From NCBI GenBank assembly GCA_937981575.1, contig CALJNR010000043.1, forward strand, positions 1-64,000: a stretch of DNA of 64,000 bases, in the 5' to 3' direction. This DNA is from an uncultured Clostridia bacterium (GTDB lineage: Bacteria; Bacillota; Clostridia; Lachnospirales; Cellulosilyticaceae). Both the position numbers and the translations under genes were made by a program. This document shows, piece by piece, positions 1 to 64,000 of this stretch. Under the pieces are notes generated by a model. The model searched no databases. It was not told the DNA's origin and saw only the letters and a program-made list of their open reading frames with translations. Each line of letters opens with the position of its first letter. The first letter of the stretch is position 1.

Positions 1-12
1 TGCAGACACCTT

Positions 13-1206
13 CTAGCCATTTATATAGGCAGGATCTTTAAATAGTTCATAAGCCAAGAGTATGAATTCAAGGCTTATTTTAAAAACAGGCGTTTTTTTG
101 GATAAGTTTATTTGGGCAGGCTGAGTCATTTCCATAAGTTCACTTATAAAGTCCTTTAGATTATATATCCTGAAACGTTCCATTTGGTTTTCTAAAGCAA
201 CGATTTCAAATAAAGCTGTCAAAATATCTTCGTGGGTGCAGCGTATATCTAATTTTAAAACACGAGCAAGTTTTGGAAAGATTTTTTCAAGCAGCAGACG
301 CGCAGGATCCATTTCTGTATAAAGAGACAGAGATAAAAGACTGCTTATTTTTAAGATGGTCTCTTTGGATAATAATTTTATAAGACTAAAGAAAAAGTCA
401 TTTTTTTCAAACTTAATATAGTATTTTTGACCTTTTAAATGATAAAGGGCTCTTTTAGCATCATAATAGCCTAATTTAAGATTACGTTGGATAAGGGTAT
501 TATCAAAAATGAGTGTATTGCCTAAATCCTCTGATGGAATGATAGAAAGTATAGACGCCCGAGGAGAAGCAGGCTTTTGGGAAATACCTATTCCAAAAGT
601 TCTTACAGCAATAATTTCATTACAATCCTTTTGAACAAGTAAGTTAATAGGGCAATTATCGTAAATGCCGCCATCGATAAAATATTTACCGGCAATGGGC
701 TCAAGCTTGAAAATAGGAAAGTTTGCACTGGCCATAAGATAAGAAGTAATTTTCCCGGCAGGAATGTCTTCTTTATAAAGCTCAAGGGGTTTAAAATCAG
801 AAAGAGATACAGTAATCATTCCTAGGTCCACGGGTGAAGAGCGTAGTTTATCTTCATCAATATACTCGTCTAAAAGTTGTTTGATTTTATTTGTATCAAG
901 GCCCTTGTTTGCGATAAATTCTTTAATTTTAATTGAGAGGTAAGAAATCGTATCCAAATCTATTTTATTATTTAAGATATTTTGAAGTTTAGTATCCTCA
1001 ATATCAAAAATTAAAGAAGTTGTCATATTCTCCCAAAGGTTATAGCCAATTTCAAAGTCACCCTGAACGATAATAGCCGCATTAAAAGCACCAATTGATG
1101 TTCCTGCAATAATATCAAATTCATAACCTTCTTCAATAAGTGCTTTGACAGCCCCCATGTGAAAAGCACCTTTAGCCCCTCCGCCTTCTAATGCCAATCC
1201 GAGCAT
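13..1206 (-). CDS. Patatin-like phospholipase (RssA/NTE-type)
   Basis: Predicted serine lipid acyl hydrolase of the patatin family. The N-terminus has the oxyanion-hole motif GGGAKGAF at about residue 8. The nucleophile elbow is GTSIG at about residues 36-40, and the partner Asp is in IDGGIYDN near residue 177, so the Ser-Asp dyad is intact. At 397 aa it is longer than minimal RssA proteins (about 300 aa); the C-terminal 170 residues match nothing I recognise. No signal peptide is seen, so it is probably cytosolic or membrane-associated. The gene stands alone, and its substrate cannot be inferred. Confidence 0.9.
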   Translation of the reverse strand: MLGLALEGGGAKGAFHMGAVKALIEEGYEFDIIAGTSIGAFNAAIIVQGDFEIGYNLWENMTTSLIFDIEDTKLQNILNNKIDLDTISYLSIKIKEFIANKGLDTNKIKQLLDEYIDEDKLRSSPVDLGMITVSLSDFKPLELYKEDIPAGKITSYLMASANFPIFKLEPIAGKYFIDGGIYDNCPINLLVQKDCNEIIAVRTFGIGISQKPASPRASILSIIPSEDLGNTLIFDNTLIQRNLKLGYYDAKRALYHLKGQKYYIKFEKNDFFFSLIKLLSKETILKISSLLSLSLYTEMDPARLLLEKIFPKLARVLKLDIRCTHEDILTALFEIVALENQMERFRIYNLKDFISELMEMTQPAQINLSKKTPVFKISLEFILLAYELFKDPAYING

Positions 1207-1274
1207 TATACCACTTCCTTAACTGTATTCATTATTATTTTATTATAATAAAAAGAAAGTATGTTTATTTCATG

Positions 1275-1353
1275 AAGTTTACAGTATAATGAAAAAGTTT
1301 TAGTTGATCGGGAAACATATCCTTAGAAGGAATTGAATAGGTGCTGTAAACTT
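1275..1353. repeat. 10-bp inverted repeat in the patatin/DUF503 intergenic region
   Basis: AAGTTTACAG at 1275-1284 recurs as its exact reverse complement CTGTAAACTT at 1344-1353, separated by 59 bases. A TATAAT hexamer directly follows the left arm. The repeat may be a widely spaced operator or chance in AT-rich DNA. Nothing else was recognised in this 270-base gap. Confidence 0.3.
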
Positions 1354-1484
1354 ATACTATTAATTAACATCATAAACTAAATGAAACTTGATGTCATTAT
1401 AAATGAATAAGGGGTATTGAGAAAGCATTGTAAACGAGAGGAATAATAAGATTTTTATCAGACTGGGAAAGAGAGGTGAGTCTT

Positions 1485-1766
1485 ATGTTTGTAGGCGTTA
1501 TTAAAGTAAAGCTGTATGCGGCTTGGGTACATTCGCTTAAAGAAAAAAGAATGATTGTGCAAAGCTTGATAGGAAGAACAAGAAATAAGTTTAATGTATC
1601 CGTTCATGAAATAGATGCGCTAGATATACATCAGACGATTATATTAGGGATAAGTACTATTTCACATTCCGAAGCACAACTTCATGCTGTACTAGATAAA
1701 ATAATTCATTTCATAGAAAGTAATACAGAAGCAGAATTAGCAGATATTGAAATAGAGATAATATGA
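1485..1766 (+). CDS. DUF503 family protein (YlxP-like)
   Basis: Small cytosolic protein of the DUF503 family. It shows the characteristic start MFVGVIKVKLYA, then HSLKEKR at about residues 17-23, and a C-terminal strand ending in Glu and Ile residues. The family is often called YlxP-like and has been linked to ribosome or translation-associated loci, but no reaction is established. The ATG at 1485 is preferred over an in-frame GTG at 1476 because AGAGGTGAG lies 4 bases upstream and family members begin with this motif. The stop codon lies inside a long palindrome shared with the convergent CAP gene. Confidence 0.85.
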   Translation: MFVGVIKVKLYAAWVHSLKEKRMIVQSLIGRTRNKFNVSVHEIDALDIHQTIILGISTISHSEAQLHAVLDKIIHFIESNTEAELADIEIEII

Positions 1767-1814
1767 CAGAAACCTGATACTAAAGGATATCCTTTAGTAT
1801 CAGGTTTCTGTCAT
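1763..1814. terminator. 52-bp perfect palindrome between convergent genes
   Basis: The sequence reads identically on both strands, with a core of about 23 bp per arm around GGATATCC. It overlaps the DUF503 stop codon and ends 7 bases before the CAP-gene stop codon. Its placement fits a bidirectional terminator, although the flanking T-runs are short. Confidence 0.7.
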
Positions 1815-1820
1815 AAAGAA

Positions 1821-2681
1821 TTATTTTCTTATGAACATTTGTGTCCAGTAATGCCCATTGGCATCATAGCCTATACCTATAAGTGTAAACTCCGCTTTTA
1901 AAATATTGGCCTTATGGCCAGGACTATTCATCCAACCCTGCATAACAGACTCAGGTGTCTGATAGCCCATAGCGATATTTTCACCCGCCATAGTATAGCT
2001 TATGCCAAAACTTTTCATCATGTCGAATGGAGAGCCATAAGTAGGACTTGTATGGTCGAAATAACGGCTGGTTCTCATATCCTCAGATTTTTTTCTAGCT
2101 ACACTTCTTAGGGGTTCATCCATAGATAATGAAGGCAGACCGACTTTTTGACGTTCAAAGTTGACGAGCTCTAATATTTTGTTTTCGAAAGCTGCAATTG
2201 AAGTACTAGTTGGTGCAGAAATTACAGGTTTGGGGATCATGACAGTAATTTTGCCGTTACGATAATCCGCTTGATAGCCAAAAGTTTCAGCTAAAATGCG
2301 CAGCTTAATGTAACTACGGTTATTTTTTATTTCTATTGCTCCAGAATAAGTTCTGCCATTTATTGTTAAAGTTCTTGTGCGTGAATGAGCTCTTGCAACA
2401 GTATGAGTTCCGGTTAATACATTTTTTCCAGAGAGTGTAATAGTTGGATCACGCCAATCTATAACAAGGCCTAAAGCTTCTCCAACGGCTCGAATAGGGA
2501 TCATAGTACTGTTTGTACTTGAAATATAAGGTCTATTAGCTCTTAGATCCAGTTCTTTGTTTTGTAAAAAAACAGAAATTGAATTTGCAGATACGTGTGT
2601 GAAGCTTACCGTCAAAACAAATGCAGCTATAATCATACATTGAATTGTTTTCATAAACTTAAAAGGGATATTTCTTTTCAT
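1821..2681 (-). CDS. Secreted CAP-domain protein with N-terminal stalk (Cu-amine-oxidase N-like) domain
   Basis: The precursor has a signal peptide: a basic start, a hydrophobic stretch at about residues 12-28, and cleavage near HVSANS. A copper amine oxidase N-terminal-like 'stalk' domain follows at about residues 35-150 (IPIRAVGEALG and a paired YIKLRILAETFG motif). A CAP/SCP domain (YkwD type) fills about residues 165-286, with NFERQKVGLPSL, YFDHTSP, AGENIAMG and the terminal HYWTQMFI strand. Bacterial CAP proteins are extracellular, with roles in the wall or during spore development; the activity is not known here. It is convergent with the DUF503 gene and shares its terminator. Confidence 0.9.
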   Translation of the reverse strand: MKRNIPFKFMKTIQCMIIAAFVLTVSFTHVSANSISVFLQNKELDLRANRPYISSTNSTMIPIRAVGEALGLVIDWRDPTITLSGKNVLTGTHTVARAHSRTRTLTINGRTYSGAIEIKNNRSYIKLRILAETFGYQADYRNGKITVMIPKPVISAPTSTSIAAFENKILELVNFERQKVGLPSLSMDEPLRSVARKKSEDMRTSRYFDHTSPTYGSPFDMMKSFGISYTMAGENIAMGYQTPESVMQGWMNSPGHKANILKAEFTLIGIGYDANGHYWTQMFIRK

Positions 2682-2862
2682 TTATCTAGCCTCCGATCAA
2701 TGTGAGTGAAAACAGTAAGTAAAATTTGTGTAAAGATATGTAATAATTATATAATAACTAAAGTAAGCCCACAATATGAAGCAGAAAATTGCCAACTAAT
2801 CCCTAGTATCAAATAGGTATTACTAGTATGATAGAATAAATTAGATAAGAGTCTAAAAAAAT

Positions 2863-2876
2863 CGAACATATGTTTG
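2863..2876 (+). promoter_or_regulatory. LexA (SOS/Cheo) box upstream of uvrA
   Basis: CGAACATATGTTTG matches the Gram-positive LexA/DinR operator CGAAC-N4-GTTCG with one mismatch in the right arm. It overlaps the -35 hexamer TTGAAA (2874-2879), so LexA bound here would block polymerase. uvrA is a standard SOS target in Firmicutes. Confidence 0.85.
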
Positions 2877-2902
2877 AAAAGGACTGGAGAATATGATATA
2901 AT
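2874..2902 (+). promoter_or_regulatory. Sigma-A promoter of uvrA
   Basis: The -35 TTGAAA (2874-2879), a 17-base spacer and a perfect -10 TATAAT (2897-2902) lie about 36 bases upstream of the start codon. The operator for LexA overlaps the -35. Confidence 0.85.
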
Positions 2903-2937
2903 GATTAAAACTATGTATGATCTAAGAAGGGGTACGT

Positions 2938-5766
2938 ATGAAGAATAAGATAATTATAAAAGGGGCTAAAGAGCATAATCTTAAAAATATAGATCTTGAG
3001 CTGGAAAGAGATCAATTTATTGTTTTTACAGGGCTCAGTGGATCGGGGAAATCTTCGCTTGCTTTTGATACAATCTATGCAGAGGGACAAAGGCGCTATG
3101 TAGAATCACTTTCAGCTTATGCAAGACAATTTTTAGGACAAATGGAAAAGCCAGATGTAGAAAACATAACAGGTTTATCTCCGGCTATTTCTATTGATCA
3201 AAAGACGACGAGCAAAAATCCACGTTCGACTGTAGGAACTGTAACAGAAATTTACGATTATATTAGGCTGCTTTTTGCCAGAGTAGGGATACCCCATTGT
3301 CCAAAATGTGGGAAGGAAATCAAGAAGCAGACTATTGATCAAATTGTAGATCAATTGATGGAACTTGAGGAAAGAACCCGCATACAACTTTTGGCACCAG
3401 TCGTAAGAGGACGTAAAGGACTGCATGAAAAGGTACTTGAACATGCCAAAAAACAAGGATATATCAGGGTACGTATTAATGGTGAAACCTATGACTTATC
3501 AGAAGAAGAGATTACACTTGATAAAAATAAAAAGCATACCATTGAAGTGGTTGTAGATCGATTAAGCATTAAAGAGGGAATAGAAAAACGACTTACAGAT
3601 TCAATTGAAGCTGTTATGAAGTTAAGCGGAGGGCTTCTTGTTGTGGATGTTATTGGACAGGATGAGATGCGGTTCAGCCAGAGTTTTGCCTGCCCTGACT
3701 GTAATATCAGCATAGATGAAATAGAGCCAAGACTTTTTTCCTTTAACAATCCTCATGGGGCCTGCCCTGTTTGTACTGGACTTGGAGAAAGATTAGAGAT
3801 AGACCCTGAACTCGTTATTCCTAATCCGAACTTGACCCTAAGACAGGGGGCTATAGCTGTGATGGGCTGGGGATCAATAGGAAATCCTGAAAGTTATGCT
3901 TATGCGCTTTTTAATGCACTCATGGATAAATATCAATTTGATTTAGATACGCCTTTTAAAGACCTTCCTCAAAATGTTAAAGATATTATTTTATATGGAA
4001 CGGGAAAAGAGACGGTTAAGTTTTCCTTTGCAGGAGAGTATAGCAAAAGAGAATATGAGTATGCTTTTGAAGGCGTGCTAGCTAATACAGAAAGACGTTA
4101 TAAAGAAACCAGTTCAGAGGCCATGAAACAAGAATATGAGGGCTTTATGACTAGCATTCCCTGCAGCAGCTGTAAAGGGGCGAGGCTGAAGCCGGAGGCG
4201 CTGGCCGTTACTGTGGGCGACAAAAACGTACATGAGATTACTCAGATATCTATTGGAGAATTAAAAAAGTATTTTGATACAGTTGAGTTAAATGAAAGAC
4301 AGCAGAAGATAGGTGAGCAAATTCTCAATGAAATCCATGCAAGGCTAGGCTTTCTTGTTGATGTTGGGCTGGATTATTTGACTTTATCAAGATCAGCTGG
4401 AACGCTTTCTGGCGGAGAGGCGCAAAGAATTAGACTTGCAACGCAGATTGGTTCAGGACTTGTAGGTGTTTTATATATTTTAGATGAACCAAGTATTGGG
4501 CTTCACCAAAAGGACAATGAAAAACTGATTCAAACGCTTATCAGGCTTAGGAATTTAGGCAATACGTTGATTGTTGTAGAGCACGATGAAGATACGATGC
4601 ATGCAGCAGACTGGATTGTAGATATCGGACCAGGAGCTGGTGAACATGGCGGAGAAATTATTGCATCAGGCCCAATAGATACTATTTTAGCCTGCGAACA
4701 GTCTGAAACCGGTGCATATCTTAGCGGTAAAAAGAAAATAGAGGTTCCAGCTGTCAGGAGAAAGGGAAATGGAGAATTTATTACCGTTAAAGGGGCGAGG
4801 GAAAATAATCTTAAAAATGTTAAGGTGAAGCTTCCACTTGGGACTTTTACATGTATTACAGGAGTATCAGGCTCAGGAAAAAGTACGCTCATTAATGAAA
4901 TCCTGCTGAAAAGGCTTGCAAGGGATTTAAATGGAGCAAAATTAAAACCAGGACTTCATGATGAAATTCTGGGAACGGAGCTGCTTGATAAAGTGATTAG
5001 TATTGATCAATCACCAATCGGCAGAACGCCTCGTTCGAATCCAGCGACTTATACAGGGGTATTTGACCAAATCAGAGATTTATTTGCACAAACACAGGAA
5101 GCAAAGATGAAAGGCTACCAAAAAGGGCGTTTCAGCTTTAATGTGAAAGGCGGACGTTGTGAAGCATGTCAAGGAGATGGCATGATAAAAATCGAAATGC
5201 ACTTTCTGCCAGATGTTTATGTCCCTTGCGAAGTCTGTAAAGGAAAAAGGTATAACAGAGAAACGCTAGAGGTTAGGTATAAAGATCAATCTATATCGGA
5301 TGTACTGAGTATGACAGTAGAAGAAGCACTGGATTTTTTCAAAAACATTCCATCAATTGCCAGAAAGCTTCAAACGCTCTATGATGTAGGTTTATCTTAT
5401 ATCAGACTTGGACAGCCTTCTACTACATTATCAGGGGGAGAAGCGCAAAGAGTTAAACTGGCAACAGAGCTCAGTAAACGCAGTACAGGTAAAACAATGT
5501 ATATTTTAGATGAGCCTACAACTGGACTACATTTTGCAGATGTGCATAAGTTAATTGGCATATTAGATAGACTGGTTGAAGGTGGAAATACAGTTGTTGT
5601 GATTGAACACAATTTGGATGTCATTAAGACAGCAGACTACATTGTGGATTTAGGCCCAGAGGGGGGCTTAAAAGGTGGCATGATCATTGCAGCAGGAACA
5701 CCAGAAGAGGTTGCAAAAAATAAACAATCTTATACAGGCAAATTTTTAAAAAAATATCTTGGATAA
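2938..5766 (+). CDS. uvrA: Excinuclease ABC subunit A
   Basis: Damage-recognition ATPase of nucleotide excision repair; it forms UvrA2-UvrB complexes on DNA. The length (942 aa) is normal. Two ABC modules are visible. The first Walker A is GLSGSGKS (about residue 31) and the second is GVSGSGKS (about 640). Signature motifs LSGGEAQR occur twice. Zinc-binding pairs occur in the first half (CPKC near 118; CPDC/CPVC near 252-280), and the C-terminal finger is CEAC/CEVC near 740-770. The ATG at 2938 has AGAAGGGG just upstream. No uvrB is in the window; uvrC lies 1.3 kb downstream as a separate unit. SOS control is indicated by the LexA box. Confidence 0.98.
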
Positions 5767-5769
5767 AAA

Positions 5770-5804
5770 AATAATAACCACCTAATAGGGTGGTTATTAT
5801 TTTT
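5770..5804 (+). terminator. Terminator of uvrA
   Basis: A 13-bp stem (AATAATAACCACC and its complement) with a short loop is followed by a T-run and starts 4 bases after the uvrA stop codon. The flanking A-run also permits use from the convergent gene. Confidence 0.9.
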
Positions 5805-5829
5805 AAAAATGGAATGGTTAAGTCTAAAA

Positions 5830-6915
5830 TTAGTTTGTATTTACAGTGTAAGTATAGATTGAACGGTTTTCATAAGACCCTATAGTTCCAAAGCTAGAAT
5901 CTTTAATGACGCAGATAATATCATCATAATTACTATATTCTGCTTTAACATCAGCAATAATTTTATCAAGGAAGTATCTTAAGTCTCTCTTATTATCGCT
6001 GGTTAAATTGTTCCAGTCAGATCGTCTGTCTGTAAGATTGGTTCTAAGATTTGTTGTAAGTGTAACAGTTAATACATTATTTCTTTCTGTGAGATCAATA
6101 TAATTAATAGGAATGCTGAAGCCTATTGTATTAATATTTTTATAATCGCTTTCTAATTCTTTTTGGAAATCACTTAAAGAAAGGTAAGAGGCTTCTTCAT
6201 AGGTATAAGTACCAGTCTTTGAGTATCTATAAGAAGCAATTTCTTTATCAGTGCGGCTGTCTTTTAAAACACCTCTGATTTCAGTATCTTTATGTAAGTT
6301 TGCAATATCATAGCAAATTTCTTTGATGAATTGTTTGCGTTTAGATTCACTCAGTTTGGCAAAGTCACTGCTGTCATATCTGCTGTCATAAGATACGGTA
6401 AGTTCAAGGCGGCTGGATACAAGTTTTAAATTGAACTCCCAATCTATATTGTGATCAGAAGCATATTCTTTTTCAATTTTACTTAATGTACTGCTTAATG
6501 AAGTATTTGTTAAATTGCTGCCATCAGTGCCTGTTCCTTTATAAAGCTCAAGTTCTCTTTTAGCAAGATCAAGCTGTTGTTTTAGAGAGGCGATTTCAAA
6601 GTTTTTTGCTGCAATCTCTTGCTGAGAAGAGACAGTAGACGAAGCTTGACTGCTGATATAAACCGTATTGTTTGCCCAGTTAACATTTGCGCCCATGATT
6701 TCGCTGACTGCTCGGAGTGGGACATAAGTTGTTCCATTCACCATAAAGGGTTCAGCACTTAATGGTTTAAGCTGACCATTATATGATATTGCAATGTTGC
6801 TGTATACAGCTTTAAGTGTTTTGGTAAGGCTTGCAGCGTTTAATGCCGTACTAGATAATGCAATGCCAAGTCCCAATGTTAGACATAAAACTTTATAAGA
6901 TTTGAATTTTTTCAT
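5830..6915 (-). CDS. Secreted stalk-domain protein, function unknown
   Basis: 361-aa precursor with a signal peptide (MKKFKSYK start, hydrophobic core at about 9-27). A single copper amine oxidase N-terminal-like stalk domain covers about residues 35-95 (YNGQLKPL, VNGTTYVPLRAVSEIMG, NVNWANNTVYI). A coiled-coil segment at about 98-125 (EIAAKNFEIASLKQQLDLAKRE region) follows. The remaining 220 residues contain two similar strand-helix units, each with a Ser/Asp-rich 'RxDxSDF' or 'RRSDWNNL' patch, which may be an internal duplication. It is probably cell-surface. The catalytic residues of amine oxidase are not part of this domain, so no enzyme activity is implied. Confidence 0.8.
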   Translation of the reverse strand: MKKFKSYKVLCLTLGLGIALSSTALNAASLTKTLKAVYSNIAISYNGQLKPLSAEPFMVNGTTYVPLRAVSEIMGANVNWANNTVYISSQASSTVSSQQEIAAKNFEIASLKQQLDLAKRELELYKGTGTDGSNLTNTSLSSTLSKIEKEYASDHNIDWEFNLKLVSSRLELTVSYDSRYDSSDFAKLSESKRKQFIKEICYDIANLHKDTEIRGVLKDSRTDKEIASYRYSKTGTYTYEEASYLSLSDFQKELESDYKNINTIGFSIPINYIDLTERNNVLTVTLTTNLRTNLTDRRSDWNNLTSDNKRDLRYFLDKIIADVKAEYSNYDDIICVIKDSSFGTIGSYENRSIYTYTVNTN

Positions 6916-7062
6916 AAAATCCTCCTTACAGATTAAATGATATTTATAAATAAGAATTTATATTTATGTTTAGTATATATAAAATTTACCATAATTTCAA
7001 TCAATAATTAAGATATATAATAATTTAATCTAAGTGAAATAATATAGTAATATTGTCAGATA

Positions 7063-7071
7063 TGCTATAAT
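7063..7071 (+). promoter_or_regulatory. Extended -10 promoter of uvrC
   Basis: TGCTATAAT is an extended -10 element 38 bases upstream of the uvrC start; no good -35 is seen. No LexA box was found here, unlike at uvrA. Confidence 0.55.
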
Positions 7072-7108
7072 ACAAGAAGTTAAATCACTTTCGATAAAGG
7101 AGAAGAAT

Positions 7109-8944
7109 ATGTTTGACATAGCTGAAGAGCTCAAAAAACTTCCTGAAACTCCAGGCGTTTATTTAATGAAAGATGAACATAATCAGATTATCTACGTTGG
7201 GAAAGCGGTTAATCTTAAAAATAGAGTAAGACAGTATTTCCAAAGTTCTAAAAACCATTCCACAAAAGTTAAAAAGATGGTTCAGCATATTCAGTCCTTT
7301 GAATATATCATTACCAGGTCGGAAGTGGAAGCTTTAGTATTGGAATGTAATTTTATCAAAAAACATAATCCTAAATACAATATACGGCTTAAAGATGATA
7401 AACATTATCCCTATATTAAGCTTAATCTAACAGATGATTTTCCAAAAATGACTGTTGTAAGGCAAATGAAAAAAGATGGAGCTAAATATTTTGGCCCTTA
7501 TACAGATGTACAGGCAATGTGGGAAATAGTTGATATTATTAAACAAACATGGCTCCTTAGAACGTGCTCAAGAAATTTGCCAAGAGACATTGGGAAAGAG
7601 AGACCTTGCTTAAATTACCATATTGGAAAGTGTTTGGGGCCTTGTGCAGGGCATATTAATAAAGAGGATTATCGAAAAATCGTTGATGAAGTTCAGGATT
7701 TTTTAGGTGGGAAATACAACAAGGTAATCAAAGAAATTGAATCAGCCATGGCTCAGGAAGCAGAGCGCATGAACTTTGAAAAAGCTGCTGTTTTAAGAGA
7801 TCAGATCCAAGCCATAAAGAAATTAGAGCAAAAGCAAAGTGCGATTACTGAAGGCATGCATGATCAAGACATTATAGCCTATTCAAAAACATCTGAAGAT
7901 GCATTGGTGCAAATTTATTTTGTAAGACAAGGGAAGCTTGTGGGACGTGAACACTTTTATTTAAAAGATACTGAAGATGAACCGATTGAATCTATTTTCA
8001 GAGATTTTATTATACAGTTTTATGCAGATGCCGCCTTTATTCCAAAAGAGATTATTATAGAAAAAGTTCCAGAGGAAATAGACAATCTTGAAAGCTATTT
8101 GTCAGCCAAAAAGGGATCAAAAGTTAAGATTATTATGCCTCAGAAAGGAACAAAACACGGACTTTTAGAACTTGCGAGAAAAAATGCAGAACTTACTTTG
8201 GGACAGTTTGGTGAGCACCTCAAACAGGAAGAGCAAAAAACAACAGGAGCGTTAGCTGATATTAAGGCAGCGCTTCAGCTTGAGCAGCAGCCTAACCGTA
8301 TTGAAGCCTATGATATATCTAATACACAGGGCATACAATCCGTTGGGGGAATGGTGGTATTTGAGGGAGGCCAACCTAAAAAGAGTGATTACCGCAAGTT
8401 TAAAATTAAAAGCATTATCGGTGCAAACGATTATGGAAGTATAGAAGAAGTTATGGAAAGACGTATTACAAGACTGCTTAATGAACAAAAAGAAAACAGT
8501 TTTGCTAAAGTGCCTGATATCATCTTTATTGATGGAGGAAAAGGACAAGTCAGCAGTGCTCAAAAGGTACTTGATAAATATCAAATCAGCGTGCCCGTAT
8601 GCGGCATGGTAAAGGATGATAGGCATAGAACAAGAGGCCTGCTTTATGAGGGAAAAGAAGTGATTCTGCCAGCCGGGTCAGAAGGCTTTAAGCTGGTGAC
8701 AAGAATACAAGATGAGGTACACAGATTTTCAATAGAATATCATAAAAAACTACGCACGAAGGCACAGGTGCAGTCAGTACTGGATGAAATACAAGGTATT
8801 GGTAAAGAAAGAAAAAAAGCACTTGTAAGGCATTTTGGAAGTATAGAGCGGCTAAAGAGGGCATCGTGTGAAGAAATTGAGAGGGTTCCTGGAATCCCTA
8901 AAAATATAGCGGCCAATATTTATCACTTTTTTCACTCGAATTAA
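7109..8944 (+). CDS. uvrC: Excinuclease ABC subunit C
   Basis: Dual-incision nuclease of nucleotide excision repair. The 611-aa protein has the full family architecture. A GIY-YIG nuclease occupies about residues 14-95 (GVYLMKD, IIYVGKAVNLKNRVRQYF). A cysteine cluster lies near 155-180 (CSRNLP..CLNYHIGKCLGPC). The UVR domain is at about 203-238 and binds UvrB. The RNase H-like C-terminal nuclease is at about 380-540 (EAYDISNTQG, FIDGGKGQ). A tandem helix-hairpin-helix ends the protein (IQGIGKERK, VPGIPKNIA). AAAGGAG lies 7-8 bases before the ATG. Confidence 0.98.
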   Translation: MFDIAEELKKLPETPGVYLMKDEHNQIIYVGKAVNLKNRVRQYFQSSKNHSTKVKKMVQHIQSFEYIITRSEVEALVLECNFIKKHNPKYNIRLKDDKHYPYIKLNLTDDFPKMTVVRQMKKDGAKYFGPYTDVQAMWEIVDIIKQTWLLRTCSRNLPRDIGKERPCLNYHIGKCLGPCAGHINKEDYRKIVDEVQDFLGGKYNKVIKEIESAMAQEAERMNFEKAAVLRDQIQAIKKLEQKQSAITEGMHDQDIIAYSKTSEDALVQIYFVRQGKLVGREHFYLKDTEDEPIESIFRDFIIQFYADAAFIPKEIIIEKVPEEIDNLESYLSAKKGSKVKIIMPQKGTKHGLLELARKNAELTLGQFGEHLKQEEQKTTGALADIKAALQLEQQPNRIEAYDISNTQGIQSVGGMVVFEGGQPKKSDYRKFKIKSIIGANDYGSIEEVMERRITRLLNEQKENSFAKVPDIIFIDGGKGQVSSAQKVLDKYQISVPVCGMVKDDRHRTRGLLYEGKEVILPAGSEGFKLVTRIQDEVHRFSIEYHKKLRTKAQVQSVLDEIQGIGKERKKALVRHFGSIERLKRASCEEIERVPGIPKNIAANIYHFFHSN

Positions 8945-9021
8945 CAAGAAAGACAGTATCAAAATAGGGGGATAAATGTTATAATAAAACCGTTATGTAC
9001 AGTAGATGAGGAGGAGATACG

Positions 9022-9960
9022 TTGTATTTTGTAACAGTAAGTCAGTTAAGAGAACATTTTAAGCTTGAAATATTAACTCCAGATATTGATTATAAGGATC
9101 GAAAGATTACAGAATGTGATGTAAATAGACCAGCGCTTCAGTTAGCAGGTTTTTTTGATTATTTTGACCCTACAAGGCTTCAGATCATAGGTAAGGTGGA
9201 ACATACTTACTTAGAGAAAATCAGTGAGAAAGAAAGAAATAAGAAAATCAAAAGACTGATGGCCTATAAAGAAATTCCTTGTATTATTTTGTGCAGGGAA
9301 GAAATTGAGCCCTTTGACTGTATGCTGGAACATGCACGGAAAAATGGGATTCCAATCTTTAAGACTGATTTACCAACAACGAGTTTCCTGGCAGAAGCGA
9401 ATAGATGGCTTCATGTTGAATTAGCACCTAGAATCTCAATGCATGGGGTATTGGTAGATATATACGGTGAAGGTGTTCTTATTACAGGGGAAAGCGGCAT
9501 TGGTAAAAGTGAAACGGCCCTTGAGCTTGTAAGGCGCGGACACAGACTTGTTGCAGATGATGCTGTAGAAATCAAGAAAGTATCAGCCCATACACTTTTA
9601 GGATCAGCCCCTGAAGTTATCAGGCACTTTATTGAAGTGCGCGGAATAGGCATAGTAGATATCAAACAAATATTTGGTGTTGGATCTGTAAAAGAAATGA
9701 AAAATATTGACCTAGTGATTAAGCTGGAGCTATGGGATCAGAACAAGCAGTATGATAGACTTGGACTTGTTAACGAATATACAGATATTTTAGATATTAA
9801 AGTTGTTACCAATGCAATCCCGATAAGGCCAGGGAGAAATATTGCGATTATCTGTGAAACAGCAGCTATTAATTTCAGACAGAAAAAAATGGGCTACAAT
9901 GCTGCAGAAGCCCTCAATGACAGGGTTATGAATAATTTACAGAAAAATAATTTGAATTAG
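9022..9960 (+). CDS. hprK: HPr kinase/phosphorylase
   Basis: Phosphorylates and dephosphorylates Ser46 of HPr (and Crh), the signal for CcpA-mediated carbon catabolite control. At 312 aa it has the normal length. The N-terminal regulatory domain covers about 1-130. The catalytic domain shows Walker A GESGIGKSE at about 155-163, the capping acidic pair VADD near 177, and the HprK signature RGIGIVDI at about 206. The start is TTG, with a strong GAGGAGGAG ribosome site 6 bases upstream. It is followed after 12 bases by glcK, so sensing and phosphorylation of sugar are probably co-transcribed. Confidence 0.97.
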   Translation: MYFVTVSQLREHFKLEILTPDIDYKDRKITECDVNRPALQLAGFFDYFDPTRLQIIGKVEHTYLEKISEKERNKKIKRLMAYKEIPCIILCREEIEPFDCMLEHARKNGIPIFKTDLPTTSFLAEANRWLHVELAPRISMHGVLVDIYGEGVLITGESGIGKSETALELVRRGHRLVADDAVEIKKVSAHTLLGSAPEVIRHFIEVRGIGIVDIKQIFGVGSVKEMKNIDLVIKLELWDQNKQYDRLGLVNEYTDILDIKVVTNAIPIRPGRNIAIICETAAINFRQKKMGYNAAEALNDRVMNNLQKNNLN

Positions 9961-9972
9961 GAGGTAATAAGG

Positions 9973-10929
9973 GTGTATTATATCGGCGTTGACTTAGGAG
10001 GAACCAATATAGCAGTAGGACTCGTTGATGAAAATTATCAGATCATAGAAAGTGTAAGCGGCCCTACTAAACGTGAAAGAAGTTCAGAAGAAATTCTAAA
10101 AGATATGGCTTCTTTATGCAAAGAAGTAATGGATAAAAGAAATTTATCTGAAAAAGATATTCATTCAATTGGGGTGGGGAGTCCAGGGATAGCCTCTCCA
10201 AAGGAAGGGATCATTTTATTTTCTAATAACCTTGGCTTTGATCATGTGAATGTAAAAAATGAAATACAAAAATATATTCCAGTTGATGTTTATGTAGAAA
10301 ATGATGCAAACTGTGCTGCACTTGGCGAAGTTTTATGCGGAGCGGCTAAAGGAGAAAAAAATGTAGTTGTTGTAACCCTTGGGACAGGTATCGGCGGAGG
10401 CATCATTATAGATGGCAAAATATATGGCGGAAGCTTTTTTGGGGCAGGGGAAATTGGACATACTGTTATACAGATGACTGATGGGCTCGCTTGCAGCTGC
10501 GGCAGAAAAGGGTGTTGGGAACAGTACGCTTCTGCAACCGCACTTATTCGCGATGCAAAAGAGGCTGCAAAAAACCATCCAGAGAGCAAACTTATTGCAA
10601 TGGCAAAAAATCAGGATGCTCAAAATATTAATGCCAAAGTAGTTTTTGATGCGGCTCAGGAAGAAGACGAGACTGCTAAGGAACTGCTTAATCGATACTT
10701 CAGATATATTGCATGTGGCGTAACGAATGTTATTAATGCGCTGGAACCTTCAGCAGTTGTTATTGGAGGCGGCATCAGTGCGCAGAAAGAATATCTTACA
10801 GAACCGGTTACACGCTATGTACAAGAAGAAATGTACGGCGGCCTTCAGCTAAAAACTATAATCAAAGCAGCAACGTTAGGAAATGATGCCGGGATTATTG
10901 GAGCGGCACTGCTTGGTACGACGCTGTAA
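9973..10929 (+). CDS. glcK: ROK-family glucokinase
   Basis: ATP-dependent glucose kinase feeding glycolysis, ROK family. Visible features are the N-terminal phosphate loop DLGGTNIAVGL, GTGIGGGI at about residues 137-144, and the sugar-binding GEIGH near 160. The ROK zinc motif is CSCGRKGCWEQYAS at about 174-187. At 318 aa the length is typical. The start is GTG, with GGAGG at 9960-9964. It sits directly behind hprK. The substrate could also be another hexose such as N-acetylmannosamine; glucose is favoured by family resemblance and context. Confidence 0.93.
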   Translation: MYYIGVDLGGTNIAVGLVDENYQIIESVSGPTKRERSSEEILKDMASLCKEVMDKRNLSEKDIHSIGVGSPGIASPKEGIILFSNNLGFDHVNVKNEIQKYIPVDVYVENDANCAALGEVLCGAAKGEKNVVVVTLGTGIGGGIIIDGKIYGGSFFGAGEIGHTVIQMTDGLACSCGRKGCWEQYASATALIRDAKEAAKNHPESKLIAMAKNQDAQNINAKVVFDAAQEEDETAKELLNRYFRYIACGVTNVINALEPSAVVIGGGISAQKEYLTEPVTRYVQEEMYGGLQLKTIIKAATLGNDAGIIGAALLGTTL

Positions 10930-11018
10930 AAGCAAAGATTGAACCTTATGCATACATTTTAACGGACATACCATACTAATACTAGTAGTGAAAAACTATT
11001 TAATAGAGGGATATGGTT

Positions 11019-11171
11019 ATGTCACAAAAATTACTCCTTGAAATTGAAAGACTAAGAAACGAGTTAAATAAAGCGTTAGATGAGAATGCATTAAGGCTTG
11101 ATAAAGATAAGGTAATGGATTTAAGTTTGAAGCTGGATAAGCTTATATTAGAGTATATTAATGAGGTATAA
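11019..11171 (+). CDS. Spo0E-like sporulation regulatory peptide
   Basis: A 50-aa protein. It has a first helix with IERLRNELNKAL and a second helix carrying LSLKLDKLILEYI. This second helix is the Spo0E-family signature (S-x2-LD-x-LI-x2-Y) used to dephosphorylate Spo0A~P in Bacillus. The ATG at 11019 is preferred over one at 11013 because AGAGGG ends 8 bases upstream. A terminator follows at once, so the gene is monocistronic. By analogy it would delay sporulation by draining Spo0A phosphate. Clostridia commonly have several such paralogues, and the target here is inferred from the motif only. Confidence 0.8.
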   Translation: MSQKLLLEIERLRNELNKALDENALRLDKDKVMDLSLKLDKLILEYINEV

Positions 11172-11177
11172 TAAGCA

Positions 11178-11225
11178 AAGGTTTAATAGAGTAGAGTGAT
11201 CTATAAGCTGTTAAACCTTGTTTTA
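11178..11225 (+). terminator. Terminator of the spo0E-like gene
   Basis: AAGGTTTAA at 11178 pairs with TTAAACCTT at 11211, followed by GTTTTA, 7 bases after the stop codon. Confidence 0.75.
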
Positions 11226-11226
11226 T

Positions 11227-11341
11227 TATAGAGAAACACTTCTAATACTAAATTTATTCATTTGCTTAGAGGTATTTCTCTAAATGATTTCACAGCAGGC
11301 AATCTTATGAATAAATTAAACTTTAAGCTGTGAAATCTATA
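11227..11341 (+). repeat. Two-hairpin intergenic element, copy A
   Basis: 115-bp element flanked by TATAGA and TCTATA. Hairpin 1 pairs 11230-11245 with 11266-11281 (16 positions, one mismatch and one G-T). Hairpin 2 pairs GATTTCACAGC (11286-11296) with GCTGTGAAATC (11327-11337). The two loops contain 11 perfectly complementary bases: AATTTATTCAT at 11251-11261 and ATGAATAAATT at 11307-11317. Homologous copies lie at 36936-37049 (same strand) and 51703-51817 (opposite strand). It is either a structured RNA or a small non-autonomous mobile element. Confidence 0.8.
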
Positions 11342-11410
11342 TGCTGCCATCAGTGTACATAAAAATATGTGCCTAGTCGCTGTACGGGCTTAAAGAGGAG
11401 TATGAACAAA

Positions 11411-11947
11411 ATGAGCTGTGAAAGTGAAAAAGAATTATTAGCAAATGTAAGGTTTAAAGTAAAAGATGTATTAAGATACAATATGTCTATAGCCTTTAGG
11501 AGTCTTAAGAATAAAGTGATTCTTCTAGCCGGCGTAGTACTGCTTGGTGTATACTTTTATAAGTTGTTTACACGAACGATTGCTTTAGACCTGTTTGTTG
11601 CAAACAATATTATACTTCTCCTGGTTCCAGTGATGATTTTTTTATTGATCCCTTGGAGAGTTTGGAAAATCACGCTTATGCAGATGCAAACACCTGCGTT
11701 TGCAGGAGGAGTCATCTATACCTTTTTATTAGATAAAATTATATTAGATGTAGGAACGATGAAAGACGAAATAAAATGGGATCTTTTTGTTAGAATAGTA
11801 GAAACAAAAAAGGATTTAAGATTTTTTGTGGATGAGGTGCAGGCTCAGCTTATTCCAAAACATAATCTTACCCCAAAACAGCTGAAATGTCTAAAGGACA
11901 TTGCTAAAAAAGCAACGCAAGAAGGAGTATGTCAGTTTAAAAACTGA
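11411..11947 (+). CDS. Small membrane protein, unknown function
   Basis: 178 aa, with two hydrophobic segments at about residues 37-55 (VILLAGVVLLGVYFYKL) and 62-85 (LFVANNIILLLVPVMIFLLIP). They probably form a membrane hairpin. The C-terminal cytosolic part has about 90 residues, ending in helices with KHNLTPKQLKCLKDIAKKA. AAAGAGGAG places translation at the ATG at 11411 (10 bases); in-frame upstream starts at 11369 and 11402 are poorly spaced. It lies 70 bases after repeat copy A and 17 bases before the TIM-barrel gene, suggesting one operon. I do not recognise the family. Confidence 0.75.
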   Translation: MSCESEKELLANVRFKVKDVLRYNMSIAFRSLKNKVILLAGVVLLGVYFYKLFTRTIALDLFVANNIILLLVPVMIFLLIPWRVWKITLMQMQTPAFAGGVIYTFLLDKIILDVGTMKDEIKWDLFVRIVETKKDLRFFVDEVQAQLIPKHNLTPKQLKCLKDIAKKATQEGVCQFKN

Positions 11948-11964
11948 CAGGCGGACAAAAAAAT

Positions 11965-12957
11965 ATGAAAAGACTATTTCATTTATCAACAATCCCAAGA
12001 CAATTACAATGGTTTAACGATGATTGGGATGAAGTTATAGAATTTATTAAGAAGAATAATATAGAGGGAGTTGAGCTGGGGCTTACGGCTGATTATCCTC
12101 TTCACAAAATCCCAAAAGAAATTGTAGAAGGCGTTCATTTAAGCTTCTATCCTATGTGGATAGATTTTTGGAATAATGATTTAGATAAAGTTATTAAGCT
12201 GCTAGGAAGCAGAGAAGCTGTACATGATTATTATGGCGGATTTGACAAACAAGCTATCATTGAGTCGTACAAGCTGCAATATCAAAGAGCTAAGGAACTA
12301 GGTGCGAAATATATGGTTTTTCATATTAGTCATGTGCTGATAGAAGATTCTTTTACATTTTCTTATGCATACTCTGATGAGGAGGTTATAAAAGCCAGTA
12401 TCGAGCTCATTAACGCCTCTTTTGAGCCTGATGAAGATGGCCCCATGTTGCTGTTTGAAAACCTTTGGTGGCCAGGACTTACTTATTTAAGGCCTGACCT
12501 GATGGAGGAACTAATTGCCAAAGTTAAGTATCCGCATAAAGGCTATTTAGTAGATATTTCACATCTTATTCTAACCAATCCAAACATTGCAACAGAAGAT
12601 CAGGCATTCCGCTATATTCAAAAGGTGATAGGGCAGTTAGGAGATTTGAAAAATTCAATACGGGGTATTCATCTTAATAAAACACTTCCGAAGCATTACA
12701 TGCAGAGGGATCATAGTTATACCTTGAAAAAATATCAAGAGGCTTCACAAAAGCATCTAAAAAATAAAATATTGAAAAGTCATATTCAGCAGATGGACCC
12801 TCATCAGCCATTTGATCATGATGCAGCTAAAAAAATTATTGAACTCATCAAGCCTGAGTTTTGTGTCTATGAAACTTCGCCAAGTACGCGGTATGAACTT
12901 GCTTATTTCATTAAAAAACAAAATATTGCCCTTGGGGTGCAGCAAAAAACCATTTAA
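11965..12957 (+). CDS. Sugar phosphate isomerase/epimerase-like TIM-barrel protein
   Basis: 330 aa resembling the AP-endonuclease-2/xylose-isomerase-like TIM barrel family. Strand and helix spacing and the metal-site-like patches VELGLTADYPLH (about 35-46), KYMVFHISHV (about 115-124), LLFENLW (about 160) and GYLVDISHLI (about 190) fit that fold. HLNKTLPKHYMQRDHSY (about 235) and the terminal PEFCVYETSPST complete the barrel. Substrate is unknown. It follows the small membrane protein by 17 bases and ends in its own terminator, whose stem includes the stop codon. Confidence 0.75.
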   Translation: MKRLFHLSTIPRQLQWFNDDWDEVIEFIKKNNIEGVELGLTADYPLHKIPKEIVEGVHLSFYPMWIDFWNNDLDKVIKLLGSREAVHDYYGGFDKQAIIESYKLQYQRAKELGAKYMVFHISHVLIEDSFTFSYAYSDEEVIKASIELINASFEPDEDGPMLLFENLWWPGLTYLRPDLMEELIAKVKYPHKGYLVDISHLILTNPNIATEDQAFRYIQKVIGQLGDLKNSIRGIHLNKTLPKHYMQRDHSYTLKKYQEASQKHLKNKILKSHIQQMDPHQPFDHDAAKKIIELIKPEFCVYETSPSTRYELAYFIKKQNIALGVQQKTI

Positions 12958-12982
12958 TTCTTCAGGAATTAAGTGGTTTTTC
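12944..12982 (+). terminator. Terminator of the TIM-barrel gene
   Basis: AAAAAACCATTTAATTC pairs with GAATTAAGTGGTTTTT around a TTCAG loop. The TAA stop codon lies inside the left arm. Confidence 0.85.
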
Positions 12983-13102
12983 TTTATAAAGTCAAGCATA
13001 GGGTTTAACATTTACAATACTTTTTAAGGATCTATATTTTCTACATATTTTGTTGATATATTGTGAGATAAAGGGAATAAATACTTGGGTATAATTAAAA
13101 AC

Positions 13103-13131
13103 TTGACACAATTATCCATTTTGTATATAAT
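13103..13131 (+). promoter_or_regulatory. Consensus sigma-A promoter of the NlpC/P60 gene
   Basis: TTGACA (13103-13108), a 17-base spacer and TATAAT (13126-13131) form a perfect consensus promoter. It lies about 90 bases upstream of the start codon and predicts strong vegetative expression with a leader of about 80 bases. Confidence 0.85.
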
Positions 13132-13220
13132 AATTTTGTAACAATTAGTTAACAAATTTGGTTCGGTCAGTTATTCGATCGACAAATAGAACAACGAATC
13201 ATTTTAAGGAGGACGTATTC

Positions 13221-14177
13221 ATGCGATTGCAGAAAATATTACTAGGAGCTGTTATAACAGCAGCAGTGGCTTTTCTTCCAAATTTGGCTTACGGTCAAGG
13301 CTATGGAACAGTAGCGACCAGTACTCTGAATGTACGGGAAAAGGCAACTACAGATTCTAGAATTTTGCAGCAGGTAGGACTTGGAGTGCCGGTTGAGATT
13401 GTATCAGAACAAAATGATTGGCTGAAGCTGATCTTAAAAGACGGTTCTACGGCTTATGTAAAGGCAGAATATATATCCGTACATAGAGTTGTTGCTACTG
13501 TAGAAGTATCGGGGGGGCTTAATGTAAGAGACTATCCTTCTACAGAAACAGGCGGAATTATCGGTAAGTTTTATCAGGGAGATGAGATTTCAGTTCACTA
13601 TAAGGTAGGGGACTGGTATAAAATAAGTCAAGAAGGATTTGAAGGGTTTGTACATAAGGATTTTGTAAAAGAAGATTTACTTAAGTGTTTGCCAACAAAA
13701 GCATTATCAGAAGAGAAAAAAATTACTGTAACTCAGCAGCAGGTCAATGCACCGGCTAAAATGCAAAGTATTGGCCCGAAACAGGCTGTAGCAACTATGA
13801 AACCAAGCGGCCTAGGAGATTCTATTGTTGCTTATGCTAAACAGTTTTTAGGAAATCCTTATGTTTATGGAGGAAGCAGTTTAACGAGTGGAACAGACTG
13901 TTCAGGATTTTCACAACAAATTATGAGAAATTTCGGTATTAGTATCCAAAGAAGTTCAAGTTCTCAATATGCAAGCAATGGATACAAAGTAAGTGCTGAT
14001 AATCTGCAAAAAGGAGATCTTCTGTTCTATGGCTACAAAGGACGCGTATCACATGTAGCTATTTATATAGGAGGGGGACAAGTTATCCACGCCAACGATG
14101 AAAGAACAGGCATTATTATCAGCAATGCTTTTCCTAGCCATGGCAAACCATTTATCGGGGCAAAGCGTGTCATTTAA
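13221..14177 (+). CDS. Secreted NlpC/P60 endopeptidase with two SH3b domains
   Basis: Predicted gamma-D-Glu-diamino-acid endopeptidase that cuts peptidoglycan stem peptides. The 318-aa precursor begins with a signal peptide (MRLQK, hydrophobic 6-22, cleavage near AYGQG). Two bacterial SH3 domains follow at about 27-85 (STLNVREKATTDSRIL) and 93-150 (GGLNVRDYPSTETGG). A linker at about 150-200 leads to the NlpC/P60 domain at about 203-318. The catalytic Cys is in TDCSGFS (about 227) and the His in RVSHVAIYIGG (about 276), with HANDE as the third site. AAGGAGGA fixes the ATG at 13221; an upstream in-frame start at 13158 would disrupt the signal peptide. Confidence 0.95.
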   Translation: MRLQKILLGAVITAAVAFLPNLAYGQGYGTVATSTLNVREKATTDSRILQQVGLGVPVEIVSEQNDWLKLILKDGSTAYVKAEYISVHRVVATVEVSGGLNVRDYPSTETGGIIGKFYQGDEISVHYKVGDWYKISQEGFEGFVHKDFVKEDLLKCLPTKALSEEKKITVTQQQVNAPAKMQSIGPKQAVATMKPSGLGDSIVAYAKQFLGNPYVYGGSSLTSGTDCSGFSQQIMRNFGISIQRSSSSQYASNGYKVSADNLQKGDLLFYGYKGRVSHVAIYIGGGQVIHANDERTGIIISNAFPSHGKPFIGAKRVI

Positions 14178-14181
14178 TACA

Positions 14182-14231
14182 ATATGATAGCAAAAAAGAA
14201 TGTCTTAAGACATTCTTTTTTGCTATCATAT
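14182..14231. terminator. 50-bp perfect palindromic terminator
   Basis: Two perfect 25-base arms meet at CTTAAG, and each arm carries an A6/T6 tract. It lies 4 bases after the NlpC/P60 stop codon and can end transcription from either direction. Confidence 0.9.
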
Positions 14232-14430
14232 GTAGGTTTTTCTTGGGAAAAATAAAGAGGATAAAGAGTGTAAAAACACTGATAATACTGTACTCTTACC
14301 CTAAGATAAAAATTAGAAGAATATACTAATATTTGCTTGACAGCGATATTGGAAATATGTAACAATAAGAGAAATTTATACATAACTTATAACATAAATG
14401 ACATGCAAATATTTTTATTCGGGGGGTTTT

Positions 14431-14853
14431 ATGGATAGAGAGAAATTAATACTTATTAAGGAACATTTACAGAAAGATAATAAGGCATTGCCTGAATATG
14501 TAGAACAAGATCCTCATCATTGGTATTCAAGAGTATATATGGCAAAAATGTTGAAGCAGCAGGGCAATGCAGAAGAGGCTTATACACTTCTTAGAAGTAT
14601 TTATGAAGATAATACTTTTAGGTTTGATAAAGGGATCCATGGTGCATATGAAGAATATATTATAGAAAAAGTAAGATTTTTTGAGCAGCTTGCAAGACTT
14701 AGCCTTGAAGTAACAAAAGAACCAGAGCGTAGTATTCCCTATTTGGATGAAGCACTTATTATGCTTGATGGAGCGGAAAGTGTATATCCTTATGTTAACC
14801 CAAAGGATATTTCAGTATTAAAGAAGTCGTATCTTAACATGATAAATGAATAA
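14431..14853 (+). CDS. Helical TPR-like hypothetical protein
   Basis: 140 aa, acidic and wholly helical in appearance, with no signal or membrane segment. Residues 25-55 (DPHHWYSRVYMAKMLKQQGNAEEAYTLL region) resemble one tetratricopeptide repeat. A second weaker unit lies at about 85-115 (ERSIPYLDEALIMLDGAES). The ATG at 14431 follows GGGGGG by 4 bases. It is monocistronic with its own terminator, immediately upstream of addB. A scaffold role is plausible from the repeat type, but no function can be assigned. Confidence 0.7.
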   Translation: MDREKLILIKEHLQKDNKALPEYVEQDPHHWYSRVYMAKMLKQQGNAEEAYTLLRSIYEDNTFRFDKGIHGAYEEYIIEKVRFFEQLARLSLEVTKEPERSIPYLDEALIMLDGAESVYPYVNPKDISVLKKSYLNMINE

Positions 14854-14863
14854 ATAACATGAT

Positions 14864-14898
14864 AAACCCTTTAGTGCTCAAAATGCATTAAGGGGTTT
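14864..14898 (+). terminator. Terminator of the TPR-like gene
   Basis: AAACCCTTTAGTGC pairs with GCATTAAGGGGTTT, with two wobble or mismatch positions, just after the stop codon. The trailing T-run is weak. Confidence 0.65.
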
Positions 14899-14998
14899 AA
14901 ACTTTATAAACATATTAAGTATCGTATCGTTAGAAGAATATGCTAAAATAGTAGACAAGAGAGTAGGTATATTAATGCGAAAGGAAGGTGAAAGGAAC

Positions 14999-17900
14999 GT
15001 GAAGGTTGAATTTATTTTGGGAAGAGCTGGAAGTGGCAAGACTACTGCCTGCTACGAACAAATAGAGGAAGAACTAAAATACGATCATTATACGGACCTT
15101 GTTATGTTGGTTCCAGAGCAGTTTAACCTGCAGACACAAATTAGTTTGTCCAAAAGGCTGTATCCAGGTCTTTTCAGAGTACAAGTGATGAGTTTTAATA
15201 CATTGGTAAGGGAAGTGTTTAAAGAAGTAGGCAAAGCAGAGATTCCTATCATTGATGATTTGGAGCGCATCATGATTTTAAAAAAAATAATAGAAGAACA
15301 TAAGGATGAGCTTGTTTTTTTTAGAAAAAGTATTTCTAATATAGGGTTCATTGAGGCTATCAACCGTTTAATTACTATTTTTGAGCAAGACGCCATTGAC
15401 GAGAAAGTGCTTACCGATTTTATTTCAGACAAAAGTGCTACACCGTTATTTAGAAGCAAGCTTCAGGATATTGGATTAATTTATAGATATTTTGAAGAGC
15501 AGATCCACGGGAAGTTTCTTACAGCAGAAAAGACACTTAAACTTCTTGCTCAGAGTATTTGCAAAAGCAGTAAGCTGAGTGATATTACATTATGGATGGA
15601 TGGTTTTTATGGATTTACTGAGGTTCAGGTGGATATCATTAAAGAACTTATAAAAAAGGTTAAGTTATTAACGATTACACTGCCCTCTGATAAGATTTAT
15701 GGATTAGGTGAAGGTGTAAGAGAAACAAACCCTTTTTATGAAAGCATCAAAACATTTCAAAAGCTTGTTAAAGCTTGTCAGGAAAATAGTATTCAATATG
15801 ATACGAAGTATCTTGATATTAAGGCAGTCACCCATCCTAAGACTGCAGAAGAAATTATCTATTTAGAAGAAAACTACTTAAGTCATTATGCTCAGCCATT
15901 TAAAAGCTGCGCCGAAAATATCAATTTGTGTATCTATCCTAATCCGAATGATGAAGTTGAGCAGGCAGCAAAGTATATAACGGAGCTTGTTAGGGCGGAT
16001 AAATATAGATATCATGATATAGCTGTTTTAGTAGGGGACCTTTGTGCTTATAAGTCGAAGCTGCAAAGTGTTTTTGCAGAGTATGATATCCCATACTTTC
16101 TAGATATGAAAAGAAATATTCATACGAACATTTTAGTAGCCGTTATTGAAGGGGTATTAGATGTTATTATATCTCATTATTCCTATAAAAGTGTTATGAC
16201 TCTTTTAAGGACTTATATGATTCATGCCAATAAAGAAGATATCGATATTTTAGAAAACTACATTTTAGCGCATGGCATTAAAGGAAAGAAAAAATGGTAT
16301 CAAACTTGGTCTTATAGCGAGGAAGACCTATCTCATGAGCAACATATTAACAGGATAAAAGAAACAATCCTAGAGCCAATTAAAAAGCTGGAAGAACGTA
16401 TGCGCGAGATAAAAAGTGGTGGGCAGATTAAGGTAGTGGATCTTACACGGTGTATTTATTATTTCTTAGAAGATATTCATGCATATAAGCAGCTTCAAAG
16501 TTATGTAAAACAAAGTCGAAAGGAATCAAACCGTATACTTGAACTTGAAAATACACAAATTTGGGGACAGGTTGCAGAGGCATTTGAGCGGCTTGTATCT
16601 ATCTTAGGAGATGAAATGACGACAGTTGCTGCTTATAAAAAAATTATAAGTACCAGCTTTTCTTATTTGGAAATGGGCATCATTCCCCCTTCTCAAGACC
16701 AGGTGTTAATTGGAACAATAGATAGAACCCGGCTGCCTAGATTAAGAGCTGTGTTTATATTAGGAACAAATGAAGGGATGATTCCTAATATAAATGATAC
16801 TGTCCCGCTTTTTTCTGATATGGATAAAGTAACATTAAACAACCTCTGTCAGAAAGAACATCGGGCAAAAGATAAATTTTGTGATATCATAGTGCATCAG
16901 CCTATTTATGCATCAAATTTTGCAATCTATACAGCACTTACTAGAGCGGCAGATAAGCTTTATATCAGCGCTGTATCAGCAGATGAAAACGGTAAGGCAC
17001 TAAGACCTTCTTTAGTGTATTACAAACTTAAAAAGATGTTTCCTAATACGCCTCTTAAAAATGGTCAGGGTATACTTGATCACGTTACAAGGGCTCTCCC
17101 TACTTTTGGGTATATAGGAAGGCTTCTTAGAGAATACATTGAAGACAGGGTCACTGAGGAAGAATGGAAGGATATAGTGAGCTGGTATCTTGAAAATGAT
17201 GAGTGGAAAGTACGCCTTAGGGGTTTGCCAGCGTATTTATTTTACAGCAACCAACAGCATTATTTAGAAAAAGAGACCGCCAAGATGCTCTATTTGGCTC
17301 CGCTTCATACAAATGTTTCTCAACTTGAGACATTTAGAAACTGCGCGTGCTGCTATTTTATTCGCTATGGGATAAGAGCAGAAGAAAGAAAAATATTTTC
17401 ACTAGATTATGCAGCGATAGGGACGCTGTTTCATGCAGCATTGGAACAATATCCTAAAGAACTTGATGCTCTAGGAACAACATGGACCCAGGCAAGCAAA
17501 GAGCAAATAGATCTTTCAGTTAAAGGGGCGTCCGAGTATGCTATTACAACGTATCATGGAACTTATAAGGAAGTTGGAAAATTAAAGTATACAAAAATTC
17601 AATTAGAAAAAATGACAAGAAGGGCTGTGAACGCACTAACTGCCCACGCTAAAAACAGTTCATTCGTTCCAGAACGATATGAAGTAAGTTTTGCAGAAGG
17701 AAAGATGCTTCCACCCATTCACATTCAAATTGATGAAGGGAGACTATTAGTTCTTACAGGGCAAATAGACCGGGTAGATGTTTATTATAAAGACGAAGAT
17801 TCTGCTTATATAAAAATTCTAGATTACAAAACAGGCAATAAATATTTCAATTTATTGGAGGTATATTATGGTCTTCAGCTGCAGCTTCTGCTTTATTTAG

Positions 17901-18409
17901 ATGCGTATCTAAAGCTTAATGGAGACTATCAACCTGGCGGAGTGTTTTATTTCCATATAACAAGTCCTTATATTCAGTATCAAGCGGGGATGACAGAAGA
18001 TGATATAGCCCTTAGCGATTTAAAGCAGTTTAAGCTTTCAGGAATAGCACTAGAAGAAATTGAAGTCATTCATGCTTTAGATAAAAACAACACAGGCTAT
18101 ACGGTTCCTGTAAGTCTTAATAAAGATGGATCAATCAAAAAGGGGTCCTCAGTTGCAACAAAGCAGCAATTCGAAAGTCTAGAGCAGCATATTATTGAAA
18201 CAATTAAAAATCTAGGCAGGCAGATACTTGAGGGTAAAGTCAGTGCTAAACCTTTTAAACTTGGAGATAAGCAGCCATGTATGTATTGCAAATATCATAC
18301 GATCTGTCAGTTTGATGAAAATCAGCCAGATAACTTATGTGAACGATTAGAGTACTTAGATAAAGATGAGATATGGGAAAGATTAGAGAGCAGAAAGGAG
18401 AAAGAATAA
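14999..18409 (+). CDS. addB: ATP-dependent helicase/nuclease AddB
   Basis: Subunit B of the AddAB helicase-nuclease that resects double-strand breaks and loads RecA. At about 1136 aa it has the usual length. Walker A GRAGSGKTT is at about residues 10-18. The RecB-type nuclease motif is near 920-950 (GQIDRVDVYY and LDYKTG). The iron-sulfur cysteines are present: one group in RNCACCYF near 778 and the triad C-x2-C-x5-C (CMYCKYHTIC) near 1097. The GTG at 14999 is chosen because GGAAGGTGAAAGG precedes it; an ATG at 14975 is also possible. addA follows with zero intergenic bases, so the subunits are translationally coupled. Confidence 0.95.
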   Translation: MKVEFILGRAGSGKTTACYEQIEEELKYDHYTDLVMLVPEQFNLQTQISLSKRLYPGLFRVQVMSFNTLVREVFKEVGKAEIPIIDDLERIMILKKIIEEHKDELVFFRKSISNIGFIEAINRLITIFEQDAIDEKVLTDFISDKSATPLFRSKLQDIGLIYRYFEEQIHGKFLTAEKTLKLLAQSICKSSKLSDITLWMDGFYGFTEVQVDIIKELIKKVKLLTITLPSDKIYGLGEGVRETNPFYESIKTFQKLVKACQENSIQYDTKYLDIKAVTHPKTAEEIIYLEENYLSHYAQPFKSCAENINLCIYPNPNDEVEQAAKYITELVRADKYRYHDIAVLVGDLCAYKSKLQSVFAEYDIPYFLDMKRNIHTNILVAVIEGVLDVIISHYSYKSVMTLLRTYMIHANKEDIDILENYILAHGIKGKKKWYQTWSYSEEDLSHEQHINRIKETILEPIKKLEERMREIKSGGQIKVVDLTRCIYYFLEDIHAYKQLQSYVKQSRKESNRILELENTQIWGQVAEAFERLVSILGDEMTTVAAYKKIISTSFSYLEMGIIPPSQDQVLIGTIDRTRLPRLRAVFILGTNEGMIPNINDTVPLFSDMDKVTLNNLCQKEHRAKDKFCDIIVHQPIYASNFAIYTALTRAADKLYISAVSADENGKALRPSLVYYKLKKMFPNTPLKNGQGILDHVTRALPTFGYIGRLLREYIEDRVTEEEWKDIVSWYLENDEWKVRLRGLPAYLFYSNQQHYLEKETAKMLYLAPLHTNVSQLETFRNCACCYFIRYGIRAEERKIFSLDYAAIGTLFHAALEQYPKELDALGTTWTQASKEQIDLSVKGASEYAITTYHGTYKEVGKLKYTKIQLEKMTRRAVNALTAHAKNSSFVPERYEVSFAEGKMLPPIHIQIDEGRLLVLTGQIDRVDVYYKDEDSAYIKILDYKTGNKYFNLLEVYYGLQLQLLLYLDAYLKLNGDYQPGGVFYFHITSPYIQYQAGMTEDDIALSDLKQFKLSGIALEEIEVIHALDKNNTGYTVPVSLNKDGSIKKGSSVATKQQFESLEQHIIETIKNLGRQILEGKVSAKPFKLGDKQPCMYCKYHTICQFDENQPDNLCERLEYLDKDEIWERLESRKEKE

Positions 18410-21400
18410 ATGCCGTGGACTAAACCTCAGCAAGCAGCTATTGATAAAAGAAATGCGGATATATTAGTCTCTGCAGCTGCCGGATCAGGAAAAACAGCTG
18501 TTCTTACTGAAAGGGTTATTCAGCGTATAATGGGAAAAAATCAAGAAGACCCTATTCAAATTGATCGTTTTTTAATTGTAACGTTTACAAGTGCAGCTGC
18601 CAATGAGATGAAAGAACGTATAACCAATAAACTTTCAGAACAAATGATGCTGCTTCAAGAACAGGAATTATGTGAAGCTGAGCGCATAGCTGCAGCTGAA
18701 AAAACAGCATATCTTCAAAAACAAATTGCATTGATTCAAACAGCTTCAATTTCTACGATTCATTCTTTTTGCCTTAAAGTCATTAAAACCTATTTTCATA
18801 AGCTGAATATTGATCCTAATATTAAAGTAGCAGCAGAAGCTGAACTAATGATTATGAAGATGGATATTTTGCAGGAGATCATAGAACAAAAATTTGAGGA
18901 AGAAGATGAGGATTTTCTTAAAGTTGCAGAAGGCTATGGAAGTGTTCATGGCATGACTGCTTTGGCTGGGCTCATTCTTGATATCCATACTTTTATCAAA
19001 AGCACTCCCTTCCCTGAAGTATGGCTGGATGAAAAGGTAGACATGCTGCTTAGGCCGTATGATGAGCTGGAGGCCATGCCGTGGTCAAAGGCTATCAAGG
19101 GATATATACTTAGTGAACTTAGAGATCTGGAAGTCTTATATCAAGAAGCGAAAGCATTATGCAAGAGACCTAATGGTCCAGAACTTTACAGCAGTGTACT
19201 AGAGGATGATTTGCAGCAGTTAGCTCCCCTTTTAAACAAAGAGGTACTTGATGAAATGATCCAGGGTATTCAAAAAATGCAGTTTGCGAATCTTCCTAGG
19301 AAAAAGCAGGAATGCGATGAAGGACTTAAAGAAAGAGTCAAGGCTTACCGTAATTTAGCGAAAGATACAATTAAGGGTCTGCAGGATGATTTGATTTTTC
19401 TAAATGATGAAAAGGTTGTTTCTCAGCTGCCCAAAGCTGGAATGCTGATGCAGAGCCTTTCAAGATTAATCAAAGAGTTTGAGTTTAAATATCAGGAAGC
19501 TAAACAAAGTGCAGGAATAGTTGATTACAGTGATTTGGAACATTTATGCATGAAAGTATTGATAGAACCTCAATATGATGAAAATGGGAGGTTTATGGGA
19601 ATTAGGTATACAGATGCTGCCAGAGAATTAAGCCACTTTTACAAAGAGGTTTATATCGATGAATATCAAGACAGCAATACAGTTCAGGAAATGATTTTAA
19701 GTGCTGTTGCACAGGCTGGCATGCAGGAAGTACCAACACGCTTTATGGTAGGAGACATGAAGCAAAGTATTTACAGATTCAGGCTGGCGAATCCAAGCAT
19801 TTTTGCAGAAAAATATGAAACATGGCCAAAAGAGCAGTCTGTAAGTAGTGAGAGTGAACAAGTATGTATTGATTTATCTCAAAATTTCAGAAGCCGCTCC
19901 AATCTATTAGATGGCATTAATGAAATCTTCGAGCAGATTATGAGTAAGTCAGTAGGAGAATTAACTTATGATGAGTATGCAGCCTTAAAAGTAGGTAATG
20001 AATATCAAGCAGACGGCGCAGAAAGCATTTCCCCTAGGGATATAGCAGATGGAATAGAACTTCATATTTTGGAAACAACAGGCAAAATAGGTGAGGAAGA
20101 AATGAATGAAGAGGGAGGCAAAGACATAGAAGACCTTAAATCAGCGGAACTAGAAGCGATGATGAGCGCGGAGCTTATTCATAGACTGCTGAAAGGAGAG
20201 GCTAATCCCACACATTTACTGGATAATGAAACAAAAATCTATAGAAAGATAGAACCGAGGGATATTGTTATTCTCTTAAGATCTACTAAAAGTAAAGCAT
20301 CGGTTTATGAAAATGCACTTTTAGCAAAAGGGATATCAGCTTATGCGGATGTAAGCAGCAGCTTTTTCGATGCCCTTGAAATTCAGACGATTCTTTCGCT
20401 TATTAAAATCATTGACAATCCCTTACAGGATATACCGCTTCTTACGGTACTGCGTTCACCAATAGTAGGGGCAAGCTATGATGATCTTGTCAGAATAAGA
20501 AAAGGGATGGAGAAGGGGCCTTACTATGAAGCGTTAAAGGCATACTGTGAGCAAGAAGATGCCAAAGATAATATTAAGCATTTTATGGATCAGCTTTACA
20601 CTTATCGTGAACTGAGCAATCAGCTTACAATCGAAGAACTTATTGCTAAAGTATATGTAGAAACAGGGTATTATAGATATGTTATGATGCTTCCGACGGG
20701 GATGAAAAAGAAAGCAAACTTGGAGCTCTTAAAAAAGTATGCTGGAGAATTTGAAAGAAATCAAACCGGAGGACTGTTTTGTTTTATTCAGTACCTTGAT
20801 AAACTAAGGGAAAATTCAGACTCTTTAGGAGAAGCTAAGCTAGTTGGAGATAATGAAAACTTAGTAAGGATTATGAGTATTCATAAAAGCAAAGGGTTAG
20901 AATTTGGCATTGTATTTTTATGTGATACGGCTAAAAAATTTAATCATAGTGACAGTATAAAGAATGTACTGCTTCATAGCGACTTGGGGCTGGCACCCGA
21001 TTTTTTGGATACCACCCATCATGTAAGATATCCTACTTTTCCTAAGATAGCAGTCAGAAATCAAGTTATTATGGAAAATATTTCTGAAGAAATGCGTGTT
21101 CTTTATGTTGCCCTGACTCGCGCAAAAGAAAAATTGTTTATTACAGGAACCGTTGCAGATTTTACACAAAAAGCTAAAAGTTGGAGTCTGTTCGCTGTTA
21201 GGAATAAAAAAGAAATACTTCCTCTTGGAGTTAAAAAAGCTGGTTCTTATCTGAACTGGATAGGCATGAGCTTATTTGCCCATCCAGATGGATCAGCCAT
21301 TAGAGAAGCCGCCGAGGCAGACTTGAATTACAGATTAGAAGGCCGTTCAAAATGGGCGCTTGTATTGTGGAATAAGGCTGATTTGGTAGCGCACAGCTTT

Positions 21401-22180
21401 TCGGCGGCAAAGCCAAGAATTGATCAAAAAGGACTTTTTGACAGCTGGGATGTCCATGGCACTTATAGTCCGCATAAAAAAGATATCTATGAGCGCCTGT
21501 CCTTTAAGTATCCACATCACAGGGCGGTTAACTTGCCCACAAAACTTTCTGTTTCGGAAATTAATGACAAAGATCAGCAAGGGATTGAGCTTTCACTGTC
21601 TGAAAAACCCAGTGATCCACAGAGAATACCAGACTTTATGAACGATGACTCTCATCTGCAGGGGGCGAGACGAGGAACACTTATCCACAGCGTTTTCGAG
21701 CATTTGGATTTTTCAACTTATAGAACACAGGAAGCAATAACTGAAAAGATTGGATGTTTAGTCTATGAAAATATAATTCAAGAAGAAGTGCTTAAAGTAA
21801 TAGATGTTAACAGACTGGTACAGGTGGCAAATTCCGAAATGGCAGAACGTATGAGGAAGGCAAAATATGTCTGGAAAGAAAAACAATTTGTTTATTTAGC
21901 CGAGGCTGATACGATTAATCAGGAATACCCAGAAGATGAACATATTCTGATACAAGGCGTAATTGATACTTTATTTATTGAAGAAGACGGCATTGTTATT
22001 ATTGATTATAAGTCGGATTATATCGCTGGAGATGAGGTAGAAAGTGATATAAATCGTATCAAGGAAAAATACAAGAGACAGCTTGAAATATATGGACAGG
22101 CCATTGGTCAGATTACAGGAATGCCGATTAAAGAAAAATATATTTATCTTTATCATATTAATAAGTGGATTTGTTTGTGA
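18410..22180 (+). CDS. addA: ATP-dependent helicase/nuclease AddA
   Basis: UvrD-type 3'-5' helicase and nuclease subunit of AddAB. The 1256-aa protein shows Walker A SAAAGSGKTAVL at about 21-32 and motif Ia TFTSAAANEM. Walker B is IDEYQDSNTVQE near 415, motif III is VGDMKQSIYRFR, and motif VI is YVALTRAKEKLF near 900. The C-terminal RecB nuclease is near 1170-1210 (GVIDTLF, IIDYKSDY). AGAAAGGAG lies within the end of addB and the ATG follows its stop codon directly. Recognition of a Chi-like site is expected from the family, but the sequence gives no clue to which. Confidence 0.97.
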   Translation: MPWTKPQQAAIDKRNADILVSAAAGSGKTAVLTERVIQRIMGKNQEDPIQIDRFLIVTFTSAAANEMKERITNKLSEQMMLLQEQELCEAERIAAAEKTAYLQKQIALIQTASISTIHSFCLKVIKTYFHKLNIDPNIKVAAEAELMIMKMDILQEIIEQKFEEEDEDFLKVAEGYGSVHGMTALAGLILDIHTFIKSTPFPEVWLDEKVDMLLRPYDELEAMPWSKAIKGYILSELRDLEVLYQEAKALCKRPNGPELYSSVLEDDLQQLAPLLNKEVLDEMIQGIQKMQFANLPRKKQECDEGLKERVKAYRNLAKDTIKGLQDDLIFLNDEKVVSQLPKAGMLMQSLSRLIKEFEFKYQEAKQSAGIVDYSDLEHLCMKVLIEPQYDENGRFMGIRYTDAARELSHFYKEVYIDEYQDSNTVQEMILSAVAQAGMQEVPTRFMVGDMKQSIYRFRLANPSIFAEKYETWPKEQSVSSESEQVCIDLSQNFRSRSNLLDGINEIFEQIMSKSVGELTYDEYAALKVGNEYQADGAESISPRDIADGIELHILETTGKIGEEEMNEEGGKDIEDLKSAELEAMMSAELIHRLLKGEANPTHLLDNETKIYRKIEPRDIVILLRSTKSKASVYENALLAKGISAYADVSSSFFDALEIQTILSLIKIIDNPLQDIPLLTVLRSPIVGASYDDLVRIRKGMEKGPYYEALKAYCEQEDAKDNIKHFMDQLYTYRELSNQLTIEELIAKVYVETGYYRYVMMLPTGMKKKANLELLKKYAGEFERNQTGGLFCFIQYLDKLRENSDSLGEAKLVGDNENLVRIMSIHKSKGLEFGIVFLCDTAKKFNHSDSIKNVLLHSDLGLAPDFLDTTHHVRYPTFPKIAVRNQVIMENISEEMRVLYVALTRAKEKLFITGTVADFTQKAKSWSLFAVRNKKEILPLGVKKAGSYLNWIGMSLFAHPDGSAIREAAEADLNYRLEGRSKWALVLWNKADLVAHSFSAAKPRIDQKGLFDSWDVHGTYSPHKKDIYERLSFKYPHHRAVNLPTKLSVSEINDKDQQGIELSLSEKPSDPQRIPDFMNDDSHLQGARRGTLIHSVFEHLDFSTYRTQEAITEKIGCLVYENIIQEEVLKVIDVNRLVQVANSEMAERMRKAKYVWKEKQFVYLAEADTINQEYPEDEHILIQGVIDTLFIEEDGIVIIDYKSDYIAGDEVESDINRIKEKYKRQLEIYGQAIGQITGMPIKEKYIYLYHINKWICL

Positions 22181-22186
22181 CAGAGC

Positions 22187-22236
22187 ATATAAAATAGTGG
22201 TTACTCATGTAAGGTTGAGTAACCACTATTTTATAT
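22187..22236. terminator. Bidirectional terminator between addA and the CotE-like gene
   Basis: A perfect 21-bp stem (arms 22187-22207 and 22216-22236) has an 8-base loop and A/T tails on both sides. It sits between convergent stop codons. Confidence 0.9.
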
Positions 22237-22249
22237 TTCTAGTGATGTA

Positions 22250-23806
22250 TTAAGGGGTAAACGAATAATCTGTTCGGATGATCTGTTCCAGGGCGTTAAT
22301 ATCTCTTGCAGCCAGTGACATGCTTTGGGCAAGAATATTGGCTGTGTCCATAGCCGCCTGCCAGGAGAATATGCCGCCTAGGCAGTTTTCACGGATGTAC
22401 TGCCCTTTGTAGTAAATGGAGATTGGATTGTCATAGGAATAAACAAAGCTACCATCAGGGCCCACAATATAAGGGGCTCTTGCCACTCTGTCAAAACGAA
22501 CGGTATAGCCTTGAACATTGAGATAATTTCTGCGAATATCATCAAAGGTTCTGGTACTTGTCGCTCCATATCTTCCGTAGAATGGAATACCCATAAGAAT
22601 TTTATGAGATGGCATGCCTGCAGCAGTAAGATTGCGAACCTGAGTATCTACGCTGGTAAGGCCAAGGGACATATCAGATGGAAAAAGATTTGACTGATGA
22701 GTGGCAGCAGTTACTCCGGTTTCTCCTGCGTTAAAGTCATAAGCCATCAGGTTAAAATAATTAATAAGAGGAGCGATTCGGCTGATTTGTACATTATTAA
22801 TGTAAGATCGGTCACCCGTTCCTGCTACTGTAATCCATTTATCAGGACCTAAAACATCACGGAGTGCAGTAATGAGCAGGGTAAAGTTTTCGGTATCTTG
22901 AGGCCTTGATATAATACCTGCAACACTGCTGCCGGGATACTCCCAATCTAGATCTATGCCGTCAAGCTCATATTCATTCACCCATCGCCTTGCTTCACGG
23001 GCAAAATTATATCTGGAAGTGGGTGTCAGGGCTGCATCAGAAAAACCCTCTGCTCCCCAGCCGCCAATAGCCATAAGTACTTTCAGATTGGGATTAATAG
23101 ATTTTAACCCAACAAGATCTCTTAAGTATCTTGGAGAATAGGCTTCAAAAGTTCCATCAGGACGTATCAGCGCAAAGGCATAAATTGCAAAGTCTAGCAG
23201 ATTTGGATCAACATGTATAGGATTGCCTAATATATATTCCCCAACAAGAGGTGTAGTTACAGGACAATTAGGATTTGCAGGGGCTGAGGCTGCCTGAGAG
23301 GCGGTAGGTGCAGCGGCGCGATAATTATTTTGAAGCGTGGCTAGATTTTTGAGAAGATCACTTATTTGTGTAGGGCCTAAAGCAGTATAATTATAGGATT
23401 TTACTGATGTTTGATCAGGAGAGACGATATAAAAATGTATAGTACCACTACGAGAAGAATCTGAAGGGCATTCATTATTTATGCAACGGGTGACAGTTCC
23501 CTTGCGATCATCTATGATAGGATAAGGGACTGTATTAACATGATTTCTGGCAGCAGAATAAAGCCATGGCAGGTGACTTGCATTTCGGTCGGTACTAATA
23601 CCTAAAAGCTGAGCACCTAGTTTAGAAAAGTCTTTATTAGCTTTCATGAGTGTTAGAAACTCATTGCGGCGGTTCGTATTAAATTCGCCAGGATTGCAAA
23701 AAAGAACCACCCATTTTCCGGCATAATCAGAAAGATTAATAAGACCATGGGTGCTTGCAGCAGTAAAGGCAAGGGATTTATCCCCTGCTTTCGGCATGTT
23801 ACTCAT
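22250..23806 (-). CDS. cotE: Peroxiredoxin-like / GH18 chitinase fusion, CotE-type spore coat protein
   Basis: 518-aa protein joining two domains. Residues 5-160 resemble an AhpC/TSA peroxiredoxin (AGDKSLAFTA, WVVLFCNPGEFNTN, LLGISTD, PYPIIDD). Residues 185-515 form a GH18 barrel with the catalytic motif DGIDLDWEYP at about 278-287, and YNFNAGETG-type and SWQAAMD strands. This order is that of the Clostridioides difficile coat protein CotE, which acts on chitin or mucin. The peroxidatic Cys is absent: the usual TxxC position holds Arg, although a Cys occurs earlier in LFCNP. There is no signal peptide, as expected for a coat protein made in the mother cell. AGGAG precedes the ATG. Coat location is inferred from architecture and neighbours; the symbol follows the C. 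difficile gene. Confidence 0.85.
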   Translation of the reverse strand: MSNMPKAGDKSLAFTAASTHGLINLSDYAGKWVVLFCNPGEFNTNRRNEFLTLMKANKDFSKLGAQLLGISTDRNASHLPWLYSAARNHVNTVPYPIIDDRKGTVTRCINNECPSDSSRSGTIHFYIVSPDQTSVKSYNYTALGPTQISDLLKNLATLQNNYRAAAPTASQAASAPANPNCPVTTPLVGEYILGNPIHVDPNLLDFAIYAFALIRPDGTFEAYSPRYLRDLVGLKSINPNLKVLMAIGGWGAEGFSDAALTPTSRYNFAREARRWVNEYELDGIDLDWEYPGSSVAGIISRPQDTENFTLLITALRDVLGPDKWITVAGTGDRSYINNVQISRIAPLINYFNLMAYDFNAGETGVTAATHQSNLFPSDMSLGLTSVDTQVRNLTAAGMPSHKILMGIPFYGRYGATSTRTFDDIRRNYLNVQGYTVRFDRVARAPYIVGPDGSFVYSYDNPISIYYKGQYIRENCLGGIFSWQAAMDTANILAQSMSLAARDINALEQIIRTDYSFTP

Positions 23807-24000
23807 ATTTAATCACTCCTTAATAAGTATTCACTTGGACAAAATACAGGCATCTATAGTAAAAGAATATCACTTATTTTTATACTATTCTTAAAGTAGT
23901 GATAATATGATATTTTAACGTAATAATCACAAGCTGTATAGATAATTATTCTATAATATAAATAAAATAGAAGTCAGTAGGAAAAAATAGCTAAATCATA

Positions 24001-24028
24001 TTGACAAAACGAAAAAAAGAGGTACTAT
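24001..24028 (+). promoter_or_regulatory. Sigma-A promoter of ddh
   Basis: TTGACA (24001-24006), a 16-base spacer and TACTAT (24023-24028) lie about 95 bases upstream of ddh. An inverted repeat starts directly after the -10. Confidence 0.75.
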
Positions 24029-24029
24029 T

Positions 24030-24055
24030 ATAGTAGTACTATTTAATACTACTAT
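24030..24055 (+). promoter_or_regulatory. Operator-like inverted repeat at the ddh promoter
   Basis: ATAGTAGTA (24030-24038) and TACTACTAT (24047-24055) are perfect complements separated by 8 bases, immediately downstream of the -10. A GTACTA/TAGTAC dyad overlaps the left arm. The placement suits a repressor site covering the transcription start. The regulator is unknown. Confidence 0.5.
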
Positions 24056-24121
24056 GTTGGAGTAGAACAAAGCAGTTCATTAAAAGTACGGTATTTATAG
24101 GAGTACAAAAGGAGGAGTAGT

Positions 24122-25117
24122 GTGAGTATACGTAGTATAAGAGTAGGGATTGTTGGATATGGAAATATTGGCCGTGGCGTAGAGGCCGCAATCCAACAAA
24201 ATCCAGATATGGAATTAGCAGCTGTATTTACAAGACGTGCACCTGAAAGTGTGCAGGTTCATACGGCGGGGGTTAAGGTATTAGCACTTGATGAAGCTGT
24301 AAATTATACAGACAGCATTGATGTCATGATCCTTTGCGGAGGTTCTGCAACAGACCTTCCAGTTCAAGGACCAGAAATTGCAAAATTATTTAATACGATC
24401 GATAGCTTTGATACCCATGCCAAAATACCGGAATATTATAAAGCTGTAAATGATTCGGCAATAGCTTCAGGAAAAACAAGCATTATTTCTGTAGGCTGGG
24501 ATCCGGGATTATTTTCTATGATCCGTATGATGTCAGGGGCTATTTTACCAGTAGGTAATGACTATACCTTCTGGGGAAAAGGTGTAAGCCAAGGGCATTC
24601 AGATGCAATCAGAAGAGTAGCGGGCGTAAAAAATGCTGTCCAGTATACTATTCCAATTGAAAAAGCTGTGGAAAGTGTAAGAAATGGTGAAAATCCTGAA
24701 CTTTCAACACGCGCAAAGCATCTTAGAGAATGCTTTGTTGTCCCTCAAGAAGGTGCTAATCTGCAAGATATTGAATCAGCTATTAAAAATATGCCAAATT
24801 ACTTTGCGGATTACGATACGGTAGTTCATTTTATCAGTGAAGAAGAACTTAAAGAGAAACATTCTAAAATGCCTCATGGCGGTTTTGTATTCAGAAGCGG
24901 AGTAACTGGATATGAAGAAGAGAATAAACATATTATTGAATTTTCTCTTAAGCTTGATAGTAATCCAGAATTTACAGCAAATGTATTGGTTGCATATGCA
25001 AGAGCTGCTGTAAGAATGAATAAAGAAGGCATTAAAGGTGCAAAAACTGTATTTGATGTGCCACTTTCTTACTTATCATCTAAACCAGAAAGCCAGCTTA
25101 TCAAAGAATTATTATAA
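24122..25117 (+). CDS. ddh: meso-Diaminopimelate dehydrogenase
   Basis: NADPH-dependent single-step conversion of tetrahydrodipicolinate and ammonia to meso-diaminopimelate, for lysine and peptidoglycan. The 331-aa length is slightly above the usual 320-326. The Rossmann motif VGIVGYGNIGRGVE is at about 8-21. Substrate-site sequences include CGGSATDLP, the SIDSFDTH segment (seen as TIDSFDTHAKIPEYY near 92), SVGWDPGLFSM near 122, and KGVSQGHSDAIRR near 152. The start is GTG after GGAGGAG. It is monocistronic. The pathway assignment rests on family identity; the other dap genes are outside the window. Confidence 0.95.
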   Translation: MSIRSIRVGIVGYGNIGRGVEAAIQQNPDMELAAVFTRRAPESVQVHTAGVKVLALDEAVNYTDSIDVMILCGGSATDLPVQGPEIAKLFNTIDSFDTHAKIPEYYKAVNDSAIASGKTSIISVGWDPGLFSMIRMMSGAILPVGNDYTFWGKGVSQGHSDAIRRVAGVKNAVQYTIPIEKAVESVRNGENPELSTRAKHLRECFVVPQEGANLQDIESAIKNMPNYFADYDTVVHFISEEELKEKHSKMPHGGFVFRSGVTGYEEENKHIIEFSLKLDSNPEFTANVLVAYARAAVRMNKEGIKGAKTVFDVPLSYLSSKPESQLIKELL

Positions 25118-25126
25118 AAATATATA

Positions 25127-25175
25127 AAAAATCCCTTTTTTAAAAGCAGATTGAGCTTTTAAAAAAGGGATTTTT
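25127..25175 (+). terminator. Terminator of ddh
   Basis: A 21-bp stem (AAAAATCCC...AAAAGC with its complement) ends in T5. Confidence 0.9.
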
Positions 25176-25279
25176 AGTTGATAAACAAATAATTTGGCCG
25201 GCTATTTAATTTTATGAGTAAATAGCGTATAATAAAATGGTATTCACACTACTAATATGCAAAAAAATGGGGGCTAGAA

Positions 25280-26101
25280 ATGAAAAAGCGAATATTTTTA
25301 GTGATAAATATCATTATCATATATATAATCAGCAGCATAACAGTTATGGGAGAGAATAATGTAGATTTTTATTCAAGAGATAATCCTTATTATGTTTTAG
25401 TTAATAAACAGAATGCTTTAGGAAAAGAATATAAACCCAAGGATCTTATGATTCCTAACGTGAGGTTTTTAGAAAAAGGAGTATTGGAGAAAAAGTTTAT
25501 GCAGAGAACTGCAGCTAGTCATCTTGAGACAATGTTTAATAGTGCTGCAAAAGACAACATTCATTTAGTAGCCCTATCAGGGTATCGGTCTTATCAGCGT
25601 CAAAATACAATTTATAATAGTAACTTGAAAAAATACGGACAAGCTTATACCGATAGTGTCAGTGCTAAACCAGGACATAGCGAGCATCAAACAGGACTGG
25701 CAATGGACATTTCGGCAAAATCAGCAGGATACAGCTTAACTCAGCGTTTTGGATTGACCAAAGAAGGGAAATGGCTTGCAGATAATGCCCATCACTATGG
25801 ATATATCATAAGATATCAAAAAGGCAAAGAGCATATCACTGGATATACCTATGAACCCTGGCATATAAGATATGTAGGAAAAGAACTTGCGAGCTATTTA
25901 TACATAAATAAACTGACGCTGGAAGAAGCAGAGCCTTACTTTATTCAAGCTGAGCTGATCCAGAAAAATACTAATAAAAGCACAATGCCTGACGAAGTGA
26001 ATAATCAGAAAGAAGATACTGAAGAAATGAGTAGCAGCATGCAGCAAATAACAAGCAGCATATTTTTAGATGAGAGGGCTAAAAGTGTAGATAGTCAGTA
26101 G
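25280..26101 (+). CDS. VanY-type D-Ala-D-Ala carboxypeptidase
   Basis: Zinc peptidase of the LAS family that removes the terminal D-Ala of peptidoglycan stems. The 273-aa precursor has an N-terminal hydrophobic segment (5-24) acting as a signal or anchor. The VanY domain covers about 85-215: SGYRSYQRQ near 98, metal ligands in SEHQTGLAMDIS (His and Asp) near 138, and EPWHIRYVGKE with the third ligand near 197. The last 50 residues are a polar, low-complexity tail rich in Lys, Glu and Ser. It is a single gene on this strand. A housekeeping wall or spore-cortex role is more likely than vancomycin resistance, because no van genes are nearby. Confidence 0.92.
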   Translation: MKKRIFLVINIIIIYIISSITVMGENNVDFYSRDNPYYVLVNKQNALGKEYKPKDLMIPNVRFLEKGVLEKKFMQRTAASHLETMFNSAAKDNIHLVALSGYRSYQRQNTIYNSNLKKYGQAYTDSVSAKPGHSEHQTGLAMDISAKSAGYSLTQRFGLTKEGKWLADNAHHYGYIIRYQKGKEHITGYTYEPWHIRYVGKELASYLYINKLTLEEAEPYFIQAELIQKNTNKSTMPDEVNNQKEDTEEMSSSMQQITSSIFLDERAKSVDSQ

Positions 26102-26104
26102 AAA

Positions 26105-26139
26105 AAGAGAATATACAATAAGAGAATATACAATAAGAG
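26105..26139 (+). repeat. 15-bp direct tandem repeat after vanY-like gene
   Basis: AGAGAATATACAATA occurs twice in direct succession and is followed by AGAGA, starting a few bases after the stop codon. The 15-base period keeps the reading frame. Confidence 0.7.
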
Positions 26140-26333
26140 AAGTGAACGGATTACATGCAGGATATGTAAAAAATCAACCATTACATAAAGAGGAAGCTCT
26201 ATTAGTTATCAGACATAAAAATTACGGTCGAAGCAACTTGTAGTTCGAGAAATAGATGAAAAATTACAGAAAATAATAACAAAAATACAGAAATGTAATA
26301 TACTGGTAGTAAATAGGTTAATAGGTGATTTAT

Positions 26334-26588
26334 ATGCTTAAAGCAAGTTTTTGTAGTTTTAATTTTTGTGGGTCTAATACCATTCTTTTTTCAATGATTA
26401 TAGCGTTATTGCTTTCTGGAATGTTGGATAATGAAGAAAGGAAGTCTTTGGGGTCAGTACTGCTTACAGTTGGGCAGGTGCTTTTTATGGCGGGCATCAT
26501 TTGCGATCAGCAGGTAGTTAAAAAAGAAGCAGTGGCAGCAGAACCAGGATGTTTCCCTATACATCCTTATCATTACTATACAAATTAA
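26334..26588 (+). CDS. Small membrane protein, unknown function
   Basis: 84 aa. It has a Cys-containing N-terminus (CSFNFCGSN), two short hydrophobic stretches (about 15-30 and 43-58) and a polar tail ending in HPYHYYTN. AGGTGAT lies 5 bases before the ATG. A Tyr/His-rich tail is common in small spore-coat or spore-associated proteins, but this is only a resemblance. It is followed by a strong terminator shared with convergent htpG. I do not recognise the family. Confidence 0.6.
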   Translation: MLKASFCSFNFCGSNTILFSMIIALLLSGMLDNEERKSLGSVLLTVGQVLFMAGIICDQQVVKKEAVAAEPGCFPIHPYHYYTN

Positions 26589-26596
26589 AGCAAACT

Positions 26597-26624
26597 TAAA
26601 AAGGGCCATTTCGGCCCTTTTGTA
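26597..26624. terminator. Bidirectional terminator between the small membrane gene and htpG
   Basis: AAAAGGGCC pairs with GGCCCTTTT around ATTTC, with T-runs on both strands, between convergent genes. Confidence 0.9.
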
Positions 26625-26639
26625 TTGTTATCTTTATTT

Positions 26640-28469
26640 TTATTTAACCGCCATTTCAAGAAGCTGATTGCTGCGTTCAAGAAAAGCATGCATTGCATCT
26701 GGACTTAAAGACCTGTTAGCAAGCAGTGCAAGATCATAAAGATGTGCGCAGAGAAGTTTTGATGCTTCATCAGGAATATTTTCCTCAGAAAGTTTTTTAA
26801 TAAGGCTATGATTTTGATTGAGAACGAGGGTTACTTCATCCTTAAAGTTATCCATGCCCATGCCGCCCATGTTATATAGTTTCATCATTTCCTGCATACG
26901 GCGGCTTTCTTCAGAGATTAAGATCATAGAAGGGATAGAAGCGGATTTTAAATTTTCAACACTAACTTTTAGAGCTTCATTTCCAAGTTCTTTTCTAAAG
27001 AGATTAGTAAGCTTTTCTTCGCTGCTCTTATCGGTATTTTCATCTTTCATCGTACCCGCAATGTCTGAATCAATACGTGCAAACTTAACCTCTTTGTTTT
27101 CCCGTTCAATATGTGAAATAAATGCATTGTCGATAGAGTGTTCAAGGTAAACCGCAGGCAGGTTATTTTCTCTGAACATCTTAATATACTGAGACTGCTG
27201 ATTTTTATCAGATACGTAAAAGATTTTGTTTGGGGTAGTTTCCTTAACCTTTTCAAGATAATCATTAAGTATCAGGTATTCATCTTCTACTGTTTTGAAT
27301 AAAGCATAATCTTTCATTTTATCATAGAACTTAGATTCTCTTAAACAACCATACTTGATAAAAGGTGAAATATCATCCCAGAATTTTTTATAGCTTTCTT
27401 CTTCTTTTTTATAAAGGCTGATAAGTTTATCGGCTACTTTTTTCGTAATATAATCAGCAATTTTTTTAACAAATCCATCATTTTGAAGCAAGCTCCTGGA
27501 GACATTCAGCGGCAAATCTGGGCAATCAATAATTCCTTTTAAAAGCAGCAGAAACTCAGGGATAACCTCTTTGATGTTTTCAGCTACGAATACTTGATTA
27601 TTATAAAGCTTTATGCGCCCTTCAATGGTTTCGAATTCGTGAGAAAGCTTAGGAAAATACAGAATACCTTTAAGTCTGAAAGGATAATCCATATTTAAAT
27701 GAATCCAGAAAAGAGGATCATTAAAGTCCATAAAAGCTTTGTGATAAAATGACTTATAATCTTCATCGCTGCAATCAGCAGGCTGTTTGATATAAAGAGG
27801 CTCTGTTTCATTAATAGGCTTTATTTCTTCAGGCTGCTCTTTACCCAATTCAATAATGTAAATAGGAATTGGCATAAATGAACAGTATTTTTCAATCGTT
27901 TGAGTCAGTGTATAAAGATTAAGAAATTCTTTGCTTTCATCATTCATACGAAGTGTAATTGTTGTGCCGCGGGTTTGTCTTTCGCCTTCAGAGAGTGTAT
28001 AAGTAGTACCACCATCGCAGGTCCATTTTACGGCTGAATTTCCATGGCAGGATAACGTATCAATTTCAACTTCTTTTGCTACCATAAAAGCCGAATAAAA
28101 TCCTAGTCCAAAGTGTCCGATGATTTGGTCCTGATCCATTTTATCTTTATATTTGGCAAGAAAGTCCTCTGCTCCGGAAAAAGCGATTTGAGTAATATAC
28201 TTTTCAATTTCTTCTTCGGTCATACCGATTCCATTATCAGAAAAGCTTAAAGTTTGATTAGTTTCATCAATAGATACAGTGATTTTGAAAGGTTCATTTA
28301 GCTGATCACTCACTTCTCCTAAATCACACAGTTTTTTGAACTTAAGGATAGCATCGCTGGCATTAGATATAAGTTCGCGCGTAAATATGTCATGGTCAGA
28401 ATACAGCCATTTCTTGATAATGGGAAAGATATTTTCACTGTGGATAGATAAGTTTCCTTGTTTAGACAT
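26640..28469 (-). CDS. htpG: Molecular chaperone HtpG (Hsp90)
   Basis: Cytosolic ATP-dependent chaperone. 609 aa from the ATG at 28469, a normal bacterial length. The N-terminal GHKL ATPase motifs are seen: ELISNASDA near 27-35, DNGIGM near 80, and GHFGLGFYSAFMVA near 115-128. The middle domain shows LNVSRSLLQ near 340, followed by the C-terminal dimerisation part. An upstream in-frame start would add 43 residues unlike any Hsp90; AAAGGAGG sits correctly for 28469. It is monocistronic with its own promoter. Confidence 0.97.
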   Translation of the reverse strand: MSKQGNLSIHSENIFPIIKKWLYSDHDIFTRELISNASDAILKFKKLCDLGEVSDQLNEPFKITVSIDETNQTLSFSDNGIGMTEEEIEKYITQIAFSGAEDFLAKYKDKMDQDQIIGHFGLGFYSAFMVAKEVEIDTLSCHGNSAVKWTCDGGTTYTLSEGERQTRGTTITLRMNDESKEFLNLYTLTQTIEKYCSFMPIPIYIIELGKEQPEEIKPINETEPLYIKQPADCSDEDYKSFYHKAFMDFNDPLFWIHLNMDYPFRLKGILYFPKLSHEFETIEGRIKLYNNQVFVAENIKEVIPEFLLLLKGIIDCPDLPLNVSRSLLQNDGFVKKIADYITKKVADKLISLYKKEEESYKKFWDDISPFIKYGCLRESKFYDKMKDYALFKTVEDEYLILNDYLEKVKETTPNKIFYVSDKNQQSQYIKMFRENNLPAVYLEHSIDNAFISHIERENKEVKFARIDSDIAGTMKDENTDKSSEEKLTNLFRKELGNEALKVSVENLKSASIPSMILISEESRRMQEMMKLYNMGGMGMDNFKDEVTLVLNQNHSLIKKLSEENIPDEASKLLCAHLYDLALLANRSLSPDAMHAFLERSNQLLEMAVK

Positions 28470-28608
28470 CTTATATTCCTCCTTTGGTTTTAGTTTTGTA
28501 TAAGAAAGCATGCAAAAAACGCACGGGCTCCCATAAGACGTATACTTTTTGGGAATACGAGCTTTCCATATCAAAATAGGTGAGCATGTAAAAAACAACT
28601 CATTTATA

Positions 28609-28636
28609 ATATTATCCTTTTTAAGGGAGATGTCAA
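28609..28636 (-). promoter_or_regulatory. Sigma-A promoter of htpG
   Basis: On the minus strand, TTGACA (28636-28631), a 16-base spacer and TAATAT (28614-28609) precede the gene by about 140 bases. No CIRCE or CtsR site was recognised. Confidence 0.7.
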
Positions 28637-28859
28637 TACTAAATAGGTAAGATTTTTATTAACAAAAATTTTAGACTAAAGCATAAAAGCATGGGAAAAA
28701 TTTCTGTAATAATAGAATCTAAACTGGGTAAATCTATTTTTATAACTAGTCAATGTGATAGCCGCTATTAATTGGCTAGTTATTATTCAAAGAGATGACT
28801 TCAACTATGAATTCATTTTTTTGAAGTATTTGACAAAACATTATTAGGAGGGAATTTGA

Positions 28860-29063
28860 ATGTCAAATCGAAATGCAAGCAGTAAGAGTGAAGGTATGAA
28901 TCATTTTAAACAAGAAGTGGCTTCAGAACTTGGTGTGCCTTTAAAACAAGGGTACAATGGTGATTTAACAGCTAAACAAGCAGGTTCTGTTGGCGGAGAA
29001 ATGGTTAAACGTATGATTCAGGCTCAAGAAAGTCAAATGGGCATGCAGAATCAAAGTCGTTAA
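28860..29063 (+). CDS. Alpha/beta-type small acid-soluble spore protein
   Basis: 67-aa DNA-binding spore protein that coats and protects forespore DNA and is degraded by the GPR protease on germination. The family signature is complete: EVASELGVPLKQG at about 19-31, then NGDLTAKQAGSVGGEMVKRMI at about 33-53. The expected GPR site lies at the Glu-Val bond in KQEVASE. A good AGGAGGG ribosome site precedes the ATG. A sigma-G promoter was looked for and not confidently found. It is direct evidence that the organism sporulates. Confidence 0.96.
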   Translation: MSNRNASSKSEGMNHFKQEVASELGVPLKQGYNGDLTAKQAGSVGGEMVKRMIQAQESQMGMQNQSR

Positions 29064-29250
29064 TCAAGCCGCATCAAGATATCATCTGATATAATGAATG
29101 CTACAAATGAATGAATAATTCAGTTATAGCTGCTGTAGAGTAAAGAATACTACTTTATAGTTAAGGAGTGATTCCAGTGGAGTCTTTATAAATATTTAGA
29201 ATATCATATAGGCCAAAAGGGAATGAACTTTAAATTAAGGGGTGGTTCCG

Positions 29251-29283
29251 ATGGAGGGTATAGGAGTATTTCAAATATTTTAG
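29251..29283 (+). CDS. Candidate 10-codon ORF behind a strong ribosome site
   Basis: ATG to TAG encodes MEGIGVFQIF. TAAGGGGTGGTT upstream is a plausible ribosome binding site. The upstream related copy (29152-29212) has the same layout, but its GTG frame stops after four codons. There is no family match that I know. Translation is unproven; the segment may instead be a regulatory repeat. Confidence 0.25.
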   Translation: MEGIGVFQIF

Positions 29284-29354
29284 TGATAGTCTGGAAACAT
29301 TTTTCTTTATAGCATTATAGAATGAGGATGGTATAAGAAATTAAGCAATTAAAT

Positions 29355-29395
29355 AAGAGGGATTTTTTACAGTTAAGCTGTAGAGAATCCCTCTT
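29355..29395 (+). terminator. Hairpin terminator of the SASP region
   Basis: AAGAGGGATT (29355-29364) pairs with AATCCCTCTT (29386-29395), with an inner TACAG/CTGTA stem. The T-tail is short on the plus strand. Confidence 0.6.
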
Positions 29396-29456
29396 TAATT
29401 ATGAGCATAGCTTTGCACCGATGAATCATTCAATTTTGCAGGGTGTTTCTTTATCA

Positions 29457-29627
29457 TTATTTAGTTTTGGCACTAATATATAAAAAACCAGCAACACATA
29501 GTAGAGCAGCTATGACTGAAAGAAGTATAATAATCAAATTTTTTAAAATAAAACAAGCTGCTAGTGTTTGAATAACCGACATCATAAAAAGAAATAAAAA
29601 GCTTAGCTTAAGTTTGCTGTAATTCAC
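29457..29627 (-). CDS. Small two-helix membrane protein
   Basis: 56 aa from a GTG with AAGGAG 7 bases upstream. After a short MNYSKLKL start there are two hydrophobic segments (about 9-27 and 29-52), ending in a basic tail SAKTK. It lies 14 bases after the DUF5721-like gene on the same strand, so it is probably co-transcribed with truA and that gene. No family was recognised. Confidence 0.5.
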   Translation of the reverse strand: MNYSKLKLSFLFLFMMSVIQTLAACFILKNLIIILLSVIAALLCVAGFLYISAKTK

Positions 29628-29641
29628 ATTGAAACTCCTTG

Positions 29642-30094
29642 CTATATAAAATCATATTGAAATAAAAAATCTTTGATACGTTTATCCCAAATTTTATCTG
29701 CACCTTGGTCCAGTGTAAAACTTTTATAGCTGACTCCAGTGCTGCAGATGAGCCCATTATCTTTATAAGAAATATTAAGAAAGAAAGCACTGGCATCTTC
29801 AGAAAGAGAGGCAGTTTTTTTGTCGTTAGCGGCTAAGATGATTTTCATATAAGATGGAGACCGGCTGCCTTGGATGAGATCATAAATGTACTTTCTGATC
29901 TCACCCCATGTGATATACAAAGAATACTCGGCTGAATTAGCAGTATCATAGTAGTCTTTATTACGTTTTCCATCGATGATCATTTTAAAAGCCGTATGGA
30001 GGATTACTTCTCTCATTTCGAAACTGTCAAATAAATCTGTTTTTAAAAGCTTCAACATGAACTCCTTTTTATTTGAGATTTCAAATGTTTGCAT
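29642..30094 (-). CDS. DUF5721-like conserved hypothetical protein
   Basis: 150-aa cytosolic protein. The N-terminal pattern (ISNKKEFMLKLLKTDLFDSFEMREVILHT, interrupted here in description) and IDGKRNKDYYD at about 45-55 resemble the DUF5721 family of Lachnospirales. TWGEIRKYIYDLIQG near 70 and a C-terminal strand-rich part (FFLNISYKDNG, CSTGVSYKSF) complete it. Function is unknown. AAAGGAG supports the ATG at 30094; an upstream in-frame ATG at 30136 would overlap truA. It lies 17 bases after truA. Confidence 0.7.
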   Translation of the reverse strand: MQTFEISNKKEFMLKLLKTDLFDSFEMREVILHTAFKMIIDGKRNKDYYDTANSAEYSLYITWGEIRKYIYDLIQGSRSPSYMKIILAANDKKTASLSEDASAFFLNISYKDNGLICSTGVSYKSFTLDQGADKIWDKRIKDFLFQYDFI

Positions 30095-30111
30095 TGCAAC
30101 ATTCTCCTTTG

Positions 30112-30852
30112 TTAATAAAATACTTTTTCCATACACAATCCATGAGGAGGAGCCATAGAACCTGCAGCGCTCCTGGCTCTTGCCTGAAGAACAGCTGATA
30201 TTTCTTCAGGCTGCCGTGTGCCAAGTCCTACTTCAATCAATGATCCGGTTAAGATTCTGACCATGTGCTGTAAAAATCCATCGGCTTCATAGATCAGTTT
30301 AATGATTCCGGCTTCTTCATATATGAGAATATCAAAAAGCGTACGGACAGTAGTTTTTTTCTTAGATTTAAGTGTAGTAAAACTCTTAAAATCATGGGTT
30401 CCTAACAGATACGTGGCAGCTTGTCTCATTTTAGCCAGATCTAATTTTTCGGGAACATGATAAGCATATCTTAATAAAAAAGGATCTGGAAATAACTGAT
30501 TATCTATTGTATAAGCATATTGTTTTTTTACAGCATTATATCTGGCATGAAACCTTGGAGATGCCTCTCGTATTTGAATTACAGCAATATCCTGAGGTAA
30601 GTATTTTGCAAGATACTGCAAAATTTCTTCTTCGGGTAGCATCGTTTTAACATGGAAGTTGCATACTTGGCCTCTGGCATGAACGCCTGCGTCTGTTCTT
30701 CCAGAACCTATCAGCTTAATATCTTCCTTAAATAACAAAGTAAGCACATTCTCAAGTTTACCCTGAATAGTTTTCTCAGGATGAGTGCTTTGTCTTTGGA
30801 AACCATTGTATTTTGTGCCGTCGTAGGCAATATAAATTTTATAATTAACCAT
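30112..30852 (-). CDS. truA: tRNA pseudouridine(38-40) synthase TruA
   Basis: Converts uridines 38-40 in the anticodon stem-loop of many tRNAs to pseudouridine. At 246 aa it has the normal length. The catalytic Asp is in GSGRTDAGVHARGQV at about residues 48-62. YDGTKYNGFQRQ near 9 and the C-terminal FLQHMVRILTGSLIEVG segment near 200 are family hallmarks. It heads a small minus-strand operon with the DUF5721-like and small membrane genes. Confidence 0.97.
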   Translation of the reverse strand: MVNYKIYIAYDGTKYNGFQRQSTHPEKTIQGKLENVLTLLFKEDIKLIGSGRTDAGVHARGQVCNFHVKTMLPEEEILQYLAKYLPQDIAVIQIREASPRFHARYNAVKKQYAYTIDNQLFPDPFLLRYAYHVPEKLDLAKMRQAATYLLGTHDFKSFTTLKSKKKTTVRTLFDILIYEEAGIIKLIYEADGFLQHMVRILTGSLIEVGLGTRQPEEISAVLQARARSAAGSMAPPHGLCMEKVFY

Positions 30853-31023
30853 ATAGACCTCTTTTGATTTTCATATTTTAAACATATTTTTCGTATGAAC
30901 TAGGTAATACTATAGTTTAGTATAACACATTGGAAAAAAGGTGAATATAAATAAATTCGATGATCTATTTAAACTGTGATCTTCTAATAGGATGCCCTCA
31001 AAAAAAGTTATTAATCTCGTTAT

Positions 31024-31057
31024 CGAACGTTATGTAAAATTATTTAAAAAAGGTTCG
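31024..31057 (+). promoter_or_regulatory. Inverted CGAAC/GTTCG half-sites upstream of the purine permease
   Basis: TCGAAC at 31023-31028 and GTTCGA at 31053-31058 form a dyad just before the -35 of the permease promoter. The CGAAC cores and AT-rich flanks resemble PurR PurBoxes, but the spacing (24 bases) is wider than the classic 16-17 and the match is imperfect. Confidence 0.35.
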
Positions 31058-31065
31058 AAAAAATA

Positions 31066-31094
31066 TTGACCGAGCAAATAATATGGGTTATTAT
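31066..31094 (+). promoter_or_regulatory. Sigma-A promoter of the purine permease
   Basis: TTGACC (31066-31071), a 17-base spacer and TATTAT (31089-31094) lie 40 bases upstream of the chosen start. Confidence 0.65.
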
Positions 31095-31134
31095 GTATGT
31101 GGAACCAATGCGAAAAATAATAAGGAGGGTACTT

Positions 31135-32592
31135 ATGAATTTCTTTAAACTTAAAGAACATAAAACAACAGTGAAAACAGAAATCCTTGCAGGTATTACA
31201 ACATTTATGACGATGGCTTACATTTTAGCAGTTAATCCTAGCATTTTATCAGCATCGGGAATGGACAGCGGAGCCTTATTTACAGCTACAGCGCTAGCAG
31301 CAGCTTTTGGTACTTTATGTATGGCACTTTTTGCGAATTATCCTTTTGCTTTAGCACCAGGAATGGGGCTTAATGCGTTTTTTGCTTATTCAGTTGTTCT
31401 TGGAATGAAAGTAAGCTGGCAGGTAGCTTTAACAGCAGTACTTGTTGAAGGACTTATTTTCCTTGTAATGTCTTTATTTAATGTGCGAGAAGCCATTTTT
31501 GATGCTATTCCTACAAGTCTTAAACATGCAGTTGGTGCTGGCATTGGAATTTTTATAGCTTTTATAGGTTTTCAAAATGCAAATATTGTTATTTCAAATG
31601 TGGCGACTAAAGTAGGCCTTTTTGATATGGCAGCTATGAACGAAGCTGCTGAAGGGGCTCCTTATATGTTTAGTAATGTGGGAATTACAATTATTCTTGC
31701 TATTATTGGTATTCTTATTACAGGGGCTCTAATTGTTAAGAATGTAAGAGGTTCAATCCTCTGGGGGATTTTAATTACTTATCTTCTTGGACTTATTTGT
31801 GAATTTACAGGGTTGTATGTTCCTGATTATAACATTAAATTTTATTCACTTATTCCTCAATTCAACAAAGATGCAGTAGTACCAAGTCTTGCGCCTATAT
31901 TTTTAAAATTTGATTTTACTCAAATTTTTACAGCAAAGTTCTTTACTATTGTATTTGCATTTTTATTTGTAGATGTGTTTGATACATTAGGTACTCTTAT
32001 TGGAGTTTCTTCTAAGGCAGGGTTTTTAGATAAAGAAGGTAAACTGCCAAAAGTTAAAGGTGCGCTCCTGGCAGATGCTGCAGCTACAACAGTAGGAGCT
32101 GTTTTAGGAACATCAACTACAACAACTTACGTAGAAAGTGCTTCTGGGGTATTAGAAGGTGGTAAAACCGGCCTCACAGCTGTGGTAGTTGCTGTGCTAT
32201 TCCTTGCTTCTTTATTCTTGTCACCTATTTTCCTAGCGATTCCTGCATTCGCTACTGCACCAGCACTTATTATCGTTGGCTTTTATATGATAGGTTCAGT
32301 TGCGAAGATTAACTTTAATGATGCAGGAGAAGGCATTCCGGCGTTTTTAGCACTTATAGGCATGGCCTTTACCTATAGTATTGCAGATGGAATTGTTTTT
32401 GGAATAGTTTCTTATGTTATAATTAATTTATTAACTGCAAACTTTAAAAGACTTAATTTTATGCTTGTTGTAGTAGCTATTTTATTCGTAGGTAAATTTT
32501 TTGCAGGAGCAATATTTGTTGAGTTCGCTATATCAGTTATTGTGCTGGCAGTAATTGTATATTTCGTTGGCTTCAGAAATAAGAAAAAATAG
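31135..32592 (+). CDS. Guanine/hypoxanthine permease (NCS2, AzgA/PbuG type)
   Basis: Integral membrane purine importer with about 12-14 hydrophobic segments over 485 aa. Family motifs are visible: TFMTMAYILAVNP near 24-36, ALAPGMGLNAFFAY near 75, GAGIGIFIAFIGFQNA near 130, VDVFDTLGTLIGV near 278, and TSTTTTYVESASG near 326, with a typical C-terminal pair. Start 31135 has AAGGAGGG; the longer frame from 31066 begins inside the promoter and is rejected. It stands just before the ZTP riboswitch and purH, so salvage uptake and de novo synthesis are adjacent. Confidence 0.93.
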   Translation: MNFFKLKEHKTTVKTEILAGITTFMTMAYILAVNPSILSASGMDSGALFTATALAAAFGTLCMALFANYPFALAPGMGLNAFFAYSVVLGMKVSWQVALTAVLVEGLIFLVMSLFNVREAIFDAIPTSLKHAVGAGIGIFIAFIGFQNANIVISNVATKVGLFDMAAMNEAAEGAPYMFSNVGITIILAIIGILITGALIVKNVRGSILWGILITYLLGLICEFTGLYVPDYNIKFYSLIPQFNKDAVVPSLAPIFLKFDFTQIFTAKFFTIVFAFLFVDVFDTLGTLIGVSSKAGFLDKEGKLPKVKGALLADAAATTVGAVLGTSTTTTYVESASGVLEGGKTGLTAVVVAVLFLASLFLSPIFLAIPAFATAPALIIVGFYMIGSVAKINFNDAGEGIPAFLALIGMAFTYSIADGIVFGIVSYVIINLLTANFKRLNFMLVVVAILFVGKFFAGAIFVEFAISVIVLAVIVYFVGFRNKKK

Positions 32593-32614
32593 TAATACCT
32601 TATAAACTTAATAA

Positions 32615-32719
32615 AAAAACTATACGACTGGCGGATCAGTGGAATAACCACAGGGAGTATAGTTTGGATAAGCCGACCGCCTGGGCAAAACTTTTAGTTA
32701 AAGCTGCCCAGGCGGTTTT
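32615..32719 (+). promoter_or_regulatory. ZTP (pfl) riboswitch with expression-platform terminator
   Basis: The aptamer is recognised by P1 arms ACTATAC (32619-32625) and GTATAGT (32657-32663). It also has a GTGG...CCAC hairpin and the conserved CCGACCGCCTGGGCA at 32673-32687. CCGCCTGGGCA (32677-32687) can instead pair with TGCCCAGGCGG (32705-32715), followed by TTTT, to form a terminator. Ligand binding would therefore permit read-through. ZTP or AICAR accumulates when 10-formyl-THF is short, and purH consumes AICAR with that cofactor. Confidence 0.93.
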
Positions 32720-32764
32720 ATATTTATAGATCATTATTTTTAAAAATAATAAGGAGGAATAAAA

Positions 32765-34315
32765 ATGAGAGCATTAATCAGTGTATCAGACAAAACAGGT
32801 ATTGTAGCTTTTGCTAAAGAGTTAGCAGAGCTTGGAGTAGAGATCATTTCCACGGGGGGAACTTATAATACGCTTAAAGGTGAAGGGCTGAATGTGATAG
32901 GGATATCAGAAGTAACAGGATTTCCGGAATGTTTAGATGGCAGGGTAAAAACCCTTCACCCGGCTATCCATGCAGGACTTTTAAATATTAGAGATAATGA
33001 AGAGCACCAAAAACAAATGAAAGAACTAGGACTTGGAAATATTGATATAGTTGTTGTGAACCTGTATCCTTTCAAGCAGACGATCTTGAAGCCAGGCGTA
33101 ACTTTAGAAGAAGCTATCGAAAATATTGATATAGGCGGGCCGACAATGCTCCGCTCAGCAGCTAAAAATAATCAAGATGTAGCTGTTGTTGTAGACCCTA
33201 AAGACTATGAAACTGTTTTAGAGGAACTTAAAGCAAACAAAGAAGTGTCCAAGGCTACGAAATTTTATTTAGCTTCTAAGGTATTTGAACATACAGCAAA
33301 CTATGACAGCATGATTGCAAGCTATCTGAGAATGCAAAGAGGAGATACTTCTCTGCCTGAAAAGCTGACACTGACTTTTGAAAAAGTACAGGATATGAGA
33401 TATGGAGAGAATCCTCATCAGCAGGCGGCCTTTTATATGGAAGTCGGTAAAACAAAAGGTACACTCGCAGATGCAAAACAGTTAAACGGCAAAGAACTCT
33501 CTTATAATAACATTAATGATGCTAATGGGGCTTTGGAACTTTTAAAAGAATTCAGTGAGCCGACTATTGTTGCGGTAAAACATGCTAATCCATGTGGAGT
33601 AGGGACTGGAGAAACGATTTTAGAAGCTTATCAAAAGGCTTATGAAGCAGATCCTGTATCTATTTTTGGAGGCATTGTAGTAGCTAATCGTAAAATTGAT
33701 GCAGATACAGCGCAAGAAATGATTAAAATTTTCTTGGAAATCGTCATTGCACCAAGCTACGATGAAGAGGCTTTAAAGATATTTGAAACTAAGAAAAATT
33801 TAAGAGTTCTTCAGCTTGAAAATATAGAATATGTTGATGCACTTGCACTGGACATGAAGAAAGTAGGCGGAGGGCTTATCGTACAAGGGAAAGATACACT
33901 GCTTCTTAATGAGGAAGAGCTTAAAGTTGTAACAGACAGAGCCCCTTCTGAAAAAGAAATGAAAGACTTGATGTTCGCATGGAAGCTGGTTAAACATGTT
34001 AAATCTAACGGCATTGCTCTTGCTAAAGAAGGTAAGTCCGTAGGTATGGGCGGCGGACAGACCAATAGAATTTGGGCGACCAGTCAAGCTATAGAGCATG
34101 GCATAGAGTTTTTAGGTGAAGAAGGGGTAAAAGGCAGTGTCATGGCTTCAGATGCATTTTTTCCATTCAGCGACTGTGTTGAAGCGGCTGTAAAGGCAGG
34201 GATAACAGCTATCGTGCAGCCAGGAGGTTCAGTAAGAGATGAGGACTCCATTAAGGTATGTAATGAACATAATATTGCAATGATTTTTACAGGTATGAGA
34301 CACTTCAAACACTAA
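32765..34315 (+). CDS. purH: Bifunctional AICAR transformylase / IMP cyclohydrolase
   Basis: Catalyses the last two steps of de novo IMP synthesis: formylation of AICAR by 10-formyl-THF, then ring closure. The 516-aa protein has an N-terminal MGS-like cyclohydrolase domain (about 1-190: [49 protein letters not shown]). The transformylase domain (about 200-516) has the KHANPCGVG motif near 262 and MGGGQTNR near 424. AAGGAGGA precedes the ATG. Expression is controlled by the ZTP riboswitch directly upstream. Other pur genes are not in the window. Confidence 0.97.
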
Positions 34316-34323
34316 TACAGATT

Positions 34324-34363
34324 AAAGGCAAAATTCTACAGACATAGAGTTTTGCCTTTTTTT
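34324..34363 (+). terminator. Terminator of purH
   Basis: AAAGGCAAAATTCTA pairs with TAGAGTTTTGCCTTT, followed by a T-run. Confidence 0.9.
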
Positions 34364-34646
34364 GAGTGAAAAAAGTTTAACGCACAGATTTATGGCTTAT
34401 ATATATGTGCGGTTTTTACATATTTTATCATAGAATCAAGAAGATTTGACGATAATAAAAAAAAATAAGGCAGTTGATTGAGGAATTTACACATTTTTTA
34501 TATATTTTATTAGACTAAGTATTCAATGTTGGATGAAATTGTATTAAAATGACTTTGTTTTTATGATAACCCATGATAAAATAAAAAGGATAGATAGAAA
34601 TAATACTTAATTGGGCGCATTACAATAAGAGAGAAGGGGGATGTAT

Positions 34647-35165
34647 GTGGACAATGATGAGTTTATGCGTAAAATTATGCAGGAATTTAACAGCATAAAA
34701 AACTATGAGCAGAAGAGAGGGTTTTTAGAAGATTTAAATTATCACGTAGGTCAAATTAAATATTTTTATGACGAACTTACGCCAAATCAAACAGGAGATC
34801 CTTCAACAACTTTTTATAGACCTAAACAATTGCCGCAAATTCATCAAATTGCGTATTTTAATCTAACAAGGGGATTTCCCAAAGAACTTTATGGGGGACA
34901 TTGGTGTTATGTCTTTAAGTATTTCAAAACTAAGTTTGTAATTATTCCTACAACTTCTGTTAAGCCTGATTCATTAGAGGCTGATAAGGATTTCCAAATG
35001 GATATTGAAGTTAAAGATTTTGCAAACAGCTTTATTACGAGACTTCAGGTTGGTGATATGCGGACTGTGGATATACAAAGGCTTTATCCATCTAAAGGGT
35101 TTTATAATGTAATAACTGAGCGAGGGAAAATAGTAAAAAATATTAAACGCATGTTATTAGAATAA
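34647..35165 (+). CDS. PemK/MazF-fold-like protein, orphan
   Basis: 172 aa. The C-terminal 110 residues resemble the MazF/PemK barrel. GGHWCYVFKYFKTKFVIIPTTS occupies the place of the GG-x-RPV-x-V strand and the PLTS strand; the later LQVGDMRTVDIQRLYPSKG parallels the L-x2-x-x-RTID-x-RL motif. The first 55 residues are helical and have no known counterpart. GTG 34647 is preferred (GAAGGGGG six bases upstream); ATG 34641 is too close. No antitoxin-sized ORF is adjacent, so it may be an orphan toxin or a MazF-fold protein with another role. The family link is my pattern reading only. Confidence 0.5.
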   Translation: MDNDEFMRKIMQEFNSIKNYEQKRGFLEDLNYHVGQIKYFYDELTPNQTGDPSTTFYRPKQLPQIHQIAYFNLTRGFPKELYGGHWCYVFKYFKTKFVIIPTTSVKPDSLEADKDFQMDIEVKDFANSFITRLQVGDMRTVDIQRLYPSKGFYNVITERGKIVKNIKRMLLE

Positions 35166-35238
35166 TTACTAAACGAATATAAAAAGTGCTATATTTGCTC
35201 ACGCTAATTAAGATATTTATGTGAACCTATAGATCATA

Positions 35239-35265
35239 AGCTACTAAAACTAGTAGCTATTTTTT
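35239..35265 (+). terminator. Terminator of the MazF-like gene
   Basis: AGCTACTA pairs with TAGTAGCT around AAAC, followed by ATTTTTT. Confidence 0.85.
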
Positions 35266-35308
35266 AGGGGTTTCTTCATAAAAAGTTCATATTTGATAGA
35301 TTTAAGAT

Positions 35309-35337
35309 TTGATATGTTAGTTATTACAATGTATAAT
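35309..35337 (+). promoter_or_regulatory. Sigma-A promoter of putP
   Basis: TTGATA (35309-35314), a 17-base spacer and TATAAT (35332-35337) lie 45 bases upstream of the GTG start. Confidence 0.75.
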
Positions 35338-35381
35338 ATACAAAATAAGAACTATTTATTATTTAACAAGGAGGATTAGCA

Positions 35382-36887
35382 GTGGACAAAAATATGATTA
35401 TTTTGATTACGTTTGGCCTGTATTTACTTATGATGCTGGGGATAGGGTGGTATTTTTATTTTAAGACCAAAGACTTATCCGATTATATATTAGGGGGCAG
35501 AAAACTTGGTAAATGGGTAACATCATTAAGTGCTCAGGCATCTGATATGAGCGGCTGGCTGCTTATGGGACTGCCAGGAGCGGCTTATGTAAGCGGGGTA
35601 TCTGGCGCAGCATGGATCGCTATAGGCCTTGCGGTAGGGACTTATTTAAACTGGAAAATTGTTGCAAAGAAGCTGCGTATAAGTACAGAGAAACACAACA
35701 ATTCTATAACACTTTCATCTTATTTTGAAAACCGTTTTGATGATCAGTCAAAAGTTATTCGTATTGCTTCTTCAATTTTTATACTTATATTCTTTCTTGT
35801 CTATACAGCTTCAGGGTTTGTAGCTGGAGGAAAGCTGCTTAACAGTGTGTTTGGACTCGACTACAAATGGGCTGTTATTATTGGGACATTAGTTATTATA
35901 TCCTATACTTTTTTAGGAGGCTTTCTAGCGGTATGCTGGACAGATCTTATACAAGGTATACTTATGTTTATTGCAATTATTGTGCTCCCTATTATGGTTG
36001 TATCAGCGAATGGCGGCGCAGCTCATGTCAGCCCGTCCATTCAGCAAGGGTTTTTGGAACTTTGGAATATGGAAATATTATCAGGTGGAACAAATTCAAT
36101 GTCAATTGCTGTAGTTAGTGTTATTTCTTCACTTGCATGGGGACTTGGATATTTTGGACAGCCTCACATTTTAACACGTTTTATGGCTGTAAAAGATGCA
36201 GAGGAAATAAAACGTTCGAGAGTTATTGCCTTAGGATGGGTTGTTATCTCGCTGGCTGGCGCTGTGCTTATAGGTATTTTAGGAAGTGCTGTGTTTGCAA
36301 AAGACGTAGTTGTAGACAAAGAACATATATTCATTATGCTCGTTAAAGACTATTCACCTGTTTTATTAGCAGGTATACTCTTATCAGCTATTCTAGCTGC
36401 AATAATGAGTACAGCAGATTCTCAGCTTTTAGTGACAGCTTCGGCAATATCTGAGGACTTTTACAGAGGGGTAATAAGACCTAAAGCATCTGAAAAAGAG
36501 CTTATTTGGATCAGCCGTTTAACAGTGGTGATTGTAGCTGTTATTGCGCTTAGCATTGCGCTTAACCCCAATAACCAGGTGCTTGATCTTGTTTCATATG
36601 CATGGGCAGGATTTGGTGCGACCTTCGGACCCGTTATTCTGATGGCACTATTCTGGAAAGACACTAATAAATATGGTGCAGCAGTAGGGATGATCTTAGG
36701 AGGGGTTACGACTATTCTATGGCCAATCTTTAAAGGTATGGAGGCACTCAAAAATGTTGCTCTTTTTCAGCTGTATGAAATTGTGCCAGGCTTTATAGTA
36801 GCCATTATTGCAATTTATATTGTAAGCAAAATGAATCCCAAAGAAACAGAAAAGATGCATAAAAAGGTTGAAAAGTTTGGGTTATAA
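35382..36887 (+). CDS. putP: Sodium/proline symporter
   Basis: Sodium-coupled transporter of the SSS family in the PutP branch; 501 aa with 13 hydrophobic segments. Motifs include SDYILGGRKLGKWVTSLSAQASDMSGWLL (about 31-59, described piecewise), FLGGFLAVCWTDLIQG near 180-195, and LAAIMSTADSQLLVTASAISEDFYR near 345. The SSS sodium site lies in these segments. The start is GTG with AAGGAGGA. It is monocistronic. Proline as substrate is by family resemblance; an osmoprotective or catabolic role cannot be separated from the sequence. Confidence 0.93.
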   Translation: MDKNMIILITFGLYLLMMLGIGWYFYFKTKDLSDYILGGRKLGKWVTSLSAQASDMSGWLLMGLPGAAYVSGVSGAAWIAIGLAVGTYLNWKIVAKKLRISTEKHNNSITLSSYFENRFDDQSKVIRIASSIFILIFFLVYTASGFVAGGKLLNSVFGLDYKWAVIIGTLVIISYTFLGGFLAVCWTDLIQGILMFIAIIVLPIMVVSANGGAAHVSPSIQQGFLELWNMEILSGGTNSMSIAVVSVISSLAWGLGYFGQPHILTRFMAVKDAEEIKRSRVIALGWVVISLAGAVLIGILGSAVFAKDVVVDKEHIFIMLVKDYSPVLLAGILLSAILAAIMSTADSQLLVTASAISEDFYRGVIRPKASEKELIWISRLTVVIVAVIALSIALNPNNQVLDLVSYAWAGFGATFGPVILMALFWKDTNKYGAAVGMILGGVTTILWPIFKGMEALKNVALFQLYEIVPGFIVAIIAIYIVSKMNPKETEKMHKKVEKFGL

Positions 36888-36898
36888 AAATGTATTGC

Positions 36899-36932
36899 AT
36901 ACTTAAATCATGCTATAGTATGATTTAAGTAT
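36899..36932 (+). terminator. Terminator of putP
   Basis: ATACTTAAATCAT pairs perfectly with ATGATTTAAGTAT around an 8-base loop. The following run is TATTAT rather than T-rich. It ends 4 bases before repeat copy B. Confidence 0.7.
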
Positions 36933-36935
36933 TAT

Positions 36936-37049
36936 TATAGAGAAACAACATATAAACTTGAATGATTCATTACTATAAAGCTGTTTCTCTCAATGATTTC
37001 ACATCATAGAAGATCGTGGATAAGAAAATTTAAAGATGTGAAATCTATA
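36936..37049 (+). repeat. Two-hairpin intergenic element, copy B
   Basis: 114 bp with the same TATAGA/TCTATA ends as copy A. Hairpin 1 pairs AGAGAAACA (36939-36947) with TGTTTCTCT (36982-36990). Hairpin 2 pairs GATTTCACATC (36995-37005) with GATGTGAAATC (37035-37045). Relative to copy A, the hairpin-2 base pair G-C has changed to T-A on both sides, a compensatory change. The loops have diverged, and no long loop-loop complementarity is seen here. Confidence 0.75.
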
Positions 37050-37093
37050 TACTTATAATCTATATAACTATCAGAAATATGGAGGAGTTAGTC

Positions 37094-37381
37094 ATGATTA
37101 GGACGACTATTGTGGGCTATGGAGAAACAAATCTGAAGTTAACAGAAACCTATATCTACAGACTGGATAATCATCTGTCAGTTTATTATCCAGGGATTTC
37201 CTGGAGTATTCATAATGTTGCATTAAAAAATGCAACGACAAGAGAACTAGCCAAAAATTTAAAAGATAAAGTTTTGGTTCATAACCCTAATATAGTTTTT
37301 ATTAATCTTTCATCTCATGATAGTTGTAATACATCAGCCCATTTAATTGGTCTTCAAGAATTCGAAAGTAATTTAGTCTGA
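37094..37381 (+). pseudogene. Degenerate SGNH/GDSL hydrolase, N-terminal part
   Basis: 95-aa frame that resembles the first half of a small cytosolic SGNH hydrolase. It starts with IVGYGETN in place of the usual GDS block, then has NVALKNATTRELAKNL where block II (an Asn/Gly loop) sits. It then has NIVFINLSSHDSCN in place of the G-x-ND block. GGAGGAG precedes the ATG. The stop codon TGA overlaps the ATG of the next frame (TGATG), and the two frames together give one protein-length homologue. Either a frameshift split the gene, or the halves are coupled and made separately. Confidence 0.6.
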
Positions 37382-37755
37382 TGCTTCAAGATACAAAAAA
37401 TCATAACAACCGCACTGGGCTCAATGGGTGTATCCCCATCCCAATTGTTATTGCACCAATGCCTGTCAATGAAAAGGTGACAGGGGCATCGCGTACAAAT
37501 AATCGACTTAAACAGTATGTTTATGTGATTAAAGAAGCTGTAAAAAGGCATAAGTGCCCTATGATTAATTTATTTGATATCATGATAACAAAAGAAGATT
37601 ACATAGATTATTTAGCTGAAGATGGCTTTACAATGAATCAAAAAGGACATGATCAGCTGTATGATTTAGTATTTATGGAACTTACCAAACTAATCAATTA
37701 TCAAGGGGTATTAAAAGATCGGGATATTACAAGAGAAGATGAGTTTAGAAGTTAA
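37381..37755 (+). pseudogene. Degenerate SGNH/GDSL hydrolase, C-terminal part
   Basis: 124-aa frame continuing the SGNH fold. It has CIPIPIVIAPMPVNE as the central strand, a helix RLKQYVYVIKEAVKRH, PMINLFDIM, and EDGFTMNQKGHDQLYDLV where the catalytic DGxHxN block belongs. The expected His is replaced by Thr, and the expected Ser of block I is missing in the upstream frame. The catalytic triad therefore looks lost. It is in the -1 frame relative to the first half, with a one-base overlap. A strong terminator follows. Confidence 0.6.
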
Positions 37756-37797
37756 AAAAAGCATCATACGCTCAAGGAGCGTATGATGCTTTTTTTA
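37754..37797 (+). terminator. Terminator of the SGNH-like pair
   Basis: A perfect stem of A7-GCATCATACGCTC with its complement has a 3-base loop and ends in T7. It is usable from both strands. Confidence 0.95.
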
Positions 37798-37852
37798 GAT
37801 AGGAACGGACATCCTGCTAACAAGTAAGCAAATTTTTCTACTTAGCAGCTTA

Positions 37853-38914
37853 CTAAGGGTGCAGAATAAAATCTACAGTGTAAGTAATTTGTTTGTGGTC
37901 TATTGTTTTATAGACTACCACATCATAAATAAGCTTTTGGTTTGTAATATGATCTGAATAAGTTCTAAAAGCAATCGAATTAGTTCTGGCGTTTTTAATA
38001 GGAACAACAGGAGAAAAATACAGGTCATCTTTTAAATCGTATTGATCTCTAAAGTATTCATAAAGCATACGCATCAGTGTTGCATCCAAAGATTTTGAAA
38101 CATCAATTTTATGACGGCTGTCACTAGGCATATATGCAGCCCAAATACAATTATAGGTCAGTGTTTTTTCTCCGAATTCGGCAATTAAGTTATTGTCGTC
38201 TGTCTTTAAGCTAAGAGGCATATACTTGAGTCCGGATACTTTTGGTGAATCCGAAATCACATCAATTTCTCTGAAGGCAACTTGGATGTTTTTTCCTTTG
38301 ATAAGATTCAGTCGCATGAGTTCAAGCAAGCTGTCTTTATCTGTATTATCGATAAAACTAATATAGTCATCATTTTTTTTAGCTTCATCCAGTAAGTTAG
38401 CGGCAAGAGGAGCTGGCAGAAGTGCTTTAAGAGAATGAGTCAAGTTGGTAATCTTTGATTCCATAAGCAAATGATCTTCATAAGAATCTGATATTTTCGA
38501 ATAAGGCACTACAGCATCAAATGCTAGTAATAACGTTTCTTCACTTTGTTTATAAGGGAAATGAATATAATTCAAAATGCTGACCGGCATATAAAGCTGT
38601 TTATTAATCAGTAAAGGCATATGGGTTAATACCGTAACTTTACCGTTAACATGGGCAATACGATCGTTAGCTGTAAACTTAATAACGTGACCTTTAATAT
38701 CGAGCACGTATTGTTTGTTTTCAGAGGTAATCCTGCTGTAGGTTAGAGCTGTAAAGTCATCAGCAGAGAGGTATAAGCTTTTGTTAATTTTATGAAGATC
38801 ATGTTTTGGGGTGTATGTAATGCCGTTCAATGTCAGTGTATAAGATGTATTGCCATAAGCAGGATATGCCGCTAAAAATAAAAATAAGATAACTGTTAAA
38901 AGTGTATTTTTCAC
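37853..38914 (-). CDS. Secreted stalk-domain-like protein, unknown function
   Basis: 353-aa precursor with a short basic start and a hydrophobic signal (4-20). The next 110 residues show the paired-strand pattern of copper amine oxidase N-like stalk domains (YTLTLNGITYTPKHDL, SLYLSADDFTALT, INKQLYMPVSILNYI). The C-terminal 220 residues are unfamiliar. They contain an alternating strand pattern and a terminal YTVDFIL strand like that of the 5830-6915 product. The start is GTG. This is the third protein with this N-terminal module in the window. No enzymatic residues were recognised. Confidence 0.75.
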   Translation of the reverse strand: MKNTLLTVILFLFLAAYPAYGNTSYTLTLNGITYTPKHDLHKINKSLYLSADDFTALTYSRITSENKQYVLDIKGHVIKFTANDRIAHVNGKVTVLTHMPLLINKQLYMPVSILNYIHFPYKQSEETLLLAFDAVVPYSKISDSYEDHLLMESKITNLTHSLKALLPAPLAANLLDEAKKNDDYISFIDNTDKDSLLELMRLNLIKGKNIQVAFREIDVISDSPKVSGLKYMPLSLKTDDNNLIAEFGEKTLTYNCIWAAYMPSDSRHKIDVSKSLDATLMRMLYEYFRDQYDLKDDLYFSPVVPIKNARTNSIAFRTYSDHITNQKLIYDVVVYKTIDHKQITYTVDFILHP

Positions 38915-39031
38915 AGTGCACCACCTTTCGCGTTATAGTATACCATATTGTTCCAAGTTGGTAAAGCTGCCTAAAGATCAGAAGATTTAGACTGAAAATT
39001 ACACATTTTTTAGAAAAGTTTACATATAAAT

Positions 39032-39085
39032 AAAAATAACTGCAGCATATTTGACAGATTCTGTCAGTGCTGCAGTTATTTTTTT
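39032..39085 (-). terminator. Terminator of the aroF-tyrA-aroA operon
   Basis: AATAACTGCAGCA pairs with TGCTGCAGTTATT, with an inner ACAGA/TCTGT stem. On the minus strand the stem is followed by T-rich sequence and begins 4 bases after the aroA stop codon. Confidence 0.85.
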
Positions 39086-39088
39086 GGT

Positions 39089-40363
39089 TTAGCGGGTAAG
39101 TGTCTGAAGAAGTTCGAAAAAGTTTGGAAAGGATATTTTTACACATTCGGCATTTTGAATCGTTGACAAAGAGGAAGCATTGCAGGCTGCAACAGCTAAA
39201 GACATAGCAATGCGATGATCGTGAAAACTTTCAAGAACTGCACCTTTTAAAGGTTTCATGCCGTTAATCTTTAGTCCATCATCCGTAGGGATAATATCTG
39301 CCCCCATTTTGCTCAGTTCACTATAAAGTGCGTCAATGCGATTGGATTCCTTAACCTTAAGTTCAGCAGCATCTTTTATGACAGTCTGCCCTTTAGCAAA
39401 GCATGCAGCTACTGCAAGAGCTGGTATTTCATCAATTAATGCAGGAATAATACTGCCTTCAACAACCGTGCCATGAAGTGAAGAAGATTTTATGTTTAAG
39501 TCGCAAACCGGTTCCCCGCAAATGGTTTTTTCGTTGCAGATGGTAATGTCTCCGCCCATATCTATTAGAACATCTAAAATACCTCGGCGGGTCGGGTTGA
39601 TGCCCACATTCTTAATGGTAATATTTGAATGTGGTGTAATGAGTGCAGCTACCATAAAAAATGCTGCGGAAGATATGTCCCCAGGGACGATAATATCTGA
39701 AGCATACAGTTCTTTACACGGCATTACCGTAACAGCAGTTCCCTCGCGTTTTATTTCAGCGCCGAAGGCAGCAAGCATTCTTTCTGTATGATCTCTTGAA
39801 ATAAACGGTTCGGTTACTGTTGTTGGAGAATCAGCATAAAGTCCTGCAAGCAGAAGGCAAGACTTAACCTGAGCACTGGCAACAGGGGAATGGTATGTCA
39901 TGCCTTTAAGCGTACTAGGGCTGATATGCATAGGGCAAAAGTTATTATCTTTGGCACTTATAGTGGCGCCCATACTGCCAAGCGGATTAATAACACGCTG
40001 CATAGGACGTTTTTGGATAGAAGCATCCCCCGTAAGCGTTGAAGAAAAACCTTGAGCCGCTAAAATACCAGAAAGCAGGCGGACGGTTGTTCCACTGTTT
40101 CCGCAGTCCAGCACTTCCTTTGGAGCGGTAAGTCCGTGTAATCCTTTACCATGGACGATAACTGTTTCAGCGTCTATTTCTATAGTTACTCCGAGTTTTC
40201 TAAAACACTGGATCGTGGATAAACAATCTTCTCCCATTAAAAAATTAGAAACGGTTGTTTTGCCTAATGCAAGGCTTCCGAACATAACACTTCTGTGAGA
40301 TATGGACTTATCGGAAGGAATGTTAATAGTACCTTGTAAGCTGGATATGGGATTAATATTCAT
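39089..40363 (-). CDS. aroA: 3-Phosphoshikimate 1-carboxyvinyltransferase (EPSP synthase)
   Basis: Joins phosphoenolpyruvate to shikimate-3-phosphate in the shikimate pathway. The 424-aa protein has the family motifs SDKSISHRSVMFGSLA near 18-33, LDCGNSGTTVRLLSG near 86-100, RPMQRVINPLGSMGA near 122, FISRDHTERML near 185, and KVKESNRIDAL near 333. The Gly-rich and Arg sites for substrates are kept. It lies 15 bases after tyrA and is the last gene of a three-gene minus-strand operon. The product feeds chorismate for the tyrosine branch encoded upstream. Confidence 0.97.
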   Translation of the reverse strand: MNINPISSLQGTINIPSDKSISHRSVMFGSLALGKTTVSNFLMGEDCLSTIQCFRKLGVTIEIDAETVIVHGKGLHGLTAPKEVLDCGNSGTTVRLLSGILAAQGFSSTLTGDASIQKRPMQRVINPLGSMGATISAKDNNFCPMHISPSTLKGMTYHSPVASAQVKSCLLLAGLYADSPTTVTEPFISRDHTERMLAAFGAEIKREGTAVTVMPCKELYASDIIVPGDISSAAFFMVAALITPHSNITIKNVGINPTRRGILDVLIDMGGDITICNEKTICGEPVCDLNIKSSSLHGTVVEGSIIPALIDEIPALAVAACFAKGQTVIKDAAELKVKESNRIDALYSELSKMGADIIPTDDGLKINGMKPLKGAVLESFHDHRIAMSLAVAACNASSLSTIQNAECVKISFPNFFELLQTLTR

Positions 40364-40378
40364 ATAAACAAGACTCCT

Positions 40379-41479
40379 TTAGTAATAGATATTGTATTTA
40401 TGTTTGGAAAGAACTTCTGTAGCTCTCAGCATAGCGGATTTATTTTCGAATATAATTTTGATAACACCGGCTTCGAATTCTCTATCGTTGACAATCCCAA
40501 TATTTTTGATGTTTAAGTGATGGCTGCTAAGAAGTGTGGCAATTGAAGCAATCGCTCCGGGTTCATCTTTAACATCGATATGGAGGGCGTAGCCTTTAGT
40601 TACATCACTGGAAGCTCCCTCCTTAAAAGTATTGCGGTAGATTCTGGCAGTATCAAAAAAACAATACAGCAAATCTTCTTGTTCGTTTTCGAGGATCTCA
40701 TAAAAGTTATTTAAGATAGTGATATATTTTTTGAAGACTTTCTGGATCTGCTCTTTGTTGGACAGGCAAATACTTGTCCAAATATCAGGGTTTGAGGAAG
40801 CAATCCGGGTAATATCTTTAAATCCTCCAGCAGCCAAGGCATGAAGATGTCTTTTTTCACCATCATTTTCTTTGACTAAATGCACCAAGCTGCTGGCAAT
40901 AATATGCGGCAGATGGCTGATATTAGCAGTAGCAAAATCATGATAGGATGCAGAAAGAATCAGTGGAATAGCCCCGATTCTTTCAACCATTTTCTGAAGG
41001 ATAAATAAAATAAATTCAGGCGTATCCCCAGCAGGAGTCAGCATATAGTAAGCATTTTCAAACAGATAAGGGGTAGAGGCTGTATACCCGGATTTCTCAG
41101 AACCCGCCATAGGGTGTCCGCCTACATAATAGACACGCTTATTTGATAATTTGATGATTTGTTCAATGTTTTTAATAAGCGTATACTTTGTACTGCCTAC
41201 GTCAGTTAAAATGCAGTCGTTTGCTACATGAGGAAGCAGTGACGAAACGATTGAAGGCGTATGGGAAACTGGCGTACAGATGAATATGACAGCGCAATTG
41301 GCAAAAGAAGAATCAGGATTAACTGCAATACTGTCAATAACACCTTCGGTATAAGCTGCTTCGGTATAAGCTGAGTTCTTATCATAACCTATAATATAGC
41401 TGTTTTGAGCATGGACCTTTTTAATGGCTTTGGCAAGTGAACCCCCAATTAATCCAAAACCAATAATACCTATATTCAT
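40379..41479 (-). CDS. tyrA: Prephenate dehydrogenase with C-terminal ACT domain
   Basis: NAD(P)-dependent oxidative decarboxylation of prephenate to 4-hydroxyphenylpyruvate, the tyrosine branch. 366 aa. The Rossmann motif is GIIGFGLIGGSLAKAI at 4-19. GGHPMAGSEKSGY near 115-127 holds the substrate-binding His. The helical dimerisation part is at about 165-280. An ACT domain lies at about 293-366 (VKDEPGAIASIATLLSSHHLNI region), expected for tyrosine feedback. The first base overlaps the last base of aroF (TAATG-type junction), so the genes are coupled. No monofunctional chorismate mutase is visible. Confidence 0.95.
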   Translation of the reverse strand: MNIGIIGFGLIGGSLAKAIKKVHAQNSYIIGYDKNSAYTEAAYTEGVIDSIAVNPDSSFANCAVIFICTPVSHTPSIVSSLLPHVANDCILTDVGSTKYTLIKNIEQIIKLSNKRVYYVGGHPMAGSEKSGYTASTPYLFENAYYMLTPAGDTPEFILFILQKMVERIGAIPLILSASYHDFATANISHLPHIIASSLVHLVKENDGEKRHLHALAAGGFKDITRIASSNPDIWTSICLSNKEQIQKVFKKYITILNNFYEILENEQEDLLYCFFDTARIYRNTFKEGASSDVTKGYALHIDVKDEPGAIASIATLLSSHHLNIKNIGIVNDREFEAGVIKIIFENKSAMLRATEVLSKHKYNIYY

Positions 41480-42492
41480 TATAAAGTTCTGTTACACGCT
41501 GATGCGATGATCTTAAGCTCTTCCATAAGCACCTTAAACTCTTCGGGGTTAAGAGACTGTGGTCCATCAGAAAGTGCTATTTTAGGATTAGGGTGAACTT
41601 CTATCATAAGTCCATCGGCACCAGCCGCTATAGCTGCTTTAGAAAGACTGGCAATATATTCTTTTTTACCAGAAGCATGGCTTGGGTCAACAATAATAGG
41701 GAGGTGGCTCTTTGCTTTAATGACAGGGATTGCACTAATATCTAATGTGTTGCGGGTGGAAGTTTCGAAAGTGCGGATGCCCCGTTCACAGAGTACAACA
41801 TTTGGATTGCCTTCACTCATGATGTATTCAGCTGCATTCAGCCACTCTTCAATAGTTGCACAAAGTCCGCGCTTTAAAAGTACAGGAATTTTAGTTTTTC
41901 CGGCAGCCTTTAACAACTCAAAATTTTGCATGTTCCTTGCACCGATCTGCAGCATATCTACATAATTAGCAGCAGTGTTTACAGCTTGAATACTGGTCAC
42001 TTCGCAAACAACAGAAAGGCCTGTCCGGGCTTTAGCTTCCTGCATGAATTTAAGGCCTTCTTCTTCCAAACCTTGGAATGAGTAAGGAGAAGTTCGAGGT
42101 TTATAAGCACCGCCGCGCAGAATTGCAGCGCCGCCTGCTTTTGCTGCATCAGCAGATTCAAAGAGCTGTTCTTTGCTTTCAATAGCACATGGGCCAGCCA
42201 TAACAACAAGTTCTTTGCCGCCGATTTTACAATTAGACATTTCAATCACTGAAGGATCAGGATGAAACTTTTTGTTGGCAAGTTTGTAAGACTCAGTAAC
42301 AGATACAATTTTATCCACGCAAGGCAGAGAATTGATGGCATCGCTATTTAATCTTGATTTATCGCCTATTACACCAATAACTGTGATTTCAGCCCCTTCT
42401 GAGACGTTTGCCATTAATCCGGCTCTGGTTACTTCTGATGCGACTTGCAAAATATCGTCTTGAGTAGCTTTATGTTTCATTACAATAATCAT
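41479..42492 (-). CDS. aroF: 3-Deoxy-7-phosphoheptulonate (DAHP) synthase, type I-beta
   Basis: Condenses PEP and erythrose-4-phosphate, the first step of aromatic biosynthesis. About 337 aa. Residues 1-70 form the ferredoxin-like (ACT-like) regulatory domain of the Thermotoga-type enzyme. The KDO8P/DAHP synthase barrel follows with VMAGPCAIES near 100-109, RGGAYKPRTSPYSFQG near 128-143, VLLKRG near 205 and DPSHASGKK near 265. The ATG at 42492 has AAGGAGGA upstream; the alternative at 42513 begins inside that ribosome site. It heads the aroF-tyrA-aroA operon. Confidence 0.95.
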   Translation of the reverse strand: MIIVMKHKATQDDILQVASEVTRAGLMANVSEGAEITVIGVIGDKSRLNSDAINSLPCVDKIVSVTESYKLANKKFHPDPSVIEMSNCKIGGKELVVMAGPCAIESKEQLFESADAAKAGGAAILRGGAYKPRTSPYSFQGLEEEGLKFMQEAKARTGLSVVCEVTSIQAVNTAANYVDMLQIGARNMQNFELLKAAGKTKIPVLLKRGLCATIEEWLNAAEYIMSEGNPNVVLCERGIRTFETSTRNTLDISAIPVIKAKSHLPIIVDPSHASGKKEYIASLSKAAIAAGADGLMIEVHPNPKIALSDGPQSLNPEEFKVLMEELKIIASACNRTL

Positions 42493-42692
42493 AGAATAGT
42501 CCTCCTTAGACATTTAAGCATGATAGATTAACTTATACATTTTTATAAAAAATTAGGTATAAATATTCAAATGGATATGTTTTTTCTCATTTATTGTACA
42601 CCGAGTTTTTCAAACATGTCAATCAATTAGGTGGATTACTGTTAAGGAAGGGGGAGAAAGATGAGTTTGTAACTATGTATAAGAGAATATCT

Positions 42693-42737
42693 AAAAAGCG
42701 CAGCACCAAACGCATAAAATGCGTTTGGTACTGCGCT
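42693..42737 (-). terminator. Terminator of the PPi-phosphofructokinase gene
   Basis: AGCGCAG-ACCAAACGCAT with its complement forms a 19-bp stem with one mismatch and a TTT loop. On the minus strand it ends in T5, 11 bases after the stop codon. Confidence 0.9.
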
Positions 42738-42747
42738 CTATTATTCA

Positions 42748-43998
42748 TTAATCAAAATAGCCTTTTTGATGCAGATGAGCAATATTGCAATAATCTGGAA
42801 TACCTGCTTGATATGGAATTTGAGGTTCACCAAGGATCAGAGGCTTTGCGTATTCAAGAAAGGCATTTGTAATATCATTTCCTTCTTTTGAAATCCAGCT
42901 CCTAGGAATTACCTTTTCCTGATTTGCAACTTGAGAAATATCTGTACTAAAGACTTCAAGGGTATAAGGCGAATCACTTACTCTCTGGTAACACATCATT
43001 TTTGCAGTTGCCCCTTCGTATCCGAGCTGCGCTGCATTTTGGCCTATTAGAACGGATTCATGCAAATCAGTCAGAGAAGAACTATGGGCAGCAGCCCTCT
43101 GAAGCACGTTAATTTCGACGGCACGGACTTTGCAGCCAAGTGCATCTTTAAGAAGGTTTTCAAGAGCTTTGCCAGCTCCGCAAAGCTGCTTGTGACCAAA
43201 TGCGTCAGCAGCCAAATGAGATGCTGAGATATAATTCCCGTCTTTATCTTTAATGCCTTCAGAAACAGCAACAATAATATTTTTACGTCTTTCTTTAAGC
43301 TTTTTTACATCGTTAATAAATTGCTCTTTGTCAAAAGGCACTTCAGGCAAATAGATTAGATCTGGTGCCGGGCTGTAGCTGGTTCTAGCTAAAGCAGAAG
43401 CTGCAGTAAGCCATCCTGCATTACGTCCCATTATTTCTACGATCGTTACAGAAGGAATGTTATAAATATAGGTATCATGGGCAATTTCAAGAAGCGTAGT
43501 TGCCACAAATTTTGCGGCACTGCCGTAGCCCGGGGTATGATCAGTAAGGGGCAGATCATTATCTATTGTTTTAGGAATGCCTATTATATTAACAGGCTTG
43601 TCATGGATTTTTGCATAGGAAGATAGTTTGAGAACAGTATCCATTGAATCATTGCCGCCAATATAAAATACGGTTTTTATCTGTTCTCTTTCAAAAAAGT
43701 CAAATAAAGAAGTATAAATGCTTTCTGCATCCTCGCAGGCAGGCAGTTTAAAACGACAGGAGCCTAGAAACATAGAAGGGGTCATAGCGAGTTGATCAAG
43801 TTTTTCGCGTGTATCAAAAGCAGATGATAAATTAAGATATTTTCCTTGCAGTAATCCCTCAATACCATTGACCATACCATACACCGTACCATAAAGGTTT
43901 TTTTCTAAAATTTCCTGAATGATACCGCTTAAGGATGCATTAATAGCGACAGTTGGGCCGCCAGACTGACCAATAATACAGTTGTTTTTATTTTTCAT
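42748..43998 (-). CDS. Pyrophosphate-dependent 6-phosphofructokinase
   Basis: 416-aa PFK of the long clade. Two residues point to PPi rather than ATP. The phosphate loop reads GGNDSMDT near 110 (Asp in place of the ATP-type Gly of GGDGS). PKTIDND near 143 has Lys in place of the Gly of the ATP-type PGTIDND. The substrate motif MGRNAGW near 205 is intact. The PPi reaction is reversible, so it can serve glycolysis or gluconeogenesis. An ATP-type gene (pfkA) lies at 51.9 kb, so the cell encodes both kinds. It is monocistronic with its own terminator. Confidence 0.9.
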   Translation of the reverse strand: MKNKNNCIIGQSGGPTVAINASLSGIIQEILEKNLYGTVYGMVNGIEGLLQGKYLNLSSAFDTREKLDQLAMTPSMFLGSCRFKLPACEDAESIYTSLFDFFEREQIKTVFYIGGNDSMDTVLKLSSYAKIHDKPVNIIGIPKTIDNDLPLTDHTPGYGSAAKFVATTLLEIAHDTYIYNIPSVTIVEIMGRNAGWLTAASALARTSYSPAPDLIYLPEVPFDKEQFINDVKKLKERRKNIIVAVSEGIKDKDGNYISASHLAADAFGHKQLCGAGKALENLLKDALGCKVRAVEINVLQRAAAHSSSLTDLHESVLIGQNAAQLGYEGATAKMMCYQRVSDSPYTLEVFSTDISQVANQEKVIPRSWISKEGNDITNAFLEYAKPLILGEPQIPYQAGIPDYCNIAHLHQKGYFD

Positions 43999-44122
43999 AG
44001 CGTTAGAAAGCTCCTTTCAATTGTTCTAGCATTAGCAAACTTATCATAGCAAAAGAAGACTTAATGGTCAATGAATAAAATAAGGTATTATGACGAAAGA
44101 AGAAAAAAATAAGAGGTTTAGC

Positions 44123-44150
44123 TTGACAAAGAAGTAATGTATAGTAAAAT
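44123..44150 (+). promoter_or_regulatory. Sigma-A promoter of pheST
   Basis: TTGACA (44123-44128), a 16-base spacer and TAAAAT (44145-44150) stand immediately before the T-box leader. Confidence 0.8.
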
Positions 44151-44159
44151 ATAGGATAG

Positions 44160-44450
44160 AATATTTATATGATAAAAGCAATGAAGATGCATAGTATAAA
44201 GATTATACCCTCCAAGAGAAAAGGTATCAGCGGCTGGAAGTACCTTAGGCACTGTAATTTTTTGAAATTCCCATCTAAGCTTTGTTTCTGAAAAATGCAG
44301 TAGGAAATGACGGTTGCCACGTTAGAGCATAATGAGTGTTTATATAGGTATAAAGCCATGCGCAGGCATGTGTTTTATGCGGCTATATAAAAATCAGGGT
44401 GGTATCGCGGAGCATGCTTCGTCCCTTTTAGGGATGAGGCTTTTTTATTT
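44160..44450 (+). promoter_or_regulatory. T-box riboswitch of pheST (tRNA-Phe)
   Basis: The T-box sequence AGGGTGGTATCGCGG is at 44396-44410. A terminator follows at about 44418-44450 (GTCCCT-TTTAGGGATGAGGC then T6), mutually exclusive with the antiterminator. The leader is about 290 bases. The specifier is probably UUC (44268-44270) on the 3' side of stem I, matching phenylalanine; its exact register is inferred. Uncharged tRNA-Phe would allow read-through into pheS. Confidence 0.9.
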
Positions 44451-44510
44451 GCCCAATAATAGGACTAATCATACTTTACGATTTTTATCATCAGAAAGGA
44501 GTTATTTAAA

Positions 44511-45530
44511 ATGAAAGAACAATTAGAACAAATTAAAGTAACTGCTGCTGCCAGTATAGATCAGGCAGAGCAGCTTAGTGTGCTTGAAGAGTTAAGGGTT
44601 CAGTATTTAGGGAAAAAAGGAGAACTTACAACGGTCCTTCGTAATATGAAAGATCTAAGTGCTGAAGAAAGACCAGTTATAGGACAGCTTGCTAATATTG
44701 TGAGGGAAGAAATTGAAAAGAAGCTTATCCTTAAAAAAGGAATGCTTGAAAGTTTAGAACAAAACAAGAAGCTTCAGGAAGAAACAATCGACATTACAAT
44801 GCCGGGTAAAACGTTAAGTTATGGACATATGCATCCGCTTCAGCAGACGTTAGAAGAGATTCAAAATATCTTTTTAGGCATGGGATATGAGATTGTTGAC
44901 GGTAGAGAAGTAGAAACTTCCTATTATAACTTTGATGCGCTAAACTTAGGGGAAGAACATCCAGCCCGCGATGAGCAGGATACTTTTTATATTACTAATA
45001 ACATTGTATTAAGAACAGCTACTTCTCCTGTGCAGGTCCATACAATGGAAACGCAAGAACTTCCTATTCGTATGATTGCACCAGGAAGAGTTTATCGTTC
45101 TGATGAAGTGGATGCCACACACTCGCCAGTTTTTCATCAAATAGAAGGATTGGTTGTAGATAAAAACATTACATTCGGTGATCTCAAAGGTGTCCTCGCA
45201 GAATTTGCTAAGGCACTTTTTGGAGATAAGGTTGAAGTTAAATTCAGACCCCATTACTTTCCTTTTACAGAGCCAAGTGCAGAAGCGGATGTAAGCTGCG
45301 TAATGTGTGAAGGGAAAGGCTGCAGTGTTTGTAAAGGAACGGGATGGATAGAAGTTCTGGGCTGCGGCATGGTACATCCAAAAGTTCTTGAAATGGCAGG
45401 AATAGATCCAACTATTTATTCGGGGTTTGCTTTTGGAATGGGACTTGAGCGTCTTACTATGCTGAAATACAATATTAATGATCTCAGATTATTCTACGAA
45501 AACGATATACGTTTCTTATCACAATTTTAA
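44511..45530 (+). CDS. pheS: Phenylalanyl-tRNA synthetase alpha subunit
   Basis: Catalytic class II subunit of the alpha2-beta2 enzyme that charges tRNA-Phe. At 339 aa it has the normal length. The coiled-coil N-terminus is at about 1-85. The catalytic core has [20 protein letters not shown] near 105, [11 protein letters not shown] near 148-158, and [24 protein letters not shown] near 193. Motif 3 is [16 protein letters not shown] near 308. [18 protein letters not shown] insertion near 260 has four cysteines that may bind zinc, as in many bacterial PheS. AGAAAGGAG precedes the ATG. pheT follows after 23 bases. Confidence 0.98.
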
Positions 45531-45553
45531 TGAAGTAAAAAGGAGAGAACAAA

Positions 45554-47941
45554 ATGAATATACCTATGTCATGGCTTAAACAATATGTAGATATAGATGT
45601 GGATATTAAGACCTTTACTGACCGTATGACGATGGCTGGCTCAAAGGTAGAAAGCATAGAAGAAAGCGGAAGTGAAATTACAAAAGTTGTTGCAGGCAAA
45701 ATTGTAGAAGTAAATGCACATCCAAATGCAGATAAGCTGCGTGTAATGCAAGTAGATGTGGGAGGCGAGAAGCTGCTTCAGATTGTAACGGCAGCGGCTA
45801 ATGTACAGCTTGGAGATGTAGTACCCGTAGCACTAGACGGAGCGACGCTTGCAGGAGATCTGAAAATTAAATCCGGAAAACTTAGGGGCGAAGTGTCTGA
45901 AGGCATGTTCTGCTCGGTTGAAGAACTAGGTTTTGATGAAAAAGATATCGAAGATGCGCCGCACAATGGCGTTTATGTTTTTCAGCAGCCGATAGAACTT
46001 GGCAGCGATGTCAAACCATTTTTTGGACTTGGAGAAACGGTTGTAGAATATGAAGTAACCTCCAACAGACCAGACTGCTTCAGTATTTTAGGTATGGCAA
46101 GAGAAGCAGCGGCGGCGTTCAATAAGCCTTTTAAGTTCCCCAAGATCAATGCAGTTGAAACAGATGGGGATGCTAATGAAATGGCTTTGGTTGAAATCAA
46201 AAATGATGTCCTCTGCCCAAGATATGCCGCAAGAATTATTAAGAATGTAAAGGTAGGTTCATCGCCTAAGTGGTTAAAAGAAAGACTGCAGTCTGCAGGG
46301 CTTAGACCTATTAATAATATAGTAGATATTACAAATTACATGCTGCTTGAGTTTGGCCAGCCGATGCATGCTTTTGATTATGATAAACTTGAAGGACACA
46401 AAATTGTAGTGAGGACAGCTGCTGACGGAGAGAAAATAACAACTCTCTTCGGCGACGAACTGGCACTTGATCAGTCTATGCTTGTTATTGCTGATGCCAA
46501 AAAGCCTGTTGCAATTGCTGGTGTTATGGGCGGTGAGGACACAAAGGTAACGGAGGAAACTACAACGATCCTTTTTGAATGTGCAAACTTCAGCGGCTAC
46601 AGCGTACGCCAAACGTCTAAAAAGCTTGGTCTTAGAAGTGATTCTTCTATTAAATATACCAAAGGCCTCGATCCAAATACTATTACGCTTGCTTTAGAAA
46701 GAGCTGCTCAGCTTATTCATGAAATTGGAGCAGGAGAAGTTGTTAAGGGTGTAATAGATGTTTATCCTAATGTGCGAAAACCGCTTACTATTTCTTATGA
46801 TCCAGAATGGATTAACAGGTTCTTAGGAACAGACTTGTCTGAAGAAGAAATGACAGGTTACTTTACAGCTTTAGAGTTTAAAGTTAATGCAGAGACTAAG
46901 GAAGTCACTATTCCTACATTTAGACCAGATGTTACGATGATGGCAGACTTAGCAGAAGAAGTTGCAAGGCTGTATGGCTATGATCGTATTATGCCGACTT
47001 TAGAAAGAGGAAAGCCTACTATAGGAAGAAAGAATTTTGAACAGTCTGTATCAGACGATATCAGAAGTTTTATGAGTATGTATGGGGTCCATGGGGCACT
47101 GACTTATACCTTTGAAAGTCCCAAGGTATTTGATAAACTGAATATCCGAGAAGACAGTCCGCTGAGAAATGCTTTAAAGATCACGAATCCTTTAGGGGAA
47201 GACTTCAGCATTATGCGTACAACGACCTTAAATGGGCTTTTAAATTCTTTAGCTACTAACTTTAATCGAAGGGTTGAAGAAGCTGGTCTGTACGAAATTG
47301 GAAAAATCTATATGCATCAAGGGGAAGGAGAACTTCCTGATGAAGTTAAAAAACTTACAATTGGAATGTATGGTAAAAATACAGACTTCTTTACAATTAA
47401 AGGCCTCATAGAGTCTTTGATGAAGCGTCTTCATATTACTGATATAGAAGTGACTAGAAATGGTGATCTTGAATTTATGCATCCGGGAAGATGTGCGAGT
47501 TTAATGATTGCGGGGCAAGATGCAGGGTTCTTCGGAGAAGTTCATCCTCAAGTTGCTAAAAACTATGAATTAGATATTAAAACTTATGTGGCAGAATTAG
47601 ATATAAGTACACTTCTTAGCCATATTAACAAAGATATTATTTTCAAAGCACTTCCTAAATACCCTTCTACTGCAAGAGATATTGCTATGCTGGTTAAAGA
47701 AGAAGTACTCGTTGGAGAGATTGAAAAAACAATTCGTGAACGCAGCGGAAAGCTTCTTGAAAATGTCAAACTATTTGATGTTTATCAAGGGAAACAAATT
47801 GAGGAAGGGTATAAATCTGTTGCTTATAAGTTAACTTTTAGAGCAGAAGACCGTACACTTACTGATGAGGAAATCCAAAAGGTTATGAAAAAGATCCTTA
47901 ATGGACTCGAAATGAACTGCGGGGCAAAACTAAGAGACTAA
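45554..47941 (+). CDS. pheT: Phenylalanyl-tRNA synthetase beta subunit
   Basis: Large subunit providing tRNA binding, editing and dimer contacts. The 795-aa protein shows the N-terminal EMAP-like tRNA-binding domain at about 39-150 (VNAHPNADKLRVMQVDVG). The B3/B4 editing domain is at about 215-375 (YAARIIKNVKV, NNIVDITNYMLLE, FDYDKL). The B5 domain is near 400-475. A catalytic-like core lies at about 490-690, and the C-terminal FDX-ACB anticodon domain at about 700-795 (KYPSTARDIAMLV, EGYKSVAYKLTFRAEDRTLTD). AAGGAGAG precedes the ATG. It is co-transcribed with pheS under the T-box. Confidence 0.98.
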   Translation: MNIPMSWLKQYVDIDVDIKTFTDRMTMAGSKVESIEESGSEITKVVAGKIVEVNAHPNADKLRVMQVDVGGEKLLQIVTAAANVQLGDVVPVALDGATLAGDLKIKSGKLRGEVSEGMFCSVEELGFDEKDIEDAPHNGVYVFQQPIELGSDVKPFFGLGETVVEYEVTSNRPDCFSILGMAREAAAAFNKPFKFPKINAVETDGDANEMALVEIKNDVLCPRYAARIIKNVKVGSSPKWLKERLQSAGLRPINNIVDITNYMLLEFGQPMHAFDYDKLEGHKIVVRTAADGEKITTLFGDELALDQSMLVIADAKKPVAIAGVMGGEDTKVTEETTTILFECANFSGYSVRQTSKKLGLRSDSSIKYTKGLDPNTITLALERAAQLIHEIGAGEVVKGVIDVYPNVRKPLTISYDPEWINRFLGTDLSEEEMTGYFTALEFKVNAETKEVTIPTFRPDVTMMADLAEEVARLYGYDRIMPTLERGKPTIGRKNFEQSVSDDIRSFMSMYGVHGALTYTFESPKVFDKLNIREDSPLRNALKITNPLGEDFSIMRTTTLNGLLNSLATNFNRRVEEAGLYEIGKIYMHQGEGELPDEVKKLTIGMYGKNTDFFTIKGLIESLMKRLHITDIEVTRNGDLEFMHPGRCASLMIAGQDAGFFGEVHPQVAKNYELDIKTYVAELDISTLLSHINKDIIFKALPKYPSTARDIAMLVKEEVLVGEIEKTIRERSGKLLENVKLFDVYQGKQIEEGYKSVAYKLTFRAEDRTLTDEEIQKVMKKILNGLEMNCGAKLRD

Positions 47942-47954
47942 ATAGATCACGCTG

Positions 47955-47999
47955 AAAGGGTAAAGAGTTATTTGAAGAGATAGCTGTTTGCCCTTTTTT
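47955..47999 (+). terminator. Terminator of pheST
   Basis: AAAGGGTAAA pairs with GTTTGCCCTTT (one G-T) around a long internal sequence and ends in T6. Confidence 0.7.
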
Positions 48000-48060
48000 G
48001 TACATCGCTTGCTGCTTCTTAGCATTTGTTTGGATGATTACACAGTATATTTATGAGTAG

Positions 48061-48085
48061 TATGCTATAATGATTATGCTATAAT
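48061..48085 (+). promoter_or_regulatory. Duplicated extended -10 elements upstream of dnaE
   Basis: TATGCTATAAT occurs at 48061-48071 and again at 48075-48085, 14 bases apart. Each copy is a full extended -10 (TGC-TATAAT); no clear -35 serves them. The downstream copy lies about 38 bases from the start codon. Two alternate start sites are possible. Confidence 0.55.
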
Positions 48086-48122
48086 AAAGAGAAGATTATA
48101 AGTGAAAGGAGCTAGATAAATT

Positions 48123-51100
48123 ATGAATAATCTATTTACTCATCTGCATGTGCATACGGAATATAGTCTTTTAGATGGCTCCGCCAAAATTAATGATTTG
48201 CTGGACCGGGCGAAAGAGCTTGGAATGGACAGTCTGGCTATTACAGACCATGGGGCAATGTATGGTGTGATTGATTTTTATAAAGCTGCTCATAAGCGAA
48301 ATATTAAGCCTATTATCGGATGTGAAGTGTATTTAGCTTCCAGGACCCGTTTTGATAAAGAGCCAGTTGATTTAAGTTCATACCATCTCGTCCTTTTAGC
48401 CGAAAATAATACAGGTTATCAAAACCTTATTAAAATGGTTTCTCTTGGCTTTACAGAAGGGTTCTACAGAAGACCACGTATTGACCTGGATTTACTAGCT
48501 GCTCATCATGAAGGACTTATTGCGCTTGGGGCTTGCCTTGCGGGACCAGTCAGCAGAAAATTGCTTCAAGATGAATATGAGAGTGCCAGAGAAATGGCCC
48601 TTAAACTAAGAGATATTATGGGACAAGACCACTTTTTTTTAGAGCTGCAGGATCACGGCATGAAACAGCAGCAAAAGGTCAATCAGCTCACCATGAGACT
48701 TGCTGATGAACTAAATATTCATATGGTGGCTACCAATGATGTCCACTATATAAAGGCAGAAGATGCCAATCCCCATGAAGTACTTTTGTGTATCCAAACA
48801 GGAAAAACCATGCAGGATGATGATCGTATGATTTATGAGGGAGGGCAGTATTACCTTAAAAGCAGTGAGGAAATGTATAAGCTTTTTCCTTATGCTGCGG
48901 AAGCGCTTAGAAATACTGCTGAAATTGCTAAGCGTTGTAATGTAGGTTTTAGTTTTAATGAACTGAAGCTGCCAAGTTTTGATGTACCCAAGGATATGTC
49001 GCCTGAAGCTTATTTAAGAGAAGTGTGCTATAAAGGACTTGAGAAAAGATATACACCTATAACAGAGGATTTAAGAGACAGGCTGGAATATGAACTTGAT
49101 ACCATTATTCAGATGGGATTTGTCGACTACTTTCTGATTGTAGGAGATTTTATCAGTTATGCGAAGTCCAGCGGCATTCCAGTAGGGCCGGGAAGGGGAT
49201 CTGCTGCAGGAAGCATCGTCGCTTATGTGCTGGAAATAACCAATATTGATCCTATTAAGTATAATCTGCTGTTTGAAAGGTTTTTGAATCCCGAGAGAAT
49301 CAGCATGCCTGATATAGATATTGATTTTTGCTATGAAAGGCGGCAGGAAGTTATTGATTATGTTATCCGAAAGTACGGGGAAGAACGAGTTGCTCAGATC
49401 ATTACCTTTGGAACGATGGCAGCAAGGGCTGCGATAAGAGATGTCGGGCGGGCCATTAACATGCCTTACCAAGATGTAGACCGCATTGCTAAAATGATTC
49501 CTAACGAGCTTAAAATTACGATTGATAAAGCCCTTGTGATGAATGAAGAGCTAAGGAGGCTCTATGAGGCGGACGAATCAGTTAAATATTTGATTGATAC
49601 GTCCAGAAAGCTTGAAGGACTCCCAAGACATTCATCCATGCATGCGGCTGGGGTTGTTATATCCAAAAGACCTGTCGTTGAATATGTGCCGCTTAATGCC
49701 AGTGACGGCGTCATTACAACGCAGTTTCCTATGACAACGCTGGAAGAACTAGGTTTGTTAAAAATGGATTTTTTGGGCCTTAGGACACTTACTGTTATTG
49801 ATAATGCTGTTAAGCTCATTAGCAAAAATCATCATATTTGTTTAGATATTGAAAAAATGGATGATAATGATAAAAAGGTTTATGAGCTGATTGCATCTGG
49901 AAGTACCGATGGGATTTTCCAGCTGGAAAGCGCAGGGATGAAAAGCTTTATGAAAGAATTAGCGCCAAGCAGTATGGAAGACATTATAGCCGGGATTTCA
50001 CTTTACAGGCCTGGCCCTATGGACTTTATTCCAAAATATGTAACAGGGAAAAAAGATGCTTCAAGTATCACCTATACCCACCCTAAACTTGAGCCGATCC
50101 TGAAAAACACCTATGGATGTATTGTATATCAGGAACAGGTTATGCAGATTGTAAGAGACCTTGCCGGATACAGTCTCGGAAGGAGTGATCTCTTAAGACG
50201 TGCCATGAGCAAAAAGAAATCCGATGTGATGCAGAAAGAGCAGGAAATCTTTTTATATGGTGATGGTAAAGAGATATTAGGGTGTATCACAAACGGTATT
50301 CCAAAAGAAGCAGCAGAAAAAATATTTGAAGATATGATTGACTTCGCAAAATATGCATTCAATAAATCCCATGCTGCAGCTTATGCAATCGTTGCCTATC
50401 AGACAGCTTATTTAAAAACTTACTATAAAGTAGAGTTTATGGCGGCTTTGATGACATCAGTTATGGATTCATCTCACAAAATAACAAACTATATTGAAAA
50501 CTGCAAAAAGATGAATATTACAGTACATGCTCCGGACATTAACAGTGGATATGCTTATTTTGATGCGAAAGACAATCATATAATATACGGCCTTGCTGCA
50601 ATCAAAAATGTAGGTAAAAATGTCATAGACCGAATTGTTGAAGAAAGAGAAAAAAATGGTTTATTCAAAAGTCTGACAGATTTTTATAACCGAATGGAAA
50701 CAAAGGATACGAATAAAAGAAGCATTGAAAGTCTTATTTTAGCTGGCGCGTTTGATTCGCTTGGAGGCAGAAGAAGCCAATATATGGCAGCCTATAAGCA
50801 GATTGCAGACGGCGTTTCTCATAGCAAGAAAAATAATATTGCAGGGCAAATAGATTTGTTTGCACTTGGGCAAGGGGAGCAGATAGAAGATAAAGATAGT
50901 CTGCCGGATCAGGAGGAATTTGAGTTTAAAGATCTCCTAAACTACGAAAAAGAAGTGCTGGGTATTTATTTAAGCGGACATCCGCTAGATAAAGTAAGAA
51001 ATATATTAGACCAGTATATTTCTATCAAAAGCAGTCAGCTGGAATATGCGGAAGATGAGGAAGGCAAGGAGGATGCGGTCAAAGACGGACAACGCGTTTC

Positions 51101-51590
51101 GGTAGGCGGCATTTTGGTTGATAAGCGGATCATTTTTACAAAAACCAATAAAAAAATGGCTTTTTTGACCTTAGAAGATACATTAGGAATGATGGAAGTC
51201 ATCATTTTTCCTACGCTGTATGATACTTTTTCAAGTTACAGTGAAGAAAGCGTATTTGTGATTAAAGGCCGAGTTTCAGTCAAAGAAGAAACGACAGCTG
51301 TTATTATAGCTGATGAAATCACTACACTGGAGAGACTTTTAAATCCTGAAACAGAAGAACATATTTTACTGCGTTTAAATGAATCGATGCGCAATCAGGA
51401 AGTAAGAGAAAATTTAGTGCACATATTTAAGAAATACACAGGAAAAACTAAAATTATTGTAGAGAATATTGAGGACGGTACGCAAAAAGCTTTCCCCAAT
51501 AGATATAATGTGTGTATTACCGAGCAACTTATACAAGAATTAGTGGATTTGTTAGGTGAAAAATGTGTAGTAGTCAAAAAATACAATTAA
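48123..51590 (+). CDS. dnaE: DNA polymerase III alpha subunit DnaE
   Basis: Replicative polymerase subunit of the DnaE type, which in Firmicutes with PolC typically extends primers on the lagging strand. At 1155 aa it has the family length. The PHP domain is at about 5-275 (HLHVHTEYSLLDG, ITDHGAMYG). The palm has GPGRGSAAGS near 357 and the catalytic Asp pair in MPDIDIDFCYERR near 396-408. A helix-hairpin-helix is near 830-900 and an OB domain near 1000-1075 (VGGILVDKR). AAAGGAG precedes the ATG. It is monocistronic between pheST and pfkA. polC is not in the window. Confidence 0.97.
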   Translation: MNNLFTHLHVHTEYSLLDGSAKINDLLDRAKELGMDSLAITDHGAMYGVIDFYKAAHKRNIKPIIGCEVYLASRTRFDKEPVDLSSYHLVLLAENNTGYQNLIKMVSLGFTEGFYRRPRIDLDLLAAHHEGLIALGACLAGPVSRKLLQDEYESAREMALKLRDIMGQDHFFLELQDHGMKQQQKVNQLTMRLADELNIHMVATNDVHYIKAEDANPHEVLLCIQTGKTMQDDDRMIYEGGQYYLKSSEEMYKLFPYAAEALRNTAEIAKRCNVGFSFNELKLPSFDVPKDMSPEAYLREVCYKGLEKRYTPITEDLRDRLEYELDTIIQMGFVDYFLIVGDFISYAKSSGIPVGPGRGSAAGSIVAYVLEITNIDPIKYNLLFERFLNPERISMPDIDIDFCYERRQEVIDYVIRKYGEERVAQIITFGTMAARAAIRDVGRAINMPYQDVDRIAKMIPNELKITIDKALVMNEELRRLYEADESVKYLIDTSRKLEGLPRHSSMHAAGVVISKRPVVEYVPLNASDGVITTQFPMTTLEELGLLKMDFLGLRTLTVIDNAVKLISKNHHICLDIEKMDDNDKKVYELIASGSTDGIFQLESAGMKSFMKELAPSSMEDIIAGISLYRPGPMDFIPKYVTGKKDASSITYTHPKLEPILKNTYGCIVYQEQVMQIVRDLAGYSLGRSDLLRRAMSKKKSDVMQKEQEIFLYGDGKEILGCITNGIPKEAAEKIFEDMIDFAKYAFNKSHAAAYAIVAYQTAYLKTYYKVEFMAALMTSVMDSSHKITNYIENCKKMNITVHAPDINSGYAYFDAKDNHIIYGLAAIKNVGKNVIDRIVEEREKNGLFKSLTDFYNRMETKDTNKRSIESLILAGAFDSLGGRRSQYMAAYKQIADGVSHSKKNNIAGQIDLFALGQGEQIEDKDSLPDQEEFEFKDLLNYEKEVLGIYLSGHPLDKVRNILDQYISIKSSQLEYAEDEEGKEDAVKDGQRVSVGGILVDKRIIFTKTNKKMAFLTLEDTLGMMEVIIFPTLYDTFSSYSEESVFVIKGRVSVKEETTAVIIADEITTLERLLNPETEEHILLRLNESMRNQEVRENLVHIFKKYTGKTKIIVENIEDGTQKAFPNRYNVCITEQLIQELVDLLGEKCVVVKKYN

Positions 51591-51702
51591 GGATATTGCT
51601 ATTTAAAGGAGATTTAAGTAAAATAAAGAAGATTAAAAGGCGAATGGTAAAATAAGCCTGCAGGATCGAACGATTTATTATCTTATGCTAAATGGCGTAG
51701 TA

Positions 51703-51817
51703 TATAGATTTCGCAGTTTGAAGTTTAATTTATTCATAAGGTTACCTGCTGTGAAATCATTTGGGGAAACACCTCTAAGTCAACGAATAAATTAAGTTTT
51801 AGAGTGGTTTTTCTGTA
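51703..51817 (-). repeat. Two-hairpin intergenic element, copy C (reverse orientation)
   Basis: 115 bp, reverse complement of the copy A/B family, lying in the dnaE-pfkA gap. Read on the minus strand it aligns with copy A over its whole length. The loop complementarity is kept: GAATAAATTA (51785-51794) and TAATTTATTC (51726-51735), 10 bp perfect. Hairpin 2 pairs 51707-51716 with 51749-51758, with one mismatch. Ends are TATAGA (plus, 51703) and TCTGTA (51812-51817, one change from TCTATA). Confidence 0.75.
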
Positions 51818-51857
51818 AAATGCAAGTTATAAAAAACAACCATAGGGGGTTATTTTG

Positions 51858-52829
51858 ATGAGCAATAAAGTAAGTACAATAGGTGTATTGACAAGTGGAG
51901 GAGATGCTCCGGGTATGAATGCAGCCATCCGTGCAGTTGTGAGAGTGGGTCTTGCAAGAGGCATAAAGGTTATGGGTATTCAAAAAGGATACAATGGACT
52001 TTTAACTGGAGATGTACGTGAGCTTACAGCAAGAAGCGTATCAGATACTGTTCAAAGAGGAGGCACTATTCTTCAGACTGCCCGCTGCCTGGAGTTTTTA
52101 AAACCAGAAGGCCAGCAAAGAGGTGCTGAAATGTGTAAAGTTTTTGGTATTGATGGATTAGTAGTTATCGGCGGAGATGGATCTTTTCAAGGGGCTGAAA
52201 AATTAGCTAATCTTGGTATTAATACAATAGGTGTTCCAGGAACAATAGATCTTGATATTGCATGTACTGACTATACAATTGGTTTTGACACTGCTGTTAA
52301 TACAGCTATGGATGCCATTAACAAAATTCGCGATACTTCTACATCCCATGAAAGATGCTCGATTGTAGAAGTTATGGGAAGAAATGCAGGCTATATTGCA
52401 CTGTGGTGCGGTATAAGTTCAGGAGCAGAACTTGTTCTGATTCCAGAAAAAGAGAGACTTTCTGATGAAGAAATTATTAAAACAATTCTTGAAAATAAAC
52501 ATAATGGTAAAAAACACTTCCTGATTATTGTAGCTGAAGGCATTGGTGGATCAGGAAAGCTTGCTAAAAAGATTCAGGAAGTTACGGGCATCGAATCTAG
52601 AGCAACTATTCTTGGACACCTTCAAAGAGGCGGTTCTCCAAGTGCAGTTGACCGTGTTCATGCATCGATGATGGGGGCAAAAGCTGTAGACCTTCTTTGT
52701 GAGGGCAAGGCAAAAAGAGTAGTTGCCTTTGTTAATGGTCAATATGTAGACTATGATATCAATGAAGCACTTGCGATGACAAAAAATATTGATGACTATA
52801 TGTATGAGGTAAGCAACTTACTCGTATAA
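51858..52829 (+). CDS. pfkA: ATP-dependent 6-phosphofructokinase
   Basis: Committed step of glycolysis. The 323-aa length is that of the short bacterial clade. GGDGSFQGA near 102 is the ATP-type loop, and PGTID near 124 has the ATP-type Gly. The next residues are LD instead of the common ND; the catalytic Asp remains. MGRNAGY near 168, and the GHLQRGGSPSA active-site loop near 248 are intact. The ATG at 51858 is preferred to TTG 51855 (GGGGG is 7-8 bases upstream). It forms an operon with pyk after 23 bases, a common Firmicute arrangement. Confidence 0.96.
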   Translation: MSNKVSTIGVLTSGGDAPGMNAAIRAVVRVGLARGIKVMGIQKGYNGLLTGDVRELTARSVSDTVQRGGTILQTARCLEFLKPEGQQRGAEMCKVFGIDGLVVIGGDGSFQGAEKLANLGINTIGVPGTIDLDIACTDYTIGFDTAVNTAMDAINKIRDTSTSHERCSIVEVMGRNAGYIALWCGISSGAELVLIPEKERLSDEEIIKTILENKHNGKKHFLIIVAEGIGGSGKLAKKIQEVTGIESRATILGHLQRGGSPSAVDRVHASMMGAKAVDLLCEGKAKRVVAFVNGQYVDYDINEALAMTKNIDDYMYEVSNLLV

Positions 52830-52852
52830 TAAGTAAACCAAGGAGTAGAAGA

Positions 52853-54616
52853 ATGCGTAAAACTAAAATAATCGGAACTTTGGGTCCTAAAACAAGAGAC
52901 GTAGAAAATATTAGAAAGATTATAGGTGCTGGAATTGATGGCATTCGTATTAATTTTTCTCATGATAATCATGAAATTCATGGAGAAACTGTGAGAAAGG
53001 TTAAACTTGTCAGAGAAGAACTTAATAAACCCATTCCGCTCATTCTGGACACTAAAGGACCAGAGATTCGTACTGGAGTTATGAAAAATGATGAAGATTA
53101 TCGTCTGAATATTGGAGAGATCTTTACGCTGACAACAGAAGAAATAGAGGGAGATGATACAAAAGTAAGTGTTACTTATAAAAATCTGCCTCAGGATCTG
53201 CAAAAAGGAAGTACTATCTTAATTGATGATGGACTGATTGAGCTTAAAGTTCAAAGTCTTACTGAAACTGAAATAGTATGTATCATTGAAAACGGTGGGA
53301 TGCTTGGTTCAAGAAAAGGGATTAATATACCCGATGTTTCGCTAAGTCTCCCGGCTCTTACCGAAAAAGATTTAGCTGATATTAAGTTTGCTGCAGAAGT
53401 TGGCTTTGACTATATTGCAGCTTCATTTATCCGCTGCGCACTGGATGTGATGAAGATTCGGGAAGTTCTTGAAGAAAACGGCGGCAGTGATATACAGATC
53501 ATCGCTAAGATTGAGAACCGTGAAGGTGTTAATAATATTGATGAAATTCTTGAAGTTGCGGATGCAATTATGGTAGCAAGAGGCGATTTAGGGGTTGAAA
53601 TTCCTGCTGAAGAGGTTCCGATTGTTCAGAAGATGCTGATTAAAAAAGCTAATGAAATAGGCAAACCGGTTGTAACGGCTACGCAGATGCTGGATTCCAT
53701 GATTAGAAATCCAAGACCGACAAGGGCAGAAGCCAGTGACGTTGCCAATGCTATTTTTGATGGGACTTCAGCCATTATGCTTTCTGGTGAAACAGCAAAA
53801 GGGGATTATCCTCTGGAGTCTATCAGAATGATGGATCGCATTGCTAAAACAGCTGAAGCTGAGAAGGAAAGCCGCAAGTATGTTGCAATGCAGCCAACCT
53901 GTAGTTTAAGTATGACCAATGCTGTCAGCCATTCAACTTGCAATACAGCAAGAGAACTGGGGGCTGCATGCATCGTTACAATTACTAAATCTGGTTATAC
54001 AGCGCGGGCTGTATCAAAATTTAAGCCAAGCTGTCCAATAATGGCGTGTACAACAAGCCCAAGAGTTCAAAGGCAGCTCAGCCTTGTTTGGGGCTGTACG
54101 CCGCTCCTAGTGGATTATAATGTGCAGGACTCAACAGATGAAGTATTTGCGAAGGCAGTAGCCACAATAGAAGATAAAAAGTATGTCAAACAAGGGGATA
54201 TTATTGTTCTCAGTGCCGGTGTTCCGGTAGGATTTACAGGGACAACCAATATTATGAAGGTACAATATGTTGGAGATGTCTTAGCTAAAGGGAAGGGCTT
54301 TGGAAAAAAGTCTGTAACGGGAAAGGCGAGTGTGATTAAAGTACTGGATGAAGCAGACAGATACTTTAAAACAGGAGATATATTAGTTGCTAATAAAACA
54401 AATAATGCGTATCTTCCTTATATGAAAAAAGCCAGTGCTATTATTGTAGAAGATGGCTCGCTTGACGAGCACAATCATGCCGTCATAGTAGGGCGAACAC
54501 TGGACATTCCTGTTATTATCGGAGCGACCAATATTGTAGAAATACTTAGAAACTATGTTATTATTACAGTAGACAGCGAAAAAGGCTATGTTTATAACGG
54601 TGCCATAGAGGCATAA
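52853..54616 (+). CDS. pyk: Pyruvate kinase with C-terminal PEP-utiliser-like domain
   Basis: Converts PEP and ADP to pyruvate and ATP. 587 aa. The barrel has TLGPKTRDVENI near 7, NFSHDNHEIH near 34-43, the catalytic Lys in IIAKIENREGVNNI near 215-228, and MVARGDLGVEIP near 240. The alpha/beta C domain is at about 345-475. About 110 extra residues (475-587) match the mobile PEP-utiliser domain of Firmicute pyruvate kinases. Its phospho-His region reads EHNHAVIVGRTLDIPVI, so the usual TSH is altered although the His is kept. AGGAG lies before the ATG. Second gene of the pfkA-pyk operon. Confidence 0.96.
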   Translation: MRKTKIIGTLGPKTRDVENIRKIIGAGIDGIRINFSHDNHEIHGETVRKVKLVREELNKPIPLILDTKGPEIRTGVMKNDEDYRLNIGEIFTLTTEEIEGDDTKVSVTYKNLPQDLQKGSTILIDDGLIELKVQSLTETEIVCIIENGGMLGSRKGINIPDVSLSLPALTEKDLADIKFAAEVGFDYIAASFIRCALDVMKIREVLEENGGSDIQIIAKIENREGVNNIDEILEVADAIMVARGDLGVEIPAEEVPIVQKMLIKKANEIGKPVVTATQMLDSMIRNPRPTRAEASDVANAIFDGTSAIMLSGETAKGDYPLESIRMMDRIAKTAEAEKESRKYVAMQPTCSLSMTNAVSHSTCNTARELGAACIVTITKSGYTARAVSKFKPSCPIMACTTSPRVQRQLSLVWGCTPLLVDYNVQDSTDEVFAKAVATIEDKKYVKQGDIIVLSAGVPVGFTGTTNIMKVQYVGDVLAKGKGFGKKSVTGKASVIKVLDEADRYFKTGDILVANKTNNAYLPYMKKASAIIVEDGSLDEHNHAVIVGRTLDIPVIIGATNIVEILRNYVIITVDSEKGYVYNGAIEA

Positions 54617-54659
54617 AAACAAACAGCAGTTGCCTAAGGGCAATTGCTGTTTGTTTTTA
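54615..54659 (+). terminator. Terminator of pfkA-pyk
   Basis: AAAAACAAACAGCA and GCAATTGC-type arms form a stem of about 20 bp with a 4-base loop, ending in T5. Confidence 0.92.
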
Positions 54660-54759
54660 TCGGAGTCAATAAGCATTTAAAATTGAAATAAAGCTGGATA
54701 TTTTATGGTGTATGGTATAAAATATAGGATAGTTTAGTTTTATTTAAGGAGAGAGAAAA

Positions 54760-56181
54760 ATGAGAACAGAAGATGCTCCGGGATTTTTGAAATTAAAGCA
54801 TAGTGCAGGTGTTTCAAAATATTTGGATCCTTCTCAAACACTAGTTATAGGTTTTTTAATTGTTATCTTAATGGGAACCATTCTGTTAATGCTGCCAATC
54901 AGCAGTACTCAAGGAGAAACAACAGCTTTTGTAGATGCCTTTTTTACGGCCACATCTGCTGTTTGCGTAACAGGACTTGTGGTTGTTAATACCCTTGAGT
55001 ATTGGTCAATCTTTGGGAAGATTGTTATTCTTATTTGTATTCAGATAGGCGGCCTTGGATTTATGTCTTTGGTAAGTATGATTTTTATCATCAGCGGCAG
55101 ACGTATTACATTAAAAAGCAGACTGATTATGCAGGAAGCCTTTAACTTTGATACGACTTCAGGAATCGTAAGGTTTACTAAAAATATTGTATTAGGGACT
55201 TTTGCAGTTGAACTAATTGGTGCAATTTTTTTAGCTTTTACCTTTATACCGGAGCATGGCCTAGGAAAAGGAATAGCTTACTCTATCTTTCACTCCATAT
55301 CTGCTTTTTGTAATGCAGGATTTGATATCGTTGGAGATAACAGCTTAACGCCTTATGTAGGCAATGGTATTGTGAATTTTACAATCATGACACTTATTGT
55401 TCTAGGTGGCCTAGGCTTTAGTGTATGGATAGATACTTACAAAACGATTATGTTTAAAATCAAGTCTCCAGATAATTTTACATGGAAGCAGGCTTTTTAT
55501 AAAATGTCACTTCATACGAGACTCGTATTAATTATTACTGTGATTTTGATTGCTATTGGATTCGTCTTTTTCTTTTGTGCTGAATACGGCAATATAAATA
55601 CTTTAGGCAGGTTGCCTATTAAAGATAAAATTTATGCAGCTCTTTTTCAGTCAGTTACACCGCGTACAGCAGGATTTAATACGATAACACTTAGTGAACT
55701 TACACCGGCATCCAAAATTATGACTATTCTTTTAATGTTTATCGGAGGCTCGCCGGCAGGGACAGCAGGAGGGATTAAAACGGTAACGATGGGGGTACTG
55801 CTTCTTTGTACCATTTCTACCATCAAAGGCAAGGAGAATACAGAAATCTTTAAAAAGAGAATTCCTTTTCATATTATTACAAGGGCTATGGCCATTACCG
55901 TAATTTCTATAGCTGTTGTTATTTTTATGCTTATGATGTTATCTTTTTCTGAAAGTGCAAGTTTTATGGAGCTTGTTTTTGAGGCCATCTCGGCATTTGG
56001 AACCGTTGGATTGACTCTTGGGATAACTTCTTCCCTTAGTTTTACGGGTAAAATTTTTATCATTGTAACGATGTTTATCGGACGGCTTGGACCTATTACT
56101 ATGGCAGTGGCACTGATGATCAAGCAAGGAAGAGATAAGGGAGCGATTCAATACGCTGAAGAAAGAGTTTTAGTAGGATAA
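54760..56181 (+). CDS. ktrB: Potassium uptake protein, TrkH/KtrB family
   Basis: Membrane channel subunit of the Ktr K+ transporter. 473 aa with four membrane-pore-membrane repeats. The selectivity-loop glycines are seen in SAVCVTGLV near 66, SAFCNAGFD near 182, TPRTAGFNT near 299 and SAFGTVGLT near 412. KtrB is more likely than TrkH because the adjacent gene is a single-unit RCK protein (KtrA, 221 aa). AAGGAGAG precedes the ATG. ktrA follows after about 20 bases, then a trmH-type gene. Confidence 0.93.
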   Translation: MRTEDAPGFLKLKHSAGVSKYLDPSQTLVIGFLIVILMGTILLMLPISSTQGETTAFVDAFFTATSAVCVTGLVVVNTLEYWSIFGKIVILICIQIGGLGFMSLVSMIFIISGRRITLKSRLIMQEAFNFDTTSGIVRFTKNIVLGTFAVELIGAIFLAFTFIPEHGLGKGIAYSIFHSISAFCNAGFDIVGDNSLTPYVGNGIVNFTIMTLIVLGGLGFSVWIDTYKTIMFKIKSPDNFTWKQAFYKMSLHTRLVLIITVILIAIGFVFFFCAEYGNINTLGRLPIKDKIYAALFQSVTPRTAGFNTITLSELTPASKIMTILLMFIGGSPAGTAGGIKTVTMGVLLLCTISTIKGKENTEIFKKRIPFHIITRAMAITVISIAVVIFMLMMLSFSESASFMELVFEAISAFGTVGLTLGITSSLSFTGKIFIIVTMFIGRLGPITMAVALMIKQGRDKGAIQYAEERVLVG

Positions 56182-56202
56182 TGGATATGGAGGATGAAGA
56201 GT

Positions 56203-56868
56203 GTGAAATTAAAACAATATGTAGTATTTGGGCTTGGAAGATTTGGGGTGAGCGTTGCAACGACCCTTGCTGAAGCAGGCTATGAAGTTATGGTTGTAGA
56301 TGAATCCGAAGAGAAAATTCAGGAGATATCTCCTTATGTAACCCATGCTGTACAGGCAGATGCCACAGACATGGATACACTAAAAACGCTGGGGATTCGT
56401 AATTTTGATGTAGGCGTTGTAGCGATTGGGAAAGACATCCAATCAAGTATCATGATCACTTTGCTGCTTAAAGAACTTGGTATTCCTTACGTAGTTGCCA
56501 AGGCAAGCACAGAGGTTCACCAAAGGGTTCTTCAGAAGCTGGGGGCAGATCGTATTATTCTGCCGGAGTATGAGATGGGTAAACGTATCGCTGCCAACCT
56601 CATTGCGGGTAATATTATTGATTATATTCAGCTTTCACCGGATTACAGCATCATGGAGGTTGCATCGCTGCCGGAATGGAATCACTGTACCATTAAAGAT
56701 TTGGATGTCCGCAGCAAATATGGTATCAATATTATTGCTATTGAAAATAAAGGTGGTATAAATGTTTCACCGGAACCGGATTATGTACTTACCCCAGAAG
56801 ATGTCTTAGTGGTTGTTGGGCATAATAAGGATCTTCAAGAATTAGAAGCGAGACGTTATGCAAAGTAA
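56203..56868 (+). CDS. ktrA: K+ uptake regulatory subunit KtrA (RCK/TrkA-N)
   Basis: Cytosolic gating ring protein that binds nucleotides and controls KtrB. About 221 aa: an N-terminal Rossmann RCK domain (FGLGRFGVSVATTLAEAG near 6-23, then VVDESEE with the acidic residue that fixes the ribose) and a C-terminal RCK_C domain from about 135. GTG 56203 is selected because TATGGAGG ends 9 bases upstream; ATG 56194 touches that site. It overlaps the next gene by 11 bases. Confidence 0.92.
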   Translation: MKLKQYVVFGLGRFGVSVATTLAEAGYEVMVVDESEEKIQEISPYVTHAVQADATDMDTLKTLGIRNFDVGVVAIGKDIQSSIMITLLLKELGIPYVVAKASTEVHQRVLQKLGADRIILPEYEMGKRIAANLIAGNIIDYIQLSPDYSIMEVASLPEWNHCTIKDLDVRSKYGINIIAIENKGGINVSPEPDYVLTPEDVLVVVGHNKDLQELEARRYAK

Positions 56869-57655
56869 TATTATTTCCAGCATGCAAAATCCTATTATTA
56901 AAGAGATTATGCTTCTGCAAAAGAAGAAAAGTCATAGAAAAAAAGAAGGGCTTTTTATTGTAGAAAGTATTAAGGCTGTTAATGAGATTCCATCAGGCTA
57001 TCCAATAAAATACTTAATAGTAACCCCCTTAATAACAAGGGAACAGCTTCCAGTTTTAGAGACAAACAAAAAAGTTGTTGTAACGGAAGAGGTTTATAAA
57101 GCTATAAGTGATACGATTACTCCACAGGGCGCGATGGCTGTAGTAGAGATGCCGGCTGTAGCACTCGATGATCTTACCATTAAGGGACAGGGATTTTATT
57201 TAATCCTTGAAAATATGCAGGATCCAGGAAATCTCGGAACCATCATAAGAACAGCCCATGCATTTGGAGCTGAAGCTGTACTGATTACAAAAGGTTCGGT
57301 TGATTTATATAGTCCTAAGGTGGTACGAGCTACAATGGGGTCTTTGTTTCATGTTAAAGCATGTATTGATTATGAAATAGAAGATTATATGACGTATGTA
57401 AGAAAAGTGGGAGCGGCTGTTTATGCTGCAGATCTGGAAAATGCTGAGCCGCTTTCTAAAGTAAGATTTAAAAGCCCTCTGGCCATAGTAATTGGCAATG
57501 AAGGAAGTGGGGTTTCCAAATATACAAAAAAGACAGCTGATCATAAAGTAATGATTCCTATGCCTGGAGGCAGTGAGTCTCTAAATGCTTCGGTAGCAGC
57601 CTCTATTTGTATGTATGAAGTCATGAAACAGTTAGATCATCAACTGAAAAAGTAA
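56858..57655 (+). CDS. TrmH/SpoU-family rRNA or tRNA 2'-O-methyltransferase
   Basis: 265-aa SPOUT methyltransferase using S-adenosylmethionine. The N-terminal substrate-binding domain is at about 1-95 (SMQNPIIKEIMLLQKKKSHRKK, described in part). The knotted domain has motif 1 NMQDPGNLGTIIRTAHAFGA near 112-131, motif 2 VIGNEGSGVS near 210 and motif 3 IPMPGGSESLNASVAASI near 231. RlmB-like or 23S G2251/G2553-type targets are possible, but the target cannot be read from the sequence. It overlaps ktrA by 11 bases, so translation is coupled. It ends the ktrB-ktrA operon. Confidence 0.92.
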   Translation: MQSNIISSMQNPIIKEIMLLQKKKSHRKKEGLFIVESIKAVNEIPSGYPIKYLIVTPLITREQLPVLETNKKVVVTEEVYKAISDTITPQGAMAVVEMPAVALDDLTIKGQGFYLILENMQDPGNLGTIIRTAHAFGAEAVLITKGSVDLYSPKVVRATMGSLFHVKACIDYEIEDYMTYVRKVGAAVYAADLENAEPLSKVRFKSPLAIVIGNEGSGVSKYTKKTADHKVMIPMPGGSESLNASVAASICMYEVMKQLDHQLKK

Positions 57656-57699
57656 TAAGAAAGGAATCCCTTTGATTAAGGCGCTGTAAGTGATTATCC

Positions 57700-57728
57700 T
57701 TGACAAAGAGGGATAAAGTTCATATAAT
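57700..57728 (+). promoter_or_regulatory. Sigma-A promoter of asnS
   Basis: TTGACA (57700-57705), a 17-base spacer and TATAAT (57723-57728) form a perfect consensus just before the T-box leader. Confidence 0.9.
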
Positions 57729-57744
57729 TTTAGACAATAAAATA

Positions 57745-57995
57745 TTTATTGACGATGATAAGAAGAGTAGCTTCTGCGGCGGTTTTCAGAGAGTTAGTGA
57801 GGGTGAGATACTAACAGCCTGGCAGTATGTGAAGAACATCTTGGAGTTGCTGACCGAAAGTGAATGATTGAGTAGGCTTAGCCGGGTTAAGACCGTTATA
57901 TCTTAATTGAGGTGGATTTCTATTTTGGGAAATCAACTAGGGTGGTAACGCGGAGCATACTTCGTCCCTTATATGAGAGGGACGGAGTTTTTTAT
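57745..57995 (+). promoter_or_regulatory. T-box riboswitch of asnS (tRNA-Asn)
   Basis: Classic elements are present: an AGAGAGTTAG-type box near 57790, the T-box AGGGTGGTAACGCGG at 57939-57953, and a terminator (CGTCCCTT-...GAGGGACGG-T6) at about 57963-57993. The probable specifier is AAC at 57835-57837, in GAAGAACATC, matching asparagine. Uncharged tRNA-Asn would promote read-through. Confidence 0.93.
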
Positions 57996-58098
57996 TTTAG
58001 TATTTAGATGTAGGGTATAAGCAAAGTCAACACATCTGATGCTTCCTTTTTATCTATGTGAAAACAAAAGAGTATACTAAAGCAAAGGAGTAATATGT

Positions 58099-59490
58099 AT
58101 GGAAACAGTATCAATTAAAGCACTTTACAACGCCCCAGAGGCTCATGAGACAGGAGTAATCACTATAGCTGGCTGGGTAAGAACCGTAAGAGATTCAAAG
58201 ACCTTTGGGTTTATTGAACTCAATGATGGAACTTTTTTTAAATCCCTCCAAATTGTTTTTGAAGATAACCTGTCAAACTTTAAGCAAGTTGCAAAATTAG
58301 GAGTTGGCGCAGCAATTATTGTTACAGGTAATCTCGTTATTACCCCTAATCAAAAGCAGCCCTTTGAGCTTAAAGCGTCAGAAGTTGTTATAGAAGGAGA
58401 ATGCCCGCCGGAATATCCGCTGCAAAAGAAAAGACATTCTTTTGAGTTTTTAAGACAAATCGCTTATCTTAGACCACGTACTAATACATTTGCAGCTGTT
58501 TTTAGAGTACGTTCTCTGGCTGCTTATGCGATTCATAAATTTTTCCAGGAAAGAAACTTTGTTTATGCCCATACGCCTATTATTACAGCCAGTGACTGTG
58601 AGGGCGCAGGAGAAATGTTCAGAGTTACAACGCTCGACCCAGTGGCTCCTCCAAAAACAGATGCAGGAGAAGTTAACTTTAAAGAAGACTTTTTTGGGAA
58701 AATGGCAAGTCTTACCGTTTCAGGGCAGCTTTCAGCCGAAACTTTTGCTATGGCTTTCAGAGATGTGTATACTTTTGGGCCAACCTTCAGAGCAGAAAAA
58801 TCCAACACCCCAAGACATGCAGCTGAGTTCTGGATGATTGAACCGGAGATTGCTTTCGCAGATCTAGGGGATGATATGCAGCTGGCTGAAGATATGCTTA
58901 AGTTTGTGATTAAATATGTGCTTGAAAATGCGAAAGAAGAAATGCAGTTCTTTAATCAATTCGTTGATAAAGGCGTATTAGAAAGGCTAGAAGCTATTGT
59001 AAATTCAGAGTTTGGCAAAGTATCTTATACTGAAGCGATTCAAATTTTAGAAACAAGCGGCAGACAATTTGAATACCCTGTTTTCTGGGGATGTGATCTT
59101 CAGACAGAGCATGAGAGATACCTGACAGAAGAACATTTCAAAAAGCCAGTATTTGTTATAGATTATCCGAAAGAAATCAAAGCCTTTTATATGCGTATGA
59201 ACGAAGATAACAAAACAGTAGCGGCTATGGACCTTTTAGTGCCAGGAGTTGGAGAACTGATTGGCGGCAGCCAGAGAGAAGAAAGGCTGGATGTTCTTTT
59301 AGAAAGAATGAATGAGCTTGGCCTTTGTGCAGATGACTATTGGTGGTACCTGGACCTTAGAAGATTTGGAGGAACCAGACACGCAGGTTTTGGCCTTGGA
59401 TTTGAAAGACTTATTATGTACATTACAGGAATGACTAATATCAGAGATGTTATTCCATTCCCAAGAACCACTGGATCAGCAGAGTTTTAA
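58099..59490 (+). CDS. asnS: Asparaginyl-tRNA synthetase
   Basis: Class IIb synthetase charging tRNA-Asn; the T-box specifier agrees. The 463-aa protein has an N-terminal OB anticodon domain at about 1-100 ([24 protein letters not shown], described in part). The class II core has motif 1 near 155 ([16 protein letters not shown]), motif 2 with [24 protein letters not shown] near 224 and motif 3 [15 protein letters not shown] near 434-448. The insertion [16 protein letters not shown] near 190 is typical of the bacterial AsnS type. AAAGGAG precedes the ATG. It is the last core gene before the accessory segment. Confidence 0.97.
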
Positions 59491-59513
59491 AAAATAGTAT
59501 AAAGCAATATATT

Positions 59514-59565
59514 AAATCGGGATCAACTTTGTATTATCATAAACAAAGATAATCCCGATTTTTTT
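59514..59565 (+). terminator. Terminator of asnS
   Basis: AAATCGGGAT pairs with ATCCCGATTT, with an inner CTTTG/CAAAG stem, ending in T7. Confidence 0.9.
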
Positions 59566-59630
59566 GTGTTTAAGATTTTTGTGTTTTGCGAGAGATGAAT
59601 AGTAAAAAAATCTAAGATAAGGGCTGGCTA

Positions 59631-59714
59631 GGGGCGCTTGGGAGGAGGAACTTTTGTGGCTCCCGCCTACCCACTGCCAAACCCGAGTCGCCCCAAAAAT
59701 TCCCCCTCCCAAGC
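59631..59714. other. GC-rich pseudoknot-capable element
   Basis: GGGGCG (59631-59636) complements CGCCCC (59689-59694). GCTTGGGAGG (59636-59645) complements CCTCCCAAGC (59705-59714). The two helices cross, giving an H-type pseudoknot; GGGAG can alternatively pair with CTCCC at 59660-59664. Base composition differs sharply from its neighbours. No Rfam class is recognised. Confidence 0.5.
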
Positions 59715-60032
59715 TAATCATTGCAAAGGATAGCTGGTACTGAAAGTAATGCTCTCAAAAAAGCTCTTCCCTACTCCAACCAGACAACGTCAAGAGTAGG
59801 GATAAGAGGTAATGATCAAGTTAAGGGCTAAATACCAAAGCGGTACCCCTTACAGAACTATTGGAAAACAAGTGAAAGAATAGTGTCAAGAGTTAAGGGT
59901 TAAGGCAGAGTAGAAAAGAAATTTTTGTTTTAAACTAAAAATTTTTCCTATAGGGATTTAGGGAATAGAGGAGACGCAAAGATCTTTAGGGGAAAATAAC
60001 TTTAAAATGTAAATGAGATTGAAGCAAATGGC

Positions 60033-60060
60033 TTGCATTTTTGTAAATATGAGATATACT
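60033..60060 (+). promoter_or_regulatory. Probable sigma-A promoter of the HEPN-like gene
   Basis: TTGCAT (60033-60038), a 16-base spacer and TATACT (60055-60060) lie 110 bases upstream of the start. Confidence 0.5.
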
Positions 60061-60170
60061 AAAGAGTTATATAGGAATACAATTTATGATAAATATAGTT
60101 GTATTTACTCAATAAAATATGTAAAAATATCTTGATGAGAATATATAAATATCTTTGTGGGGGGAAAACA

Positions 60171-61196
60171 ATGCAATTTCATATAATGAATAATGGAATC
60201 GATTCTTTGAAATTTGGGTTAACTCACTATAGGAAATTTCTAAAAAGTATTAATAATATTGATATGGATATTGATAAACGCTTTAGCGAGTTGAAATTCT
60301 CTACGATAGCATTTCACAATGCAATAGAGTTATTTACTAAAAAAATACTATATGACATAAATGAACTACTAATTTTTTCAGTTGATGTTTCAGATAACTA
60401 TATAGCAACGCTCTTACATGAAAAATACATAAAAAACAGAAGAGATTCTCGCATGGATTTTTGGATAGCTGGGGAAGTAGAAGATACCACATACAAAACT
60501 ATTGATTATAAAAGGAGTATAGAAATTTTACAGTCAATATTTAAAGAAGAATTATCAAAACGCGATTACGAAGTCTTGGTGTCTTTGGGGAAAATGCGTA
60601 ATGCAATGACACATCTTGGATATTGGGACGACTATGGATGGTACAAAATATTAACCACAATCAATGACAGTATAGAATTGATTATAAAGTTTTACAGTAG
60701 AATAATAAAAAAGCCGGAGAAATTTTTCACGGGGACTATAGTTAAAAGAATGGTTATTTTGTTAGAGTTGGCTGAACCAGAACTTGACGAGATTTGGTGG
60801 GCTTCTTGGGAAGTATATGTTAATGGAATTTTTGAATACTTTGAGACAACTTTTACTAACTTTGTACAAAAGATTGAGTTAGTGATCGATGAACGTATAA
60901 ACTCATTAAAGAGTCTATCGTTTGAACGTGAAGGGAAGAAAACAAATCTAATTATTTATTTGGTACCTCGGTGTGATGCAATTTTGTTTATTAAAGATAA
61001 TATCATTGTAGGTGTGTTAAATATTACAGATATAAAGCTTGATGAGGAATTTAATATTATAAATGATTCTATTAAATTTTATTTTTTTAAAAAGAAGACA
61101 ATTTATAGTAAAGACTTATATTTTGAATGGAAGAGTATGGGTTTATGTAAAGAGCAAAAACATTTACTAAACCAGTTAGAGAAGTCATATGAGTAG
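60171..61196 (+). CDS. HEPN-like domain protein, unknown
   Basis: 341 aa, no signal or membrane segment. Residues 36-165 are helical and carry AFHNAIELFTKKILYD near 47-62. KMRNAMTHLGY at 141-151 contains R-N-x3-H, the Rx4-6H motif (with the common polar residue after Arg) that is the active site of HEPN ribonucleases. The C-terminal part (about 190-341) is alpha/beta and unfamiliar. GGGGGGA fixes the ATG at 60171; in-frame starts upstream lack a site. It lies 220 bases upstream of hsdM in AT-rich DNA, so a defence or toxin role is plausible. RNase activity is inferred from one motif. Confidence 0.6.
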   Translation: MQFHIMNNGIDSLKFGLTHYRKFLKSINNIDMDIDKRFSELKFSTIAFHNAIELFTKKILYDINELLIFSVDVSDNYIATLLHEKYIKNRRDSRMDFWIAGEVEDTTYKTIDYKRSIEILQSIFKEELSKRDYEVLVSLGKMRNAMTHLGYWDDYGWYKILTTINDSIELIIKFYSRIIKKPEKFFTGTIVKRMVILLELAEPELDEIWWASWEVYVNGIFEYFETTFTNFVQKIELVIDERINSLKSLSFEREGKKTNLIIYLVPRCDAILFIKDNIIVGVLNITDIKLDEEFNIINDSIKFYFFKKKTIYSKDLYFEWKSMGLCKEQKHLLNQLEKSYE

Positions 61197-61317
61197 TATA
61201 CAAATATATAAGTAGCTTATCACCGTAGTCTCAAATTTCAAAAATATATTCTCAATATAAGGTTATCTTTTATAAGGATGGCCTTTATATTCCGTTAACA
61301 AAGTTACCGCGCAAGTA

Positions 61318-61346
61318 TTGATAAAAAGCACAAAAGATACTAAAAT
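61318..61346 (+). promoter_or_regulatory. Sigma-A promoter of hsdM
   Basis: TTGATA (61318-61323), a 17-base spacer and TAAAAT (61341-61346) stand 67 bases before the gene. This suggests the RM genes are transcribed independently of the HEPN-like gene. Confidence 0.7.
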
Positions 61347-61412
61347 GTGGTAAAATAAAACTGACAGAAGGATAAGTTCAGAATAGAACATACTTTGAGG
61401 AGTGAAAGTTAA

Positions 61413-62930
61413 ATGGATAAATTGACATTACAGCAATTAGAATCAAAACTATGGGAGTGTGCGGATGTTCTTAGAGGAGAACTTTCTGCTACTCAGTATA
61501 TGGATTATATATTTGGCATGTTATTTTTAAAGAGAATGAATGATGAGTTTGATATAGAAAGAGCGACTCGCGAAAACGAATTTAAAGAGCAGGGAATGGC
61601 AGGGGAAGAAATTGAAGAACTGCTAAATGACTCTTCGGTATATGAGACTTTTTATGTGCCAGAGCAAGCAAGATGGGAAAAGCTTAGAAACTTAAATTTA
61701 AATATAGGCCCTGAGCTGGATAAAGCTTTTAAAGCGATTGAAGATGAACCTAAAAACAGTGAGCTTATTGGGGTGCTAACCACTGTCAATTATAACGATA
61801 AGGAAAGAGTGCCGGATAAAAAATTAAGTCAGTTACTACTTATTTTTGACAGCATGAACCTTGCAAATGCAAACATTGAATCAGAGGATATTCTTGGGAA
61901 TGCCTATGAGTATTTAATCAAGCAGTTTGCAGACCAAGGGGGCAAGAAAGGCGGAGAATTCTATACGCCTACAGAAGTTGTTAGAACTATGGTAAATCTA
62001 TTGAAGCCACAAGAAGGAGAGCGTATCTATGACCCAACTTGTGGTTCTGGTGGTATGCTCATTCAAAGCATTCAGTATATCAAAGAACATGGCGAAAATC
62101 CTAAGAATATATCCCTATATGGTCAAGAAATAAATCTTTCGACTTGGGCAATCTGCAAAATGAATATGCTTTTACATGGAGCAAAAGGAGCAGATATTAA
62201 GAAAGGTGACACCATAAGAGAGCCTAAACATACTGAAGGTGGCGTCCTTAAAACATTTGACAAGGTGCTGGCAAATCCTCCATTTTCCCTAAGTAACTGG
62301 GGATTAGAAGAAGCAAGCAGTGACGAGTATCATAGATTCCCTTATGGCATACCGCCAAAATCCTATGGAGACCTTGCTTTTGTATCTCATATGGTCGCAA
62401 GTTTAAATGCAAAAGGCAAGATGGCAAGTGTTGTCCCTCATGGTGTTTTATTTAGAGGTGGAGCAGAAGGCAAGATTAGAGAAGGCTTCTTAAAAGATGA
62501 TTTAATAGAAGCTGTTATAGGACTTCCGCAAAATATCTTTTATGGGACAGGCATTCCAGCGGCCATTCTTGTAATCAATAAGAGTAAAGAACAAGAAAAA
62601 AGAAATAAAGTACTCTTCATAGATGGTAGTCAAGATTTTGTTAAAGACGGCAATAAGAATAGATTGAGAGACGAAGATATAGAGAAGATTATAAAGGCCT
62701 TTGATGAATATAAGGATATTGAAAGGTATGCCAGCTTAGTGGAATTAGAGACTATAAAGGGAAATGACTATAACCTAAATATCAGCAGATATGTAGATAC
62801 AACAGAGGAAGAGGAAGAAGTAGATATTGATTTAGTTTTACAGGATATTAGGGAATTAAAGTTAAAGATGGCAGATTCGGAACAACAGTTAAATCAGTAT
62901 CTTGAGGAACTGGGATTTGACTCTATTTAG
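61413..62930 (+). CDS. hsdM: Type I restriction-modification DNA methyltransferase subunit HsdM
   Basis: N6-adenine methyltransferase subunit that works with HsdS, alone for modification or with HsdR for restriction. 505 aa. The N-terminal HsdM helical domain is at about 5-150 (LWECADVLRGELSATQYMDYIFGMLF region). The SAM-binding motif I is YDPTCGSGGML near 206-216. Motif IV is VLANPPFSLSNWG near 287-299 (NPPF, m6A type). The C-terminal tail is acidic and coiled-coil-like (EEEEEVDIDLVLQDIRELK region). GAGGAGTGAAAG precedes the ATG. A small ORF and hsdS follow. hsdR is not seen and may lie past the end. Confidence 0.95.
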   Translation: MDKLTLQQLESKLWECADVLRGELSATQYMDYIFGMLFLKRMNDEFDIERATRENEFKEQGMAGEEIEELLNDSSVYETFYVPEQARWEKLRNLNLNIGPELDKAFKAIEDEPKNSELIGVLTTVNYNDKERVPDKKLSQLLLIFDSMNLANANIESEDILGNAYEYLIKQFADQGGKKGGEFYTPTEVVRTMVNLLKPQEGERIYDPTCGSGGMLIQSIQYIKEHGENPKNISLYGQEINLSTWAICKMNMLLHGAKGADIKKGDTIREPKHTEGGVLKTFDKVLANPPFSLSNWGLEEASSDEYHRFPYGIPPKSYGDLAFVSHMVASLNAKGKMASVVPHGVLFRGGAEGKIREGFLKDDLIEAVIGLPQNIFYGTGIPAAILVINKSKEQEKRNKVLFIDGSQDFVKDGNKNRLRDEDIEKIIKAFDEYKDIERYASLVELETIKGNDYNLNISRYVDTTEEEEEVDIDLVLQDIRELKLKMADSEQQLNQYLEELGFDSI

Positions 62931-62944
62931 AGATAAGGGAATAA

Positions 62945-63211
62945 GTGGATATGGACACTACAGATATTAGTAAGAGCTTATATAATGCAATGATATGGGG
63001 GTATATTGAAGCTATAAAGATATTATGGACAACAGACGAGTTTAAATCTGCCATTATAGGGATACCAGTATCAATTATAACATTTAAAATTGTTGGAGCA
63101 ATTTTCTGGTGGGGAAGAAATAATGATATATGGTTTGGGCGGACAGGTGGAAAAATACTTTATTATTTAATCAATACTTTTATCATTTGGGTAGTAATGA
63201 AGATAGTATAG
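62945..63211 (+). CDS. Small membrane protein inserted between hsdM and hsdS
   Basis: 88 aa starting at GTG (AAGGGA about 6 bases upstream; an ATG at 62951 is an alternative). One hydrophobic segment is near 38-55 (AIIGIPVSIITFKIVGAIFWWG region) and another at the C-terminus (ILYYLINTFIIWVVMKIV). It lies 14 bases after hsdM and 18 before hsdS, so it is within the operon. Most type I loci have hsdM and hsdS adjoining, and I recognise no family. A role in membrane association or protection is possible but unsupported. Confidence 0.55.
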   Translation: MDMDTTDISKSLYNAMIWGYIEAIKILWTTDEFKSAIIGIPVSIITFKIVGAIFWWGRNNDIWFGRTGGKILYYLINTFIIWVVMKIV

Positions 63212-63229
63212 AGATAGAGGTGACAAATT

Positions 63230-64000
63230 GTGATAATGATTAAAAAAGGATACAAGATAACTGCGCTTGGGCAGATACCAGAAGAGTGGGAGATAAAAAG
63301 ACTTGGAGAAGTTACCAACATTCTTACAGGAGGAACTCCAGATACTAAGCAGAGAGAATACTGGGAAAATGGTACTATTCCGTGGATGCCTTCTGGCGAT
63401 ATTAACCAATTAATTATTCGTAATGTATCAAAAAACATAACTGAAGAAGGAATGAAAAATTCACCTGCAAAAAATATCCCTAAAGATAGTATAATGATTG
63501 CTCTAAATGGACAAGGAAAAACAAAAGGCATGGTAGGATTGTTAGAAATAGATACAACCTGTAATCAATCATTAGCCGGAGTTTTACCATCAAATCATTT
63601 TAATTCTAAATTCTTATTCTATCAGTTACAGAATAGGTATATAGAAATAAGAAACTTAGCAGGTACTGATGCAAGAAATGGGTTGAACTTAAGTTTATTA
63701 AAAGAAATAGAAATAGTTTTGCCAAGAAAAAAGGAACAGAAGAAAATAGGAGAAATTCTTTACAATGTCGATGAACAAATAGAAATCACTGATAATCTTA
63801 TAGAAAAAACAAAGGAACTGAAAAAGGGGCTTATGCAGAGGCTTCTTACAAAAGGAATTGGACATAGTAGGTTTAAGGATACGGAGATAGGAAGAATACC
63901 AGAGGAGTGGCAAGTAAAAAGATTGGGAGAAGTTTGTGAAGTAAAAGGTGGAAAAAGATTACCCAAGGGATTGCAATTAATTGATGATAACAATGGTTAT
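63230..64000 (+). CDS. hsdS: Type I restriction-modification specificity subunit HsdS (partial)
   Basis: Target-recognition subunit, open to the end of the window (257 codons present). The first target-recognition domain is residues 9-180 or so, opening with ALGQIPEEWEIKRLGEV and including IPWMPSGDI near 55. A conserved coiled-coil spacer follows (KEQKKIGEILYNVDEQIEITDNLIEKTKELKKGLMQRLL region, about 165-205). Then the second TRD begins with EIGRIPEEWQVKRLGEV, an obvious repeat of the first. GTG 63230 has AGAGGTGA six bases upstream. The spacer sets the gap in a bipartite target; the sequence recognised cannot be read off. Confidence 0.92.
   Translation, partial: MIMIKKGYKITALGQIPEEWEIKRLGEVTNILTGGTPDTKQREYWENGTIPWMPSGDINQLIIRNVSKNITEEGMKNSPAKNIPKDSIMIALNGQGKTKGMVGLLEIDTTCNQSLAGVLPSNHFNSKFLFYQLQNRYIEIRNLAGTDARNGLNLSLLKEIEIVLPRKKEQKKIGEILYNVDEQIEITDNLIEKTKELKKGLMQRLLTKGIGHSRFKDTEIGRIPEEWQVKRLGEVCEVKGGKRLPKGLQLIDDNNGY

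Follow-up and report, generated by a model that had tools for sequence, protein, structure and literature searches.

Three gaps between genes in the DNA analysed here, a stretch of 64,000 nucleotides (the window) from the draft genome of an uncultured Clostridia bacterium related to Cellulosilyticum (3.56 Mb, 143 contigs), are occupied by versions of one sequence of about 115 bp that can be folded into two hairpins. The original prediction offered a dispersed RNA element, a REP/BIME-like repeat or a MITE as possible identities, and the question raised by the locus is which of these it is. Our answer is that the sequence is very probably a non-autonomous MITE of the IS630 type that inserts at TA and is most likely moved in trans by an IS630-family transposase. 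Copy A lies at 11227..11341 (+) and runs from TATAGA to TCTATA, copy B lies at 36936..37049 (+), and copy C lies at 51703..51817 (-) between dnaE (48123-51590) and pfkA (51855-52829), antisense to both genes. The three copies can be aligned end to end over their full length, which confirms the predicted positions, and with copy A as BLAST query against its own genome copy C was recovered at E = 8e-32 and copy B at E = 4e-13, so the window copies are not chance matches. By eye, a palindrome that resembles a terminator and is followed by a T-rich tail stands immediately before copies A and B (11186-11223 and about 36899-36935). An ORF of ~50 codons, too short to have entered the ORF list, is located ahead of copy A (11019-11174, +), and its sequence is conserved in the relatives G001 and G003.

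The family proved to be much larger than the three copies first reported. The covariance-model search of the genome and its relatives that had been proposed with the original prediction was carried out with a model built from 46 copies and returned many copies with covarying stems. At least 67 distinct full-length places were found in this way in the own genome (G000), compared with 41 by BLAST (copy A as query, E < 1e-6); the raw model count of 79 may include the opposite strand of some copies, because the element is nearly palindromic. Most copies are 113-117 bp long with no transposase gene inside. Across 48 aligned copies the left end TATAGA and the right end TCTATA are sharp, the flanks share no sequence, and no duplication longer than these ends is seen outside them. 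Tandem copies that overlap through one common TA are found at C1:14337-14563 of G000 and likewise on C60 of G009, and a 42-bp remnant in G003 (C6:999558-999599) retains 22 bases of the left end and 20 of the right end and nothing in between, an apparent internal deletion. A conserved TTATTCA segment was considered as a DnaA box and rejected, as it fits only 2 of the 67 copies.

The element is also present in G002, G003 and G004 of the same genus and in G009 of the sister genus. The distribution is patchy, with one weak match in G001 (same genus) and none in 16 of the 24 genomes of the family, and a search of 196 genomes of the order at E <= 1e-4 gave matches only in the two genera and in G069, a genome of another family. 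Public records carrying the element are from Cellulosilyticum and from uncultured Clostridia genomes assembled from metagenomes, and no match was found in phage, plasmid and viral collections. In G069 one full copy (L192:1501-1615, -) keeps the two-hairpin layout with arms that are changed yet still paired (GAGAACCAAC/GTTGGTTCTC and GATTTCCAAC/GTTGGTAATC), and partial related matches occur at C25 and C27; as a single full copy, it is treated as a likely distant relative.

Evidence for mobility comes from comparison with the relatives. For the window, collinear stretches are available in G003, G001 and G004, and the element is missing from the orthologous gaps at all three window copies: from that of copy A in G001 and G003, from that of copy B in G003 (12 bp between the flanking matches), and from the dnaE-pfkA gaps of G001, G003 and G004 in the case of copy C. 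For about 17 sites of the own genome, the three window sites included, a matching gap was identified on a single G003 contig of 1.44 Mb, and none of these gaps coincides with a listed G003 copy; the copies that G003 itself carries near dnaE are missing in turn when their gaps are paired with those of G004 and G001. Two sites, C77:6046 and C28:67941, are empty sites exact to the base, in which removal of the element and one TA yields the sequence of the relative, and the other gaps are empty and too diverged for the junction to be placed. Mapping of the ends for a target-site duplication, also suggested at the outset, thus revealed a duplicated TA at these two sites. Insertion strictly at TA with a 2-bp duplication is the signature of IS630/Tc1-mariner elements.

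DDE_3 (IS630-type) transposases are present in G000 and G004. At L143 857-2124 of G004, each of two ORFs matches one half of the NCBI IS630 model NF033545, and the ends of this element are TATAGATAAACCGTTTTA and TATAGAGAAACCACTTTA, the second of which is near-identical to the left end of the small element. The G004 IS630 is multi-copy: 11 further identical right ends are located at contig ends, with flanks that are all different. Its transposase is encoded as two overlapping ORFs, as in programmed frameshifting (L143:939-2043, and the same in L141 and L146). G005 has six copies of a relative (77% identity) with ends TATAGATAAACCATTTATAAA, the end sequences being TATAGATAAACCATTTTAAATA and TATAGATAAACCATTTATAAAA. 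In the 16 positions that follow TATAGA, the best copies of the small element agree with the G004/G005 IS630 ends at 12-13; at most 0.07% of random flank sequences attain 12/16, a P value that applies to the top match among many copies. More weight can be given to the averages: against the G005 right end the mean match after TATAGA is 10.1/16 for left ends and 7.7/16 for right ends, compared with 5.0/16 (sd 1.9) expected for random flank 16-mers, the likeness of the right ends being the weaker one.

The best-matching IS630 elements sit in G004 and G005 and not in the own genome, where three IS630 matches are distant (33-37% identity) and were rejected as partners, their ends having no clear match to the element. 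Lone left ends, tried as a route to an autonomous partner, were mostly truncated copies or chance matches; this type of search did expose the G004 IS630 right ends. G003 and G009 contain many copies of the element and no detected IS630 of the G004/G005 type, so their mobiliser would be lost, unassembled or different, and the link is good for the enzyme family rather than for one particular enzyme. Mobilisation in trans was probably by an IS630 transposase from a relative or by a lost kin of it. The element is short, gene-less and dispersed in many copies, with inverted ends, lineage-specific copies and a target duplication at empty sites, and a related autonomous element outside its own genome has matching ends (strong at the left, weak at the right); of the three identities proposed at the outset it is the MITE that agrees with these features.

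The two hairpins of the original prediction are real and covary across genera. In copy A, hairpin 1 is formed between a left arm at 11231..11240 (+), within the left terminal inverted repeat, and an internal right arm at 11271..11280 (+), while hairpin 2 is formed between an internal left arm at 11286..11296 (+) and a right arm at 11327..11337 (+), within the right terminal inverted repeat; the internal arms of both are supported by folding, pairing counts and covariation, and the right arm of hairpin 2 by pairing counts. The predicted loop complementarity is present in copies A and C, in copy A between 11249..11260 (+) of loop 1 and 11308..11319 (+) of loop 2 (AATTTATTCAT/ATGAATAAATT; pairing counts), and is mostly gone in copy B (TTGAATGATTCAT versus GTGGATAAGAAAA). 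Among 46 aligned copies, 89% of cells are paired in hairpin 1 (columns 5-14 with 46-55), 92.5% in hairpin 2 (columns 61-71 with 105-115) and 84.5% in the loop-loop segments (columns 23-34 with 86-97), and sliding the partners by 1-3 columns lowered the pairing of the whole structure from 88.6% to 28-45%. The predicted G-C to T-A change in hairpin 2 between copies A and B is present, and among the 46 copies 28 have U-A and 11 have G-C at this position; one variable loop-loop pair is seen as GC, CG, UA and AU. Both partners of hairpin 1 pairs 12-48 (AU, CG, UA) and 14-46 (CG, AU) change together between genera, in a set of two genera and one outlier and with pairing counts that ignore shared descent. 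RNAalifold alone, run on a diverse set, recovered hairpin 2 only, hairpin 1 and the loop pairing being taken from the pairing counts.

The complementary loops are the inner part of imperfect terminal inverted repeats of ~35 bp: TATAGA and AAGTTATTCA are found in both when the first 35 bases are compared with the last 35 in reverse complement, and the middle of the repeat has no end-to-end match. The kissing or pseudoknot RNA interaction proposed originally is therefore not needed to explain the loop complementarity. The inner inverted repeat is absent from the IS630 ends, so transposase binding, judged by what the IS shows, does not account for it. In the mechanism that we propose, an IS630-family (Tc1/mariner-type DDE) transposase would recognise ends of the type TATAGA(G/T)AAAC and cut and paste the gene-less element in trans into a TA, which is duplicated. 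The ~35-bp imperfect terminal inverted repeat is made up of the left end, the outer part of the right end and, further in, the AAGTTATTCA/TGAATAACTT segments, and each terminal arm also pairs with an internal segment to give the two hairpins. The reading best supported by the covariation is that a mobile DNA element has conserved its symmetry, the hairpins probably being kept at the DNA level or by inheritance from founder copies.

The placement of the copies bears on whether some have secondarily been recruited by neighbouring genes as promoter elements or as elements of mRNA processing or stability. With a simple ORF caller, 66 of the 67 copies are intergenic, 43 of them between tandem genes, 15 in divergent and 8 in convergent gaps, so that the gaps and the two orientations of the original prediction hold, but the position after gene ends is not a rule. 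Many copies lie only 15-40 bp from a start codon, co-transcribed copies would place stable hairpins in mRNA from either strand, possibly as a side effect, and there are precedents for recruitment in the Correia and ERIC elements (PMC10969869). Promoters and terminators, however, are not in excess over shuffled sequences in the two regions scanned, and the positions are not conserved, with no sign of selection for particular copies; we consider recruitment of some copies unlikely overall.

A structural role of the hairpins is a minority view. The two covarying hairpins and the loop pairing could constitute one selected three-helix (kissing) structure needed either for the spread of the element itself or for an RNA role common to the copies, which we regard as quite improbable; if true, it would add to the mobility or function of TA-inserting MITEs something that is not known for them. 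Two small palindromic elements may have fused to give the three-helix layout: in the G069 relative the internal junction carries TAGATTTCCAAC and the right end carries GTTGGTAATCTA, as though both hairpins had formerly possessed ends of their own. A search of 1.44 Mb of G003 for monomers of a single hairpin bounded by TAGA...TCTA gave none, so the G069 relative is the one observation that speaks for such a fusion.

That the sequence is a dispersed structured RNA or cis-regulatory element, with kissing hairpins acting in a transcript as terminator, attenuator, stability or processing signal, is very improbable. The three helices are 84-93% paired (28-49% in the slid controls of both alignments) and covarying, the hairpin 1 pairs that change together between genera fit this reading as well, and copies A and B fold well below shuffles in energy; the covariation is real, and by itself it is no argument for RNA. 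Both strands fold equally well, the z-scores of the three window copies being -5.1, -3.1 and -1.4 in the + reading and -7.3, -5.1 and -2.6 in the - reading, and copy B has lost the loop complementarity. The copies between tandem genes are 22 sense and 21 antisense, and this absence of strand bias, together with the divergent and convergent placements, argues against a transcribed regulatory element, which would usually have one. Orthologous positions do not retain copies, no terminator was called in the two scanned regions, and an RNA would leave the TA duplication and the IS-like ends unexplained. In agreement with the original prediction, which recognised no Rfam class, the Rfam search gave no family at the element in the window and only chance-level matches for a near-consensus copy. 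Elsewhere in the window, two T-box leaders (57746-57972, + and 44172-44429, +) and one ZMP/ZTP riboswitch (32614-32693, +) score above the curated thresholds.

Hardly credible is a REP/BIME-like or IS200/IS605-type palindrome moved by a Y1 enzyme (TnpA/RAYT) with the hairpins as processed single-strand ends, for which one short element with two subterminal hairpins might be taken, since REP/BIME units, which are tied to a RAYT gene, are defined by movement without target duplication, the TA duplication at two exact sites and the inverted ends contradict it (Y1 enzymes are not known to make a target duplication or to need inverted ends), and the relatives have DDE IS630 elements with matching ends.

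As a non-autonomous IS630-type MITE the element is of a known kind, and the family appears to be undescribed: no description was found in the open-access literature searched, and one may exist elsewhere. Among known elements, a 2007 review describes RUP, Correia and ERIC as 100-200 bp long with TA termini and a stem-loop formed by end pairing (PMC2229807). RUP is of about the same size as the present element (107 bp) and has 9-bp inverted repeats (PMC2229807), with ends that resemble those of IS630-Spn1 (PMC3049150). Both elements are AT-rich and intergenic, with ~100 copies, TA insertion and IS630-like ends (PMC2229807, PMC3049150), but RUP usually folds into a single end-to-end stem-loop and has another host group, whereas the present element has end-to-internal pairing, two arms and an inner repeat that joins the loops. 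Correia/NEMIS (~105-155 bp) and ERIC (127 bp) are likewise intergenic MITEs with TA termini, target duplication and strong structure, in their case usually one long stem-loop from end pairing, and the two-arm layout is not described there (PMC2229807); in the comparison with them, no promoter or IHF site is demonstrated in the present element. The CIR (Caulobacter/Brucella intergenic repeat), set apart from other bacterial repeats, has two arms and a linker (PMC2229807), and shares with the present element two inverted repeats giving two arms; it has no terminal inverted repeat listed and GANTC in the loop, unlike the inverted ends and complementary loops found here. The G004/G005 IS630 elements have TATAGA(T/G)AAACCA-type terminal inverted repeats, TA ends and the same host family, but are ~1.26 kb long with a two-ORF transposase and no end match beyond ~20 bp. 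The family combines the TA/IS630 signature of RUP with a CIR-like two-arm layout, and such a two-armed fold is uncommon for TA-inserting MITEs.

With this identification, three structured gaps in the window are accounted for, as are at least 64 others elsewhere in the genome, and a model is available with which they can be masked in riboswitch and terminator scans in this host group. For the Lachnospirales/Clostridia it means one more MITE family, linked to IS630 and inserting at TA, for which relatives provide natural empty sites and a candidate mobiliser. The inner inverted repeat, which the IS ends lack and which has been kept with compensating changes, raises the question of whether structure matters for the spread of MITEs.
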